Positions 1 to 64,000 of a stretch of 64,000 nucleotides of DNA are shown here, piece by piece. This DNA is from Pelagomonas calceolata (lineage: Eukaryota > Sar > Pelagophyceae > Pelagomonadales > Pelagomonadaceae), in the NCBI GenBank assembly GCA_918797485.1, contig CAKKNE010000006.1, positions 1,054,001-1,118,000 of the forward strand. Reading direction: 5' to 3'. The notes beneath the pieces are model-generated. The model ran no database searches and was not told where the DNA came from. It was given only the letters and a program-made list of their open reading frames with translations. The translations under genes were made by a program, and so were the position numbers. How positions within the stretch are numbered: position 1 is the first letter of the stretch; every line of letters begins with the position of its first letter.

Positions 1-3000
1 CGCGCCGAGGTCGCGCGCGAGGGGCGCCTGCTGTGTCGCCGCGAGGCGCCGGTCGAAAATGTCCGCGACCGCGCCGCGATCGTACGGCTTCGGGTCGACC
101 AGTCGGACGGTGTCCCTTATCAAACTCTCCTTGACGCGCTTGTCCAGGGGCGTGTCGCGCGCCATGGACGGCGACGCGTTAACTTCCAAAAGCCAGGGCC
201 GCGCGTCCTCGTCGAGCAGCACGTCGTAGCCAAACAGTTCGAAGGCGCAGGCCTGGTGCGGGATCCGGTCCTCGGCGCAGACCAGCGACTTGAGAATGAG
301 CCCATCGATATCCTCCCTGATTTTAACGACGTCGCGGTCCTTCGCGAGTTGCTTCCACAGATATTGTAAGGTACATTTCGTGCCGGCCGCCTCGTCCTCC
401 GCCGCGCCGACGAGGGGTCCATACAATTCATGCGTCGTCGCGTTGTGGCGCTGGATCGAGGCGTTCGTCAGGTGCACGAACTTGTCCGAGACGTCATCGC
501 TACTGAAGGGCCGCGTCGCGACCCGCGCAAACCCCTCGTCATACAACCACGCCTCGAGCGGGTTGAACGATGTGACCAAAACATACAGTCGCAGATCGAA
601 CTTGTGGCCCCCGAGGCACATGGGCTTTGGAATGTACGACTGCGCCACGACCAACTGATCATAGGTGATATCTTCCAGCGAATCCACGACCGTGATCCCG
701 CGCCCCCGCGACGACGACGCGGGCTTCAGGATCCACAGGTTCCGTTCACCCATCTTCCTCCGGAACGCCTGCACGAGCTTCGCGTAGTCCTGGGGCAGCA
801 GGAACGTCTCCGGGGTGATATCAAAATACCCGTCGTACTTGCCTCTCTCACACAACCCCTGGAAGCGCTGGATGGCTCGAGCCAACAGGTCCTTGCGCGT
901 CAGGTGCCGCGCGTGCGGGTAGTGGTTCACGCGCTGCCACGACAGAAGCCGGTCGTAGTCGACGCGCGGCCGCGACCACGTCCACAACAAGTTCCACGTC
1001 GTCTTCAATCCTAGGTCTGCGGGGAGCTCGACCCAATTATGCATATCTGAGAGTACAGTGGTCACGATGTCGAACACCTCCGGCCGCGAGCTGTTGACTC
1101 GGAAATGGAGAGTAGACGGGCTCCCTTGATAAACTTCGCTCGACCCGTCTCTATCTGACATGAAGACCTCGCCGTAGTCGTCCATGACCTCCCTATAATT
1201 CGTATATAACTTCCACTGGCGGTTCATGTGGAGCCGGACGTCCGTCGGGTTCGGCCTCGTTCGCGTCTGGCCCCGGAGGACGGCCCACTTGGAGAAGAGC
1301 GAGGCGAGGTCCGGGTGGGCCCTGAGGCACAATTCGCCTTTCGCTTCGAGGTCGCCGGCCGGCGGCGGCGGCGGGCGCGGTGGCTCGTCTTTTAGTGTTG
1401 GTGGCTCCAGTTCCGGTGGCTCCTCGCGCGCCGGCGGCGTCGGCTCATCTCGCGCCGGCAACGGCGCTTCCACCGGCGACCTCGCCTTCCCGCCCCGCAG
1501 GCGCCCCACGAAGCCGTCGGCGTCCGCGACGGTGTCGGCCGCGACCGCCGCGGCGACCGCCGCGGCGTCCGCCGCGGAGAGGGAGATGGCGGCGCGTCGT
1601 TGCGTAGGGCGCGGCGGCTCCTCGCGGGGCGTCGGCACGAGCATGTCGGCGTCCGAGTCCGACTCCGACCGCGGCCCGGGCGCGGCCGTCGCCGTGCGCC
1701 CGGCCGACGGCGGCCGCGGCGACGACGACGCGGTCGATGCGTCGTCGCGGGAATCCTGCGGCACCGGCGCCGCGGCCGCACCGCCGGAGCTCGCGTCGTC
1801 GTCGGACGACGAGGCGGCGTCGGCGCCGGCGCGCGGCTCGGCGGCCGGCGGGCGGCTCGCGTCGCGACCGGCCCCCGCGTCGGCCTCCGCAGCTTGCGTC
1901 GCGCACTCGACGACCGGCTCGGCCGGCGCGCCATCCGACGTCGGCACGCGCTTGCGCGTGTCCGCCGCGCCGCGCGGCGCGGGCCCCTCGGCCGCCAGCG
2001 CGTCGGGCCGGACCGTGTCTGTGTCGGCCGCGGTAGGCTCCGCGGGCGCCGCGGCACCGGCCCCCTGCCACCGCCGCTGCGCTTGCCGCGCCGGCGCGTC
2101 GTCGTCGCTCGCGGCGGCGGCGGCGCGGTGGCCGTCGGTCCGGAGCCGCACGGCCACGCCGTCGTCGCGGGACCGCAGCTCGACGCGGAGCTCCGGCGTC
2201 GGCAGCGCCGCCGCGAGCTGGCGCGGCGACGCCGGCGCCTCGCGCTGCCGTTCCGGCGGCGAGTCCGGCGCCTCGGGCCGACGCGGCGACGGTGCCGCGC
2301 CGTCGTCCTCGTCCGGCGCCGGTCGCCGCGGCGACTCCACCCTCCGCCGCGGCGACGGCACCGCGCCCGCCGCCGTGCGTCGCGCGAATCGCATCGCGAA
2401 GGTCGGCGGCGCCGCGGCCGGCGCGGCGGCCGGCGCGGCGGCGGCCGGCGGCTCGGGCCCCGCTTCCGGCGGCGCGGCGGCGACCGGCGCCGGCGCAGGG
2501 GCCACCTCGGCCACGACCAGGCCCGTCGCCGCGTCGACGACGAGCCGCCGCGGGCCCCGCGGGGGCGACGCGGCGGCGGGCGCCGCCGCCGCCGGCTCGT
2601 CGTCGTCGTCCGAGTCGCCGCCCGACACGGACTCGGACTCGGACGACGCCGCGGGCTTCTTCGGCCGCCGCCTCCGCAGCTTCCGTTGCGCGTCGCGCCG
2701 CGCGCGCGCCTGCTCGAGGCGCGCCGCGGCCGCCGCGCGGCGCTCCTTGCGCCGCCGCTCGCGCGCGGCCTCCTCCGACTCGACGACCGGCTTCTTGCGC
2801 GCGCGGTGCCGCGCGAAGATGCCGCCCGCGCCGCCCGCGACGACCGCCGTGGCGCCCCAGTGGGCGTACTCGGCGGCGTTCGGCGTCGCGTCCGCGGTCG
2901 CGCGCCGCGACGACACGCGCGCGCGCGCGCCGGGTCGCTGCTGGGGTTTGTTCATTCGGCGCCTCGTGGGCGACGCGGTGCCAGTGGTCGCGCTCGCGAA

Positions 3001-3507
3001 CATTTCTGGTTCTGCCGCCTCGTCGCCGTCGCTGGCTTCGCTCGCGGGCGCCGCTGGGTTCGGCGCCGCGCCGTCGCTGGTCTCGCCGCGCCGGCCCTCG
3101 GTCCCGCGCTCTTCTCGGTGGGCCTCGTCCGCCGCGGCCTCGGGAGCGGGCGACGCCGCGCGTGGCCGCCGCTGCGATGGCAGCGGCAGCGGGCCGGCGA
3201 AGGCCGCCTTTTCGGCCGGCGCGACCGCCGCGGGTTCCGGAGCAGGCGTCGGCTCGGGCTCCTCGCCGGCGAGGCGCGCCAGCACGCGGCGCGTCGCGAG
3301 CTCCTGCTGGACGAGGCCCTGCTGCTTCTTGAGGTAGGTCTGGAGAGTTGTAGTGAGGCTCCCACTCGCGAGGAGCCGCGCGCCCGCGCGCTCGAGCTGT
3401 GCGAGTGCTGCCGTGTCGCGGCCTCCGATGGAGTCGAGCTGGACGAGGACCTCGGCGGTCTCGGCCGTCTCGGCGCGCTGCGCCTGGATTTCTCGGGCAG
3501 CGCGCAT
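1..3507 (-). CDS. Tubulin tyrosine ligase-like (TTLL) polyglutamylase, C-terminus cut by the window
   Basis: One frame is open on the minus strand from ATG at 3507 to the window edge (at least 1169 codons, no stop), after an in-frame TAA just upstream. The N-terminus is predicted helical, followed by about 600 residues rich in Ala, Pro, Arg and acidic runs. The TTL domain starts near residue 730. It shows NHYP and RKDLL, then LWILKPASSSRGRGI around K928 (ATP-binding segment), KFDLRLYVLVTS, FVHLTN and FELFGYDVLLD. WLLEVNASPSM follows near residue 1110. These are the ATP-grasp motifs of TTLL glutamylases, which add glutamates to tubulin tails, mostly on axonemes. The class (TTLL4/5/6 type) is not decided. 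The GC-rich N-terminal part also gives a 703-codon antisense ORF, which I treat as a shadow. Confidence 0.88.
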   Translation of the reverse strand, partial: MRAAREIQAQRAETAETAEVLVQLDSIGGRDTAALAQLERAGARLLASGSLTTTLQTYLKKQQGLVQQELATRRVLARLAGEEPEPTPAPEPAAVAPAEKAAFAGPLPLPSQRRPRAASPAPEAAADEAHREERGTEGRRGETSDGAAPNPAAPASEASDGDEAAEPEMFASATTGTASPTRRRMNKPQQRPGARARVSSRRATADATPNAAEYAHWGATAVVAGGAGGIFARHRARKKPVVESEEAARERRRKERRAAAAARLEQARARRDAQRKLRRRRPKKPAASSESESVSGGDSDDDDEPAAAAPAAASPPRGPRRLVVDAATGLVVAEVAPAPAPVAAAPPEAGPEPPAAAAPAAAPAAAPPTFAMRFARRTAAGAVPSPRRRVESPRRPAPDEDDGAAPSPRRPEAPDSPPERQREAPASPRQLAAALPTPELRVELRSRDDGVAVRLRTDGHRAAAAASDDDAPARQAQRRWQGAGAAAPAEPTAADTDTVRPDALAAEGPAPRGAADTRKRVPTSDGAPAEPVVECATQAAEADAGAGRDASRPPAAEPRAGADAASSSDDDASSGGAAAAPVPQDSRDDASTASSSPRPPSAGRTATAAPGPRSESDSDADMLVPTPREEPPRPTQRRAAISLSAADAAAVAAAVAADTVADADGFVGRLRGGKARSPVEAPLPARDEPTPPAREEPPELEPPTLKDEPPRPPPPPAGDLEAKGELCLRAHPDLASLFSKWAVLRGQTRTRPNPTDVRLHMNRQWKLYTNYREVMDDYGEVFMSDRDGSSEVYQGSPSTLHFRVNSSRPEVFDIVTTVLSDMHNWVELPADLGLKTTWNLLWTWSRPRVDYDRLLSWQRVNHYPHARHLTRKDLLARAIQRFQGLCERGKYDGYFDITPETFLLPQDYAKLVQAFRRKMGERNLWILKPASSSRGRGITVVDSLEDITYDQLVVAQSYIPKPMCLGGHKFDLRLYVLVTSFNPLEAWLYDEGFARVATRPFSSDDVSDKFVHLTNASIQRHNATTHELYGPLVGAAEDEAAGTKCTLQYLWKQLAKDRDVVKIREDIDGLILKSLVCAEDRIPHQACAFELFGYDVLLDEDARPWLLEVNASPSMARDTPLDKRVKESLIRDTVRLVDPKPYDRGAVADIFDRRLAATQQAPLARDLGA

Positions 3508-4062
3508 CTTCTCCAAGCCAGGCTGCCCTCCTGCTGCCTTGGCTTAGTAGAGTTCAGGCTGCCTCAAACTCTTCTCGCACCGGTCCCCACGATTCGTTCT
3601 GGTCTCCATGAGTTCGTGTCGACGTATTGTGACCAAGCCACTGCTTTTTGTTTGTGCTGCCGGTATTTTTACGAGGCAAAACCGAAGGCAGCCGACCGGT
3701 CGTGCGGGCACCACATCTGCGCAATTTGCGGGCATTTCAGTCCTATGCGGGGAGGCCTATGGAACACTGACTGCTAGTGAACCCTTATAGGCACGCATGG
3801 AAAACCAGTGCTTTGGCCGAGTCGCGTCGCGCGCGGCTCCGCGGCATCGCGTGGTGGCATTACGACGCATCATCCACTAGTACACAATACCTCGAACGGC
3901 AGCAGATATCCCCAAAGAACACTGCATGGCGGAGGAGCACCCGCTCGAGTCCGTCATGACGTTTGTTTTTGACAGGGACGGGGCGCCATTGGCGAAGCGC
4001 TCCTCGCCGGACGGCGTTAGCGTATTGTGTATACTAGTGCTACGTAGGGATCAAATAGTTAC
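3508..4062. other. Intergenic, 555 bp
   Basis: This lies upstream of TTLL and downstream of the orphan gene at 4063-5262. GC is visibly lower than in the flanking TTLL gene. I see no convincing coding frame or RNA gene. Confidence 0.5.
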
Positions 4063-5262
4063 TCAAGGAATGAAATCTAGGGCTAGGTTGACCTCGTTGT
4101 GGCAAAAGACTACCAAGCTCAAATCATCCTTGCCAAGATGATGAAGGACCACCGGCCACGTCTTGCTCTTCGATTCCTCGCCGCTGGAGCCGCCGCCAAC
4201 CTTGGTGCCGCCAATTCCGAGAATGGGGCACCGGCAGTGCAGAACACGAATCAGCTTTTGATTCTTTGGTTGGCCCGACCCCTTCGGCGGTATGTGCGTG
4301 TATACTTGGATAACACAAGAAGGATGAATAAAGTCGGGCCGGGACGTGGACACGAACTGGTAGATGCCCTCGTCGCGCGTGCCGACCCCAGCGAGCCGCC
4401 GGTGAGCGGAATCGGCCCTCTTCAAATATACAAAGTTGGGCTGGCCGGGCATGAGCGAAGTGAGGAGTAGTTTTGAGGGATGTCCCTTTGACGTGCCGCG
4501 CTGGCACTCCACACAATCGACGTCTCCAGCTCGAATACTATCTTCGTGCCCCTTGAGTTCGGATATATTATCGAGTATAACATGAGGCTTGTGGGCTTTG
4601 TAGGAGGCTTCAATGTTCTTGTCTGGTAACCCATGTACAGGCCTCGGGTTAACGATCTTCTCGATGAGTTTGTTGATGGCGTTCGGGACAAAACACAAAC
4701 CAGAAAGGTAGCTACGAGTCGCCACATGATGTAAGTCAACAAAACATTGCCAGCCCTTACACTTGCGACCTTTGTTATGTTTGGTGTAATTTTTACTACA
4801 GCCGACCTTGCCATTGACGTAAGATATCGTGTAAGCGACGCAAAGCAAGCCTGATGCTGTCAGCATGAAGACAGTATCCTTGTAGATCATGCTGGGGCAC
4901 TGGTCCTGTTTGAACATGAAACATTTGGTGCCTCTAGCGGCCTGGGCCAGTTTCCTCCCCGCTGCCGTCGCAGGTTTGAGCATAATGGAGTGGAGTGACC
5001 CGCTTATTCCTTCTCTTGTGTTTTTTGGTGACAGTGCCTTCCATATGGGCTTGGCTGATGCATCAGTGCCCTCGCGGGCAATAACAACACCAACCGCGTT
5101 GCGCAGGCCGCGGTTGTCTGAAAGGGTGGCGGCGGTCACAGCGGCGAGCATGCTAAGAGCTAGGAGGCGCGAGGGTTTGCGTTTCGGCGGAGGGACCGTA
5201 TTCGTGCGCACTATGTTGCTCATGACGTCGGCGGCGTCGAAGGCCCCCTCGTCGTCTGCCAT
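4063..5262 (-). CDS. Orphan protein, 399 aa, lower GC than neighbours
   Basis: The frame is open from ATG at 5262 (MADDEGAFDAADVM) to a stop at 4063. An upstream extension to 5379 lacks a better ATG. There is a hydrophobic stretch near residues 33-48 (LLALSMLAAVTAATL) and another near 145 (FMLTASGLLCVAYTISYV). The middle and C-terminal parts are rich in Cys and Lys, including a VDCVEC pair. Base composition is clearly more balanced than in nearby genes, with more A/T at third positions. I recognise no domain. It could be a lineage-specific membrane protein or recently acquired DNA. The single open frame of 400 codons argues for a real gene, but the function is unknown. Confidence 0.55.
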   Translation of the reverse strand: MADDEGAFDAADVMSNIVRTNTVPPPKRKPSRLLALSMLAAVTAATLSDNRGLRNAVGVVIAREGTDASAKPIWKALSPKNTREGISGSLHSIMLKPATAAGRKLAQAARGTKCFMFKQDQCPSMIYKDTVFMLTASGLLCVAYTISYVNGKVGCSKNYTKHNKGRKCKGWQCFVDLHHVATRSYLSGLCFVPNAINKLIEKIVNPRPVHGLPDKNIEASYKAHKPHVILDNISELKGHEDSIRAGDVDCVECQRGTSKGHPSKLLLTSLMPGQPNFVYLKRADSAHRRLAGVGTRDEGIYQFVSTSRPDFIHPSCVIQVYTHIPPKGSGQPKNQKLIRVLHCRCPILGIGGTKVGGGSSGEESKSKTWPVVLHHLGKDDLSLVVFCHNEVNLALDFIP

Positions 5263-5736
5263 GTTATAAACAACCTGCGCGTGGGGCGACAGTGAGCGCG
5301 TGGGCGACGGCGTGCGGTTTATTTTCGACGCAGGTCTCGCGCTTGGTCGGCTGGTCGGCGAGCTGGCCGGCAAAAGCAAAACCGCCTATTATCCTCGAGC
5401 TCTCTCTGTCAACTAGTATTGGCCCAGATGTCAAGGAGCTGCAGGCCTCGCTGTACGGCGTGAGGGCCTGCGCGGCGTGGCGCCAAGCGAAGTCCGCAGC
5501 CCGGGGCACTGTGACAGCGTACCGTGCGTGTATCAGAAGTTTACCGCGTCAAAAATAATGCGCCGCAAGGCAAAGGTTGGCCGAGGCAAGCTGGCTAGAG
5601 CCTTACAGCCGCTAGCGCCACCAGCAGCACAGGGGTTCAGTACGTTGTAGACCGCTGAGGCACTGGTACATAGCGTAGCGATACGCCTTGCATCGATACG
5701 GGCCGCGCTCGCGCGTCAACGACACGCCTGCGCCGG
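5263..5736. other. Intergenic, 474 bp, divergent promoter region
   Basis: It separates the orphan gene (-) from the helicase (+). Short ORFs are present, but none has recognisable content. Confidence 0.5.
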
Positions 5737-7170
5737 ATGCACCCCATAAGTGCAGCGGCGATGATTCTGTGCCTGCGAGGCGCGCGCGCACTCCGAGCGG
5801 GCGTGCGACCGGCGCTGCAGCGCGCGCCGCGCCGCCGCGTCGCCCTCACGGCAACGCAAGACTGGGAGAAGCTCGGCATCGGCGATAAACTAGTCGAGGC
5901 CGTCGGCGCGATGGGCCTGAGCGCGCCGACGGACGCGCAGCGCGACGCCATCCCCGGCGTGCTGAACGGCGAGGACTTGTTGTTTGCGGCGGAGACGGGC
6001 TCCGGCAAGACCCTGGCGTATCTCTTACCAACAATCGCCCGGCTCAAGGCCGAGGAATTTAATGTAGACAAGCTCGACGAATTAAGGCGGCCGAACCGGC
6101 CCCGCGCTTTAGTGCTGGTGCCCACGAGAGAACTCGCGGCGCAAGTGCAAGCCGTCGCCAAGGAGCTGAGCCACCACGCGAAACTTTCAGTCAGAGGCGC
6201 CTTCGGCGGTTCTGATGGAGTCGGCAAGCAGCGAAATACGCTCAAAAAAGGCGGCGCCTACGACTTATTAATAGCGACGCCGGGCCGCTTCGAGAAGCTC
6301 TGGGATTTAGGTGATGTCCACCTGTCGAAGTGTTCGGTGGTCGTCGTCGACGAGGTCGACACGATGCTGAGCCAGGGTTTTGGGGCCGAGCTCGAGAAAG
6401 TTTTAAAAGCTACGACGGAGCGCGAGAAGCCGGCGACGGTGGTCACGACGACGGCGACGCTGACGAAAGCTGTAAGGAGGGCCTTCGGCGATCTTAGTGA
6501 GAGGGACGAGCGGTGGCGGTTCCTGCCGGAGCTGCGGACCGTCGAGACGCGCGGCTTGCATAAAGCGACCGATAGGTGCCGCTTGGAGCTAGTAGATGTG
6601 GTGGGGAAGGACAAGCTCGAGGAGCTATTAGTTGTACTAAAAAGGGCGCCGGAGAAGTGTCTGATCTTCTGCAACACCGTGAATTCCTGTCGGGCGGCGG
6701 AGCACTTCCTTTCCGAGAGGAATGCGTGCGAGACGTTCTCGTACCACGGCGAGTTGAATTCGCGAGAGAGGGAGGCGTCGCTCAAGGCGTTCCGGGACGA
6801 TGACAGAGATGGTGCCCTGGTCTGTACCGATTTAGCAGCACGAGGCCTAGATATCCCGGACGTCGACCACGTCGTCATGTTCGACTTCCCGCGGAACCCC
6901 GTGGACTACTTACATCGAGCGGGCCGGACCGCGCGCGCGGGAAAGTCGGGCAAGGTGACGGCGCTCGTCGCCAAGGCCGATCGCGTCCTGGCGAGCGCCA
7001 TCCAGAGGGCGGTGCTGAACGGCGAGCCCGTCGATGCCTTGAGCGCGGACAAGAAGGCGTACCTGAAGGGCGGTGCTTTACATGTCCCCTCGAAGTCGGC
7101 CAAGGGCCGGGCGAGGAGGGATTTGAGCCGCGCGCGGAAGCCGAAGCCGAAGACGCGGCGGTCGAGGTAA
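5737..7170 (+). CDS. DEAD-box-type ATP-dependent RNA helicase, probably organellar
   Basis: This is a single exon of 477 aa. The order is an Arg-rich N-terminus of about 35 residues, a Q-motif region (GLSAPTDAQRDAIP), AETGSGKT (Walker A), PTRELAAQ (Ia), TPGR (Ib) and DEVD (motif II, in place of DEAD). Then come TAT (motif III), LIFCNT (IV), DLAARGLDIP (V) and HRAGRTARAG (VI), and a basic tail. All ATPase and RNA-binding motifs are present, so it should be active in RNA unwinding or ribosome assembly. The N-terminus (many Arg, no acidic residues, then VALTATQDW) looks like a mitochondrial or plastid presequence. Which organelle is inference. A second in-frame Met lies at residue 9. Confidence 0.93.
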   Translation: MHPISAAAMILCLRGARALRAGVRPALQRAPRRRVALTATQDWEKLGIGDKLVEAVGAMGLSAPTDAQRDAIPGVLNGEDLLFAAETGSGKTLAYLLPTIARLKAEEFNVDKLDELRRPNRPRALVLVPTRELAAQVQAVAKELSHHAKLSVRGAFGGSDGVGKQRNTLKKGGAYDLLIATPGRFEKLWDLGDVHLSKCSVVVVDEVDTMLSQGFGAELEKVLKATTEREKPATVVTTTATLTKAVRRAFGDLSERDERWRFLPELRTVETRGLHKATDRCRLELVDVVGKDKLEELLVVLKRAPEKCLIFCNTVNSCRAAEHFLSERNACETFSYHGELNSREREASLKAFRDDDRDGALVCTDLAARGLDIPDVDHVVMFDFPRNPVDYLHRAGRTARAGKSGKVTALVAKADRVLASAIQRAVLNGEPVDALSADKKAYLKGGALHVPSKSAKGRARRDLSRARKPKPKTRRSR

Positions 7171-7380
7171 GGGTTGTAGTATATTTGCCTTCCGCTCGGC
7201 GGCGTGAGCACGCGTCGATGGCGTCCGAGGCGGTCGCGTCGCGTCCACCCGTACGCCATCGCCGCGACTCACAACACAAATCCGCGAGAGATGCCCCGGC
7301 GAGTGTGCACCTACTACAAGTAGCATAAGCACCCCCCCACCTAGACTCGGACGCCATCGCCGCGACTCCAAGAAAACACC

Positions 7381-8136
7381 TTACCCGAGCCCCTTGAGCT
7401 TGTTCCACGTGTTCGCGCCGAACCGCAGGTCGCGCCGCCGCGGCTGCGTCGTGCGCGTGACGCGGTCGTAGTGCGCGAAGGTCCTCCTATGGGTATCGTG
7501 CGAGAACCGCTCGTGGCCGTACGCGTCGTGGTTGCTGCCTTTCAGGTAGAAGGCCTCGCGGAACATCTCGCCGTAGGGCGGGATCGTGCGGCGCATGTCG
7601 TGGGGCGGCGTCGGCCGCCTTGGTTCGGGCTGCTCCTCCTTTTTGATGCCGCACTTTCTGGGAGGGATGTGCATGATCGACCGCATGTCCGGCGACACGC
7701 ACTGGTCCTGCGCCGGCACGCGCTTGATCCTGAAGGGAGGCTTGGTCCTCCCCACAGGCCCCGGGTAGGCCCTCGATCCTGCATTGTTCCGCCGGTTCTG
7801 CAGACGTTGTTCATGACTCTCCCTAGCCTCTTCTGCAGTATGCTTTGATGGTGCTCCATAAACATGCAGACTCCTAAACTTGACGAAGCTCCCAAACCCA
7901 TCATCCGCGACGCGGACCTGGCCGTCGCCATCTCTTCTTTCGCCCTCGTAGACCGCTTTCGCGTGCCTGTACTCGGCATTTCTTAGTTCCTGGTCCACGT
8001 CGTCCTCCCGGCTCCGATGATAATAAAGCTCCTCGTCCTTCAAGTCGTCGAAGGTACCAAACGGAGGGGGGCGCGCCGGCGGGTTGGCGGGGACGGGCTC
8101 GTGGAGGAGGTCGGCCTTGGTGGGCTTGGGGGGCAT
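7381..8136 (-). CDS. Unknown protein, 251 aa
   Basis: Intact frame with ATG at 8136. It is polar, rich in Arg, His and Pro, with no signal peptide or membrane segment. The C-terminus holds Tyr/Arg/His-rich short motifs (HDTHRRTFAHYDRVTRTTQPRRR, split here only by composition) ending in FGANTWNKLKGLG. This composition is common in axoneme-lumen or cytoskeletal proteins of algae, but I cannot name a family. It converges on the helicase gene with a 210-bp gap. That gap contains copies of the ACGCCATCGACGCGAC-like motif found inside the introners. Confidence 0.6.
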   Translation of the reverse strand: MPPKPTKADLLHEPVPANPPARPPPFGTFDDLKDEELYYHRSREDDVDQELRNAEYRHAKAVYEGERRDGDGQVRVADDGFGSFVKFRSLHVYGAPSKHTAEEARESHEQRLQNRRNNAGSRAYPGPVGRTKPPFRIKRVPAQDQCVSPDMRSIMHIPPRKCGIKKEEQPEPRRPTPPHDMRRTIPPYGEMFREAFYLKGSNHDAYGHERFSHDTHRRTFAHYDRVTRTTQPRRRDLRFGANTWNKLKGLG

Positions 8137-8674
8137 GCTTTGCCTTTGGGCTGCCCCGACGGCGTAACTGCGGTGGTGTGTGTGTTACCGTTTCGTGCTC
8201 CGCTGCTGCGGTGCTCCTCCGCTGCCTCGGGCGCGCGTCTCTCTCGCAGCGCAGCCTGGCGCTCTGCAGCCGGAGCCGAGCTCCGGAGGGGCCTTGTCTG
8301 AGGTTCTATCGCGACCCGGGATGGGTGGTGGGGTTTTTGGGATGCATGGATGGGTGGTTTTTTTGGCTGACTGAATTTAATACGTCAATTTGGACGACGG
8401 CGTACGACTGAAAGTGCAGCGATACAAGGCTCTGAGCCGCGCGCCAGACGCCAAACGCTGCTCGTAGGTCCGACGCATCCCTACCGTGGCTGCTGCAACG
8501 TTTGACGGCCGCGCCGCGCGCCCGCGTGACGCCGCACCGCAAGTTGACCGCCAAGGCCATTTTTGGCTGTGCAGGCCGCGCGCCCGGGGTTTGGACCGCC
8601 GCGCGGCCGCGACGGAACCGACTGTGACCTGGCCCCGGCCCTCCCGGGCCCGGACCCCGTGACCCCGCTCCACC
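8137..8674. other. Intergenic, 538 bp, divergent
   Basis: It lies between the 251-aa unknown gene (-) and the 297-aa unknown gene (+). I see no supported feature in it. Confidence 0.5.
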
Positions 8675-9568
8675 ATGCCCGGCTCGCCCTCGAGTTACGG
8701 CGCGCGCGTCGCCAAGTTCTTTAGAGGAGGCGGCGCGTCTCCAAGACGGGGCGACCCGGACCGCCGGTCGAAGAAGGGCGGCCGCTGGGACGCGTCGCGC
8801 TCGCCGCCGCTCGACGACACCGTCTACCGCGGCCGGTCCCGCGGCTCGTCGCCCGAGTCCTGCGATTCGATCTCCTTAGACTCGTCGACGCGGTCCGAGG
8901 TCGCCTACAAGGCGCCTTCGCGCGTCCGCTTCGACCAGTCGAAGAACACGGTCCACGAGGCGGCGGCGATCGAGGACCCCGCGCTCCTATGGTGGACGGC
9001 CGACGAGCGGCGCGACCAGCTCGCGCGGACGGAGTGGGTCGTGGCCCTCGAGACGAAGCGACGGTTGCTCGACGAGCCGCGGGACCCGATCCCCGGGGAA
9101 TCGAGGCGAGGTCTGGGCATCGCCTGCGAGCCGTCGACGCCGTCGATCCGCGCCGAGAAGATCGCTCAACATAGAAGGGGCGTTTTGGCCGCCGCCGCGG
9201 TCGCCGACGGCGACGACGTCGCGCACCTCGCCCAGTCGCTCTCGGCGGAGGCCGTCGCCGTCGCGCGGCAGATGGGCGACGCCGACCACCGGGCCGTGAT
9301 GACCGAGGTCGCGACGCCGGACATGCCGTTAGAGTGTTTACAGAGACGCGACTCGCTCGCGCGGCTCGACTTGTTCGGCGACTCGATCAAGCTCGCCAAG
9401 GGCGCCAAGGGCGGCCTCGCGTCGGCACTTGACGCGGACCCGTACGAGATGGCGTCGGAGCTCGCGCGGTCCGACGTGAGTGTCGGTTCTTATGAATCTA
9501 CTAGATCGTGGAAGGAGACGGACGCCATGGACAGCACGAACTACGGCTCGTCGCCCGAGTCCTTTTAG
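8675..9568 (+). CDS. Unknown protein, 297 aa, possible stramenopile-specific family
   Basis: Single exon with ATG in the context CACCATGC. The first 100 residues are Ser/Arg-rich (low complexity). A folded-looking part follows from LLWWTADERRDQL through RRGLGIACEPSTPSIRAEK to a helical Ala-rich region ending near DADHRAVM. The pattern W[WY]-x-x-[DE]-E...RGL...SA...G..D resembles a domain I remember from unnamed diatom proteins. That is a weak memory-based comparison. It ends in a Ser-rich tail. Confidence 0.6.
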   Translation: MPGSPSSYGARVAKFFRGGGASPRRGDPDRRSKKGGRWDASRSPPLDDTVYRGRSRGSSPESCDSISLDSSTRSEVAYKAPSRVRFDQSKNTVHEAAAIEDPALLWWTADERRDQLARTEWVVALETKRRLLDEPRDPIPGESRRGLGIACEPSTPSIRAEKIAQHRRGVLAAAAVADGDDVAHLAQSLSAEAVAVARQMGDADHRAVMTEVATPDMPLECLQRRDSLARLDLFGDSIKLAKGAKGGLASALDADPYEMASELARSDVSVGSYESTRSWKETDAMDSTNYGSSPESF

Positions 9569-9849
9569 TTGGAGCCGCCGCGGGACTCGTGGTTTCGAGT
9601 CTAACCCCGCGGCGCCCTTTGCACATATACCCCCGACGGCCCCACCGTCCCAGAAGAATCCAATGTATAAATTCCTTATGTATTCTAAAAAATAGAAGGG
9701 GAAGACTAGGGGGCCTGTCGCGTCGATGGCGTGGAGGTGGACGTCCGAACCCGCTCCACACTGGCACCGTCGTCGAGGCGACGTGGTCTCATGAAGACGC
9801 CATCCCACAAGTCCACGAGCCCATAGTAGTTAAAGTTATACAAAAAACG

Positions 9850-12469
9850 CTAGTCCATCCACTTGAACGGCGGCGGCCGCTCGGCGATGTTCGAGATCGA
9901 CGGCAGGTCCTCCAACTCGTGGAACCGCGCGTCGCAGTGGGCCTCGAAGGCCGTCACGAAGACGAGGCCCGGCGGCACGGGCTCGTCGTCGCCGAAGCCG
10001 CCCGAGACTGGTGGTGTGTTCACTATTTTTGTGATTTTCTCGTCCCTGTCGGAGTCGTCCTCGTAGGACGAGCTATCGCTCAAATCGCCCTTCGGGCAGA
10101 CCAGCGGCCGCTTCTTCTTCGGTTTTGTGGTGTCCTTGACGTCTGAAGATGTTATTCTAGCGCGCGTCTCGGGCTCCTCCGCGTCGCCACATAGAACCGC
10201 GTCGACGCGCCTCTGCACGAACTTCCGCGCCCACTCGAGTTCGACACCCTCACAGCCCTTGCCGCGGAAGGGCGGCGCGTGCATGACCACGAAGTTCGCA
10301 TGTTGCCCTACTTTTCCGACCTCGAGCTCCTCGTCCAGAAAACGCTGTTGCTTCGCGCGTCGAGGGTCGTCGGCGAAAGCTTCATTGGTCATCAATGCCG
10401 CGTTTAGAATAACGAATCTGGCCCCCTTGCGCCACAGACAATAAAAGGACGCGCCGAACTGCGCCTCCCACGCGTCCAGGGCTGCCGGTGTCGGCGCGTC
10501 ACTCAGAGAACAGACGTAGGCCACGGGGATCGCCTCCGAGATGCGCGCCATGGCCTTGCGGAAGAGTACCAAGTTTTCTGACGACGTCGCGAAGGTCCCC
10601 ACCACAAAGACCAATGGCGGCCGTAATCTGTTAATGGCCCGCGTCGCTCGGGATAACTGTGCCAATTCCTGGTCCTTGTCCGTGTAGCCGATCCGAGGAC
10701 CCCCCATGAGACAGAAGGCCGCCGGCTGCTCGTACTGGCCTTCTGTCGAAAAGTCGCATCCTAAGTACGACAACGTATCAACGTCACTCCGCAAAGCCCG
10801 CGCGTCCACGGGACTGTCGAAAAATAACTTGTGGACGTGGGGCTTTTGTAAGGCGCCCAACCTCTCCACATAACGCTTCAGCGTGGCTCGCTCCAACGGT
10901 GACAGGTTCTTGGCTGAAGGCGCGAGTCTCTTCTCTGGAATAGCGTCGGCCTTGCGCATCGCCAAAGCGTCACCGAGCGCTCGCAGTGCAAGTTCCTTCA
11001 ACGTAGCTATTCTCGACGCCGGCCGGTCGCACCTTCTTTCACAATTTGAATACTCGTCGCGCAGGAACTCCGTGTCTCTCAACAACGATAGGTCGCCCCG
11101 CGACCCGGCGCCTAATCTCTGAGCAGGCTCCTTCCTCAACAACGCATCCACGAATCCCAAAGCGGGCGACAGCCGCAAACAAGCCGGGAAGCGGTCGGCC
11201 GCGTTGCCCCGTCGTATTTTCAAAAATGAAAAGTAAGGTGATTGAGCTCGGAACGGACTATGACCGGTCAAGAACACATGCGCGACGACCCCAATGCTCC
11301 ACAGGTCGCTCTCAATCCCCGCATTCAGGGAATCGACGGCCTCGGGCGACATGTATTCTGGAGTCCCCACAAATTCGGGCCCGTTCAACCTAGAATCTTC
11401 GAGGTCCTTCGAGGTCCCGAAGTCGATGAGCTTGACGTGGCCGCGCGCGTCGAGCATCATATTTTCCGGTTTTAGATCTCTATGTACTAAATTGTGCGCG
11501 TGGCAGTGCTCGACGGCATCTATTAACTCGGCGACCCAGCACCGCGCTAACGAGTAGGGGGCTGGTATGCCGGCCTTCGACCCGTCCGCGTTCAAAGTGC
11601 GCGACCACATCTCGCCGCCGGGACATAATTCTAGTAAGAAGTATAGCGTCGCGTAGTCCTGGAAGGTCGCGTGGAGCAGGATGATGTTCGGGTGCGGGTC
11701 GTCACTCAGTCGCTTGAGGGCGGCCTGCGCGGGGGGTCTCGTGATGACGCCATCGCCGCGAGGCGCTGTTCGAACGGCCTCAAAATCAAAAATAAAAACA
11801 GCCCCGACCCGCTCTCCCGGAGACGAGTCGCGTCGACGGCGTAAAACCGCCGCGAGGACGCCGCGTGCGCACCTTCTCCATCTTCACTTCATTATGCACG
11901 TTGGGATGCCTCCTTTTTATTTTATCGACCTGGGCCTTCTCGACGAGCTTGAGGGCGAATCGTTGGGCGTCGCTCTTCCGCGCGACCTCGTAGACGGAGG
12001 AGTAGTTGCCCGTGCCGAGTTCGCCCAAAAACTCGAAATGTTTCGCCGTCGGCGCGCCGCGCGCCTCGTCCCGCTTCTGTTCTACGAGATCTCGCAATTT
12101 TTCGAGCGCTTCTCGTTCCTTTTCCCGTCGGTAATCATCATTCGGTGGCAGGTTCTGAAAGGCTTCGTCTAGACATCTATCCGCAGCATCGTACTGCTTG
12201 TCATCACAAAGAGCTCTGGCTTTGCGGTAGTAGGCCTTGGCGTAGGTCTTATCTAACTGTAAAGCTTCATTGGCGTCATCAATGGCTTTTTGTAGGCGGC
12301 CTATGCGCATCTGCGCGGCCGCTCGATTCGCGTAGAGCACCGCGGACGGTTGGATCCCAATGGCTTTCGTGTACAACGACAAGGCCTCCTGCGGGCGGTC
12401 CTCGTGCAGCGAGCGGTTCGCGTCGTCTTTCAATTGGTCGGCGCGCTTCGCGGCGTCGAGGGCCGCCAT
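9850..12469 (-). CDS. TPR - protein kinase - CPPED1-like (pseudo)phosphoesterase fusion
   Basis: Two exons, 12469..11873 and 11724..9850, joined in phase 0 across an introner, give 823 aa. TPR repeats span residues 5-110. The kinase domain has GELGTGNYSSV (149-159), FALK (K174), HRDLKPEN (D282), DFG (D300) and TPEYMSPE (to 327), with an AGC/PDK1-like look. Residues about 535-740 align by eye with the calcineurin-like phosphoesterase CPPED1 (AINRL, VFVVG, the SFYCLW segment, a QQRFLDEEL helix, VMHAPPF). The metal-ligand motifs are changed: ADPQ becomes GGPR, CGDLIH becomes VGTF, GNHD becomes SLSD, and GHYH is absent. The kinase appears active and the phosphoesterase fold probably inactive. An acidic Lys/Ser linker precedes the last strand. 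Upstream lies a divergent methyltransferase gene. Confidence 0.85.
11725..11872 (-). mobile_element. Introner family A (intron of TPR-kinase gene)
   Basis: 148 nt from GTGCGCACGCGGCG to CGCGCAG. It contains the family core (acgccgtcgacgcgactcgt, then ttttgaggccgttcg). Removing it joins EVKMEK to AALKRLSDD in phase 0. The downstream exon starts GC. Confidence 0.88.
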
Positions 12470-12874
12470 CGCGTTTCTTGTAAATGAGTACGGTGCTTGG
12501 GGTGCTGGCCAAACGAACCGCCTGCAGCGAGAATATGCCCAGCGAAAAGCTACGTGCGGCGTAGATTCAAAAGGGGCACGCGTGCGCCGCGTATGAGTCC
12601 AGCGAGTGTCGAGCTGCGCCTTGTGGCTCTTTGGCCGTGCGCCGTGCTTTCGGCAGCGGTTTGTTAGCTTATGTGGCTGTGGGGCGAGTCGTGCGGCTGT
12701 GGACGGCAAGGATTCCCACCAGCGTGCGCAGATGGCGCGTACGAGTGACAAACTTCGGCGCCGAGACTAGCGTATCGACATACTAGTAATCTGGCTGCCC
12801 GGCCGGCTAGCGCTGCCGAATAGCTCTCATAGGCAGCGTTTACGCCGTCGACGCGATCCCATCGACCGGCGGCC
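12470..12874. other. Intergenic, 405 bp, divergent promoter region
   Basis: It lies between the TPR-kinase (-) and the methyltransferase (+). The minus-strand frame stays open into this region up to 12751, but the Met at 12469 starts the conserved TPR and is preferred. Confidence 0.5.
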
Positions 12875-13765
12875 ATGCGAGCCCTGCGCGCCTGGCTGCC
12901 CCTCGCCCTCGCCGCACGCGTACGAGCCCGGAGCTACGCCATGGCGCTGGCAGGCTGCAGCAACCAAACCTATCACATGAGCGACTTAGCGACGATCGCG
13001 GGCAGCCAGCGCGGCGTCTGGGAGGAGCTGGGGAGCGTCGTGCCCTGGTGGAGCGTGCTGAGTAGTCCCGAGTTCGACGGCACCAACACCCTTAATGAAG
13101 ATAAAATGCGGACCTTCTACGACACGGGCGAGGAGGCCGTCGCCAAGGCCTTGGCCCGGACGGCGGAAATAGCTCGTACCCACGGCGCGCGCGCGGTCTG
13201 GTCCGGCGGCGGCATTGGGAGTACAGCTATTGATTTTGGCTGCGGTGTCGGGAGGTTGGCGCGGGCCCTCGCAGGGCGCTTCGCGAGCGTCTATTGTGTG
13301 GACCACTCCACGGCCCATCTGGGGCTCGCCGCTCGATCTATACAAGGCCGGGAGGCCTCGCGGCTCCATTACGTGGCGACATCGCAAGCCGGTGCCGAAA
13401 TAATAAATGAGGCCGCGGACTTCGTCTTGTCGCTGCTCTCGTTGCAGCACATGGTGCCCCAGCTGCAGGTCGCGGCTCTCGAGCATTTGTGCGACGCGCT
13501 GCGCGTGGGCGGGCTGGGGCGCGTCCAGCTGCTTACCGGGTATAGCGACTCCCCTTACGTGGAGCGGGACTGTGATTGGAGGTTAGCCGTGGAGGAGCGG
13601 GGCATGCAGCTCCACTTCCTGCCGCTGGACGAGGCGACGCGCCACCTGACGGAGCGGGGCTGCGCCGTGTTGGCGGAGGAGCCGTGCGACGACCACGTGT
13701 CCATCCCCGACCGCGCGTCGACGGCGCACTGCGTGACCTTCGCGAAGGGTAGTGTGGTAAGTTAG
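12875..13765 (+). CDS. Class I SAM-dependent methyltransferase with signal peptide
   Basis: Single exon, 296 aa. A hydrophobic N-terminus (RALRAWLPLALAARV) suggests entry to the secretory pathway. Motif I is AIDFGCGVGRLAR (residues 118-130), followed by the acidic residue in VYCVDHS (D143) at the end of strand 2. The VLSLLSLQHM region matches motif IV. Substrate unknown. It ends close to a convergent small membrane-protein gene. Confidence 0.8.
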   Translation: MRALRAWLPLALAARVRARSYAMALAGCSNQTYHMSDLATIAGSQRGVWEELGSVVPWWSVLSSPEFDGTNTLNEDKMRTFYDTGEEAVAKALARTAEIARTHGARAVWSGGGIGSTAIDFGCGVGRLARALAGRFASVYCVDHSTAHLGLAARSIQGREASRLHYVATSQAGAEIINEAADFVLSLLSLQHMVPQLQVAALEHLCDALRVGGLGRVQLLTGYSDSPYVERDCDWRLAVEERGMQLHFLPLDEATRHLTERGCAVLAEEPCDDHVSIPDRASTAHCVTFAKGSVVS

Positions 13766-13830
13766 AAGACTTGTTAGAAACGAAAGCCCGGGAATCGGGG
13801 CGTAGAAATCAAATTTCGCGTCGTGGGCGG

Positions 13831-14106
13831 TCAGGCGGTGTCCTTCGCCGCCGAGACGACGGGCGGCTCGTCCGCGTCCGGCCCGCCCGCGTCGCACCGG
13901 CGCTGCGCGCCAACCGAGCCGAGGACTGCGGCGAGCGCGGCGAGCGCGAAGAAGAGGCATGCCACGGGGTAGGCCCAATCCCCGGTCCCCATCAACCAGA
14001 GGCCGAATATGGCCGTAAAAATGATGGCCACAACGGCGTTGGTGCAAGCGCACGTCTGCACGCGGCCGCGGTGGCGCCGCTGGCTCTTTGGGTCTGCGTC
14101 GCGCAC
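13831..14106 (-). CDS. Small membrane protein, 3' part; 5' structure unresolved
   Basis: The minus frame reads ACTNAVVAIIFTAIFGLWLM and then AYPVACLFFALAALAAVLG: two membrane helices followed by a polar tail. The frame has no ATG in this stretch. Another hydrophobic segment (YLLIVGTLVLLGTSSCYF) lies upstream near 14110-14175 in a different frame, so there is probably at least one intron. A GC-AG intron around 14056-14104 would join them, but at 49 nt it is very short and I do not rely on it. Function unknown. Confidence 0.4.
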   Translation of the reverse strand: MRDADPKSQRRHRGRVQTCACTNAVVAIIFTAIFGLWLMGTGDWAYPVACLFFALAALAAVLGSVGAQRRCDAGGPDADEPPVVSAAKDTA

Positions 14107-14697
14107 GACAGCATCCGTGCGCGAAGTAACAGGACGACGTGCCGAGGAGGACGAGCGTGCCGACGATCAATAAATACTCTGTGCAGGGACCACTTGCCAG
14201 AAGGGGAAGCAGTTCCACACGGCCCGCGCCGGCCGCGGCGCGGCGGCGAGGAGGAGGGCCGTCGCGTAGCGGCCCATTAATCAGGAGCACTCGCCAGGCG
14301 TCGATCCGGTCCTCGCACGTGGATATCTGCAGCTTTATAACGTCGCGGTAGCCTGAAGGTAGGTTTTGCCCGACCAGCCTTGCCAAAGCTCTCAGGATGC
14401 GCAGAGCAAAAGTTTGAAAATCCGGTGGAGAGGTCTCTCCCACCAACGAGCGAGCGCTCGCGACGCGCAACGGCGGCTCCCGGGCGCGGAAATGCGGGGA
14501 CACTAGTCGCTTGAGGCAGTGGCGTCACAGCTCCGGTGCTCTCGCACTGTTGGTGAGACGGCCCCCGCGCGCCACGCAGCCGGGACCACCAACGCCGCCG
14601 GCGCGGCAGAGCAACCCCACGCCCCGGGGCCGCGGGCCGCAGAACATTTTGAATCCGTTGGCTGCCCCACTGGCGCCAAACTCAAGCACCTCGCCCC
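14107..14697. other. Region with unresolved 5' exon(s) and intergenic DNA
   Basis: It holds the likely upstream part of the small membrane-protein gene, including one hydrophobic segment in another frame, and the promoter side of the 91-aa gene. I cannot place exon limits. Confidence 0.35.
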
Positions 14698-14973
14698 ATG
14701 GCCAGCACGAGCGACCGCAGCGCGTCGCCGCCGTCTCCTGTGCGCGTCTCCGCGGCGACGACGCCCCTGCCGGACCGCCCGCGCCGGCCTAGCGACGGCA
14801 GGGGCCGCGTTGACGAGTTGCCCGCGGAACAACGCGCGCGTCTGCGGGACCTGCTCTTCGTAGCGGGCGGCCTCGAGCCCGACGCCTTGAAACGTGTATC
14901 TACAAGTACGTCGTCCGACGACTCGGACGACGAGGTCTTTGTCAAGCCTCGAAAACGGCGACTCGAGAGGTGA
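14698..14973 (+). CDS. Small unknown protein, 91 aa
   Basis: ATG in good context (CCCCATGGCC). Ser/Pro-rich start, a short helical centre (LPAEQRARLRDLLFVAGG), then an acidic SSDDSDDEVF stretch and a basic end (KPRKRRLER) resembling a nuclear localisation signal. No family recognised. It could be a small nuclear protein. Confidence 0.5.
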   Translation: MASTSDRSASPPSPVRVSAATTPLPDRPRRPSDGRGRVDELPAEQRARLRDLLFVAGGLEPDALKRVSTSTSSDDSDDEVFVKPRKRRLER

Positions 14974-15020
14974 CGCCGCCGCTCGTCGCCCCCCTTGTCT
15001 GTACCGCTCGTCTAATAACC

Positions 15021-15713
15021 TTATCTTAATCTATCGGAGGCGGCGTAGAGCGCGCCCACGACCACAACACAGCGTAATAATGCCTCGGGCCGCGTCATAA
15101 CCATGGAGACGACGTTGCCGAGCGACTGCAGCGCCGACACGAGGGCCAGCAGCGTCCAGGGGTTCGCGCGGAAGACCGATACCAGGCGCGTCAGCAAGGA
15201 CCCGTCGCCCGCGAACATCGCCCGAAACAGCTCCGCCTCGTCGGAATAGGCCCCGTAATTGTAGGTCGTCTCCGACGACGCACCGTCCTCGCCGAAGCGT
15301 ACGTTCCGCCCGTCCTGGAGCGCGGCGTAGGCCGCCGACACGCGCTTGAAGGCCTCCTCGGCGTGCGGTGCCCGGCACTTGTCGGGGTGGAGGCGCAGCG
15401 CGAGCCGCCGGTACGCCTTCTTGCAGGCGGCCGGCGACGCGCCTCTCTCTACACCGAGCGCTTCGTACGCGTCGGCGGCGGCGAGCGCTCGCTCAATGGC
15501 CGCGGCGACGTCTTGGGGCACGTCGGCCGCCGGCGCCGGCGCCGCGGCCGGCGCCGGCGCCCGCGGTGCCGCCGCCCGCTCGCGCAGCAAGACGCGCACG
15601 CGGTCCGCGAGCTCCTTCTTCTCCGTCGCGTGCGCGCAGGTCGCGTCGTTGCGCGCCGCCAGGAAGGCCCTCAGTTCGCGCACGGACCACTGCCCCGGGT
15701 CTTCCTGCGGCAT
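15021..15713 (-). CDS. DnaJ-domain protein with SAP-like N-terminus and C-terminal membrane segment
   Basis: 230 aa from ATG at 15713. [15 protein letters not shown]...KKELADRV (residues about 8-40) resembles a SAP/SAP-like helix pair, and an Ala/Pro linker follows. The J-domain ([23 protein letters not shown]...LHPDK) carries an intact HPD tripeptide, so it can stimulate Hsp70. Near the C-terminus are a hydrophobic stretch ([20 protein letters not shown]) and another ([14 protein letters not shown]), suggesting a membrane anchor, perhaps in the ER. The longer frame upstream of 15713 uses non-ATG codons and is not preferred. Confidence 0.85.
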
Positions 15714-16113
15714 ACCGATCACCGGCAATCAATTACACGCGTCGGTGGCGTCGAGGCACCATCGATGATGCGTTCGGGCAGCACTCACCGCTGCCAATTC
15801 CTTTGGCTGTGTGATCTCAGCTCGTCTGGGAGGCTAGTAGGTCAATTGATTTTACCCACCGCTCCGCTCGATAGCTCCGAAAGAAGGTCCCTTCTAGGCA
15901 TGACTACTTAAAAAACTAGACATAGACATACTAGCGCAGTCCAGCTCGAGCTCCTTCGCGCTATAAAATTAGAAGGCCTGGAGTGCGTGTGTGGCGCTGG
16001 TGCAAGCCGCAGCGCGCGCAGGAACACCAGTTTCAATACCGTGACCGCTGCGCCGTGCCGCGGCCCCAGCAAGGCGCTCCCTGGAAGTGACCCTTAGGAC
16101 ACCTGGCACAGCC
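15714..16113. other. Intergenic, 400 bp, divergent promoter region
   Basis: It lies between the DnaJ gene (-) and the ubiquitin E1 gene (+). A fragment resembling the introner core (gtggcgtcgaggcaccatcg) is visible near 15745. Nothing else is supported. Confidence 0.45.
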
Positions 16114-19100
16114 ATGGCGGACGCCGCGGCCGAGAAGCGCGCGGCGAACAAGTTCTCGCGCCAGAACGCCGCGCTAGGAGCGGAAACCACAAAATTCCTG
16201 CGCGAGGCCAAGGTCCTCGTCGTCGGCCTGCGCGGCGCCGGCATCGAGCGGCGCACGAATCAAATTTAGGCGCCTGCACACCCGCCTCACCGGTCGATTC
16301 GCACAGGCGTCGAGACGGCGAAGAACTGCTTGTTGCAGGGCGTCGGCCACTTATCACTCTATGACCCGAAGCCCTGCGCCGAAAGTGACAGAGGTGCCAA
16401 TTTCTTTATCGGCGCGCCGGACGTCGGCCGGCCGAGGGACCAGGTCTGCGCGCCGCGCTTGCAGGAACTCAATCCTGATGCTGTCGTCCACGTCGCCGAG
16501 GCGTTGGACGAAGACTTGGTGGAGTCGTGTACTTGTGTCGTTTTCACAGATGGTGTCAATAGAGCGGAATTAGTAAGGTGGAACGAGTTCTGCCGGTCCC
16601 GCATGACGGACGTCGTGGACGAGCGCGGCGTTTCTATGACCGTAGCGGCACCGATCAGTTTTGTGTGGGCGGTCTGTGCCGGGTTATGTCTGTCGATTTT
16701 CGTGGACCATGGGGATCAGTTCGAGTGCCGCGACGCCGACGGTGAAAGGCCTGTGGTGAGATTGGTGGAGTCGATCTCATGTGAAAAACAAGGTTTGGTA
16801 CGATACGCCGTGCCCGACGGCGTGCCCGCGACGTCGCCGCCGGTCGACTCGTTGTACGCCTTTTCTGATGTGCAGGGGTGCTGCGGGTCTGCTCTAGGAG
16901 GTAGTGGGTTGAACGACTGCGCCCCCTTCCCTTTTACTACCAACAGTGGAGACCCGGCGAACTCCTTTAGAATTGGGGACACTACTTCGTTGTCACCTTA
17001 TGAGGGAGGTGGTCTCATCACGGAAACGAAACGACCGAAAACACTACGCTTTAGAAGCTTAGGTGAGCGGTTAGTAGCGCCCGGCACGCCTTTTGGGAGT
17101 GACGGAATACCGATGACCGATTACACGTTTTCGGGCAAGGAGGCGCAGGTCCACGCCGGTCTTGTTGGATTGATGGAGTTCGAAGCCAGTCAAAAGAGAC
17201 TGCCCAACGCGAACGACGAGCAAGATGCCGAAGATGTTTTGTCTGCGGCAAAAACGTATGCGGCCGCGTGTCAAGTTTTGAACACGGCGACGGCCGACGG
17301 CGCGAAGGCGCTGGACGTCACGATTGATGAGTCTGTAGTGAGAGCCTACGCGAGGCACGCGTCCGTGGAGTTGCAGCCCGTGGCGACGTTCGCGGGCGGC
17401 GTCGTGGCCCAAGAGGTCGTCAAAAGGTCCGGAAAATACACGCCGATTGATGGCTTCGCGCACTTTGCGTTTCTCGAGACGATGCCCGATCCCCCTCCAG
17501 CCTTAGCTGATCGGGCGCCGCGCGGTGACAGGTATGACGACCTCGCGGCGGTGTTTGGGAGAAGCTTCGTCGAGAAGCTCGGTGATTTGACTTATTTTTT
17601 AGTTGGAAGCGGTGCTTTAGGCTGCGAGTTCGTGAAGAACTTTGCGCTGTGTGGCGTGTGTTGCGGTCCGGAAGGTTCGCTCACGATTGCCGATGCGGAT
17701 CGCATCGAGCTATCGAACCTCACGCGACAGTTTCTGTTCCGAGAACACAACGTGGGCCAGTCGAAAGCGCTAGCGGCGGCGGCCATGGCGACGAATCCGG
17801 GAGGACGCACGCGCGCGCCGCCCATGAACGAACATTTGAAAGTGACGTGTCATGAAGCGTACGTCGGACCCGCGACCGAGGTAAGCCCGTTCACGGACGA
17901 GTTCTGGGAGGGTTTGGACGGCGTCTGCAACGCCTTGGACAACATGGAGGCGCGGTTCTACGTCGACAAGGCCTGCGTGACCTTCGAGAAGAGCCTGTTG
18001 GAGTCGGGCACGATGGGTACTTCGGGGAACGTGCGATCTCCGCGTTTTGAGGTGTTGCGGTGCCTTCACTTTGTTGGTGTGACTCGTGTGCATCTCACTT
18101 CCATGAGAGTGGTTTCTTTGTCGAATTTGAGTGAATTCGGACCGAACCGCAATGCTCCGCGCAGGTCGACCCCGTCGTGCCGCATAAAACAAAAACTTAC
18201 AGAGAAGGAGGTAATGCGGCGGAGGGCCAGGGCGTGCCCATGTGCACTTTGCGGAACTTTCCCCATCTCATTGATCATTGCATCGAGTGGGCTCGCGATA
18301 AATTTGCCGAGTTGTTTGAAAAACCGCAACGGCGCGTCAAGAAGTTCTGTTCAGAGCCGCAGGCTACCTTGACCGATTTACAGCGGAGATTGGAGTCCAG
18401 CGATCCGGCGGATGTGGAAGGTGCGTCGGCCGAAGCGTTGTTGCTGTGGCAGGCGTTGGAGGTCGCCACTGCACCATTAGAACAAAGGCGACAGTTATGT
18501 GCTCAAAGATGTTATGATGCGTTCCACGGCTTTTTTCGGGATCAAATTTGCGATCTCATACGGGCCTATCCCAAAGATGCGAGAGTGATGAAAAATGGCC
18601 AGGACAAGGGCCCGTTCTGGTCCGGCCACAAGCGCTTCCCCACGGCGGCCACTTACGGCGACGACGCGGACCAGTGGCGCTTTCTGGTGAGCGCGACGCA
18701 CATCCTGGCGCAGAGCATGGGCGCGCAGCCTCGTAAAACGGAGGGCGACGACGACTACGCTTCTTCCGAGAGGAATGAGGTCTTTGCCGCTTCCGTGGCC
18801 CAGACTTGTGTCATCCCGCCGTACATCCCGGGCACCGTCGACAAGGACATCGAGGGCGACACTTCTGATGTAGCGACGCCGGACAATTCGGTAGATGTGG
18901 CCCGATCAAAGGGTTTGGAAGCCTTGCAGCGCCTGTCTTCCGTAAATCTCACTTCGGTAGATGTGGAACCGGCCGACTTCGAGAAAGATGACGACTACAA
19001 CTTCCACGTGCGTTTTCCGTGTCTTACGTGACGCGGTCGCCGCGCCGCCGTCGTCACGAGCCCACGAGTGATATCACACAGATCGACTTCGTCACGGCCT

Positions 19101-20101
19101 GCGCGAATTGTAGGGCCAGGAACTACGCCATCCCGCCGACCGACTTCGACAAAGCGAAACTCACGGCTGGTCGGATCATCCCCGCGATCGCGACCACCAC
19201 GGCCGCCGTGACGGGTTTGGTATTGCTCGAAATGTTCAAGATCCTCCAGGACAAGCCCGCGACGGATTTAAGAACAAGACAGGTCGGCCTCGCGCTGAAT
19301 TACTACCCGTCCTTCGACGCCGACAATTTGGTCACGTTCAAGACGAAGGACGTGCGCTCGCGGCGTCCTGTGGTGTCTTCACTTTGTCGCTGGGACTCGT
19401 ATCATGTTGTGGGTGGTTTCTTTTGCGATTTTGAGTCCGCGCAGGTGAAGACGAAGCCCGACGCCGTGTCTCTGCCGGAGCAGGCCTTCGACGCGAAGGG
19501 CGACATCAAGCCCGAGTTCTACGAAGTTACGACGATTGTAGCTTATCCGGAAGGGCACTCGGTCTGGTCGAAAATTGAGCTTCCCGAGGGTGCTGCGGAC
19601 TGGAAGGTCGCCGACCTGAAGGCCTGGTTGTCGGACGAGCACAAGCTTTCATTAACAGCCTGGAACCTGCCTTGCGGCGAGGTGACGGATTCGGATGGGG
19701 AGAAACGAGCTGTCAGTGCTAGAGTGTATCCCGCGCCGGTCGCGGTGGATCTGCGGAAGCTGCCTTCTCTAGAACTCTCAAAACCCCAGGCCATGATGGC
19801 CCTGCAGAAGCAGCGCGTGGGCGGGCTCATGATGAAGTACCTGAGCGAGTGGAGCAGATACAAGCAGCTCGGGTCCTTACCGGACAACATCCCGGAGCCC
19901 GAAAGAAGTACGGCGGAGATGACGCTCCGAGAGATCCTGGAGGTCAAGGGCAAGATGCAGCTCGGCCACAAGCGCCGCGTGATTTTAGATGGGCTGTCGT
20001 GCTCGGTCACGCGGGCCTCGCCCTCGGCGATGGACACGGACGAGCCGACCGAGGAGGAGTTCGACGTCGAGAAGCTCGCGCCGGTGCTGCTGAAGCTCTA
20101 G
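16114..20101 (+). CDS. UBA1: Ubiquitin-activating enzyme E1
   Basis: Five exons: 16114..16240, 16307..18030, 18165..19007, 19082..19351, 19445..20101, giving 1206 aa. The inactive half starts with VLVVGLRGAG|VETAKN across intron 1. The active adenylation domain has VGSGALGCEFVKNFA and ADRIELSNLTRQFLF. The catalytic cysteine is in MCTLRNFPHLIDH (C644), and the C-terminal ubiquitin-fold domain follows YAIPPTDFDKAKLTAGRIIPAIATTTAAVTG. It activates ubiquitin with ATP and hands it to E2 enzymes. It is about 150 residues longer than animal UBA1, mainly from insertions in the first half. Intron 1 uses a GC donor. Intron 4 is stop-free and a multiple of three. Confidence 0.95.
16241..16306 (+). mobile_element. 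Degenerate family T introner, GC-AG intron 1 of UBA1
   Basis: 66 nt. The upstream flank gcatcgag and the downstream exon gcgtcgag match 7 of 8, like a target duplication. Inside, GAATCAAATTTAGGCG resembles the left end of the 26229-26551 copy, and the right end reads GATTCGCACAG. Donor GC, acceptor CAG. Splicing restores GAGVETAKN. Confidence 0.75.
18031..18164 (+). mobile_element. Introner family A, UBA1 intron 2
   Basis: 134 nt from GTGCGATCTCCGCG to GCTCCGCGCAG, with the ggtgccttcac and gaattcggaccg core segments. Splicing joins GTSGN to VDPVVPHK, the expected E1 sequence. Confidence 0.92.
19008..19081 (+). other. UBA1 intron 3, not clearly an introner
   Basis: 74 nt, GTGCGT ... ATATCACACAG. 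It has no family core. The downstream exon begins ATC rather than GT/GC, unlike nearly all others. It joins YNFH to IDFVTACAN, the conserved E1 reading. Confidence 0.85.
19352..19444 (+). mobile_element. Introner family A, short, UBA1 intron 4
   Basis: 93 nt (31 codons, no stop) from GTGCGCTCGCGGCG to GAGTCCGCGCAG. If retained it would insert 31 residues in frame. Splicing gives FKTKD-VKTKPD. Confidence 0.85.
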
Positions 20102-20119
20102 GCGTTTGCCCCTCCCGTG

Positions 20120-20343
20120 GACTAACTTTGATCTAGTCTTACTTTCGTGCCTCATGGCGTTGTCGTACCGCTCGCAAAGCCTGCTCAATCCTAACTGCGG
20201 TCGGGTGCGCGGCGCCGAGCACGCGCCGCGCGATCCGGTCCGTGTCCTCGAGCGTCGTCAAGGCTTCGCGGAGGTCGTCGAGCGTGGCGCCGTCGGCTTG
20301 GATCCGTTTACAAATCTGCTTGTGGCCGCGGCGCCAGTGGTCA
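20120..20343 (-). pseudogene. MYND/TPR protein fragment, 3' part
   Basis: On the minus strand this reads YDHWRRGHKQIC (end of a MYND zinc finger), then LDDLREALTTLEDTDRIARRVLGAAHP and a TAA near 20139. It closely resembles LDDLREAVSMLEEIEPTARRVLGGAHP of the gene at 28890-30212. An in-frame stop lies directly upstream and there is no start codon, so this is gene debris or an isolated last exon. Confidence 0.6.
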
Positions 20344-20523
20344 TACGCACAGTGCCTCTACCAAAACGCCGGCGCGTCCCGCAGCGACCTGACCGAGGCG
20401 ATCGCACAGCTCGAGGACCTCGACAAACGAATGACCCGTACATACGGAGCCGCCCACCCGCAGACAGGTTACACCCGCCACTGCTTAGCGGAGGCACGAG
20501 TGAAGCTCGCCCTCACAGCATAA
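20341..20523 (+). pseudogene. TPR protein fragment, opposite strand
   Basis: The plus frame reads SRSDLTEAIAQLEDLDKRMTR then TYGAAHPQTG and ends with TAA at 20523. It is the same kind of TPR C-terminal unit as the fragment to the left, on the other strand and touching it head to head. No credible start. Confidence 0.5.
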
Positions 20524-20544
20524 GTAGCGCTAAGCAAAACTAAA

Positions 20545-22314
20545 CTACCCCAAACAAGGCCCAAACTTCGCCCCCTCCACGACGACGACGACGTACGACG
20601 CCGGCGCCAGCGTCAGCGGCCCGCCCGCGACGCGCCGCGGCACCAGCTCCGCGTCGACCGTATTCAGCAGAACACCGTTCAGCAGCACCCGATCGTCGAA
20701 GACGTCCAACGGCGCCGTCATGTGGTACTCGAGGCGCGATAAGGACGCGAACTCGTCGGGCAGCGCGACGCGCCGCGCGACGCGAGACGCCCCGTTCAAC
20801 ACAACCAGTGAAACGTCGCCGATTTGTGTCCGGTGGCAGTGCGCGTAGGCCCGACAATCGGCCACGGGCGCGGGCGCGTAGGCATCCTCGATTGATGGAT
20901 CACGGATCTGGGCGCTTAAAACGCGGGGCCCCATGACCGCCGCCCACAGCTTTGTAGCAAAGTAATCAGGCCGCGGCACCAGGCGATCACCAAGACGCCT
21001 CGTCAACCCATAATGACCGCCAACTAATGCCTGCCTACAATGAACTTGGATGGACTTCTTGGCCGATTCCCCGAGCTCGTCCAGATACCAAAACGCCGAC
21101 GCGAAGGAGGACGTCACATTTATCCCACCAGACCCATACATGCCGCCGGCCTCCGTGATCCACAGCGGCGTATCCCGGGAGGCCTTCGTGTAGGCGTTCA
21201 CGAACGCATAAAAGCCCCGGCCCAGCGGCCAGGCGCTTCCCAGAATTTTATCGAATAATTTTTTCTTGAACGGTCTCCATAACTTACCAGCGCCGAGCCA
21301 GTACAAATGAAACGCTAACGCATCGACGTTCGCTTCTTTTTCGAAGTTTGAGTAGAAATCGTAGGCCCTCTCCAGAGGCAGCTGGCAGTCCGGGCCGACG
21401 ACGTAGGGTCGTCCTTTGGAAGATATAGACGTCCTCGTCCCTTCAAATAAAGCGTCTATTTCCACCCGTAGTCGCCGGAAGTCGGCCGCCAACTCTGCCG
21501 GTGATAGGTGCGCGGCGATGCCGCCCTGGCCACACAGCTCGTTGCCCAATGAGACGGCGGCCAACGCGCCCCGTCCACGCTTCGCATGAAATGCGGCTCG
21601 TTGCAGCAACGACCGCGCGCCTCCACTAGTAGCGGACCATCTGCCGGTCCAGCACTTGTCGCAATTTTTAGAGTCGCACTTGGGGCACGCGCCTTCCTCT
21701 CGTACGCGACCGTGGAGGCCCGAGAGGCCAAAAACTAAGGGTGTTTTCGTATCGTAAGCGAGCGTTTCTATCGCATCGTACAGGTCTAAGGTGACGCACG
21801 CCCCTTCGAACGCCGCCCGGTCGCCGGCCGGTCGGAAACTTGATGGACAGGACATGTCGAACGGGCTCGCTCGATCTTCCGAATCATAAGCTACTAAATC
21901 CTGCAGCGTGCCGCCGACCCTTAACGCCACGGGGTGCAACGAAGCGAGAGCTCTCTTCAGCTCGGTCCGCACCTCCTGCAAGGCGACGACGCTCGACGCG
22001 TTCCAGGTGTGGTGGCTCCAATCTACTTTTTCATCGGGCCACCAGTCCAAAGACACACACACGTAGGGCGCGTCGGTCGTCGCCACGAGCTTGTTCTGTA
22101 TTTTAAGCAAGACGTTCTCGCCCTTGACGCGCATGGGCCGCGGCCGCGGCGTCGCGTGGCGCGGGTGCGGCCGGTTGTGGTGGATGGTCTCGTGCGGATC
22201 CCTATGATCGAACTCGAGCTGCGTCGCCAGTAATGCCAGGCAGGTGATCAACGTGGCCACCACCGCTATGACCATACGGGGCGTCGCAACCGCTACACCA
22301 TGCGGGCGGCCCAT
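20545..22314 (-). CDS. GH79 heparanase-like glycoside hydrolase, type II membrane protein
   Basis: 589 aa from ATG at 22314. A signal anchor (MVIAVVATLITCLALLATQL) comes near the N-terminus, followed by a His/Pro/Arg stem and the catalytic (beta/alpha)8 domain. The proton donor is in VSLGNELCG (E259) and the nucleophile in WITEAGGMYGSGG (E388), as in heparanase. The end is a beta-sandwich. The protein probably works in the Golgi or at the cell surface on glucuronides of cell-wall or mucilage polysaccharides. Unusual: a CPKC-DSKN-CDKC cluster at residues 210-221, like a small zinc knuckle, which I do not remember from GH79. A longer frame upstream starts with TTG and is not used. Confidence 0.85.
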   Translation of the reverse strand: MGRPHGVAVATPRMVIAVVATLITCLALLATQLEFDHRDPHETIHHNRPHPRHATPRPRPMRVKGENVLLKIQNKLVATTDAPYVCVSLDWWPDEKVDWSHHTWNASSVVALQEVRTELKRALASLHPVALRVGGTLQDLVAYDSEDRASPFDMSCPSSFRPAGDRAAFEGACVTLDLYDAIETLAYDTKTPLVFGLSGLHGRVREEGACPKCDSKNCDKCWTGRWSATSGGARSLLQRAAFHAKRGRGALAAVSLGNELCGQGGIAAHLSPAELAADFRRLRVEIDALFEGTRTSISSKGRPYVVGPDCQLPLERAYDFYSNFEKEANVDALAFHLYWLGAGKLWRPFKKKLFDKILGSAWPLGRGFYAFVNAYTKASRDTPLWITEAGGMYGSGGINVTSSFASAFWYLDELGESAKKSIQVHCRQALVGGHYGLTRRLGDRLVPRPDYFATKLWAAVMGPRVLSAQIRDPSIEDAYAPAPVADCRAYAHCHRTQIGDVSLVVLNGASRVARRVALPDEFASLSRLEYHMTAPLDVFDDRVLLNGVLLNTVDAELVPRRVAGGPLTLAPASYVVVVVEGAKFGPCLG

Positions 22315-22682
22315 TTTGGGCAGTGCTGCCTGCTGTCCGGAGCGCTCTTGAATTGCCAAACTTTTCAGCCGCTGCAAGCTGCCATGTCACGCATGTATCG
22401 AAGCGTTAATCTGTGCGTCTGAATTGCAGCAGACTGAGATATGCAAGTTTTTTTTTTTTTTGCCTCGAAAAAACCCGCCGCGCACAGCCAAGCAAGCTTT
22501 TACGCGACGCGCGCGCGTAGCGAGGATCAGTGGTGCTCTGCGCAGCGTTCGAGGCCTTACTGATCCTTCCGCAGCCGTCGTCCAAGTTCTGCGAAGGCTA
22601 GAGCACGGCAAAGCTGAGCACCACCTCCAAGCCATCGACGCGATATCTCCATTGTCTGCTCGATAGCGTTGCGCAAAATAAG
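22315..22682. other. Intergenic, 368 bp, divergent
   Basis: It lies between the GH79 gene (-) and the propeller gene (+). It holds a run of 14 T at 22448-22461. Nothing else is supported. Confidence 0.5.
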
Positions 22683-24203
22683 ATGTCGACGGCCTCCGAC
22701 GAGCCGCCGGCCCCGCCCCGCCTGCCGCGCGCCGTATCACAAGCGACCGCGCCGCCGCGCGCGTGGCCGGCGACGCACGTCGCGCGCTGCGCCTTGAAAA
22801 GGGGCGACCGGCGCGTCTACTTCGCGAGTGTCGAGGGCGAGATCTGGAGGTATGATGTGTTGAAGGACGCGTGTGACGCGTGCTGGACGTCCGGGCGTAT
22901 CGTACTAGCGTTAGCACATCGCGGGGACGTGTGTCTGGCCCTGGAGCGCCACGCCACGGAGATCTATCTCGCGGCCTACGACTGCGCACGTTCAAGAATA
23001 GTGGGACGGCAAAGAAGAGTCGGGACCGGCAGCGACGGATCCTTAGATTGCACCGACAATTACACCTTAGTAAGTGTGGGACGCGACGTCGCTTTATACA
23101 AGAACAGCGAACCCTGCTGGCGCGTCCGCAATTTAGGAGATGTCCTGACGGTGGCCTTGTCGTCGCGCGGCGCCGCCGTCGCGTGCCGCGAGGGCGCTTG
23201 GCTTATCGAGCGTTCAAATCCTAAGAATGCGCGCGTCCTCGACTCGAGCACGGGCGACGCATCCATCGTCGCGACGGACGCAGTGATCGTGCTCGCGCGT
23301 CATCGGACGCTGACGTTGTTCTCGGGGGACGGTTCGAAGCGGCTCCACGTGTTCGAGCTCGGCGCGCCGCTAGCAACGGCTTCCGTGAAGCTGGCCTTCG
23401 GACGGGACGGCGCTCTACTTACATTAACGTGGAGGAGTCTGGAAGTCCGAAGAGACGGGGCCTTACAAACGAGCGAGACGGCGCCGCCGTCCACACCGCA
23501 GGAGCAGCAACATGTCTTGCTGCGCCGATTAGTTAAAAGAGTGACAATTGGTGTGCCCGACGAGTTCGGTTCCGCACTCCTACCTCCTGACGACGCGGGA
23601 CACCACTGGCCCGACGCGACGCGTGTCGACGACTTCGACGAAATGGGCGACGACTTTAGCGACGAGGACCACGTCGACGACGTCACGTCCACGGAATCGG
23701 TCCTGGATGACGTGCGGCGGCAGCGCGTGAAGTGCCGGAGGGCCCAGACGGCAACGCAACAGGAGCCGCGGCTTAGATATAGATCCGTGCTCCAGGACGA
23801 TTTTAGACCGGGCCGCGGCAACGCCCTGCAGGCCTGCGTCGCGTCGTTATTTGGCTTGGAGCTCCAGGACGTCCCGAACTTCGTCACTTTACCGGAAGGC
23901 TACGAGGCCTCGATCCGAGCCTTCTGCGACGTGCGGCGCGTCGCGTTCGAAAAGTTTTCCGTGATGGACATCCCCGAGGCTTATGACGGGCGCATGTGCA
24001 TCTTGCGGGGCAAGTCGCCGCGGGGCGACTTCGGGCACGTCGTCGTGGCGCGCTTCGTGGGCAGCTGCGACACGTCTTTACATAAAATGCTCCTGACGGA
24101 CGCCGGGGCGTTTCGGCTGGTCCACGACCCGCACCCGTCGTCGGAGTTCCTCGACGAGGGCGAGGCGTGCGCGTGGGCCATGTTCTTTTCGGAACAGAAC
24201 TAA
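22683..24203 (+). CDS. Beta-propeller-like protein with C-terminal C39/papain-like domain
   Basis: Single exon, 506 aa. Residues 30-290 show repeating beta-strand patterns like a degenerate propeller, followed by a very acidic linker (DDFDEMGDDFSDEDHVDD). The last 130 residues read RPGRGNALQACVASLFGLELQDVPNF, later SPRGDFGHVVVARFVG, then LVHDPHP. This layout (Cys region, GHVVV histidine, HDPHPS) is that of a papain-like C39 family found in bacteria and phages as GNCxxACxASLxGLxxxxVPNF. Here the first Cys position appears to be Ala (GNA), with a Cys four residues later, so activity is uncertain. The comparison is from memory. Confidence 0.6.
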   Translation: MSTASDEPPAPPRLPRAVSQATAPPRAWPATHVARCALKRGDRRVYFASVEGEIWRYDVLKDACDACWTSGRIVLALAHRGDVCLALERHATEIYLAAYDCARSRIVGRQRRVGTGSDGSLDCTDNYTLVSVGRDVALYKNSEPCWRVRNLGDVLTVALSSRGAAVACREGAWLIERSNPKNARVLDSSTGDASIVATDAVIVLARHRTLTLFSGDGSKRLHVFELGAPLATASVKLAFGRDGALLTLTWRSLEVRRDGALQTSETAPPSTPQEQQHVLLRRLVKRVTIGVPDEFGSALLPPDDAGHHWPDATRVDDFDEMGDDFSDEDHVDDVTSTESVLDDVRRQRVKCRRAQTATQQEPRLRYRSVLQDDFRPGRGNALQACVASLFGLELQDVPNFVTLPEGYEASIRAFCDVRRVAFEKFSVMDIPEAYDGRMCILRGKSPRGDFGHVVVARFVGSCDTSLHKMLLTDAGAFRLVHDPHPSSEFLDEGEACAWAMFFSEQN

Positions 24204-24366
24204 TGGCCGCCGACGCCCGAAGCGGAGGCTTTTGCCGGTGGCGCTGAAAATTTATACCTAATGTACATATGTTGTCTATACTACTTGTCATCCACTGGCA
24301 CGCCATCGACGCGAAATCCCCGTACTACTATAGACTAAGACGAACACGTTTTTTTAGGCAACTCGA

Positions 24367-24519
24367 CTAGAGGCCGAGCTTCGTGCGGCGCCAGTGCCGC
24401 CGCTTCGAGTTCCAGCGGATCTTGTTGCCCGTGCGCATGCGGATCCACTGGGGGATGGGCCGGTTCTGGGCCATCTTCTTCGCGAGCGTCCGCTTCGTGC
24501 GGAAGGTCTTGTGGGACGG
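24367..24519 (-). CDS. RPL39: 60S ribosomal protein eL39, exon 2
   Basis: After the acceptor CTCCGCAG at 24520 the exon reads [15 protein letters not shown] then [21 protein letters not shown] and ends RRTKLGL-stop, 50 codons plus stop. This is the whole of eL39 except its Met, so exon 1 contributes exactly ATG in phase 0. A candidate is ATG|GTACGT on the minus strand at about 24901-24903, which would mean an intron near 380 nt. Two ATG|GC alternatives lie closer. The intron does not look like an introner and the exon starts CC. Confidence 0.93.
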
Positions 24520-25268
24520 CTGCGGAGGGGCGCGGCGGGTGAGCGGTTTGCGCGGGGCGTGGCGTGCTCTCGGGAGTTTGGTGTGTGTTGCGAGCGCAGG
24601 CGGGCGTCTCGGTGGCGCTTTTTGGCGTCGGCCGGTCCACCGCTCCGCCGCTCCGCTCGTTCGCGGCACACACAAGCGTCAGGGATTTGCGCGATGACGC
24701 AGCAAGGTCGTGTGGCTCGCGGTGGGCCCCGGAACTGCTCGCGCGCGGGCTAAGGGCCGCGCCGCAGCCCTATGAGGCCATGGAGCTGAGGCCGGCCCGC
24801 GCTCGCTGACTGCGGCGTTTCGTTGCAAACCGGCTCGTGGCGCCATCGATAGTCCTTATAGGCGTCGCGCACGCGTGTCGGTTAGTTGTGTCGTAACGTA
24901 CCATGGTGCCGTAAATTGGCCTCGCTGATCAGCAGGACCGCCAACTCTAGTGGCAGGAAGCTATTGCCGACAGCCGAAGCGCCGCTCGCCGTCATTGACG
25001 ACGTCGTCTTGGACCGTCTCGCGCCTCCACAGCTTCCAAAGCGACGCCCAAAACCCGCGAGTTTTAAACAATCTACCAATCCAATCTATGGAGTAACAGC
25101 TACTACTGCCTATTAAACTTCGAGTACGAATGGTATTGAAAAACACCAGGTCTGTGATGTGCTCTCAGGGGGATCTTATCTTACCTGTACCTCAACCCAG
25201 GCGACGTCCCGCGCGTCGGCTTGAGTGTTGACTCAAGCTCTCGTGCGGACGTCCGCTCAGGTGTTGGT
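24520..25268. other. eL39 intron and promoter side, plus intergenic DNA
   Basis: About 750 bp holding the eL39 intron, its undetermined ATG exon, and the 3' flank of the 664-aa gene. I see no further gene. Short ORFs here have no recognisable content. Confidence 0.45.
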
Positions 25269-27657
25269 TCAGGCGTCGCGTTTGGCCCTTTTCGCCGCGC
25301 GTTCAGCGCGGGTCGCCCACTGGCCCGTCGACGCAGACGAGGCGCGGCCGCGTTTCTTCCCGTTCGCGACGCGGCCGTCTCCCGGAGGCTCGGCGAAGCC
25401 CTCGGCACGGAGCCGGTCGCCCAGCATCCGCTCGAGGTCCAGCGCGTCGACACGCGCCGCGATCGCGTCGCAGACGACGTCGTCCAGGACGCCGTCCCGC
25501 TCGCGCAGCTTCACGAGTTCGCGTCGAACCTCCGTCGACCGAATCTTCGACAGCTCGCGCGCCAGCGTCTGCGAGACGACCCAGCGCACGCGGCACTGCT
25601 CGATCGTCTCTCTGAGAACGACCCGAATCGTGGGACCGCCGCCGGCCGCGGGGCCGCCGCCGGCCGCCTGCCGCATCATCTCTTCTAACACGTCCGGCGG
25701 CGGCGGCACGGCGAGGCACACGGCGCGCGTCGGGTAGTTGAGCGCCTCGCGGCCGCGCGCCATCTGCGCGATGTCGGCTACGAGCGCCGCCACGTGCACA
25801 TCGCTGTAGGTTGCTTCCAGCCTCGACCCGTCGCCGAGGTACACCCGCACCCGAAACGTATCGTAGCGACCCGCCACGCACGCGAACTCGGTCCCGTACC
25901 TCGCGAAGTTGCCGCCGCGGCCCGAGGCCTCGTGGGCCGCCCGTTTCTCGGCCCACCGGGCCTCCGTGGCCGCGCGGCGCCGCGCGATGCCCGCCCACCA
26001 CGCGCTGTCCCGGTCCTCGACCTGTGTGGAAATCAAACTTCGGACGCCCCACGGAACCTAACTCACTGGTTGATTTCCACACATACCTCGACCATGCGCC
26101 GGAACACGCCGCCCGGCGCCCAGCCCTCCTCGAGCAGCTTCTCGAGCGCCTCCCGCATCGCCCCGTCCTCCAGCGACTTGCGGAAGACGCCGTCCGGGTC
26201 CGCCCAGAGCTTCTTCATAAACCGCGACCTGTGTGGAAATCAAATTTCAGGCGTCCCACGCCATCGACACGACGTCGTCCCACGCCATCGACACGACGTC
26301 GTCCCACGCCATCGACACGACGTAGTCCCACGCCATCGACGCGACGTCGCCCCGTGACTGCGTCTTCTCAATGGCGTGGAGGTTTACGATGGTCTCCACA
26401 ATAATTCTCAGTATCACCGTCTGAATGGCCTCAAAATCGGAAAAGAAACCACCCACGACCTCCTCTCCTAGAGACGACGCGCGTCGATGGCGTGAAGGCG
26501 CCGCAGCACCGCGGGCAACTCCTGGTTGATGATTTCCACGCAGACCGCTACGTCTCCTCCCTCGCCTCGGCGATAACGTCGGCGTCGTTGGCGTACATGC
26601 GGCGCCAGTAATTGATCTCGCCGCCGGCGCCCAGCACCGTCATCCCCAGGTGCTTCGCGATGGCCGTGAGGCAGCGGTCCGAGGCCACGATGTGCTTCTC
26701 GAAGTCGAGGTGGCCCCAGCAACCCCGGTAAATCAAAGTCCCCGCCATGGGATGGATGTGGCGGCCGAGGTTGTTCACGGCGTCGCCGAACACCGCCTCC
26801 ATCGCAGCGCACGCGTCCTCGCCCCACGTCGCCACGGCCGGCTTCTCGCCGTGGGCCAGCTCGTAGATCAAGAACGTCACGGCGATGGCTTCGAGGTGGA
26901 CCTCCATGAGCGCGTCGGCCCGCTCGGCGCCGCCGCACGCCCGGCGGAACTCGGTCGAGGGCGTGATCGAGTTGTCGTTGTCGTCCTTCTTCCTCATCAA
27001 GATCGGGTAGATGTCCTGGACGAAGCCCCCATTCTTCTCCGCGTCGCCCTTCGCGATCTCGTCGTGCTTCTCCGTGCTCTTGATGAAGGAGTTCGGGCCG
27101 ATGACCTTGCCCACGCACACGTTCGCCTTGTTGGTCTTGCCGTCCCGCAGGTGGTCGTCGGTGTCGGGGTCGAAGCACATGATGTGCGCGATCGCCTCGT
27201 TCAGCAGCTCCGCGAGGGAGTTGACGTCCGACTGCGACGGCTCCAGGCCGTATTTCTTGGCCAGATCGGCGACCTTCTCCCGTAGCTCCTGGAGGCGCTT
27301 CCATAACGCCTCGATGACCTCGGGCGGCGCGTGGACGCGGAAGGTCTCGCCGCCGGTCTCGAGCACGAAGGGCGGTTCCGTCGAAGCGTCGCCCTCGACG
27401 CCGTCGCCGTCCTTGCGGAAGACGCTGCTCAGGTCAAATTCTTCTAAGTTAATGCCGGCGCGCTTCAACGCCTCGAGCTTCTCGGCGCTGTCGCCGACGC
27501 GGCTCCACTGGGCGAGTTTGCGCTTCCATAGCTGCTCCCGCAGGCGCGCGCGGGCCTCGCCGCCCCGCAGGCCGGCGCCACTTTGATAGAGTTCGCTCTG
27601 CTGCGTCGTTTCAACCTGAGCGCGGCGGCGCTTGGCCGTGCGGTTGGCTCTACCCAT
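25269..27657 (-). CDS. Unknown 664-aa protein split by two family T introners
   Basis: Three exons: 27657..26552, 26228..26093 and 26021..25269. The joins EAREET|SRFMKKLW and VFRRM|VEDRDSAWW keep one frame. The start MGRANRTAKRRRAQ is basic and looks like a nuclear signal. A coiled-coil-like helix (IEALWKRLQELREKVADLAKK) follows near residue 120. Next come NKANVCVGKVIGPNSFIKS and a conserved-looking segment around HPMAGTLIYRGCWGHLDF. The last exon has a beta-rich part (YDTFRVRVYLGDGSRLEATYSD) and ends KRGRASS...RAAKRAKRDA. I recognise no family. The C-terminal third would be out of reach without splicing of both introners. Confidence 0.7.
26022..26092 (-). mobile_element. Family T introner, miniature (63-nt element), intron 2
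   Basis: Element 26022..26084 with ends TGTGTGGAAATCAA and TTGATTTCCACACAG. Flanks gtcgaggt (26092..26085) and gtcgagga (26021..26014) match 7 of 8. Donor is GT of the first flank. A second in-frame donor, GTATGT at 26086, would add Val-Glu. Acceptor is CAG of the right end. Confidence 0.92.
26229..26551 (-). mobile_element. Family T introner, composite with A-type core, intron 1
   Basis: 315-nt element with left end CTGCGTGGAAATCAT and right end TTTGATTTCCACACAG. Flanks gtagcggt and gtcgcggt match 7 of 8. Inside is the A core (gcggcgccttcacgccatcgacgcg, shown in part, and gattttgaggccattc) and a 24-bp tandem repeat. The first codon of the intron is a stop, so splicing is needed. Confidence 0.92.
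26254..26349. repeat. 24-bp tandem repeat, four copies
   Basis: Four adjoining copies of TCCCACGCCATCGACACGACGTCG (split: TCCCACGCCATC + GACACGACGTCG) with one or two changes, inside the 26229-26551 intron. The unit is an expanded form of the motif common to all introner families here. Confidence 0.9.
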
Positions 27658-28191
27658 TTTTGTGCTTCCTTTTGGCGCAGCGGCGGCGGGCGGCGGCGGA
27701 AAAGCAGGCAGTTGTTTTGGGCGTACGGCGGCGCGAGGACGCTTCCGTTCGCGGCGGCGTCTCTTGAGCAGCGAAGACAGCTGTCGGGAGCACTGCTGCG
27801 CGGCGTTATGTAGCGTGCGGCCGCGATTGCGTGCTGTATATGCAGGCAATTGCGAGGACGAACCGCCAGATCTAGCGGCGTAAGACACTAGCTCCAGCTC
27901 TCGTCGAGGCGCCCGCGCCAGCTTGTGGAGGCGTCCAGCGAGACCTCGAGAAGCCTCAAGGGTTCCCAAAACACCGCTCCTAAACCCGAACCATTTTTTG
28001 GGTAAGCAATCGCCATAGCCTTTTTTGTCGTCCGCGCTGCTCTTGTAGAGTACCGCCGGTCACCACAGCTGGTCAATAGAGGTCCCAGCCAGCCACCCGA
28101 GCCGCCGCCGCCGCCGCGCCGCGCCGCCCGGAGACGCAGATACAGAGTAGATCAGCGACATCACATAAAGTAGATCAGCGCGCCATAAACC
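27658..28191. other. Intergenic, 534 bp, divergent promoter region
   Basis: It lies between the 664-aa gene (-) and uS4 (+). A 12-bp direct repeat AGTAGATCAGCG occurs at 28146 and 28169, within 50 bp of the uS4 start. Confidence 0.5.
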
Positions 28192-28782
28192 ATGCCGAAG
28201 ACGTCGTTCCTCCGCAACTACTCCAAGACGTCGAAGACGCCCCGCCGCCCCTTCGAGAAGGAGCGCATCGACGGCGAGCTCAAGCTCGTCGGCGAGTACG
28301 GCCTGCGCAACAAGCGCGAGCTCTGGCGCACGCAGCTCGCGTTGGCCAAAATCCGCAAGTCGGCGCGCGCTCTCTTAACGTTGGAACCCAAGGACCCCAA
28401 GCGCATGTTCGAGGCGCCCGCTTTATTGAGGAGATTGCAGAGGTACGGCCTCGTCGAGGACTCCGAGATGGACCTCGACTCCGTCCTCCAGATGACGACG
28501 CAGCGGCTGCTCGAGCGCCGCCTGCAGACGAAGGTGTTCAAGCAGGGCCTCGCCAAGAGCATCCACCACGCGCGCGTGCTCATCAAGCAGCGCCACATTA
28601 GAGTGGGCAAGCAAGTTGTTAATGTCCCGTCGTTCATGGTCCGGTTGGACAGCGAGAAGCACGTCGACTTCGCGGCGACGTCGCCCTACGGCCAGGGCCG
28701 GCCGGGCCGCGTGGCCCGCAAGCGGGCCGCGGCCAAGGCCGCGGCCGGCGGCGGCGGCGACGGCGGCGAGGAGTCGGACTAG
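28192..28782 (+). CDS. RPS9: 40S ribosomal protein uS4 (RPS9)
   Basis: Intronless, 196 aa. [24 protein letters not shown], then [18 protein letters not shown], then the S4 RNA-binding segment [40 protein letters not shown] (quoted in pieces) match eukaryotic RPS9 throughout. The C-terminus is an Ala/Gly-rich tail ending EESD. It is part of the small ribosomal subunit head/body junction. It converges on the MYND-TPR gene with a 107-bp gap. Confidence 0.97.
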
Positions 28783-28889
28783 ATACTTACGGGGCGTGTA
28801 AACTAGACTTATCTTCCTTGCTACTTCTTTTCTGCCTCCTCCGGCGTCATCGCATCCATCGCCTCGCCGAGGGAGAAGGGAGTTGTTAA

Positions 28890-30212
28890 TTATGACGCCT
28901 CCGGCGGCGCCTCCCTCCGGACGCACCCGTCCGAGTCGTCCGGCGCGAAGACCAAACGTCCCTCATCCAATTCAACCTGGTACGGGGCGTAGAAACCTTG
29001 CGCGAAGCCATCCTCGGTGTACCAGAGCTTGATGACCGTGCCGGATTCCCAGTGATTCGGGCCCCCACAGCATATGACTCTATCACCCACTTTGAACCTG
29101 AGTGGGGTCTCGCGGGAGCGGAGTACTTCTCGCGCCTCTTGCAAATCGCGCTCAATCCCCGCTGTGATCGGGTGCGCGCCACCGAGCACGCGCCGCGCGG
29201 TCGGTTCTATCTCCTCGAGCATCGACACGGCCTCGCGAAGATCGTCAAGCGTTTTGGCAGGGTCCTCGCAGAGCGCCCGATTGCAAGCCATCCTCATCCT
29301 AAATTGGAGATCATCACTCTCAGCGAGAACGCGCCGCGCGACGGGTATCATCTTGCGTAGCAATGCCTTGGCTTCTGCGTAGCGATGTAGATTAGAGAGG
29401 GTAATCGCGCAGGACGTGGCTTCTCTGAGCGTCTCTTCATGTGCATCGCCCTTTAGCTTCAACCATCTAGAATATGTGTCTTGCCGCATCGATAGTGCCT
29501 CCTCGAAACGTCCGAGCAAATCATACGTGTTCGCGATATTGCTCTGCGCGACGAGCATCTGTCCTTCTGGTACGCCAATGCGCCGCAGCGTGGAAAGCTC
29601 CGCCTCTTGCACGGACAACGCGTCCTCGTAGTGCTCTGAAGCGAGTAAACCGCGCCCAAGCTGCCCCATTGCACACCACCGAGTCCAGTCCGCCTCCGGC
29701 CGCCCCAAGTACGTCTTCCAGCAAGCCCAGCCAAGCGCACAGGACACGACGCCGTGGTAGTCCTGCTCGCACAAACTGCACTTGTACCACCGATGCCACT
29801 GCGTGTCGTCCAAATTGTTCTCCTCGCTCTCCGCGACCAAAATCTTCGCCTGCTCCGCCAGACACGACACGTGCGCGAAGCCCGCCGTTCCACGGCACGC
29901 ACACCCGCGCACGAGGCCCTCCTTCGTCTTCCAGTGGAGCGCCTGCGTGCAGATGTAGCACGTCTGGCCCTTCGTGTCCTCGGCGCACGCCTCCGCCGCG
30001 ACAACGACAGCCTCTGTGTACTTCTTATTCGCATTGTACTGCTCGGCGCCGCCGCCTCTCCTTATTTTCTTGCAGAGCTGGTCATGGCCGCCTGCCTCCC
30101 AGTGTTGTTTCTGGCAGTCGGCGCCGCAGTAGCGCGTCTTGCAGCGGCTGCATTGCTTGGCTGAGAGTGGTGGGAGCTCGGCGGCGCAGACGGGGCATTG
30201 CGTGAGGATCAT
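28890..30212 (-). CDS. MYND zinc-finger / RING-variant-like / TPR protein
   Basis: 440 aa from ATG at 30212. MYND finger at residues 6-48 (CPVC...CSRC...YC...CQKQHW...GH...C). A second Cys/His cluster follows (CYICTQ...CACRGTAGFAHVSC...WYKCSLC), which has the spacing of a RINGv finger. Kinesin-light-chain-like TPR units span about 185-370. The C-terminal module FKVGDRVICCGG...YQVELDEGRLVFAPDDSD is one I associate with large algal families. It is probably a protein-interaction or ubiquitin-linked factor. The family seems expanded: fragments of a relative lie at 20120-20523. Confidence 0.82.
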   Translation of the reverse strand: MILTQCPVCAAELPPLSAKQCSRCKTRYCGADCQKQHWEAGGHDQLCKKIRRGGGAEQYNANKKYTEAVVVAAEACAEDTKGQTCYICTQALHWKTKEGLVRGCACRGTAGFAHVSCLAEQAKILVAESEENNLDDTQWHRWYKCSLCEQDYHGVVSCALGWACWKTYLGRPEADWTRWCAMGQLGRGLLASEHYEDALSVQEAELSTLRRIGVPEGQMLVAQSNIANTYDLLGRFEEALSMRQDTYSRWLKLKGDAHEETLREATSCAITLSNLHRYAEAKALLRKMIPVARRVLAESDDLQFRMRMACNRALCEDPAKTLDDLREAVSMLEEIEPTARRVLGGAHPITAGIERDLQEAREVLRSRETPLRFKVGDRVICCGGPNHWESGTVIKLWYTEDGFAQGFYAPYQVELDEGRLVFAPDDSDGCVRREAPPEAS

Positions 30213-30509
30213 TGTCCTTTTTTGGGGCAGCTTTTTGGGGCAGCTCCTTGTGTGCGTCTCACGACGACGGAGAGCGCCGAAATCCGCACCCAGGCACGCG
30301 TACCGCCGATGCTTCTGCGACGGGGCGACGCCTCGGCGAGCCGGTAAAAATCGCACAAAACCCGACCAAAATCAGCTTTTCATGTTGCGTAAAAAAAGAC
30401 GCCACGCGCGTCCGGAAGGCAGCTTAGCGCTGCGTTACGCGGCTCAGAGCGCGCCTCTGCAACGCCCTTCGACCGCTGTGCCCGCGCGCGTGCCGCACCT
30501 AGCTCTCCA

Positions 30510-31879
30510 ATGGCGCGGCGGCTCATCGTCCTCGCGGCGAGCTGCAGCGCCTTGGCGCCGCGCGCGCCCGTGAAGCCCACGCAGTTCTTCCGCGGCCGCT
30601 TCGACGGCAAGCAGTTCCGCACGGAGCCGCTGGAAGCGGCGACCTTCGACGAGTTCAGCACGGACGAGGGCGCCGCGGCACCGGGAAACCCGCAGCTCTT
30701 CACGGCGGACGGCGCGCCGCTCATGACGGCGCCCTGCTGCATTAAAGTGGTCGGCGTCGGCGGCGGCGGCGGCAACGCGGTGAATCGCATGGTCGAGACG
30801 GACGCGGGGAGTTTTGTGGATTTTTGGGCGATGAACACGGACGCGCAGGCAAGGTCGCGGTGTTACGGTGCCTTCACTTCTTCAATACGACTCGTCTCCA
30901 GGAATGATGGAATCGATCCGCGCAGGCGCTGTCGCGGTCGCTGGCGGGGAACACGATGAATATCGGAAGAGAGACGACGCGGGGCCTCGGTGCGGGCGGC
31001 ACGCCTGATGTGGGCCAGGCCGCGGCGGAAGAGTCGCGCGCGGAGATCGCCGCCGCCTTGTCGGGCGCGGACATGGTTTTCGTCACCGCGGGCATGGGCG
31101 GCGGCACCGGGAGCGGCGCCGCGCCGATCGTGGCTTCCGTAGCGAAGGAGCTCGGGGCGCTGACCGTGGGTGTTGTTACCAAACCCTTCGGCTTCGAAGG
31201 TAGGAAACGGGCGCAGCAGGCGGCGCAGGCCACGGCGCGGTTGCAGGAGGCCGTCGACACATTAATTGTGATCTCCAATGATCGGTTACTACAAATCGTG
31301 CCGGAAGGGACGACGATGGAGGGCGCCTTCCTCGTCGCCGACGACATCCTGAGGCAGGGCGTCGTCGGCATCAGCGAGATCATCATCAAGCCCGGGTTGA
31401 TTAATGTGGACTTCGCCGACGTTCGGTCGATCATGACGGACGCGGGCACGGCGTTGATGGGCATCGGCCAGTCCAAGGGCAAGGACCGAGCCGCCGAGGC
31501 GGCGGGCTTGGCGACGTCGTGTCCGCTGCTCGATTCGCAGTTCACGGCGGCGAAAGCCGTGGTCTTCAACATCTGCGGCCCGCCGGACCTGACGCTCGCC
31601 GAGGTCAACGCCGCCGCGGGCGTGATTTACGAAAACGTGGCGGCTGATGCCAATATTATATTTGGCGCGTCCGTCGACGAGAACATGGGCCAGGACGTGT
31701 CGGTGACCGTGCTGGCGACGGGCTTCGAGACGGGCTTGATGGACGCGTTAGGGGATGAGGTGTCTGCCGAGGGGGGCATGCCCTACTTCGGCGGCGAACC
31801 GGCAGCGCCGGCGGCGCCTGCAGCTAATCCGGTGGCGCCGGCGAAGAAGTCGGGCTTCCTCAAGCGGCTCGGCCGCTAG
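30510..31879 (+). CDS. ftsZ: Plastid division protein FtsZ
   Basis: Two exons, 30510..30848 and 30926..31879, 430 aa. The hydrophobic start with SALAPRAP looks like the bipartite plastid presequence of secondary algae (signal peptide, then an A-x-AP cleavage region, here with Leu in place of the usual Phe). GTPase: [25 protein letters not shown] across the intron, [16 protein letters not shown], tubulin signature [12 protein letters not shown], and the T7-loop region. The Ala/Pro linker ends [11 protein letters not shown]. It forms the division ring inside the plastid. The intron has a GC donor. Confidence 0.95.
30849..30925 (+). mobile_element. Introner family A, short, GC-AG intron of ftsZ
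   Basis: 77 nt, GCAAGGTCGCGG to GATCCGCGCAG, with ggtgccttcact and gactcgtctccaggaatgatgg core parts. Flanks gcaaggtc and gcgctgtc agree at 5 of 8. The only frame-preserving donor is GC. Confidence 0.85.
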
Positions 31880-32211
31880 GTCGTCTCCCCGGGTAAGTGG
31901 CGGGCGACTCTTTCTCGGTTCTCTGGACTCGTGGGCCGCGTCCTTCATGACTGCGTACCTCCTTCTAAGCAGAACCGCCTCGGAAAAACAGCCCCTCTCT
32001 ATCTGGTACGGCTAAATAAACCCTAGTGCCTCTCATCCCGCTAGCCTGAAAAAATTAGTGGTCATTTGCCCGCCGGCGCCCGCGTCGGTAGAGCTCGCAG
32101 CCGCCCGAGCGGTGGTCACAACGCTTGTGCGTGGTCCTTGGATACTGCCTCAGAAGCCCTGCGCTGCGCCGCAGCCGCAAGTGCTCCCTACATCGGAGAG
32201 CAACCAAAAGC
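31880..32211. other. Intergenic, 332 bp
   Basis: 3' flank of ftsZ and promoter side of the next plus-strand gene. Nothing supported. Confidence 0.5.
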
Positions 32212-32832
32212 ATGCCGACCGCCGACGTCGACACCGAGAACGCCGCCGTGCTTACCGTGCTGCGGGAGGCCGACGCGTTCTACCGCGAGCAGCAGCGGCT
32301 AGGGCGGACCGTGCGGCGAGGCTTCCTCGATTTAGCGAAAGCCAGGCAGCAGCACGGAGCCGGGAGCATCTCCGCGCTGAACCTGAGGAAGGACCTGGAA
32401 GCCCAGCAGTCGGTCGTACCTGTGGAAGATTTCGAAAAATGTAGCATCCAGGACCTGTCCGCGGCGACGCCGTTCCGACTGCGACGGGGCCCGCCCGGCG
32501 AGGCGCGCGAACCGGCCCTCCCGGAACCTTCTGAGCGGCGCCTGCGCCAGCGCAACAACGGCGACAGCCCGTCCGAGAGCGTGTCTTCGGCGGACGAGGG
32601 GACCACCGGCGAGCAGGACACGATGCTGCTCTTCGCGGGCATGCCGCCTCCAGCACTACGCAAGGCGAAGCGCGAGTTCGTCAACGCGCTGAACCAGGCC
32701 GTGCGGCTGGCGAACTCGGCGCGGCGGCTGGACCGGGCGCTCAAGGTGCTGGAGTTGGCGGACACGGCGGGGCAGGACCCGCCGCTGGCCGAGTCGTCGG
32801 CGCCGGGCCAGGACCCGTCGCTGGCCTTCTAG
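32212..32832 (+). CDS. VMA22/CCDC115-like V-ATPase assembly factor
   Basis: 206 aa, single exon. RRGFLDLAKARQQHGAGSISALNL matches the human CCDC115 region [24 protein letters not shown], and MLLFAGMPPPALRKAKREFVNAL matches [21 protein letters not shown]. Both were compared from memory. The two coiled-coil parts are joined by an acidic, Ser-rich linker, as in the family. Expected role: chaperone for assembly of the V0 sector of vacuolar ATPase at the ER. Confidence 0.72.
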   Translation: MPTADVDTENAAVLTVLREADAFYREQQRLGRTVRRGFLDLAKARQQHGAGSISALNLRKDLEAQQSVVPVEDFEKCSIQDLSAATPFRLRRGPPGEAREPALPEPSERRLRQRNNGDSPSESVSSADEGTTGEQDTMLLFAGMPPPALRKAKREFVNALNQAVRLANSARRLDRALKVLELADTAGQDPPLAESSAPGQDPSLAF

Positions 32833-32867
32833 CGGGCTGGAGCAGTAGGCCCTAACTTATGATGTGA

Positions 32868-33314
32868 TTAGTCGCCCCCGAGCGTCTCGTGCCGTAATGA
32901 ATCAAGCACCTCTAGCGGAGGCGGCACGCCCAGCGCCGCCTCACGTTTCCGACGCTTCGACGCCTCGAGCAAGGCCCGTCCGACTTGGTCGGCCGTGGCG
33001 AGGCGCACGCGCCGTGATGGCGCCTTGTGAGTCGCATCAGAACGGGGCGGAGAGTACGGCTGCGCCTTCGCCGCCTCAACTCTCAAGTCGTGCTCGTCGC
33101 GCAAATGTAAATAGAGCTCCTCGGGGTCGTAGTCCGCCGGGTTTCGGGTCGGCGAGACGCGGTAGACGCGCGCGACGGCCGCGCCCGTAAGGTGAGCCAT
33201 CCTTTGCGCTCGTCTTTGCCGCGCGACGTAGGTTTGCTCCGTGCCGTGGGCGTCCCTCCTCAACTTCTCGCGGAGCGTCTGCTCGCCGGCGGCGGCCAGC
33301 GGGGCGGCGGCCAT
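32868..33314 (-). CDS. Unknown protein, 148 aa
   Basis: ATG at 33314 (MAAAPLAAAGEQTLREKLRRD). The frame stays open upstream to 33572 through low-complexity sequence. Charged and probably helical, with a PADYDPEELYLHLRDEHDLRVEAAK segment (quoted in part) and a basic C-terminal third. No domain recognised. It is convergent with the VMA22-like gene (35 bp apart). Confidence 0.5.
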   Translation of the reverse strand: MAAAPLAAAGEQTLREKLRRDAHGTEQTYVARQRRAQRMAHLTGAAVARVYRVSPTRNPADYDPEELYLHLRDEHDLRVEAAKAQPYSPPRSDATHKAPSRRVRLATADQVGRALLEASKRRKREAALGVPPPLEVLDSLRHETLGGD

Positions 33315-33796
33315 GTCCCTGTCGCGTCGCGGAGATGGTGTGAGCTGCTGCCCCACTGCTGCTGCTGCCCTGGGTATGGGGGTGCTTGTCTCGGCGCGTC
33401 CGGGGCAGCGCGCAGCGATCAAGGACGGCGCGTCGACGTTCCCTGCGCGGTGATTCACGTCGCTCGCAGCCGTCGCGCGCGTTTTGGTCGGGAGAGCAAA
33501 ATGGCGCTGCTGCGGTTTTGCGTGCTCGCGGCGCCACCCCGCCAGCCGTCGGGGCGCGCGCCACGCGATCAAAGGGCCCGTCGTAGCGCTCGCGAGCGGG
33601 TAACTTCCGCGCGGGTTTGCAGGGGTTTGGGGGTTTCAGCTTTTTGCAAGCGTGTGCCTCTGGCAATACGCATCCGGGCACCGAAGGGCTGGGCACGGAG
33701 CACCGAGGCAACCCCAGACGTGTCCATCAAAGGCCTGGTCCGCAAGCACGGCGCCGCGGCGGGCGCGGGGCAGCCTCCCAGACCCACAGAGCCAGG
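33315..33796. other. Intergenic, 482 bp, divergent
   Basis: Between two divergent genes. Long overlapping ORFs here are of biased composition and look like shadows. Nothing supported. Confidence 0.45.
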
Positions 33797-34252
33797 ATGG
33801 GCTCCGGCGCCTCGAAAGCCAATGCGCCGAAGAATACCAAAAGAAAGAAGAACGACCCCCGCGCCCAGCTCGAGCGGCTGGTCCAGGGCGGCAACGTCCG
33901 CGGCGTCGCGGATTTGCTCAGCAAAAAAACCGAGCTTACGAATTCACCACTCGACGACAAGTCGGGCACGCGGGCCATCCACATCGCCTGCAGGAACGGT
34001 GATAGAGATATGATCCGGGAACTCATGAAGCGGAACTGCTTCCTGAACCAGAAAGATTCGAAGGGATGTACGGCGCTCATGCTCGCGGCGGCCGCGGGCC
34101 ACGACAAGATCGTTAAATTGATTGTCGATTCAGGAGCGGATGTCCGGATGAAGGATAAAAATGACGATACAGCATTAGAATACGCGGAGAAAAACAACCG
34201 GCCGAAGGTGAAGGAGCTCCTCAACTTATATGCGTGCGAGTACACGTGGTGA
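33797..34252 (+). CDS. Ankyrin-repeat protein with N-myristoylation signal
   Basis: 151 aa. MGSGASKANA fits the N-myristoyltransferase consensus (Gly2, Ser6, Lys7), followed by a basic patch KNTKRKK, which together suggest membrane attachment. Three ankyrin units follow (SGTRAIHIACRNGDRDMIREL, GCTALMLAAAAGHDKIVKLI, DDTALEYAEKNNRPKVKELL). Partner unknown. The longer frame upstream uses non-ATG starts. Confidence 0.8.
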   Translation: MGSGASKANAPKNTKRKKNDPRAQLERLVQGGNVRGVADLLSKKTELTNSPLDDKSGTRAIHIACRNGDRDMIRELMKRNCFLNQKDSKGCTALMLAAAAGHDKIVKLIVDSGADVRMKDKNDDTALEYAEKNNRPKVKELLNLYACEYTW

Positions 34253-34569
34253 CCCTAACTTTGTATATTATTATTCTTATCTTCCGGTTTTGCGTGTGCC
34301 TATCGGCCTTTGGCGCGCTAGTGTCTTACAGGACGCTAGCCAGCGCGGCCTTTAAGCTTTTTGGACTTTTTGGCGGGCGTACAACTCGTCCCGGTGTCCA
34401 CCAAGGCGGCAGAGCAGCGCTACCAACCCTTTTCGTTGCGCCACCGCAGCCACGCGTCCCACCGCGGGTGGCATACACTATAACTTTCGTATCCAGTACC
34501 CAGCTCTCACACCCAGCACGCCGTCGAGCACGCCGTCGAGCACGCCGTCGAGCACGCCGTCGAGCAGCC
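34253..34569. other. Intergenic, 317 bp
   Basis: Contains the 12-bp tandem repeat described separately, just before the next ATG. Confidence 0.5.
34517..34564. repeat. 12-bp tandem repeat, four perfect copies
   Basis: CACGCCGTCGAG repeated four times without error, ending 5 bp before the ATG at 34570. It lies in the presumed 5' UTR of the next gene. Confidence 0.95.
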
Positions 34570-35094
34570 ATGGCCGACGCGACCATGCAGCCCTGCGACG
34601 CCTTGAGGATCGCACTCCTAACGCGAGACGGCGCCGAAATTAGGCACTGGTTAGATGATGGGAGTTTGGTGCTCGTCCGCTGCGGCAAGGACGCGCTACG
34701 AATAAGAGCCTTGGTAAGAAGCGAGGCGCTGACGTGCGCGACCTACGCCGCCCGGTTGGACGACGCCCAAATCGACAAGTTCCAGGACCGCGTGGGTTTA
34801 GATTATGAGGCCGACGCCGTCGCGGCGTTCGCCGAAGATTTCGCCCGGGCGCTGTGCATACAACCACTTCTGTCCCCGTGCGACGACGACCTGGATTTGA
34901 CGTTGGACTTCTCGGGCGCCGGCGTCGGTTCGGCGAAACTGAGGCTGCGCGCGGACGGGAAGGTGTCGGTGGGCCTGCTCGACGACCTGGCCGCGCACTT
35001 CGCGCCGGCGAAGACGGAGGCCCCGGCGCCGCAGGGCCTCTCTCAAAAGCGGACGGCGCGGGCCTTCCAGCCGTCGAAGAAGCGGCGGGCGTAA
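34570..35094 (+). CDS. Small protein, possible PAXX/XRCC4-superfamily member
   Basis: 174 aa, no intron. The N-terminal part is beta-rich (IRHWLDDGSLVLVRCGKDALRIRAL). TCATYAARLDDAQIDKFQDRVGLDYEADAV and the following AFAEDFARALCIQ...LDLTLDFSGAG recall PAXX (STCFTPDSLAALKARFGLSAAED...ACEQQAVALTLQEDRASLTLSG, remembered). The C-terminus QKRTARAFQPSKKRRA resembles the Lys/Arg-Phe tails that bind Ku in PAXX and XLF. This is a hypothesis from pattern likeness. It could also be an unrelated nuclear protein. Confidence 0.35.
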   Translation: MADATMQPCDALRIALLTRDGAEIRHWLDDGSLVLVRCGKDALRIRALVRSEALTCATYAARLDDAQIDKFQDRVGLDYEADAVAAFAEDFARALCIQPLLSPCDDDLDLTLDFSGAGVGSAKLRLRADGKVSVGLLDDLAAHFAPAKTEAPAPQGLSQKRTARAFQPSKKRRA

Positions 35095-35110
35095 TTACAT
35101 GTGAACAAAG

Positions 35111-35842
35111 TTAGTAGTAGCCCGCGTGGAGCCAGAACTCGAGGATCTTCCGGACGAGCTCCGGCGGAAGCAGGGGCGTCTCTAGGATCGCCGTGAGCCG
35201 CGCGAGGTGGGCCTGCTCGTACCGTTTGAAGCCGCCGGCGCTTTTGACTCGTTGGATGTACGGGTCCGTGTTATTGGTGGGGATATCAGCACCGGCGCGC
35301 AAGAATACTGGCCACATGTGGCGAAGCGTTTCTTCACGGAGTGCGACGGCAAAAGGCGTAGCCCCAAGAAGAAGCGGGCCCCCTGACGTGGTTGCCACGT
35401 TCACGGCGGCGCCTGCTTTCAGGAGCAACTCAACGCACTCGGTGGACCTCCTAACTCCTATGTGGCCGGCCGCTGCCCAGTGGAGCGGTGTATAACCACC
35501 GGAGTTCGTCACATTGACATTCACGCCCGCTTCGAGTAGAAGCGACAAAATTGTTGTTCTCCCTTTAGCGGCAAAGTGAAGTACAGTACTGGCTTGTGGG
35601 TGTCCCCCGGTTCTCGCTTCCAGATTTGCCCCGGCGTCCCGAAGGAGCTTGAAGCAGGCGACGCGATCACTTGTATCGCTGTCGTCGCGGTCATGGTGCT
35701 CGAGCAAATGAAGCAAAGGCGACCACCGTTCACCCGGATTATCATCGAGCACATCTGGCGAGACCCCGCCTGCAAGGATTCGGCGGAGCGCCGCAACATT
35801 CCCTTCGCGTGCAGCCTTGTGGATGGGAGCCATGTATGCCAT
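35111..35842 (-). CDS. Ankyrin-repeat protein, 243 aa
   Basis: ATG at 35842. Ankyrin units: MAPIHKAAREGNVAALRRIL, a longer loop unit with LLHLLEHHDRDDSD, STVLHFAAKGRTTILSLLL, GYTPLHWAAAGHIGVRRST and GATPFAVALREETLRHMWP. The C-terminal helix ends LLPPELVRKILEFWLH, which resembles the F-box/SOCS-like end seen in many algal ankyrin proteins. It converges on the PAXX-like gene with a 16-bp gap. Codon use is somewhat less GC-rich than in the neighbours. Confidence 0.85.
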   Translation of the reverse strand: MAYMAPIHKAAREGNVAALRRILAGGVSPDVLDDNPGERWSPLLHLLEHHDRDDSDTSDRVACFKLLRDAGANLEARTGGHPQASTVLHFAAKGRTTILSLLLEAGVNVNVTNSGGYTPLHWAAAGHIGVRRSTECVELLLKAGAAVNVATTSGGPLLLGATPFAVALREETLRHMWPVFLRAGADIPTNNTDPYIQRVKSAGGFKRYEQAHLARLTAILETPLLPPELVRKILEFWLHAGYY

Positions 35843-36152
35843 GTATAATTGTTGTTATGAGTCAGCGATCATGGAACAGCCGAGTACTGCGCACAGGCGC
35901 TGCGGCACGAACTAAGACCAACTTTTGGGGGCTCCTGTCGCGATTTGCCTGCGATGCGGATGACCCGGCATTGACCAGGAGCTAGCGTCGTGTCAGGTAC
36001 TAGCAATTTATATCCGGACGGGAGGGCCCGGGGGGAGCGGGAGGGGTACGGGGGACCCTGCGACGTAACTAGCCTGAGCCTGATATCGGCTCTCTTCCGC
36101 GATGCGTCTGCGAACAGCGGCACGCCGTCACCGCGGAAAAACATTCACTACC
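35843..36152. other. Intergenic, 310 bp
   Basis: Promoter side of the ankyrin gene and 3' flank of UTP14. It includes a G-rich stretch near 36028-36055. Nothing else supported. Confidence 0.5.
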
Positions 36153-37991
36153 TTACACGAGCCCCTTCTTCTTCCCGCCGCCCTTGCGGATGGGCTCGAC
36201 CGCCGCGCCCGCGCGGACCGACACCGCGGGCCGCGTCAACTTCTTGACCGCCGGCGCGGCGTTCCAATCATTACCAACGGGCCGCGCCATGTAGCGCTCA
36301 TATTCACTTCGTGAAGTGAAAGGGTAGGGCACCTGGGCGACCTTGAGCAGGCCGGCCTTCTTGTGGCGTTTCGCGTTCAGGATGACGCGCGGGTTCGCGG
36401 CGGCGCGCGTCGGCGGTACGATGGTCACAGGTGCTTCCTTGCGCTTCTTCTTCGGTCGCGCCGCGGGCGCGCCCTCGCCGGCCCACGAGCCCCAACCAAG
36501 CAGGTCGGGCTGCTCCGGCGGCCTCTCCGGCGCGAGCTCCTCGCTGCGTTGCGCCGCGAAGTCCTCCTGGTCCTTGTCGTCGAAGGCCATGTGTAATAAG
36601 TCTTGCTGCGACAGCTTCGTGAGCGGCGCGTTCTCGGTCGGAGGAGGTGGCGCGCTCTCTTCGGGCGCTTGCGTGACGGAGCCCGTCCGCAGTCTCGGCG
36701 GCTCGACTTCCACATGCTTCTGGGAGACGGCGCGGCCGCGCGCGCGGGCCTTGCGCGCCGCCGCGAGCCAGGCGCCCTCGCCCCCGGACGCTGGGGCCTC
36801 CGCGGCGGCCGCCCGCGCTTTCTTCGTGGCCGCGCCGGTGCCATCGGCCGCCGCCGGCGCGGCCGCCGGCGCCGCGGCCGCGGCGGCCGCGCCGCGCTTC
36901 CGGCGCACCTTGAGCGAGTTGCCCTGGAGCGCCACGGTTGGCGGCGCTTCCGCTTCGGCGGGCGCGTCGCCGGACAGCGCCGCGAGCTCCCGCAACGCCG
37001 CGCCGTCCTCGTCGTCGTCGTCCGAAGACGCGTTTCCCGCCTCGAGCTCCTCCAGCAGCCTCTCGGCGTCCTCCCTTGCTCTAGCTCGTTGCGCCTCGCG
37101 CGCCTTCACCATGAACTTCATGTTCAGCAACGCGCCACCAGGTTGTTCTTCATCGACACACTCCCCGAGCGAAGCCTTGGCCTTCGCGATCAACTCCTCG
37201 CGACTCTCGTCGGAATCCGACTCGTCCTCAGATGAGGACTGCTCCTGCTTCTTCGCGAGCTCCCTACGTAGAGCTTCATTATCTCTCATTTCTCGACGAC
37301 GAGACTCGACCGCACCTCGACCCCGCATCTTCGTGGACCGCGCCCAGGCCGAGGTGGATGCGTGTCGCAAATCCATCCTCTCTTGGGCTCGTTTCGTCGC
37401 GAGCTCGTCATCTCTAGCTTCCCGGAGTGAGGGATCGGCCTCGGCGGCCGCCTCGCGCGCCGCCTCGTCGCGCTTCTTCAGGCGCTTCCTTCTAAGTCGA
37501 GCGTACGCTTTAGACTTGACTTTAGCGTGGTACTTGGCTTTCCGTTCGGCGAAGAAGAGTAAAGAACGTGTCTTGGCCAGCTCTTTTCTTCTCTCATCAG
37601 CGTCATCTCTCTCCTCGAGCGCTTCGTCCTCCCGCGCTTGCACCGCTTGATCCGTATGGGCCGACGCTTGCTGCAGGATCTGCTCGACGCGCCGCTCGAG
37701 CGGCGTGTCTGCAAAAAAAGACGAGGCTAATTGAGACGTGGACGTCTGTTCGGCCTCTCTTTTCCCAAAATTCAGGGAAGACGTTTTTCTTTCTGCGTCT
37801 ATGGTATCATCCCACTGATCAGCAGTCTTTTTCGTCTCGTCATAAGCTAATTGTCGCTGGGCGCGGCGCTCGGTCGCGTGGGCGACCGGGACGGCTACGA
37901 CTTGTTTCTGCGTTAGTTCCTTCGATTTGAGGGCGAGGTCCTGGGCGGCCGTGCCGCTCGTCGCCGCGAGGTCGTCGAGGGTGAGGGACAT
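36153..37991 (-). CDS. UTP14: U3 snoRNP / SSU processome protein UTP14
   Basis: 612 aa, single exon. PLERRVEQILQQA near 100, KVKSKAYARLRRKRLKK near 155 (Utp14 signature), RMDLRHASTSAWARS, GGALLNMKFMVKARE, LLGWGSWAG near 520, and VPYPFTSRSEYERYMARPVGNDWN near 570 are in the order of the family. Acidic and Lys/Ala-rich linkers fill the rest. In yeast Utp14 activates the helicase Dhr1 for 18S rRNA maturation in the nucleolus. The antisense 435-codon ORF here is a shadow. Confidence 0.93.
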   Translation of the reverse strand: MSLTLDDLAATSGTAAQDLALKSKELTQKQVVAVPVAHATERRAQRQLAYDETKKTADQWDDTIDAERKTSSLNFGKREAEQTSTSQLASSFFADTPLERRVEQILQQASAHTDQAVQAREDEALEERDDADERRKELAKTRSLLFFAERKAKYHAKVKSKAYARLRRKRLKKRDEAAREAAAEADPSLREARDDELATKRAQERMDLRHASTSAWARSTKMRGRGAVESRRREMRDNEALRRELAKKQEQSSSEDESDSDESREELIAKAKASLGECVDEEQPGGALLNMKFMVKAREAQRARAREDAERLLEELEAGNASSDDDDEDGAALRELAALSGDAPAEAEAPPTVALQGNSLKVRRKRGAAAAAAAPAAAPAAADGTGAATKKARAAAAEAPASGGEGAWLAAARKARARGRAVSQKHVEVEPPRLRTGSVTQAPEESAPPPPTENAPLTKLSQQDLLHMAFDDKDQEDFAAQRSEELAPERPPEQPDLLGWGSWAGEGAPAARPKKKRKEAPVTIVPPTRAAANPRVILNAKRHKKAGLLKVAQVPYPFTSRSEYERYMARPVGNDWNAAPAVKKLTRPAVSVRAGAAVEPIRKGGGKKKGLV

Positions 37992-38369
37992 CGCGTCGGC
38001 GGCGTGCTGGTTGCTGCACAGTGCGTGTGGCGAGGTTCGTACTGCTAAGCGCGTTGCGGTTGCTGTGGCGCCTTTGCAGCAGCAATGAGCTGCAGATGCA
38101 CCAGCGATTTGTGCTTGACTCTCGACGCGCTCAACGCTGGGCCAAGCTCATCGCCTGAAGGCTGAACCTGAAGGTATGGTACCGTGGTATCGGTGGTACC
38201 AGCTTGTACCACGGTACCTCGGGGTCAGGAGCCTGTCGCAGGCACTGATACCCTTCGTGGCGCCCGCACGCGTCGTCCGTCGGCGCCGCGCGAGCGCGCC
38301 CCGAGCTATGGGTCATCCTAGATAGACTTGGATAAATAAACAACCCTCCCCCCTACGCCGTCGCCGCAC
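37992..38369. other. Intergenic, 378 bp
   Basis: Between UTP14 (5' end) and ABCF2 (3' end), both minus. Contains the inverted repeat at 38178-38218. Confidence 0.5.
38178..38218. repeat. Perfect 12-bp inverted repeat (hairpin)
   Basis: GGTACCGTGGTA (38178..38189) and its exact complement TACCACGGTACC (38207..38218) flank a 17-nt loop that itself contains GGTACC-like sequence. It sits between two genes. Confidence 0.85.
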
Positions 38370-41144
38370 TTAACCGTTCGCGTGCTGGTCGAGCTTCTTC
38401 CGTTGAGCTTTCTTGGCAGCTAATTTAAACTTCAAGATGTCCCCTTGATACCTTTCCACCTTCTTCTTGTCGCAGATCCAGATCTCCTTGGCCACTTGCG
38501 AGATGAGGCGCATGTCGTGACTGACCAGCACGAGTCCACCCTTGAAATTATTGATCATTTTGGCCAACGAATCGATCGACTCCATATCTAAGTGGTTCGT
38601 CGGCTCGTCGAGCATGAGTAAGTGGGGCTTGTCCATGGCCAACTTCGCAAACACGATCCGCGCCTTCTGGCCGTCCGACAACTGCTTCATGGGCATTTCT
38701 TGTTGTTTGGCAGTGCACCCGTACCTTCCAAGCCAAGTTCTAGCCATTTCTAATTTAGTGAAAACTTTGGGGTACAAGGCGTGGATCCACTCCAATGCAT
38801 TTTTATCTAAATCTAACACGTCCTCGAAGTGCTGCGTGAACTTCGCCATCCTCAGGTGGCTATGCGGCCGCACGGCGCCCGACCTGCGTCGAACGACCGC
38901 GTCGCGAAACTGCCGCGGCTCTCTCACGCGACGCGCAGACTCTCTGACGGCCACGTCGACGGCGTTGAGGCGACGCGGCACCGCCTCGACGCCATCGCCG
39001 CGACCCCGGCAAGTTCAAGTTCATTTTCTACTCTGAGTCACCGACGTCGGTTGCAGTTCGCCCGTCATCAGCTTGACGAAGGTCGTCTTGCCGGCGCCGT
39101 TCGGGCCCACCAACGCTATTCGTGATTGTAAGTCAATACCAAGATCCAAGTTGTGGTAGAGCGGCTCGCTGTTCGGGTAGGCGAAGGACACGTCTTGAAT
39201 CATCAATACTGGAGTAGGTAACTCGCCTGCGTGCGTGCGGTCACGGCGACGCCATCGACGCGACCGCGTACGCTCCGACACGCCACACGGTCCGAATCGG
39301 CCCAAATTTGGACCAGAGACCACCCATCGCCTTCTCTGGTGGAGCCGACGCGCGTCGATGGCGTAAGGTTCAATGTCGACGCTGCGCTACTGACCTGGGT
39401 CCGGGAACGAGAAGTCCCACTCCGCGTCCCTTTGCGGCTTTTCCGTGAGGCCCTCCTCCAACTTTTTTTGTAGTAATTTCTCTCGCGATTGCGCCTGGCG
39501 CACCATCTTGACCGTGCCGTGGCCGAACCTGTGTGTGGACGCGACTCGTGGCCATCTCACGAGGTCGTGGGTGGTCTCAAATTCGATTTTGAGTGGATTC
39601 GGACGCCGCTTCTAACCGCGCGATAAAATCTTTAATTTCCGCGATGTCCCGCTGCTCCGCGTCATATTTCCGTTGCTGCTCGTCGTCGCGGATCGACCGC
39701 TCGCGCACGTACGAATCGTAGTTGCCCGTGTAATAGTCGAGCTTCTTCGTGTGCTCGTTCAACCTGTGTGAGACGCCGTCGACGCGACTCGTCTCCGTCA
39801 GACGAGGTCGTGGGACGCCGCGGCGGCACCGCACAATATGCGTACACACCCCGTTCATGAAGTCCTGGCTATGACTCACGAAAAACAAGATCTTCGACCA
39901 CCCCGCGAGGTAGTCTTCCAGCCAGAAGACGGCCTCCATGTCCTGTGTGGCACGGACGCCGTCGCGACACCGCCGCGGCTCGCTCACGAGACGCGTCGAC
40001 TCTCTCACGGCCCCGTCGATTGTGTAGAGGTGGCGTGACCATCGACGCGAACTTCAACTTCGGGTCATGCTGAGGGCAAGACGCTGAGTCAGCACCAGGT
40101 GGTTCGTCGGCTCGTCCAGTACTAAGCAGGTCGGTTGTAAAAATAAAGCTCGTGCTAGAGCTACGCGCATGCGCCAGCCACCGCTGAACGACTTCGTGGG
40201 CATCTTCTGCATCTTTGGCGTGAAGCCGAGGCCGTGGAGGATGGCCGAGGCTCGCGCTTCGGCCGTCGCCGCGTCGAGTTCATCGAGGCGCTCATACAGC
40301 GCTTGCAACCTCTGATTTAATTGTTCTTGTTCTTCTTCATCAGCATCTGCTAATGCGTCGTTGATCTTCTCGGCCTCGGCTTCCTGTGTGGCACGGACAC
40401 CGTTCACTCGCGAGACGCGCAGACTCTCTGACGGCCACGTCGACGCAACTCGAAGGTCGGAAACAGACGCCGAGTCCGCACGAGGGCCTTGCGCTCGTCG
40501 TCGACCTCGAAGACCGCATCCAGCGCCGGCGTGTCCGTCGCCGGGTACTCCTGATCTAAAAAAAACAAGTCGATCGACTCGGGGATCGGTAAACACCTGG
40601 CAGCTATCGCCTTCATGATCGTGCTCTTGCCGCTCCCGTTCGGCCCGATGAAGCCGTAGCGGTTGCCGTAGTTCAGGGCGAAGTCCGTATTTTCGATCAA
40701 ATTGGCGCCGTGGAACGAGATCGTGACGTCTCTCACCGAAATGTCTTTCGCGTGGGCATGTTGCTCCTTTTGGGACGCGAAGGTCGCGATGATGTGCTCT
40801 TCCCTCGCTAATCTATCAGCCTCGGACTCGTCGACGCGTGCCGCCATCGCAGCTTCTTGCTGCGCGAGTTTCTCCAAATTCTCCTTCGACTTCTTTTTAG
40901 AAAGGGGCTTTCCCTTGGCCGCCTTCTTCGCGTCGCGTTTCGCCTTCGCCTCGGCCTTCTTCCGCTCTTTTTCCGCCTTCTGCTCTTCTTTGCTTAGTTT
41001 TTTTTCAAACAACTGGTCCTCGCCCTTGCCCATGGCGGCGTCTCTCGTGTCGTTCACTTCCTTGTGCGTCGCGTCGAGGCCGTCCAATTTTCTCGCTTCG
41101 GCCCACTCGGCCTTCTTGGCCTGCTTGGCGGCCCAGCCGGACAT
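38370..41144 (-). CDS. ABCF2: ABC-F ATPase, ABCF2/GCN20 type
   Basis: Seven exons: 41144..40482, 40383..40096, 39942..39833, 39763..39617, 39528..39395, 39226..39046, 38883..38370; 678 aa. The N-terminus is Lys/Glu-rich. First ABC domain: [42 protein letters not shown] (intron inside the Walker B loop) and FFVSHSQDF. Linker: [12 protein letters not shown], then [12 protein letters not shown]. Second domain: [40 protein letters not shown] and LVSHDMRLI. No membrane segments, so it is a soluble translation/ribosome-associated ATPase. Six introns all appear introner-derived. Intron 3 needs a GC donor. Alignment to human ABCF2 (remembered) guided every junction. Confidence 0.92.
38884..39045 (-). 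mobile_element. Introner family C, ABCF2 intron 6
   Basis: 162 nt, GTCGGTGACTCAGAG to TTCGACGCAG. Flanks gtcgg/gtcgg identical for 5 bases. Restores [16 protein letters not shown]. Confidence 0.85.
39227..39394 (-). mobile_element. Introner, A core with C-like start, ABCF2 intron 5
   Basis: 168 nt, GTCAGTAGCGCAGCGTC to GCACGCAG, sense A core (acgccatcgacgcgcgtcgg, then gggtggtctctggtccaaat). Joins SFPDPG-ELPTPV. Confidence 0.85.
39529..39616 (-). mobile_element. Introner with inverted A core, ABCF2 intron 4
   Basis: 88 nt, GTTAGAAGCGGCG to CCACACACAG. The core reads in antisense (gaccacccacgacctcgtga). Flanks gtt/gtt. Joins [12 protein letters not shown]. Confidence 0.87.
39764..39832 (-). 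mobile_element. Introner with inverted A core, GC-AG, ABCF2 intron 3
   Basis: 69 nt, GCGGTGCCGCCGCG to GTCTCACACAG, antisense core (cccacgacctcgtctgac). Only a GC donor keeps the frame ([15 protein letters not shown]). Confidence 0.75.
39943..40095 (-). mobile_element. Introner family C, ABCF2 intron 2
   Basis: 153 nt, GTGCTGACTCAGCGTC to GTGCCACACAG. It lies inside the Walker B/D-loop coding sequence [12 protein letters not shown]. The downstream exon starts GA. Confidence 0.92.
40384..40481 (-). mobile_element. Introner family C, short, ABCF2 intron 1
   Basis: 98 nt, GTGCGGACTCGGCGTC to GTGCCACACAG. Joins [16 protein letters not shown]. Downstream exon starts GA. Confidence 0.87.
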
Positions 41145-41726
41145 GGTTTAGTGCTGCGGCGGCGTGCGTGCGTGGTGCGTGCGTGCGTCGGTCGCGGCGA
41201 CGGCGTGAGATGCTGGTGCTGCAGCTTTTGGCGCCGTGCAAGCAGTGCGCGTCGCTAGCGTTTCGCGTGCAGTTTCTTGCCTCGACGGTGGTGCAGCGGT
41301 AGTGCAGCGATGAATGCCGCAGCGCTGCGTGTGGTTTGATCTTCACCGGCGAATTTCAAAGCCCAAAATTTGTATCGACAAAATGACACGCCATACGTAC
41401 GGGTCCGAGCGGGATCAACCACGCTTGGCGGACGAGAGTTCGACGTCGTGGGGACCGCAAGGAAGAATGCCAGGTCCCGGCACCCTGCAGACTGAGCCTC
41501 GGACCACGACGCGCGCGCCGCGGGCCCGCGAACGCCCCAAGCTACGACTCGCAGCAAGCTACGCACCACCCCCCACGCCATCGCCGCGGAACACCCCCAA
41601 AAAGCCACTCCCAGCAGTATGCTACGTACCACCGTGCGCCCTCGCTGATACGCCCCGTACGATACGCCAGCTAGTACTACTACGCCGACTCATCTAGCAG
41701 TAAAACCACTTACCCACGCCAAATGT
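41145..41726. other. Intergenic, 582 bp
   Basis: Promoter side of ABCF2 and 3' flank of CFAP58. It contains an introner-core-like piece (cacgccatcgccgcgg) near 41576. Nothing else supported. Confidence 0.5.
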
Positions 41727-44700
41727 TCATCGGATCGCGAACCCGCCACCGGTAAACCGCGTCTTCGCGCTTTGTGAAGCAGCCAACTGCGTCTGGGCCT
41801 GCAGCGCCCCGAGATCCCGCTCTTCCGCATCGAGTTCCCGCGCCAACTGATCTCGCCGCTTCGACTCGTAGTACTTCCTTTTCGCATCTTGCAACTCGCG
41901 CGTCAGCCGCTCGACCTCGTACTTGTACTCGGACAGCTGGGCCTGGTACATGTTGAGCTCCGACGCCATCGACTTCATCTGGCGGGTCTTGCCGCGCAGC
42001 GACGACTGGTAGACCGACAGCTGCTCGGCCACCTCGGGACCGGGCTGTCTGGCCAGAATCGCCTTCAGCTCGTCGTACAACCGTTCCTTCTCTTGTAACG
42101 ATAAGTCGCGTTCCACGACCTCTTCGGTCTTCTGGATGAGCCGTTTTTGCAGAGTTTGGACCTTCTGGATCATCTCGAGCTGGGCCGGGTCGCTGCCTTC
42201 CAATTGCCTCCATCTATGAATATTTAACGGTGTCTCGATCTCCTCGGAGAGGGCCTTGCACCTGCGCGGGGCGTCGCGGTCGCTCGACGCGGTCCGTAGA
42301 CTCTCGTGGGATCATGAAGACGGCGTCGCGGTGGCGTGGCGTCGCGCTGACGCCATCGACGCGTGACACGCCGCGACGGCCCCGACGCGGTCCGAATCGC
42401 CTCTTCAGCAAAAAAGAAATCACCCACAACATGATACGAGTCCCAGCAACGAAGGGAAACCACCAAAACACGTCAAGACGCGGAGCTCGCACTTGGCCTT
42501 CTCCTCCAACAAGTCTCGCCGGCACTGCAACAGGTCCCTTCTTAAATCGTCACTGAGCTGCGCACCGCCGGACGCCACGGCGACCTCGCGCTGCATGTCC
42601 CGGATCTTGAGCCGCAAGACCTGCACGTCGTGGACCCGAGCGCTGTACTGCTCCTCGCCACGAGTGAGAGTAGAATGCTGAATCTTGAGCTTCTCCTGGA
42701 GCAAGCCGATCTCGTCGTTGCGACGGATCACCTGCGCCCCCAGAATATCTCTCTCATTAATGACCGAGTCGTACTCCTTCCGCTGCGTGAGGGCCTGCGC
42801 GGAGCGTCGCGGTCGTGACGCGCGTCGTGTCCACCTCACTTCCATGAGAGTGGTTTCGTTTTTGATTTCGAGGGCATTCGGGCGCGATTCGGGGTCCGAA
42901 TGGCCCCAAAAGTCGAAAAAAAAACACCCAGCGCTGGAGTCGCATCGAAGCGAAGGCACCTTCGTAAAACGCCGCGAGCGCGCGTCGTCGTCCATGCGGC
43001 GAATCATCGACGCCAGCCGCCGGATCTCCGCATCTTGTTTAGCTACAATTTCTTCGTTCGCCGAAATGAATTTCTTCATCTTCGAGACCTCGTTCCGCGT
43101 CGTCTCGTACCTGCGCGTCGAGACCGTCGCGACACGGCCGCGGCTCGCTCGCGCGACGCGTAGACGCTCCGATGATCATGGAGACGGCGTCGCGTCGACG
43201 CCATCTTCCCAAAGTTCAAGTTAAGCATTGGACGCCGAGTCAGCACTGCTTGTCGATTTTCTTGTGCGCGAAGCTTATTTTCACGAGCGCCGCGTCCTTG
43301 CCACTGATCTCCTCCTTCAATTGGCCGAGCTGGTGCGCTTGAATTTTCGCCTTTCGTTTCATCTCCGAAATTTCGTCCTGCGCCTCGAGGAGGTTTTTAC
43401 TATATAAATTTCGGTCCGAGCGAACGGCCTCGTACAGGTGCTGCTGCTGCTTGAGCTTCGCTTCCCATTCAGAAATCTCCTTCTGGAGCTGTAAGAGCTG
43501 CATGTCTCGCAGCTTGACTTCCTCGAGGCACGCCGTGTACCTGCGCGGCGCATTTCGTGTCTTCGTCTCCTCTCACGCGTCGCGTCGATGGCGTCGGGGG
43601 GAGAGCGGGCCGTGGCTGGTCTTTTCGTCGATTTTGAGCCGTCTCGGACCGCGTCGGGGCCGTCGCGTCTCGACGCGGTCCGAACGGCCTCTTCAGCAAA
43701 AAAGAGACCACCCCCGGCCATCGTTCCTGGCGACGAGTCGAAGGCAACACGTCAACACGCGGCGAGCGCACAGGTTCCGCTGCTCCGCCGCCTCGACGCC
43801 GTACCTTTCCCGCTCCTTCTCCAACTGGTAGATCCGCTTGCGCTGCTTCACCGTCTCGTCCTTGAAGGTCGCCATCTCGGCCTCCAGCGAATACGCAATT
43901 CTTTCCTGTTCCTTCGCGCGCGTTTCCGTGACCACGATCTGCTGCTCGGCCTGTGTTCATAAATACGGTCGAGGGGCGTCGATGCGCGTCGTCTCCGGGA
44001 GTGCGGGTCGTGGGTCGTTTGTTTTTGGATTTCGAGCCGGTTCGGACCGCGTCGCGACACGCGACCGCGGCTCTCTCGTGAAGCCTCTCTGAGGGTCAAG
44101 TGACGACGTCGAAGCGTCGCGTCGATGGCGCAAGGACGCCGTCGCAGCACCTTCTCCGTCTCCGCTTTCGCAAATTTCGCCGCGCGCTCCATCGCGTCCC
44201 TTTCCTTCGCTTTGGCATCCACCGCCTTCCGGAAGCCGTCGAGCTCCTTCTGCAGCGACGCGATCTCCTTCTGCGCGAGTAGCAATGGCGTCTTACTTTC
44301 AGCAAGTAGTGTCTTGTACTGGAGCATGGTTCTATGTTCTCTGTCAGCTTTGCGGACGGCCTGCTTCTTCTCCAGATCTAACCTTATAACAGCTTCATTC
44401 GTCTGCTTGATCGTTTTTTGGTGTTGCACGCCTGCGGCGGGATGACGGTGTCGTCTCAGGGAGAGCGTGACAACGTCGAGGCGTCGCGTCGACGGCGACC
44501 GAGCGGCCCCGACGCGGTCCGAAGGGCCTCAAAATCGCATATAAAACCACCCACGACCTCGTGAGATGGCCACGAGTCACATGAACACGTCAAAACGCCG
44601 AGATACGCACCCTCGAGGTGCTGCTGCTGGTTCTTCGTGATCTGCTCCTCGAGGTCCTCCGTGAGCTTTTGCGTGCGCTGGTAGAGCGTGTCGTAGTCCC

Positions 44701-45774
44701 TTAAATATTTGTCCATGGTGTTCCTGGCGTCGTTTAATTGCGTTTCGAGCTCTTTCCCGTGGGTTTTCGCCTCCGTCGCTTCGGCCTGCAAAGCTTCCTG
44801 CTCGCCCGTGCGAGCCTCGAGGAGCTTGAGCGTGTTCTTGAGCTCCTTGTCGAGGCGCTCCTTCGACCTTTGACCCCTCTGGACTTCTGCCGACCGAGCT
44901 TGGAGACTTTGCTCGAGGTCCGCCTTGTCCCCTCGGAGCGTGGCGCACTCGACACGCTCGCTCTCAAGGACCTCGGTCATGTTGGTCAACTGCGTCTCGA
45001 GGACCTTGCACGTCCCGGTCGCTTCGTCCGTCTGCCGTTGGAGCTCGTCCCTCGCCGCGGTCAATTCTTGGACCAGGCCCTCTTGCGTGCCCGTCAACGC
45101 GGCGCTCTTCTCGACGAGACCGCTCAAATTCGCGATCTCCTCCTTGAGCGACGTGATCGTTTCTTTGGCGCTCGTTTCTTTCGATTGCGCGGTGTCGACC
45201 TGCGCGGAGCATCGTAATCGAAAAAGAAACGACCCCCGGCATCGTGCGATGGCCACGAGTCCATCCAAGGAAGTGAAGGCACCGCAACACCTCAAAACGC
45301 CGAGATCGCACCATCTTCCAGGCCTTCTCGACCTCGCTCCGCAGCGTCGTGATGGTCTGTTGATCATCTTGACTGAGTTTGAGGGCCGTGTGGACCTTGG
45401 AGGCGTTGTTCACGATCTCATTATTCAGGTCCTTGACTTTTTTAATGAGTTTTCTTTCGTGGTCCTGCGCGGGGCGTCGCGGTCGCTCGAAATCGGAAAA
45501 GAGACCACCCACGGCCTCGTGAGATGGCCACGAGTCGAAGGCACCGCAAGACGGGACGCCGCGAGCGCACGTGGCTGCGAACTAAAGCGCGGTGGACCTT
45601 CTCGTATTCGGCCCTAAACTCGTCTAAAGATTCATCTCCAGCGAGCGTCGCGAGGACGTCCTGGAACTCCTTCTCGAGGGTCTCGAAGGCGGAGAGCGAG
45701 AGGGCCTGGTCGTCGTCCTCCAATAAGCCCTTGAGGCCGCTCGACGCTCCTTCGCCCTCGACGTCGACGTCCAT
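41727..45774 (-). CDS. CFAP58: Cilia- and flagella-associated protein 58
   Basis: Nine exons: 45774..45571, 45464..45312, 45199..44611, 44431..44151, 43950..43772, 43540..43247, 43110..42984, 42794..42493, 42261..41727; 887 aa, nearly all coiled coil. Blocks match animal CFAP58 closely: FQDVLATLAGDESLDEFR, ALKLSQDDQQTITTLRSEVEKAWKM, LKQQQHLYEAVRSDRNLYSK, SVINERDILGAQVIRRNDE, IETPLNIHRWRQLEGSDP, LQKRLIQKTEEVVERDL, and the end RFTGGGFAIR. CFAP58 is needed for axoneme and mid-piece/basal structures. Eight introns, 106-231 nt, all introner-like, intron 7 with a GC donor. It is divergent from the EML-like gene 516 bp away, which may share its promoter region. Confidence 0.95.
42262..42492 (-). mobile_element. 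Introner, A start with C core, CFAP58 intron 8
   Basis: 231 nt, GTGCGAGCTCCGCGTC to CCCCGCGCAG. Flanks gtgcgagc/gtgcaagg agree at 6 of 8. A-type first half, then C-type core (gcgtcgatggcgtcagcgcg). Confidence 0.88.
42795..42983 (-). mobile_element. Introner with sense and inverted cores, GC-AG, CFAP58 intron 7
   Basis: 189 nt, GCGCGCTCGCGGCG to GCTCCGCGCAG. A sense half (ttttggggccattcggacc) is followed by an inverted half (gaaatcaaaaacgaaaccac), so the transcript could fold back. Joins MDDD-ALTQRKEY. Confidence 0.87.
43111..43246 (-). mobile_element. Introner family C, CFAP58 intron 6
   Basis: 136 nt, GTGCTGACTCGGCGTC to CGACGCGCAG. Flanks gt/gt. Joins KKIDKQ-YETTRNEV. Confidence 0.9.
43541..43771 (-). 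mobile_element. Introner with palindromic double core, CFAP58 intron 5
   Basis: 231 nt, GTGCGCTCGCCGCG to TGCGCCGCGCAG. The sense core (gaggccgttcggaccgcgtc) is followed by its inverse (gacgcggtccgagacggctc). Joins EQRNL-YTACLEEV in phase 2. Confidence 0.9.
43951..44150 (-). mobile_element. Introner with inverted A core, CFAP58 intron 4
   Basis: 200 nt, GTGCTGCGACGGCG to ATGAACACAG, inverted core (gcgacgcggtccgaaccggc). Joins AETEK-AEQQIVVT. Confidence 0.9.
44432..44610 (-). mobile_element. Introner family A, CFAP58 intron 3
   Basis: 179 nt, GTGCGTATCTCGGCG to TCCCGCCGCAG with sense core (tgcgattttgaggcccttcg). Joins QQQHLEG-VQHQKTI. Confidence 0.92.
45200..45311 (-). mobile_element. Introner family A, CFAP58 intron 2
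   Basis: 112 nt, GTGCGATCTCGGCG to GATGCTCCGCGCAG, typical ends and the ggtgccttcact segment. Joins KAWKM-VDTAQSKE. Confidence 0.93.
45465..45570 (-). mobile_element. Introner family A, CFAP58 intron 1
   Basis: 106 nt, GTGCGCTCGCGGCG to ACGCCCCGCGCAG, sense core. Joins LVRSH-DHERKLIKK. Downstream exon starts GA. Confidence 0.9.
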
Positions 45775-46290
45775 CGTTTAGTGTGGCGGTCGCCGCGGGC
45801 CGCGCGCGGCTCGTCGGTGCGTGCGACTGCCTCGTCGGCGGCGGCGCGTTTGATGAAGGCGCGGCGGCGGCGCGCGGGGGGGCTGCCCCTGTACCTGCTC
45901 TGGTCGGCGCTAGGCAGCGCTCGACGCCGGCTGCTCGTGGGGAGCTGCGGTGGGCCTGTCCCGGGGACCACCTGAACCGCACGAACGGCGTCGCTCCGGG
46001 GCGTAACAGGCCTATACAAGGGCAACGCCGGCGTTTCGAGGCAAACCCCGCACGGAGTCGAAGTTGAGCCTGAAAACTGCCCTCGGCCCAGCCCTGGACG
46101 CGCTGCCCTTCCTTATACGGGGGTCGAGGCGACGTCCGCGGACGAACCCGTGAAGCACTTGAGCAGCTTCGTGACGCCGGACGACGCGCGCGCGCGCACG
46201 GCGGGCAGCTTCGTCGCAGGCTGCCCAAAGGACACACAGCGCTTGCTGCCCACACGACGCCAAGCGACGACAGACAACAAGTAGACCAAC
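45775..46290. other. Intergenic, 516 bp, divergent promoter region of two axoneme/microtubule genes
   Basis: It separates CFAP58 (-) from the EML-like gene (+). I see no specific regulatory motif that I can name with confidence. Confidence 0.5.
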
Positions 46291-49200
46291 ATGGGCCAGG
46301 TCATCGGCAAGGGCCGCATCCACGCCGACGCTATTCCATTTATCAACTTGGAGCCGGACCGCGTCGAGAAGCTGTGGAGCCACTACAAATTACATTCCGA
46401 CGGCTTCGCCCTGGACCCGGACGCGTTACAACACGTCCTCAAAATTATATACGAGGACGACGAGGCCTTCGAGCAGAAATGCCGCGCGTTGTTCGCTAAA
46501 TTGGACACGGACAGAAACGACTTAATCGACGCCCTCGAGTGCCTCGCGACGCTCGCGTCAGCTTCTGGGATGAAGCCGCAACGCAAATTAACTTTTGTGT
46601 TCGACCTCTACGACTTCTCGGAGAGCGGCGAGTTACTGTTAGATGAAGTTACTTTACTGTTGAAGTCTACCGTGACCGGCCTGTGCAAGATTTCTGAAGG
46701 CGAGTCCATACCGTCGCTCAAGGAGTTCGAGGATTTGGCACGCCTCGCGCTGAAGCTGGAGCCGTCGAAAGACGGGAAAGCCGTGCGGGACGTCACAAGT
46801 ACGATTAGTAGAGCTCAATTCGTCGCCTACGCCGTCGCGAACCCCACGATCAGTTCCTGGCTGAACCACTACGACGACTTAACGGCGCCCGTTGCCGTTT
46901 CCACTGAATTTGGGTTGCAGCTGCTACCGGTGAGTGACGAGTACGACTTGTATAAGCGTAAAGGCGCGTTCGAACCGAGACCGGGCTTGAATGAAGCTCC
47001 GTGTCTCGCGAAGTACGCCGCACTCACACCGAAAGTTCCCGAAGGTGAAGAATTCGTACCGCGGACGGCGACGGACGCGTCGCTCGAGCTCGATTACGTC
47101 TTCGGCTTCGGCGCTCCTGGAAGTAGGGGATCCGCGGCCTACACGACTGGCGACGACGTCGCCTTCCACGCCGCGGAATTAGCTATCCTGCGGAGTTCGG
47201 GTGACGACGGCGTTTCGCAACAATTTGTGAGAGCCCACGATGCCACGGTGACGGCGCTAGCCGTGTCTTCTGACGGCGCGACCGTCGCCACGGGGCAGCG
47301 TGGCGATTCCAGGATTGTTGTGTGGTCCTCTTCTACACAGAGTGTCCTGGGAGTATTGAAATCACACACCGGCGCTGTATCGTTACTAGCCTTCTCCGAG
47401 GATGGGAAACTAGCTTCGATCGACTCCAATGGCGGTTTATGTGTGTGGGAAGACATGAAACGAGTAGCTTCCGCTTCATTGACGACGCCGGCGCTCGGCC
47501 TGTGCTGGACCCAGACGGGCTTCGTGACCTGTTCTGAAGAGGGCGTGCTGTTCTGGACGCGGCACCGGGGGAAATATGTGTCTCGATGCGGCTTGAACGG
47601 GCCGGCCGAGGCCTATACGGGGTGCGTTACCTTACCTTCGGGTGACGTATTAACGACTACTGGTGGAGGCGGCTTCGTCGTCTGGCGCGGCCGGAACTAC
47701 CTAAGGAGCGTCGACGGAGCGCACGACAACGCGATTGCGGACCTCTCACTAGTCTCGGGCGAGATCCCGCTCCTCGCGACCTGCGAAGGCAGCAAAGTAA
47801 AGATCTGGAAAGCTGCCGAATTAGAAGTAGTGATGCAGCTCGATCTGACGACGATCCCCGCGATTGGTGCCGCCACGACGGTTTCACTCCACAAATCAGG
47901 TTCGAAGGTATTAGTCGGGACGTCCGAACGGGAATTGTACGAACTCTCAGCTTTAGGTGAAGGTGCGCTCGAACCGAAAGACGAAGAGGAAGGAGGACCG
48001 ACGGAGGAGGTACCCGTGGGCGAGTTGCTCAATACGATCGCGATCGGCCCGTCCGGCTCGGGAATCACGGACTTTTCTTCCGCGTCGACGAAGGTCGCGA
48101 CCCTAGACGCCGACGGGATTGGAAGGGACGGCACGGTCGTGGTTTTGGATTTGGAGGCGAAATCCATTGTTGGGAGAGAGGTCGTCATCGGCGGGACGTC
48201 GTGCTGCTTGTCCCCGGACGGGTCGCAAGTGCTCGTGGGCAAGGAGAACGGGTCTGGTCTAGTGTTTGGCATTGCGGACGGCATCATGACGCAGGCGGGG
48301 GTCCTGACGCCGCCGGAGCCCGAGCCCGAGCCGGCTCCCGAGCCCGCGGAGGGCGAGGAAGGTGCTGACTCAGCGTCTGTTTCCGAACGTTTCCGAACTT
48401 CAAGGTCGCGTCGATGGCGTCGCCGCGATGCCGCACCGCCTTGACGCCCTCGACGCGGCCGCATGAGAGTCTACGCGTCTCGCGCGGGAGTCACGGCCAC
48501 GTCGCGACGGCATCGTTCCCACACAGGCGAGGAGCCCGCTCCCGTCGAGGAACCGGCGACCGTCGCACCGATCTCCGCGGCTCAGGTCTGCCGCTGGGCC
48601 GAAGGCACGCTAGCACTAGCCTGTGGCGCTACAGTATACTTATACGGTAGTGATTTCGCACCGAAGGGCTCCGCTTCATTAAATGCGGACGTCACGGCCA
48701 TGGACTTCAAGGCCGACGGATCGGTCTTGATGGTCGCCACGGCTGATTTCGACCTCGCCTTCATCTCGGCGGAGGACGGCTCTACGCTACCAGACAGGAA
48801 GGGCCGGAACGGCGCGTGGGCCACGTCCACGGTAGCGATAGCGTACGGCTTCAAGGGCGTCCTCGCCAGTCTCCCGCACTCGGGTCGCGACGATCCTTTG
48901 TGCTATGCTGCTTCAGGAAACCTGTGTGCGGTCGGGAACCGGTTCGGTTCGATAGACTTACTACCCTACCCGTGCACGGAGAAAAGCAGTAAAGTCACCG
49001 TGTCAGGCCACGGCGCGGGCGTCGCCGGTGTGAGTTTCTACGGCGACGACGGCTTCGTGAGCGCCGGTCTCACGGACGGTTGTCTGATCCTGTGGAAGGT
49101 CGAGTCCGATGAAGTCGAGGACGACGCGGCCGCTCCTGAAGAAGAAGAGGAGGAGGAGGACCTCGGATTTGACAAGTACGACGCCACGCAAGATGCGCAC

Positions 49201-52200
49201 CTCGCCGAGAGTGCTGAAGATGTTTCGGAACGAATCAGAGCTATAAGAGCCAACGATTCTCAAACTCTCTACGATCTAGAAGACCAAGATGGAGAGGACC
49301 CCACGGCAGCCTGGCGGGACGCAGTGGTCGAAGGAAAAGGCTCTTCCGCACAAGTCGTCCCTGTAGATGATTTGTCGCTCGAGTGGGTCCACGGTTATTC
49401 TGGACAGTCCATGCGGGGCAACGCCCGCTACGCGTCGACGGGGGAGGTCGTCTACCCCGCCGCGTCGCTGGGACTGGTTCTGGACAAGACGGCCGTGTCC
49501 GAGCGGATGGTCCGCAGTCAGAAAATGATGAGCGTCCATGCGGGCCCGATCACGGCCCTGACGACCTTGGGGGACCTCTGCGCCACGTCAGCTAATGCTT
49601 CGGTGTTAATTTGGTCTTCTGCCGATACGAGTGGTGTGCAAGGCTTTTCACTCTTACATGAGGGTTGTTCCGCCTTAGCATTTAGTCAAGACGGTCGTTA
49701 TTTAGCGGCGGCGTCGTGCGACGACGCTCACACTCTCCATGTGTTTGGCCTGGGCGCGAAGCAAGGTTTGGTCGCCACGGCCTCTACTGGTAAAGACAAG
49801 ATTCTAGATGTAGCCTTCTCCAAGGACGCGACGACGATAGTCTATGGTGCTTCGAACAGTTTCGGTGTCTGCACGTTAAATGGGTCGCTACTAACAGTAA
49901 AAAGAGGCTTATTCGCGGGCCAGAAGAGGCAGGCCGTCTTTTGCTGCGCTTTCGTTTCCAACGGCGACGAGGAGAAGGGCGTCGTCGGGACCCAGTCCGG
50001 TTCCATTTTTACGTTGGACGGTCGTTCGTTAGCCGAGGAGAACCACTCGCACATGGGAGGACCTTGCTATACGATGTGGAGTTGCACTTCTGTTGAAGGT
50101 GAATCAGACTTGGACAGTGTCGTCCTCGTGACGGGCGGCTACGACGGCAAGGTCAAGCTCTTCTCCTACGACATGGAGCTTCGATTAGAGTTCGACGCGC
50201 GGCAGCACAGCGTCGACGGCTCGGTCAGTTCCGCGTGCCTCAATTATGACAGGAGGAAGGTCCTCGTCGGGACGGCCGGTTCCGAGATTTTTGAATTCGC
50301 GACGAACGACGAGTCGGACCTCAATAAAGGACCGTTGGTGAGTGGCCACTGCTCCGGTTCACTCAAGGCCGTCGCGTGTCATCCCATACTACAGGAAGTG
50401 GCCACGGTCGGCGACGACGGCTACCTGCGAACGTGGAGTCTGTCTTCCCATAAACAACTAAGAAAATTAAATGTGGGCCACGCGTCGCGCGCGCTCGCTT
50501 TTCTGCCCAACGGCCACGAGATAGGTGTGGGCTTAGGCATCGAAGGTACGGATAGTAAGGACGCGGGCAAGGTCCTCATTGTGTCCATGTTAAAACCATC
50601 CTTGGAGATCGCCAAGGAGCTCAAGGACGCCAATGGTGCCATCACGTGCATTTCCTTTAGTCCCGACGGTTGTTGCATGGCCGTCGGGAGCGCCGACTCG
50701 AACATTTACGTCTACGACACTTTGAATTCCTTTGTCTTGAAGTGCACGTGCGAGGGCCATAGTGACATACCTCGCACATTAGATTATTCTTCCGACTCGC
50801 TACGAATTATGTCCACTTCGTTTGCTGAGATGCGGTGTCATGACGCCCGGAACGGGGACATTTGTGGCTACGACGCGACGATGGAGATCAGCGACTATGA
50901 TGGGTGGACGGCGCCGCTGGGCTGGCCCGTCCTCGGCTGTTATCCTCCTCATTCTGACGCTACGGACATCAACGCGGTCTGCAAGTCGTCCGATAGTACA
51001 CTGTTGGCTACGGCCGATCGATCGGGACTCGTCAGCTTATACAGATGGCCCTGCTCTCAAAAATTGCCGGCGAAGACCTACAAGGGCCACGGCGGTGGTG
51101 TCGCGATGTGTCGCTTTACCCCTGATGGCGCTTACCTAGCTACGGTCGGCGAGAGCGACCGCTGTCTATTGCAGTGGGCCCGGCGGTCGAATGGTTCCTG
51201 TGCCAAGTCCAAGGGGGCGCTGCCTCCACAAACGATGAGTGACGTGCCGCCTCCTCCCGATTACCTCGAGCCCGAGGATCCTTCTTCCGCAGAACCTTCC
51301 GAGTTGGTTGCACCCTCTACACCACCTCAATTAAGCTTCTGCTACGGCGTGCCGCCCCAACTCAACAGGGTGGGGTACTCTACGCATGGTGATATTGTAC
51401 TGGGTCTCGGTAGCAAGGGCGTTGTGTACGACAAGAGCTCGCACACGATGCGCTTCTTCTCCTCGAAGAATTTAGTCTCTGCTTTTGCCTGCTCCGGTGC
51501 GTACGGCGCCGTCGCGGAAGTACAAGGTACAGTACACGTTTTTGACGCGGAGACCGGTCGGAAGTGCGGCTCGTTGCCTCCGTCGTTGAAGGCCGTGTCC
51601 CACTTGGTCTTCTCGGACGACGGCTCTACGTTGGTAGGAGTGGGCGTCGGTCTCAACAAATTGTTGACGGTGGCTTCCTGGACCTCGATGTCGGGTCGCT
51701 GGGAGGACTCTGTCGCTGCGGCAGCATCACCAATCCCGTTGACTAATGTAGGATTCGCCTGCTGGGGCGGCCCCTCTTCATTAGCTATTGGCGGCGTCGG
51801 CGATACGGATGCACCAGATATTTTATTTTGCGACGTTTCGGGCAAGAACGTGTCTCAACGAAAAACGCAATCTCTGAGTTTCGCCGCTTATACGGCCGGC
51901 GGTTCCGTCTCAGATACTATCCTGGCGGGCACACCCTCTGGTCAATTGGAGGTCTGGGCCGGTGCTACGGAAGTGAAACGCACTCAAACCACAGAGGCCC
52001 ATGCGGGCGGCGTGACGTGCGTCTCCGGAAATATATCTGCCGGCCGCGACGGCTGGGTCAAGGTCTGGTCGAGTGACTTGGAGTGTCTGCGGTCGTATTT
52101 CGTGGGGACCGCGGGTATTACGTCACTAGCGGTTTCTCTCACCAAAATCGCGACCGTGTGCGATGGTGCATTGGTGGAAATTGTGGCCGACAGTGGATGT

Positions 52201-53133
52201 GCTTCCACACTCTTGCAGGGTGATGGTAGTGGACAATGTGGTTTAGACGAAAAGGACGGCACTTTGTGTATTACGGGCGACGGCGGTTATGTGAGATTAT
52301 TCTCTTCAACCACGAGGCAACTGAAGACAGCCTTCTCACTCACAGGATTCCCGTCGCGCGCTTGTGCCTTCGCGCCCGGTGAGAGTACCCATTTAGCTAT
52401 AGGGATCGGTTCCGGCGCGCCGTCACTCGATGTCGACGGCAAGTTTTACGTCCTCGATCTCGTCCCCGACGAGCATGGAGTATCTTTGTCGAAGATCGCG
52501 GAGGGCCACAACGCCAAGGCTTACATAACCTGCGCTTCCTATTCTCCCGATGGCCAGACTCTTGCTCTTGGAGCTGCTGATAATGTGATTTACTTACATG
52601 GCGTCAATGGTTCAACTCCGTATGAGCTCTTCGCCGTCTTCGACAAGCACGAGGCGCCGATCCGATGCCTGGACTTCTCGTCCGATAGTAGTACTATCAG
52701 AGCGGTGTGTGTCAACAACGTCCTCAAGTCTTGTAAGAGCGCGTCGGGCGACGAAGTGCCTCTGTCGGATATTGCGTGGGCGACAGCTAGGTGCCCGGTT
52801 GGTGCTTTAGTCTCAGGCTTATCGAACGCGTCGGATCCGCCCGTCGCTTGTGCAGTGAACGACGGTACCATTGTTTCTGCATCACATTTTGGCTCCGTTT
52901 CAGCTCGAGTCTGGCCGGCGACGGACGCCGCGTCGGCACCATCCACAAGGGGCCACGGCGGGCCCTGCGCGTCGATCGTCTACGCGTCGACCGTCGCGTC
53001 GGCCGGCGCGTTCGACGGCTGCGTGCTGCAGTGGAACGTGGCGCCTGCTACGGCGGCGCCGCCGCCGCCGCCCGACCCCGTCGTCGTGACCGAGGTCGAG
53101 CCGGAGGCGGAGGACGCTCCTGCGGAAGAGTAG
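46291..53133 (+). CDS. Giant EF-hand / EML-like WD40 protein, 2225 aa
   Basis: Two exons, 46291..48361 and 48527..53133. MGQVIGKG could be N-myristoylated. Two EF-hand loops follow: DTDRNDLIDALE (72-83) and DFSESGELLLDE (108-119). The rest is a long series of WD40 blades, with three large arrays separated by acidic linkers (around 690-720, 880-920 and 1590-1640). HELP/EML-type words recur: GRGSAAYTTG, VHAGPITALT, VSGHCSGSLKAVACHP, EDGSTLPD. Tandem arrays of this kind occur in the EML5/6 group that binds microtubules. The C-terminus is acidic (VTEVEPEAEDAPAEE). The intron sits in the linker between arrays. Function in detail is inference; next to CFAP58 a microtubule role is likely. Confidence 0.82.
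48362..48526 (+). mobile_element. Introner family C, intron of EML-like gene
   Basis: 165 nt, GTGCTGACTCAGCGTC to TCCCACACAG. Splicing joins PAEGEEG-EEPAPVEE and avoids the stop in the unspliced frame. Downstream exon starts GC. Confidence 0.9.
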
Positions 53134-53406
53134 TTGCCTCCTTCCCCCTTCCTAAGAGAGGTTTCTACACTACTATGTCGTTACGGGCGCCGCCGCGGCG
53201 CCGTCGAGGGCAGGTCGCACAAGGACGCCTACAAGCCGGCGCTAGGATCCCGCAGAAGGGCCCTTCTCTCGACATGGGCTCCGCGAAGATGGTCGGCTCC
53301 TACGGGGTCCGTCGCTGCGGCGCTGGCCTACCAGGGCTAGGTGTCGGTTGTCGCGCGTCGCTCCGCTCTAGGTCTTCAGATAGACAACAGTTTTTACGCG
53401 CCAATG

Positions 53407-53883
53407 TCACCTCGCCTCGGGCGCGACGCGCGCCTCGACGGGCTGCGCCGCGGGCACCTGGACCTGGAACGTCGCGCCCGGCGGACAGCCCGGCGGGCAG
53501 GCGACCCGGATCGTCTGGCCGTTGTGCTGCGCCGAGATGACCTGGCCTGCCTGGCAGCCCGGCGGCACCTGCAGCGCGATCAGGACCTGGCCGGCTGGCG
53601 GCCCGCCGGGCGCCGGCTGCGGCGGCGCCGGCTGCTCCGGTTGCGGCGGCGCCGGCTGCTCCGGTTGCGGCGGCGCCGGCTGCGGCTCGCGCTCCGGCGA
53701 CGGTGCGACCTTCTGCGGTGCCGACGGTTGTGTTGTTCGGACGGGCGGCACGTACGCCGTCTCCGGGAGCTCGTCCGGAGAACCGTAGCGCCTGGGGTTC
53801 ATGATCCGCCGCGCGCGCTCGGCCTCCCTTCGTCGATATTCGCTGCTCACGCGCGCCTCCGGCGACGAGGCGCTGCCGCCCAT
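53407..53883 (-). CDS. Small Pro/Gln-rich protein with lipid-anchor start, 158 aa
   Basis: ATG at 53883 (MGGSASSPEARVSSEYRRRE), a plausible N-myristoylation signal. The middle has repeated QPAPPQPEQPAPP units. The C-terminal domain IALQVPPGCQAGQVISAQ...TIRVACPPGCPPGATFQVQVP is a two-fold beta motif that I have seen at the end of many stramenopile proteins. Role unknown. It is convergent with the EML-like gene (273-bp gap with nothing recognised). Confidence 0.65.
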   Translation of the reverse strand: MGGSASSPEARVSSEYRRREAERARRIMNPRRYGSPDELPETAYVPPVRTTQPSAPQKVAPSPEREPQPAPPQPEQPAPPQPEQPAPPQPAPGGPPAGQVLIALQVPPGCQAGQVISAQHNGQTIRVACPPGCPPGATFQVQVPAAQPVEARVAPEAR

Positions 53884-54564
53884 GGGTAATGCTGCTTGTG
53901 ATGGTGCGGCTGCGAGCAAGCTGTCCAGTGGCTGCCCAGGGTGAGACGCACGTACGTGTTGCGCCCCGCGCAGTGCTGATCGATGGCACTACACTCGAGT
54001 CGGAGTTGGGCGCCTAGGAGCCGAGAGGGCTGCCCACAACAAGCCGGCACACACCTTTGGCAGGGACCCCTAGTGGGTTTCTCACGGCGCGCCCCGCACG
54101 CTGTGGCGGGCTTTGCGACCTAGATCGCACCCCATCAGTCCCCGTCGGACGCGTCGCGCGACGCAGCTGGCCGGCGTGGCAACCGCGCGCGGCTCCACCA
54201 TCGGTCCAGCCTGAACAGAGGAGCGGTCGCACCCGTGCGACCGCTCCGCATTCGCCCACCAGCGGACGCCCCGCCGCGCGTGACCACATTCCGATGGACG
54301 AAATCGCTCCCCGTGGGCAGCGCCTTCCGCTTTCATCGCCTGTTAGGCAAAAGCAGCAACGAACAGCTGCCAAAGCGCTGCCCCCGCCGACCCCCAGCCA
54401 ACGCTTACCCCGTGCACACGTCGCTGCTCAGTGCGTAACTCAAATGTCGCTGCGCGCGTCGCCGCCATTGCTGAATCCTGGCATCCACGCCACCGACGCG
54501 ACGCCAGCGCGATGGCGTGCACCCGACTCACTGGTTGATTTGCGCGCAGGTGCTCCTCTCGATC
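53884..54564. other. Intergenic plus 5' UTR of the ammonium transporter
   Basis: About 680 bp, divergent promoters. The last 100-120 bp look like an intron in the 5' UTR of the transporter (see 54450-54549). No other gene supported. Confidence 0.5.
54450..54549 (+). mobile_element. Probable family T introner in the 5' UTR of the ammonium transporter
   Basis: The right end CTGGTTGATTTGCGCGCAG is a family T end with changes, and CTGCGCGC at 54450 mirrors its last 8 bases. Internal sequence (CATCCACGCCACCGACGCGACG, in part) matches family T. The acceptor CAG is 15 bp before the ATG. A clean target duplication is not visible and the donor is uncertain (perhaps GT at 54446). Confidence 0.55.
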
Positions 54565-56098
54565 ATGGCCGAGACAATCACTGCGGACGCCGTCGCCGAC
54601 GCCGTCGCGCCGGGCGGCATTGATGCTGGTCATACGGCGTGGATCCTCATGTCCTGCGCCCTCGTGAACTTCATGACGCCGGGCCTGGCCTTCTTCTACG
54701 GCGGCCTCGTCCGGCGCAACCACGTGCTCTCGATCATCATCCAGAATTACGTTTGCATGGGAATCATCACGCTGATCTGGGTCGTCTGGGGCTTCTCGCT
54801 CTGCTTCGGCGCGTCCGGCTGGTTCTACGGCGACCCGGGCGACTTCGTGATGCTCAACCGCGTCTCCGGCGCGCCGCTGCCGCACGAGGGCCGCGGCAAG
54901 ATGGGCGAGGCCTACGTCGAGGGCATCCCGGGCTTGGTCTTCGCCGCGTATCAAGGGATGTTCGCCGTGATTACGCCGGCGCTGATGACTGGCGCTTTTG
55001 CCGAAAGGATTAAGTTCGCGCCGTTTCTCGTGTTCGTGGTGCTCTGGGTGCACCTCGTGTACTTTCCCTGGTGCCACTGGGTCTGGGGCCCGAACGGCTG
55101 GCTGATGACCTGGGGCGTCTGCGACTTTGCTGGAGGTTTAGTTGTGCACGTGACGGCTGGGTTCTCGGCTCTGGCTACGGTCATGGCCCTGCCGTCGAGA
55201 GAAAAGCTCGAGGGCGCCCCGGTCGACACGACGCCGCACAATGTTCCGTATGTAGCTTTAGGGACGGCCTTGCTCTGGTTCGGCTGGTTCGGCTTCAACG
55301 GCGGGAGCGCCCTCGGCTCGGACAGTGTTGCCGCATATGCTTTGATCAACACGGAGATTTCTGCCAGTGTAGCTCTATTGGTCTGGATGTTCATCGAGTG
55401 GAAGCTCGAGGGAAAACCGAGTTTGGTAGGCGTCTGCGTCGGCGCCATCGCCGGCCTCGCCACGATCACGCCGGCGGCGGGCTTCGTCAAGCCGTGGGCG
55501 GCGGTCGTGATTGGCACCGCCTCGGCCATCTTCTGCTACGCCTGCGTTTATGGATTGACGAAGATGGGCTACGACGACGCGTTAGATGTGTGGGGCGTCC
55601 ACGGCATGGGCGGCTTCCTCGGGACGTGTCTGTTGGGCGTGCTGGCGGAACACGACGTGAACGGGGTGTCCGGCGCGATCTCGGCGTCCCGCGGTGCTGC
55701 GGCGCCTTCACGCCGTCGACGCGACTCGTCTCCATCTCACAATGAAGTGGGTGGTTCGTTTTTCGAATTTGAGGCCGTTCGGACCGCGGCGAGTGACCGC
55801 GATGCTCCGCGCAGGCGACTGGAATCAGTTCAAGAAGCAACTCGCGGCGGCGTTGCTTTGTGCTATTTACAGTTTCGTCGTGGCCTTCGCGCTCATGAAG
55901 GGTTTGATGCTGGTGATGGACGTCGTCCCGGACGTGGAAATGGTGCGGTCGGGCCTCGACTACTCGATGCACGGCATGCTCGCGCACAATTCTGATGATG
56001 ACGACGCGAAGCCGAAGAAGAGCGCCGCGCGGGGCCCCGAGAAGACGGAGGAGATGGACGGTAGTGGTGCGAAGGTCGGCATCCGCCTCGACCCCTGA
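54565..56098 (+). CDS. Ammonium transporter (AMT/MEP family)
   Basis: Exons 54565..55672 and 55815..56098, 463 aa. About 11 membrane helices: FMTPGLAFFYGGLVRRNHVLS (first half signature), MTGAFAERIKF, WCHWVWGPNGWL, DFAGGLVVHVTAGFSAL (with the conserved Asp and first pore His), LGTALLWFGWFGFNGGSAL, and DVWGVHGMGGFLGTCLLG (second pore His). The twin His and gate Phe regions are present, so it should carry ammonium across the plasma membrane. The C-terminal cytosolic tail is short and acidic/basic mixed. The intron with a GC donor interrupts the last periplasmic loop. Confidence 0.95.
55673..55814 (+). mobile_element. Introner family A, GC-AG, ammonium transporter
   Basis: 142 nt, GCGCGATCTCGGCG to GATGCTCCGCGCAG with full sense core. 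Downstream exon also starts GC. Joins VNGVSG-DWNQFKKQ. Confidence 0.93.
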
Positions 56099-56217
56099 GT
56101 TGTGAGGTCGTGAGCCGCCCAATTCGTCGCAAGCCCCCCTCCCTACCCGCGGCTCCCTCACAAGTGAACATAACACCGTTGTCTGCACTACTCGATGACG
56201 AGACAATAATGTTACGG

Positions 56218-56733
56218 CTAGTGGCGCGACACGAGCATGCGCCCTCGCTGTGATACGCTCGACAGGCCGACGGTCCGGCTCAGGACCACTGAGCCGGACT
56301 TGGCCAGCGGCGACGTGTAGGAGCCGGGCCCGAGGTGGTGGCCGTCGAAGCCCCACTCCATGGGCGCCGATGCGACGTAGTTGAGGCCGTTCGGGTCCAG
56401 GCGCGACGACCGTCCGGACGACCGAGCCCACGAACTTTGTGGTCTTTGCAATTGACTTGGAGAGAAGAATTCAAACCCAGACGGAATGTCGTAGCACGAG
56501 GGCACGTCGACGAATTCGAGGGAAGGCTCCGAGAGCTTCCGCCGCGTCTTCGAGATGACGCTGCCCCCCGTGAGGAACGGCTTCTTGGACCGGCGCGAGT
56601 ACCTGACCGGCAGGTGCGCCCGCGCGTAGTGGTGGATGTCGCTCCCGTTCTGGAGGAGCGAGTGGTCCTTGAGGGCCGGCGACGGCAGCGCGTGGACGTA
56701 GCCGCCCAATTGGCTGCTCTGCATGAGGGACAT
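56218..56733 (-). CDS. Small SHIPPO/ODF3-like protein, 171 aa
   Basis: ATG at 56733 (MSLMQSSQLGGYVHALPSP). The frame continues upstream without a better ATG. SWARSSGRSSRLDPNGLNYV precedes HLGPGSYTSPLAKSG, which carries the Pro-Gly-Pro-x-Tyr-type SHIPPO repeat of axonemal luminal proteins (LGPGSY). Other Pro/Tyr/Ser motifs (YDIPSGFEFFSP) fit that style. One clear repeat only, so the family call is tentative. It converges on the ammonium transporter. Confidence 0.55.
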   Translation of the reverse strand: MSLMQSSQLGGYVHALPSPALKDHSLLQNGSDIHHYARAHLPVRYSRRSKKPFLTGGSVISKTRRKLSEPSLEFVDVPSCYDIPSGFEFFSPSQLQRPQSSWARSSGRSSRLDPNGLNYVASAPMEWGFDGHHLGPGSYTSPLAKSGSVVLSRTVGLSSVSQRGRMLVSRH

Positions 56734-57290
56734 GCCGGCGCTGCCGCCGGGAGCGCTCCCTCGTGGGGTGCGGGGTCGGGCGGCGCCCGGACGCGCTGCG
56801 GCGGTGGCGTCGGTGCAGCCCCGCGGTCTCCTCGCGCGCGCGAGGGCAGCCCTGGCGCGTCCCGGGAGAGCGTGGGTTACTCTTTCCCTCAATTTCTGTT
56901 GATATTCGAACCCTCGGCGAGGAGCTCTCCGGCCCGACGCGCCGGCGGAGCGGTCGCCGCGACGGATGCTGCTTGCTAGTGTGTCTTACAGGACGCTAGC
57001 ACACAGCCTCCGCAGCCAAGCCAATTTCATAGCCTGTGTGCGGCCGGTCAGGCTCGGAGCATCTGTTTTAGATTGCTTTTGTTGAGACAGACCGCCCGCG
57101 ACCGCGTTGGGACGCGCGAAACCGGGCCCGGAGCGCCCACAGCCCTGCCGACCGGCAGCGTCTCTTTTGGACGCTGCCGGCGGGGCGCCGCGGAGCCGTA
57201 TTGGTCCGGCGCCGCCGCCGCTGCAGGGCCGCGCGCGAGCCCGCTCACTCAAGACAAGGACCGCGCAGAGCGTCGCGATAAAACGGGACC
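56734..57290. other. Intergenic, 557 bp, divergent
   Basis: Between the SHIPPO-like gene (-) and the PX-domain gene (+). TAGTGTCTTACAGGACGCTAGC occurs near 56978 (in part tgtcttacaggacgctagc), also seen near 34320. Nothing else supported. Confidence 0.45.
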
Positions 57291-60200
57291 ATGGCCTCGT
57301 ACCTCTACAATTCCTTAAAGAGAATTGTCGTCGGAGAAGAGGACGACGACCCGTCCTGTCTGAAGGACCCCGTGACCATGGCGCTGTACGAAGATCCTTT
57401 GAAGGGTCTAGGTCTCAAACAAACCGCACAACCGTGGGACACGAGAGACGCGCTGCGGACGAACTGCTTGAATTTAGTAGCGCAATCGTCTCTGAACCGA
57501 CGAGATAAACCTCTACTACCGCATAAATACGCGCTCATCGCCTACCACCTCGCGGCGAAAACCATCAAGGTGACGAAGGCGCAGGACCTCAAAAGGCTCC
57601 TGGACGAGGAACCGCACTTGTTCTCTGGTGCGGTCCCGCGTCGCGCGCAGGTGCCTTCACGCCATCGAGCCGCGTCGTCTCCAGGAGAGAAGGCGTCGGG
57701 CGGTCTTTTTCGCGACTTTGAGCCGTTTCGGACCGCGTCGCGACGCCGTCGTTCCGCGCAGGCCGGCCCACGGACATGCTGCAGATTCTGAGGCCGGTCC
57801 ACTGCGCCGGCGTGCCCACGAATAGTCGTGTCCGAGCGGGCGCGATGTTGCACGTCATCTACGATGATTACGTCCTGTGCCAGGACCCGGGCGACGCGCT
57901 GCCGCACCAGCAGTACGTCTGCAAGGTGTCCTATTGTGGAAGACAACATTTCGTGAGGAGACGGTTCTCGGAGTTTAAATTACTACACGATAAATTACAA
58001 AAAGAATTACTTGTGGTGCCGGGCTTTCCGAGTGCTGATGTGTCCTACAAAGTTGGCCTTGGCGATTATTCAGCGAGAGGCAAGGCTCTCTGTAGATACG
58101 CTTGTAGAGTGCACGCCTCATTGGGCGCGCGGGGCATGTTCTCGCCGCGCTTGCTCGCGTTCCTGGAGATCGACGCGGCTCGTGTTCATATCGAGGAGGA
58201 CGGTGCGGTCTCGGCGTCCCGCGGTGCCTTCACGCCATCGACGCGCGTCGTCTCCAGGAATGCTGGAAGTGGGTGGTCTCTGGTCCAAATTTGAGCCGTT
58301 TCAGACCGCGTCGAGGGACCACGATGCTCACGCAGTCGTTCCGCACAGGTCGCGTCTCGAAGATGCTCGACTCCACGTCCCAGGTCTCGGGGAGCGTCTG
58401 GCACATGGTCGACGAGTTCTGGCTGAAAAAGTGGCGCAAGTTCGTGCTAGGGCGGGCGGCGCGACGTTATGAGCCGCCGGGGCCGATTTCCAACGAACAC
58501 CTCCTCGAGAGTGTGGCGCGCACGCGCTATCTACTGACCGAATCGCTCACGGTGGAGGAAAGGAAGAAGCGCCAGAAGGAGCTCGACGAGCGCGCGACGA
58601 CCGTCCCACCACCAATACGTAGAGAAGCTCGGTTAGAATTCGACCAGCGGAGTGCCGCGGTGGACAAGTACCAGACGCCATTGGACGAGGATAGCAAGGA
58701 GGAACCCGTACAACCGGAGCCCGCGACGATAGGAAAACATTATCGGGCGATCAACTACGACCTGTGGACGTACTGGCGGATGGTGCACGGCGGCGGTGCC
58801 GAGTCAGCGTCTTCACGCCATCTTCATGAATCGTCTCCACGAGAGAATGGTTTCTTTTTCGAATTTGGGGCCGTTCGGACCGCGTCGCGACGTGGTCGCC
58901 GCGGCGCCGTCCCGAGGATCACACGAGCGTCGTCCCCGCGCAGGCCCCTGCATCTCGCGCAAGACGAAGGAAATCACCTCTCCGCCGGCCTGCGGCCCCG
59001 GCCAGGAGGCCGTGTCTCGCTTGCAACGCTTCGGGAGGATGTGCATCTCCAAACAGCGACGCATCGCGAAGTTCTGGAATCATTTATCAGGTACCGCTGC
59101 TGGAGTGAGGGAGGTCTTAGCTGATGCTGCTGAGAGGCGTATAAGAGATAGAGTGGATAGGACCCTGGGCGCGGCGCGGAACAAGCGCACGGAAGGGAGA
59201 TTGAGGTTAGCGGCTCGCTACACGCAGCGCATGTGGCGGTCGAAGCGCGCGTACGCGTTCAACGACGAGAACGTAAAAGTGATGAAGCACGCGCAGGAGA
59301 TCTTCGCGCGGGCCGACGGGGAGGTCGAGCACGCGTCGGCGGGCGCGCCCTTCGTCGTCGAGGAGGGGGAGAGGATCGTGCAGGTCGGCGCGACGGAGCA
59401 GTACGAGATCAAGTTTACCGAGTCGGATGGTCCTTCCTTGCCCGTCGTGTTCAAGCGCCATTCCTGTTCGGAGCTGACGTATGTCCACTCCGTCGGGAAG
59501 GACATGGCGATGAAGAAGGGGCGGGATCAATTGGTGCGGACGCGGCGTCCGTTGGTCTTCTCGCGCGTCGCGTCGATGGCGTCGGGGGGAGAGCAGGCCG
59601 ATTCGGGCCGCCGGTCGCCGCGATGGCGTCGACGCCGTCTTCATGATCACGCGAGGGGTCCACGCGTCGCGCGAGAGCGGGTCGCGGCGATGGCGTCTCG
59701 CGAGCGTCGTGTCGCGCCTCGCAGGTGCCCGACTCCGTGTTATTGGTGGTCCAGTCCTACCCCGTGTCGTCGTTGGCGCACGACCAGGTCATGCACCGGT
59801 TACGTTCGGCAAAATGGCCCGTCACGCTTAGATTTTCGAGACCACTCACCGATAGCGACGTGACACCCCTCGCGCGATGCTTGCAGCTGGAACAGCAGGG
59901 CGAACTGCCCGACGACCTGAAGCTGCAGATGCTCAAGCGGCTCCTCAGCAAGGGCGTCGCGGTCAGGAAACACGGCTCCAGGAAGCAGGCGTACGACACG
60001 GTCGTGTACCTCAACGAGACGATGCTCTTCTGGCGGGTGCGATCTCGGCGTTTTGAAGTGTTGCGGTGCCTTCACGCCATCGACGCGACTCGTGTCCATC
60101 TCACGAGGCCGTTCGGACCGCTTTGACGGAAATGCTCCGCGCAGGTCCGCGACGCCCTTAAGCAGCAGGCCAATTCCAAGGTGCGCAAGAAGAAGAAGAC

Positions 60201-60763
60201 CGAGGACGTCCAGGAGGAGGTGCGCGGTTTGAGTCTCAAACTGTGTGGAAATCAACCAGTGCGTCGGGTGCACCCGACAATTCTTCACTAAGTCATTTCT
60301 CGGCGATGACGTGGCCGTCCTGGCAAGGTCGAGCGGTGAGGGACCGGCATCGCCACGCCATCGAGCAGGCGTCGCGTCGATGGCGTGGAGGTCGACGCGA
60401 CGATTCAGCACGAACGCGCCGTAAAATTTTGATTTCCACACAGGTCTCAAATATGATCTCACTAAGGGTGTCGGTTTGTACGATCTGCGGTACGTGCGCG
60501 TGGGCAAGATCTCGTCGTCGTTCAAGCGCTATGCGTCGAAGAAGGCGCCTCAGGACCGGTGTTTGTCGCTATTTTGTGCGGGTTCCAAGACGATAGATCT
60601 GGAGGTGCTCGGTGACGCGAAGGAACGAGATGCCTTCGCGTGGGCCTTCGACAAGATCATTGGCGAAGCGCGGGCGACGCGCATCTTCGTGGACAAGGCC
60701 GGCGCGCCGGTCGCGCGGTCCGAGCCGAAGAAGCGGCTACGGATGATCCTGGGGGCGCACTAA
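57291..60763 (+). CDS. PX - DUSP - PDZ-like - PH-like scaffold protein
   Basis: Seven exons: 57291..57627, 57762..58202, 58349..58795, 58944..59533, 59725..60036, 60145..60232, 60444..60763; 844 aa. PX domain about 145-250 (YVCKVSYCGRQHFVRRRFSEFKLLHDKL, in part; a phosphoinositide-binding RRF motif). DUSP-like about 275-325 (VDEFWLKKWRKFV...PPGPISNEHLL). An IQ-like basic helix follows (RLAARYTQRMWRSKRA). PDZ-like about 560-650 (YEIKFTESDGPSLPVVF...SVLLVVQSYPVSSLAHDQVMHRL). The PH-like end is about 740-835 (YDLRYVRVGKISSSF...FAWAFDKII). It probably links phosphoinositide membranes to other proteins. I do not know this domain order from a named family. Five introns are A- or C-type and the sixth is a clean family T copy. 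Confidence 0.8.
57628..57761 (+). mobile_element. Introner family A, PX gene intron 1
   Basis: 134 nt, GTGCGGTCCCGCGTC to GTTCCGCGCAG. Joins EPHLFSG-RPTDMLQIL. Downstream exon starts GC. Confidence 0.9.
58203..58348 (+). mobile_element. Introner family A, PX gene intron 2
   Basis: 146 nt, GTGCGGTCTCGGCG to GTTCCGCACAG. Flanks gtgcggtc/gtcgcgtc agree at 5 of 8. Joins HIEEDG-RVSKMLD. Confidence 0.9.
58796..58943 (+). mobile_element. Introner, A core with C-like start, PX gene intron 3
   Basis: 148 nt, GTGCCGAGTCAGCGTC to GTCCCCGCGCAG. Joins MVHGGG-PCISRKTK. Downstream exon starts GC. Confidence 0.9.
59534..59724 (+). mobile_element. Introner, C-like, PX gene intron 4
   Basis: 191 nt, GTGCGGACGCGGCG to GCGCCTCGCAG. 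Flanks gtgc/gtgc. Joins KGRDQL-VPDSVLLV inside the PDZ-like domain. Confidence 0.88.
60037..60144 (+). mobile_element. Introner family A, PX gene intron 5
   Basis: 108 nt, GTGCGATCTCGGCG to AATGCTCCGCGCAG. Joins TMLFWR-VRDALKQQ. Confidence 0.93.
60233..60443 (+). mobile_element. Family T introner with perfect 8-bp target duplication, PX gene intron 6
   Basis: Element 60241..60443 (203 nt), ends CTGTGTGGAAATCAA and TTGATTTCCACACAG. Target copies gtctcaaa at 60233..60240 and 60444..60451 are identical. Donor GT belongs to the first target copy, acceptor AG to the element. Spliced reading EEVRGLSLKYDLT. Confidence 0.96.
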
Positions 60764-60800
60764 TCGTTTTACTGAATACCTAGTATACCGTGACGGCGTG

Positions 60801-60848
60801 ACCTACTAGTATATACATATATATACGGTACTACTACCTACTAGTATA
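60801..60848. repeat. AT-rich repeat between convergent genes
   Basis: ACCTACTAGTATA occurs at 60801 and 60836, separated by an alternating TA stretch. It lies in the 135-bp gap between two convergent 3' ends. Confidence 0.8.
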
Positions 60849-60898
60849 CCTTACAACATACATACCTTCGCCTTGCGCCCCCGGCTTTCCAGAGCGAA

Positions 60899-61564
60899 CT
60901 AGGGTATGGGGTAATGAACTCGCGGCCACGTCCGGCAGCCGTCGTCCGGCGGGCCGAGCTCCGAGAGCTCGACGTCGCGCTCGAACGCCTCGCCCATCCA
61001 GCCGCGGCGCGCGGCCCGTCGGCGGACCTCCTCCTCGTCGACGCCCAGGCGCGCCGCCGTATCCCGTATTAATGCGACGCGGCCCTGGATCCGCCGGCGA
61101 GGAAGTGTTGAATGGTCGGGGTCGTAGTCTCCGGTAATCGTGGCCAGGTTCCAGGCGTTCCAGTCGCATCGGTCCGCGAGCTGCGTCAGTTTTGACGCCG
61201 TTGATGGTAGGGCGGTCTCTTCCTGGTAGACGGCCTCCAGCGACTCTCGCGTCACTCCTTCCTCGTCTTCCGTATCCGGTAGCAGGGCGTCCGCCACGGC
61301 GGCGCGCAGTTCATCGTCCGCTGCTGCTGCCGCGTCGCGCGTCAAGTCGAAGCATACGACGTTAAACGCGACGACGAAGAGGAGCAGGCCCCAAACATAC
61401 ACGTTTTCACGGCTCGGTGCGCCCTCGGGGCTGCTGCCCGATGATCCTAAGGAGCTAAGCTTCTTGCCCCACCTGTGAGCATCGGTGCTTACTGGGCTTG
61501 CGCGAGCCGCGGCGGCGGCGGCAGCCACGATGGTGCACGCCGCCGAGAGCATGCATCGTCGCAT
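60899..61564 (-). CDS. Small single-pass membrane protein, 221 aa
   Basis: ATG at 61564. A signal peptide-like start (MRRCMLSAACTIVAAAAAAARASP), a Ser/Gly stretch, one membrane helix (VYVWGLLLFVVAFNVVCF, residues about 55-72), then an acidic, Ala-rich domain of 150 residues with SLEAVYQEETALPSTASKL and VALIRDTAARLGVDEEEVRRR. No family recognised. Probably in the secretory pathway or plastid membranes. Confidence 0.6.
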   Translation of the reverse strand: MRRCMLSAACTIVAAAAAAARASPVSTDAHRWGKKLSSLGSSGSSPEGAPSRENVYVWGLLLFVVAFNVVCFDLTRDAAAAADDELRAAVADALLPDTEDEEGVTRESLEAVYQEETALPSTASKLTQLADRCDWNAWNLATITGDYDPDHSTLPRRRIQGRVALIRDTAARLGVDEEEVRRRAARRGWMGEAFERDVELSELGPPDDGCRTWPRVHYPIP

Positions 61565-62020
61565 GGTTGCGGAGAGCCGGCAATTCCAATTCGAGCCTGG
61601 GGCAGCTCAGATGGGCAGCTCTGCCGGGCGCCGGGACGGGTTGGGCTCCCGGGCCCGCCGCGGAGCCGTCCCGCAACGCCTCTAAACGTCCTCAATCCCC
61701 CGAATTGCGCCCGCGCCAGACGTGCGGGTTCACGGCAACATCCCCCCCCAAAACCAAGCGCTGAGCGGCGGCACGGCGGACGCGCCCGTCTAGTCGCTTG
61801 CATCGCGCGTAGGGCTGCCCGCCGACGCCAGTCGACGCCATAAGACGGCAGCAACGCCGGGAGGGCTGCCGGAACGCTACCAATACTAGCTAGCTCGGCC
61901 GTCCGACGCCGTCGACGCCTCGACGCGGTGGAACAAAGCTGCCGCAGCGACACTACTAAGGTTTGCTGATAGAGCTAGCTAGGCCCCGCTCCGACGCCGT
62001 GTAAATAAACAGACGTCAAG
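61565..62020. other. Intergenic, 456 bp, divergent
   Basis: Between the small membrane protein (-) and DNAI3 (+). No gene supported. Confidence 0.5.
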
Positions 62021-64000
62021 ATGCCCGAGTTACCTGAAGGGACGATTAATGCGTTTATACAGAACAAGAACCTGGCCAAGTATGGCCTGCTCAAGGACAA
62101 CGAGGGCGGGTTTCTTGCGGAGAATTTCGTCGACTATCAGCTCATCGATAGGTGCGATCTCGGCGTCCTGCGGTGCTGCGGCGCCTTCACGCCATCGACG
62201 CGACTCGTGTCCATCTCACGATGCCGGGGGTGGTCTCTGGTCCAAATTTGGGCCGATTCGGACCGCGTCCATCATTCCTGGAGACGACGCGCGTCGACCG
62301 CCGCACGCCGCCGCGCGACCGCGACGCTCCGCGCAGGCACGAAACCCTCGAGGAAATAGTAGCGGTGGGATGGATGAGCGACTTCCACCCCTTCAACAAG
62401 GACCTCGTGGCGGACCCCTCGCCGAAGATTTTAGTTATTGTCGACCGAGAACAAACCTACGGCGACTTCTGGCGCGTTTGCTTGACCGCCGAGGCCCAAG
62501 AACGGGAGATGAAGGCCATTAATGCTGAGCAAGAAGAGGCGCGACTTCTGGCCGAGGCCATCGAGGCGGAGCGGCTGCGCGTCGAGGAGGAAGCTAGAAA
62601 GGCAGCGACGGCCGTGTACGACGACTCGCCTATTGTAGCGAAGGCCTACGCGTCGGAGACGAGGGATGAGACGTTCGAGGACGTCGCGGCGTTGGACGTC
62701 GTGCCCGAACGGCCGCTGATGCAGTTCCAGCTGTCGCGACCTGTGTGGAAATCAAAATTTTACGGCGCGTTCGTGCTGAATCGTCGCGTCAACCTCCACG
62801 CCATCGACGCGATGCCGGCTCGATGGCGTGGCGATGCCGGTTCCTCGCCGCTCGAGCGAGCCAGGATATCGGCCGACGCACTGGTTGATTTCAACACAGG
62901 TCGCGACCGGCCGACTCGATCGGCGAGCCTCGCGTGTTTGCCGACCTCTCGGCGGACAACGAGATGTTCACGGAATCGCGCTCGACGAAAAATCCTGATT
63001 TCGCCCTGGAACGACGGGAAATGTCCGTCTCCGTCCAGGCCTGCAAGGTCAAGAAAGATACGGGTTCGCAGACCTGGACGCGGCCCATCCAGGCCAGTAC
63101 GCAGTACCACCCTGTTGGAGACGCCTACCAGCTCCCACCACCTCCCCCAGAGTCGAAAAGAGAACGCCAGGCGTCCCGACAGAAGCTCGTGAACGGTAAA
63201 AAGGGCCAGGTCGAGGAGGACACTAGTCTGATGACCGAGGACCAGCTCAACGAAAGAAAGAAGGCTGCGGAGCGAGACAGGAGCTACGCGCACGTCGCCC
63301 GGTTCCTCGCCAAGACCTTTGGGCTGATGGAGAACGCGCTGGAACAGAACGAGACGGTCGACGTGTTCGGGGATCTTTTTAAGGGTGCTGACTCAGCGTC
63401 CGTTTTTGATGAATGAACTTCAAGGTCGCGTCGATGGCGTCGGCGCGACGCCACGCCACCGCGGCGCCGTCGACGGGGCCGTGTGAGAGTCCACGGGTCT
63501 CGTGAGCGTCGCGTCGCGACCGCGGCCCCGCGCAGGTACTGGGGCCGGCGCCGAAGACCTGGAAGCGTCCAAAGGTGCGCTCGGTGAATTGAAAGAATTA
63601 CGGACCTTCGCCGACATCAACAGGACGAAAGGAAAACACTTACACAGCTTGCAGTGGCACCCCGCTCGCAAGGGCGTCGTCGCCGTCGGCCCGCGCTCCA
63701 ACTTAACCTTCGAGGACCGTTTACCGTCGAGTGGCTTTTCGTCGTCGTCGCACGTCCTGTACTGGGACTTTGCTGATTTAATAACGCCGTTACTCGTGTT
63801 GGAGGCGCCTTATAGCGTGGAAGCCTTTGCGATTAACACAGAGCGGCCCCACCTCGTCTGTGGCGGCCTCGAGAACGGCCAGGTGCTCGTCTGGGACACG
63901 TCGGCATCCACACAAGCTATCGACGCGAAGCGACAGCGAGAGAAGCGGCGACTCGCGGGAGAAAGCACGAAGGACGACGAGGAAGCGGCTCTCTTTGATG
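62021..64000 (+). CDS. DNAI3: Axonemal dynein intermediate chain DNAI3 (WDR63), 5' part
   Basis: Exons 62021..62151, 62337..62732, 62900..63384 and 63536 to beyond the window. Conserved words match human WDR63 (remembered): SDFHPFNKDL, a segment DTGSQTWTRPIQASTQYHPVG (in part), then LHSLQWHPARKGVVAVG, SNLTFEDRLPSSGF, VLYWDFADLITPLLVLEAPY and HLVCGGLENGQVLVWDTS. The last is the start of the WD40 propeller. DNAI3 belongs to inner dynein arms and has also been linked to actin regulation. A helical EEEARKA-rich insert lies in exon 2. Three introns: A, T and C type, one of each. Confidence 0.93.
62152..62336 (+). mobile_element. Introner family A, DNAI3 intron 1
   Basis: 185 nt, GTGCGATCTCGGCG to GACGCTCCGCGCAG with full core (gcggtgctgcggcgccttca). 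Downstream exon starts GC. Confidence 0.93.
62733..62899 (+). mobile_element. Family T introner in reverse orientation, DNAI3 intron 2
   Basis: Element 62741..62899 (159 nt) between identical 8-bp copies gtcgcgac (62733..62740 and 62900..62907). Its first 70 bases match the reverse complement of the last 70 of the 60241-60443 copy with about one difference. Right end TTGATTTCAACACAG. Spliced reading MQFQLSRPADSIG. Confidence 0.96.
63385..63535 (+). mobile_element. Introner family C, DNAI3 intron 3
   Basis: 151 nt, GTGCTGACTCAGCGTC to GGCCCCGCGCAG. Flanks gtgctg/gtactg agree at 5 of 6. Joins GDLFKG-TGAGAEDLE and avoids a stop. Confidence 0.92.

Follow-up and report, generated by a model that had tools for sequence, protein, structure and literature searches.

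How does an intron come to begin with the same eight bases as the exon that follows it? The question is raised by the last intron of a gene of the pelagophyte Pelagomonas calceolata (intron A, 60233-60443), which lies in a window of 64,000 nucleotides (contig CAKKNE010000006.1, positions 1,054,001 to 1,118,000), the window being the whole stretch of DNA analyzed here and the frame of all coordinates below, except where a locus is named. We consider it about 92% probable that intron A arose as an introner, by insertion of a short non-autonomous DNA transposon into coding sequence, and we predict that it is spliced.

Anatomy of intron A and its proposed origin

The host gene (gene 1; 57291-60763, plus strand) was modeled by hand with 7 exons and 6 introns, all six of them GT-AG, giving a single open frame of 844 aa that ends at a stop and has DUSP and PX domains above the Pfam cut-offs. 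A PH domain guessed for the last exon was dropped (Pfam, 0 families; PDB, nothing below E 0.9). Intron A, the last of the six, is 211 nt long and in phase 1. On the plus strand, a repeat search places an element of 203 bp (copy A, 60241-60443) between an upstream 8-bp target copy, GTCTCAAA (60233-60240), and an identical downstream copy (60444-60451), the latter being retained in the exon. The element is bounded by a left inverted end, CTGTGTGGAAATCAA (60241-60255), and a right inverted end, TTGATTTCCACACAG (60429-60443), which are complementary at 15/15 positions, so that the 15-bp inverted ends between identical 8-bp copies described in an earlier note are exact to the base. The presumptive donor is the GT with which the upstream target copy begins; the presumptive acceptor is the right end, with its AG at 60442-60443 and a branch-site-like TTGAT, the branch-site consensus being YTNAY. 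The anatomy is thus as that note had claimed, with a donor apparently drawn from the target and an acceptor from the element end, and the layout recurs in all seven complete copies described below.

It had further been claimed that splicing leaves one target copy and an unchanged protein, and removal of intron A does give the open 844-aa model, as a prediction. Left unspliced, the coding frame reaches TAA at 60289-60291, within the element (read by eye). Within the ranges examined, nine GT-AG pairs keep the frame open for intron A, the target-copy pair included, and an open frame alone therefore cannot fix the donor; among these pairs, that of the target copy is the one that restores the presumed pre-insertion sequence. 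No relative that tests junction A was found in Pfam (0 families) or the PDB, and as the exons flanking the intron fall in no family and have no match in the PDB below E 0.9, homology is uninformative on this junction.

We propose that the element, mobilized by a transposase that would have been supplied from elsewhere, inserted in coding sequence at a staggered 8-bp cut, by which the target GTCTCAAA would have been duplicated. The inverted end TTGATTTCCACACAG, with its branch-like TTGAT, pyrimidines, and CACAG, would have brought a 3' splice site with it, and the donor would have been recruited from the upstream target copy, at its GT. Splicing would then take out the element together with one target copy and leave the original sequence. 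Splicing itself and the branch site are what we infer; the features read from the DNA are the anatomy, the seven copies, both orientations, the intact frames, and, at two junctions, a protein alignment with no gap. It is very probable that the cell is able to remove the element from RNA as an intron.

Complete copies in the window and in a marine MAG

Nine places in the window match the 15-mer end when up to 3 mismatches are allowed, against 0.7 expected, and eight of these pair into four complete copies, A to D. Intron B (62733-62899, plus strand) starts with the target copy GTCGCGAC (62733-62740), which is found again at 62900-62907, and has an element of 159 bp (62741-62899) oriented opposite to that of A. 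Its host gene (62021-64000, plus strand) runs off the window and has 3 introns in the visible part; a sequence match in the PDB identifies its product as a WDR63/DNAI3-type dynein axonemal intermediate chain, and a Pfam scan gave 0 families. Introns C and D lie in a third gene region (25250-28059, minus strand; hand model, 664 aa), for which no Pfam match and no PDB match were found. The element of intron C (26022-26092, minus strand) is 63 bp long (26022-26084) and lies between target copies GTCGAGGT and GTCGAGGA, which have one mismatch, as do the copies GTAGCGGT and GTCGCGGT around the 315-bp element (26229-26543) of intron D (26229-26551, minus strand). Intron D contains 24-bp tandem repeats as well as an internal piece resembling a second intron family, minus that family's ends. 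Read by eye, the boundary of intron C at 26084-26092 offers a stronger-looking donor, GTATGT, 6 bases inside; splicing from it would likewise leave the frame open, with two codons more. Neither Rfam nor a tRNA search gave a match in the window.

When prokaryote genomes were scanned for the end sequence, six loci were returned, and from these come three further complete copies. Two of these loci, L004 (copies L004a and L004b) and L006 (copy L006a), belong to a marine MAG labeled Spirochaeta sp. MED672 (NZGT01), and the three copies have exact target copies (GTCATGAC, GTCGCCAC, and GTCGGCCG); the pattern by which L004a was found already demanded GTC after the element. The remaining loci, L001, L002, L003, and L005, were taken as chance, as they match 18 bases (L002, 23 with the window) and nothing further at E 1e-3. 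Across MED672, the 15-mer end is matched at 14 places with up to 2 mismatches, of which eight are on contigs other than C146 and C182, each with 2 mismatches. Exact-pattern scans of a viral collection with the end sequences and with the donor end of the second family, which diverged copies would escape, gave no match.

The MED672 contigs with copies look eukaryotic: their genes are split by apparent introns, and their CNNM protein is closer to CNNM4 (E 1.7e-80) than to the best "hemolysin" entry (about 1e-22). As intron-split, eukaryotic-looking genes with the same introners occur in a "bacterial" bin, the bin is probably contaminated or mislabeled, and we infer that these contigs are probably algal contamination. 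At about 2050-2600 of L006, two related coding stretches face each other by eye around a single element end, an arrangement that may be an assembly artifact. This end (L006 2383-2397) has no partner in the locus, and the ninth end match of the window (54535-54549) is likewise partnerless, its best upstream target match being 5/8; neither shows the target-element-target arrangement, and both are left out of the seven.

Similar introns are thus found at unrelated positions, with seven complete copies in five genes on three contigs. The 15-bp inverted ends carry 0-3 changes per end across the copies, the 8-bp target copies are exact in five and have one mismatch in two, and GT comes first in the target copy in all seven. 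Copy A is unchanged in its ends and target copies, a single change is present in one end of B, and C and D each have, besides the target-copy mismatch, one (C) or two (D) changes in an end. The suggestion in the earlier note that copy A is young is therefore reasonable, although in a relative sense, as an age set against the changed copies B, C, and D.

Splice junctions, orientation, and other explanations

In 7/7 complete copies the sense strand reads as a GT-starting target copy, the element ending in CACAG, and the second target copy, and at the sequence level the spliced frame is open at all seven junctions. The intron lengths modulo 3 are 1, 2, 2, 2, 0, 2, and 2, so that intron retention would shift the frame in six of the seven. 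At junction B, for which 12 in-frame GT-AG pairs lie within the ranges examined (target-copy pair included), the dynein axonemal intermediate chain 3 of 8j07 aligns ungapped, in a weakly conserved stretch whose nearest gap is 8 residues upstream. CNNM4 also aligns ungapped at the L004a junction, in a well conserved stretch. These two junctions are the best independent signs that the message would keep exactly one target copy.

They also bear on the strongest of the other explanations, in which an ordinary MITE lies within or next to an intron that was already there and the true splice sites are elsewhere, for example at the GTGCG-type donors common in window introns. Five of the six gene 1 model introns begin with GTGC, and a donor, GTGCGCGG, is present at 60220, 13 bases upstream of intron A, and keeps the frame with an acceptor at 60466; paired with the CACAG acceptor at 60443, however, it breaks the frame. 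Set beside the usual donor consensus, GTCTCA and GTCGCG look weak. We regard a bystander MITE as unlikely, given that the target copies stand exactly at the inferred boundaries in all seven copies and that solved relatives show no gap at the two junctions.

The neighbors beside the two ends are unlike, which makes the orientation of the element readable: A, C, D, and L006a are inserted one way and B, L004a, and L004b the other, a ratio of 4 to 3. With both orientations present, either inverted end, whichever lies downstream, can apparently supply the acceptor, and since both ends have the same inverted module, an intron would be possible in either orientation, given a sense-strand target starting with GT. 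This mixture of orientations speaks to a second alternative, the spread of the family by reverse splicing of intron RNA instead of DNA transposition. Fungal introners have been so interpreted, according to Gozashti 2022, yet reverse splicing should yield a single orientation, while a target duplication, inverted ends, and both gene orientations are marks of DNA transposition; we judge this route very improbable here.

If the downstream end serves as acceptor, TTGAT and CACAG are intact there in 7/7 copies. In this core, 0/70 positions are changed at the used end versus 5/70 at the unused end (P = 0.058), while over the whole 15-mer the counts are 3/105 versus 9/105 (P = 0.13, not significant), so that the smaller number of changes at the acceptor end is suggestive only. 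A first-base change common to D and L006a may have been inherited and need not reflect two separate events. In folding predictions, introns A and B form hairpins in which the inverted ends pair with each other and the 8-nt donor segment stays unpaired (z of -4.95 and -3.84, respectively, against shuffles); such hairpins largely follow from the inverted ends and are no proof of a role in splicing.

The frequency with which this structure could arise by chance was assessed by scanning both strands for structures of 50-420 bp in which an 8-mer beginning with GT is followed by a pair of inverted ends (8 bp, up to 2 mismatches), an AG, and the same 8-mer again. With exact 8-mers, the scan of the window returned A and B only (B twice, once per strand, its target being palindromic), against 0 in each of 20 first-order Markov shuffles. 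Allowing one mismatch in the 8-mer added C and D, with a shuffle mean of 0.25 and a largest count of 1. Dropping the GT/AG condition gave two further GC-rich matches, at 1759 and 2314, and 3 in total in the 20 shuffles, so that weaker repeat pairs can arise by chance. Among the 11 modeled introns, the first 8 bases of the intron match the first 8 of the next exon at 8, 8, 7, and 7 positions in the four copies, whereas the other seven introns reach 3-5; cross-intron pairs of intron start and exon start have a mean of 3.5 matches, and 2/110 reach 7. Least credible, and extremely improbable, is an old intron that gained its direct repeat and inverted ends with no transposition, through chance or gene conversion. 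Chance direct repeats of 8 bp are indeed frequent here, with two other families in a stretch of 501 bases, but the exact structure is absent from 20 shuffles and the same 15-bp ends recur at seven sites with seven different target copies.

A shared motif and relation to known introners

A 17-base motif, CACGCCATCGACGCGAC, is scattered over both strands of the window: when up to 3 mismatches are allowed there are 44 places, where 1.06 would be expected. It has an exact copy inside element A (60371-60387, minus strand), further examples at 60073-60089 and 62188-62204, and exact occurrences in MED672 contigs C146 and C182. With up to 2 mismatches there are 28 places, 15 outside the three modeled gene regions and 13 within them, all 13 being intronic; the introns make up 1,835 bp of these regions, and no match falls in the other 6,428 bp. 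The intronic share is 15/16 at up to 3 mismatches and 20/23 at up to 4. The 13 matches are spread over 8/11 introns, including introns with different ends, and lie on both strands relative to the gene, but they are not independent, as 5 of them are in intron D, four in one tandem array. We read the motif as a sequence common to several introner families, which would have moved between families or been inherited.

The second family consists mostly of introns of the form GTGCGATCTCGG...CTCCGCGCAG, at 18030, 55672, 57621, 58194, 60036, and 62151 on the plus strand, with further places at 26419-26515 and 45218-45311 on the minus strand. At the four of these eight places that lie in modeled introns (GTGCGATC...CTCCGCGCAG), no clear 8-bp target copies were found, the 3-5/8 matches sitting near the cross-intron mean of 3.5. 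A tentative reading, which we hold to be somewhat less probable than its opposite, is that the introns are modular: different transposon ends, with or without readable target copies, would carry one cassette with the core CACGCCATCGACGCGAC on either strand, and families would swap interiors and retain their own ends. Such a swap would then be seen in intron D, which has CTGTGTGG ends and an internal piece like the GTGCGATC family. If real, an exchangeable cassette would bear on how introner families diversify.

The hAT superfamily makes 8-bp target copies with an nTnnnnAn preference; the copies here are 8 bp, with T at position 2 in 7/7 (implied by GT) and A at position 7 in 4/7. Huff, Zilberman and Roy, in Nature in 2016, reportedly described the introners of Aureococcus anophagefferens as short non-autonomous DNA transposons, one splice site being said to be carried by the introner and the other taken from the duplicated target. 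Those introners would be of the same transposon type with the same split origin of splice sites, a likeness at the level of description. Of the traits of a DNA-transposon introner, a target duplication (8 bp) and terminal inverted repeats (15 bp) are present here, and split splice sites, one in the element and the other from the target, are indicated in all seven copies by sequence and frame only.

Direct and terminal inverted repeats, along with canonical splicing motifs, are attributed to Aureococcus introners in PMC7789003. The statement in the earlier note that such introners are known from Aureococcus is borne out in print, in Gozashti 2022, where introner family 4 of Aureococcus sp. (TARA_AOS_82_MAG_00129) has an 8-bp target duplication, as the window family does. 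Family 4, however, brings both splice sites with it and lengthens the transcript by 12 bp, whereas the window family would take its donor from the target copy and add nothing. In the same paper, the introners of Symbiodinium microadriaticum resemble the window family in having their own 3' splice site, a 5' splice site from the target copy, and inverted ends, but differ in their 4-bp target copies and belong to another lineage. Amoebophrya introners, as described in PMC7789003, share inverted repeats able to close an RNA hairpin and boundary direct repeats; those repeats are 3-5 nt and the splice sites mostly non-canonical, in contrast to 8 bp and GT-AG here.

For P. calceolata itself, Guerin 2022 gives a GC content of 63.6% (62.6% in the window), an average of 0.45 introns per gene (six in the gene 1 model), and a peak of intron length near 210 bp (211 nt for intron A), which its authors liken to Aureococcus introner elements. 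A word-based literature search, which cannot find sequences, returned no printed description of the CTGTGTGG end sequence, and the available part of the mirusvirus introner paper names no pelagophyte. The layout of a target-copy donor, an element acceptor, and inverted ends is already in print in Gozashti 2022, whose method also allows for insertion in the opposite orientation. The mechanism is therefore one already known from related algae, and what the window adds is one family that, judged by its sequence, has the introner layout in several genes and in both orientations. It provides a clean worked example of how a transposon may become an intron without harm to the gene, with donor, acceptor, target copies, and orientation independence all readable from the DNA.
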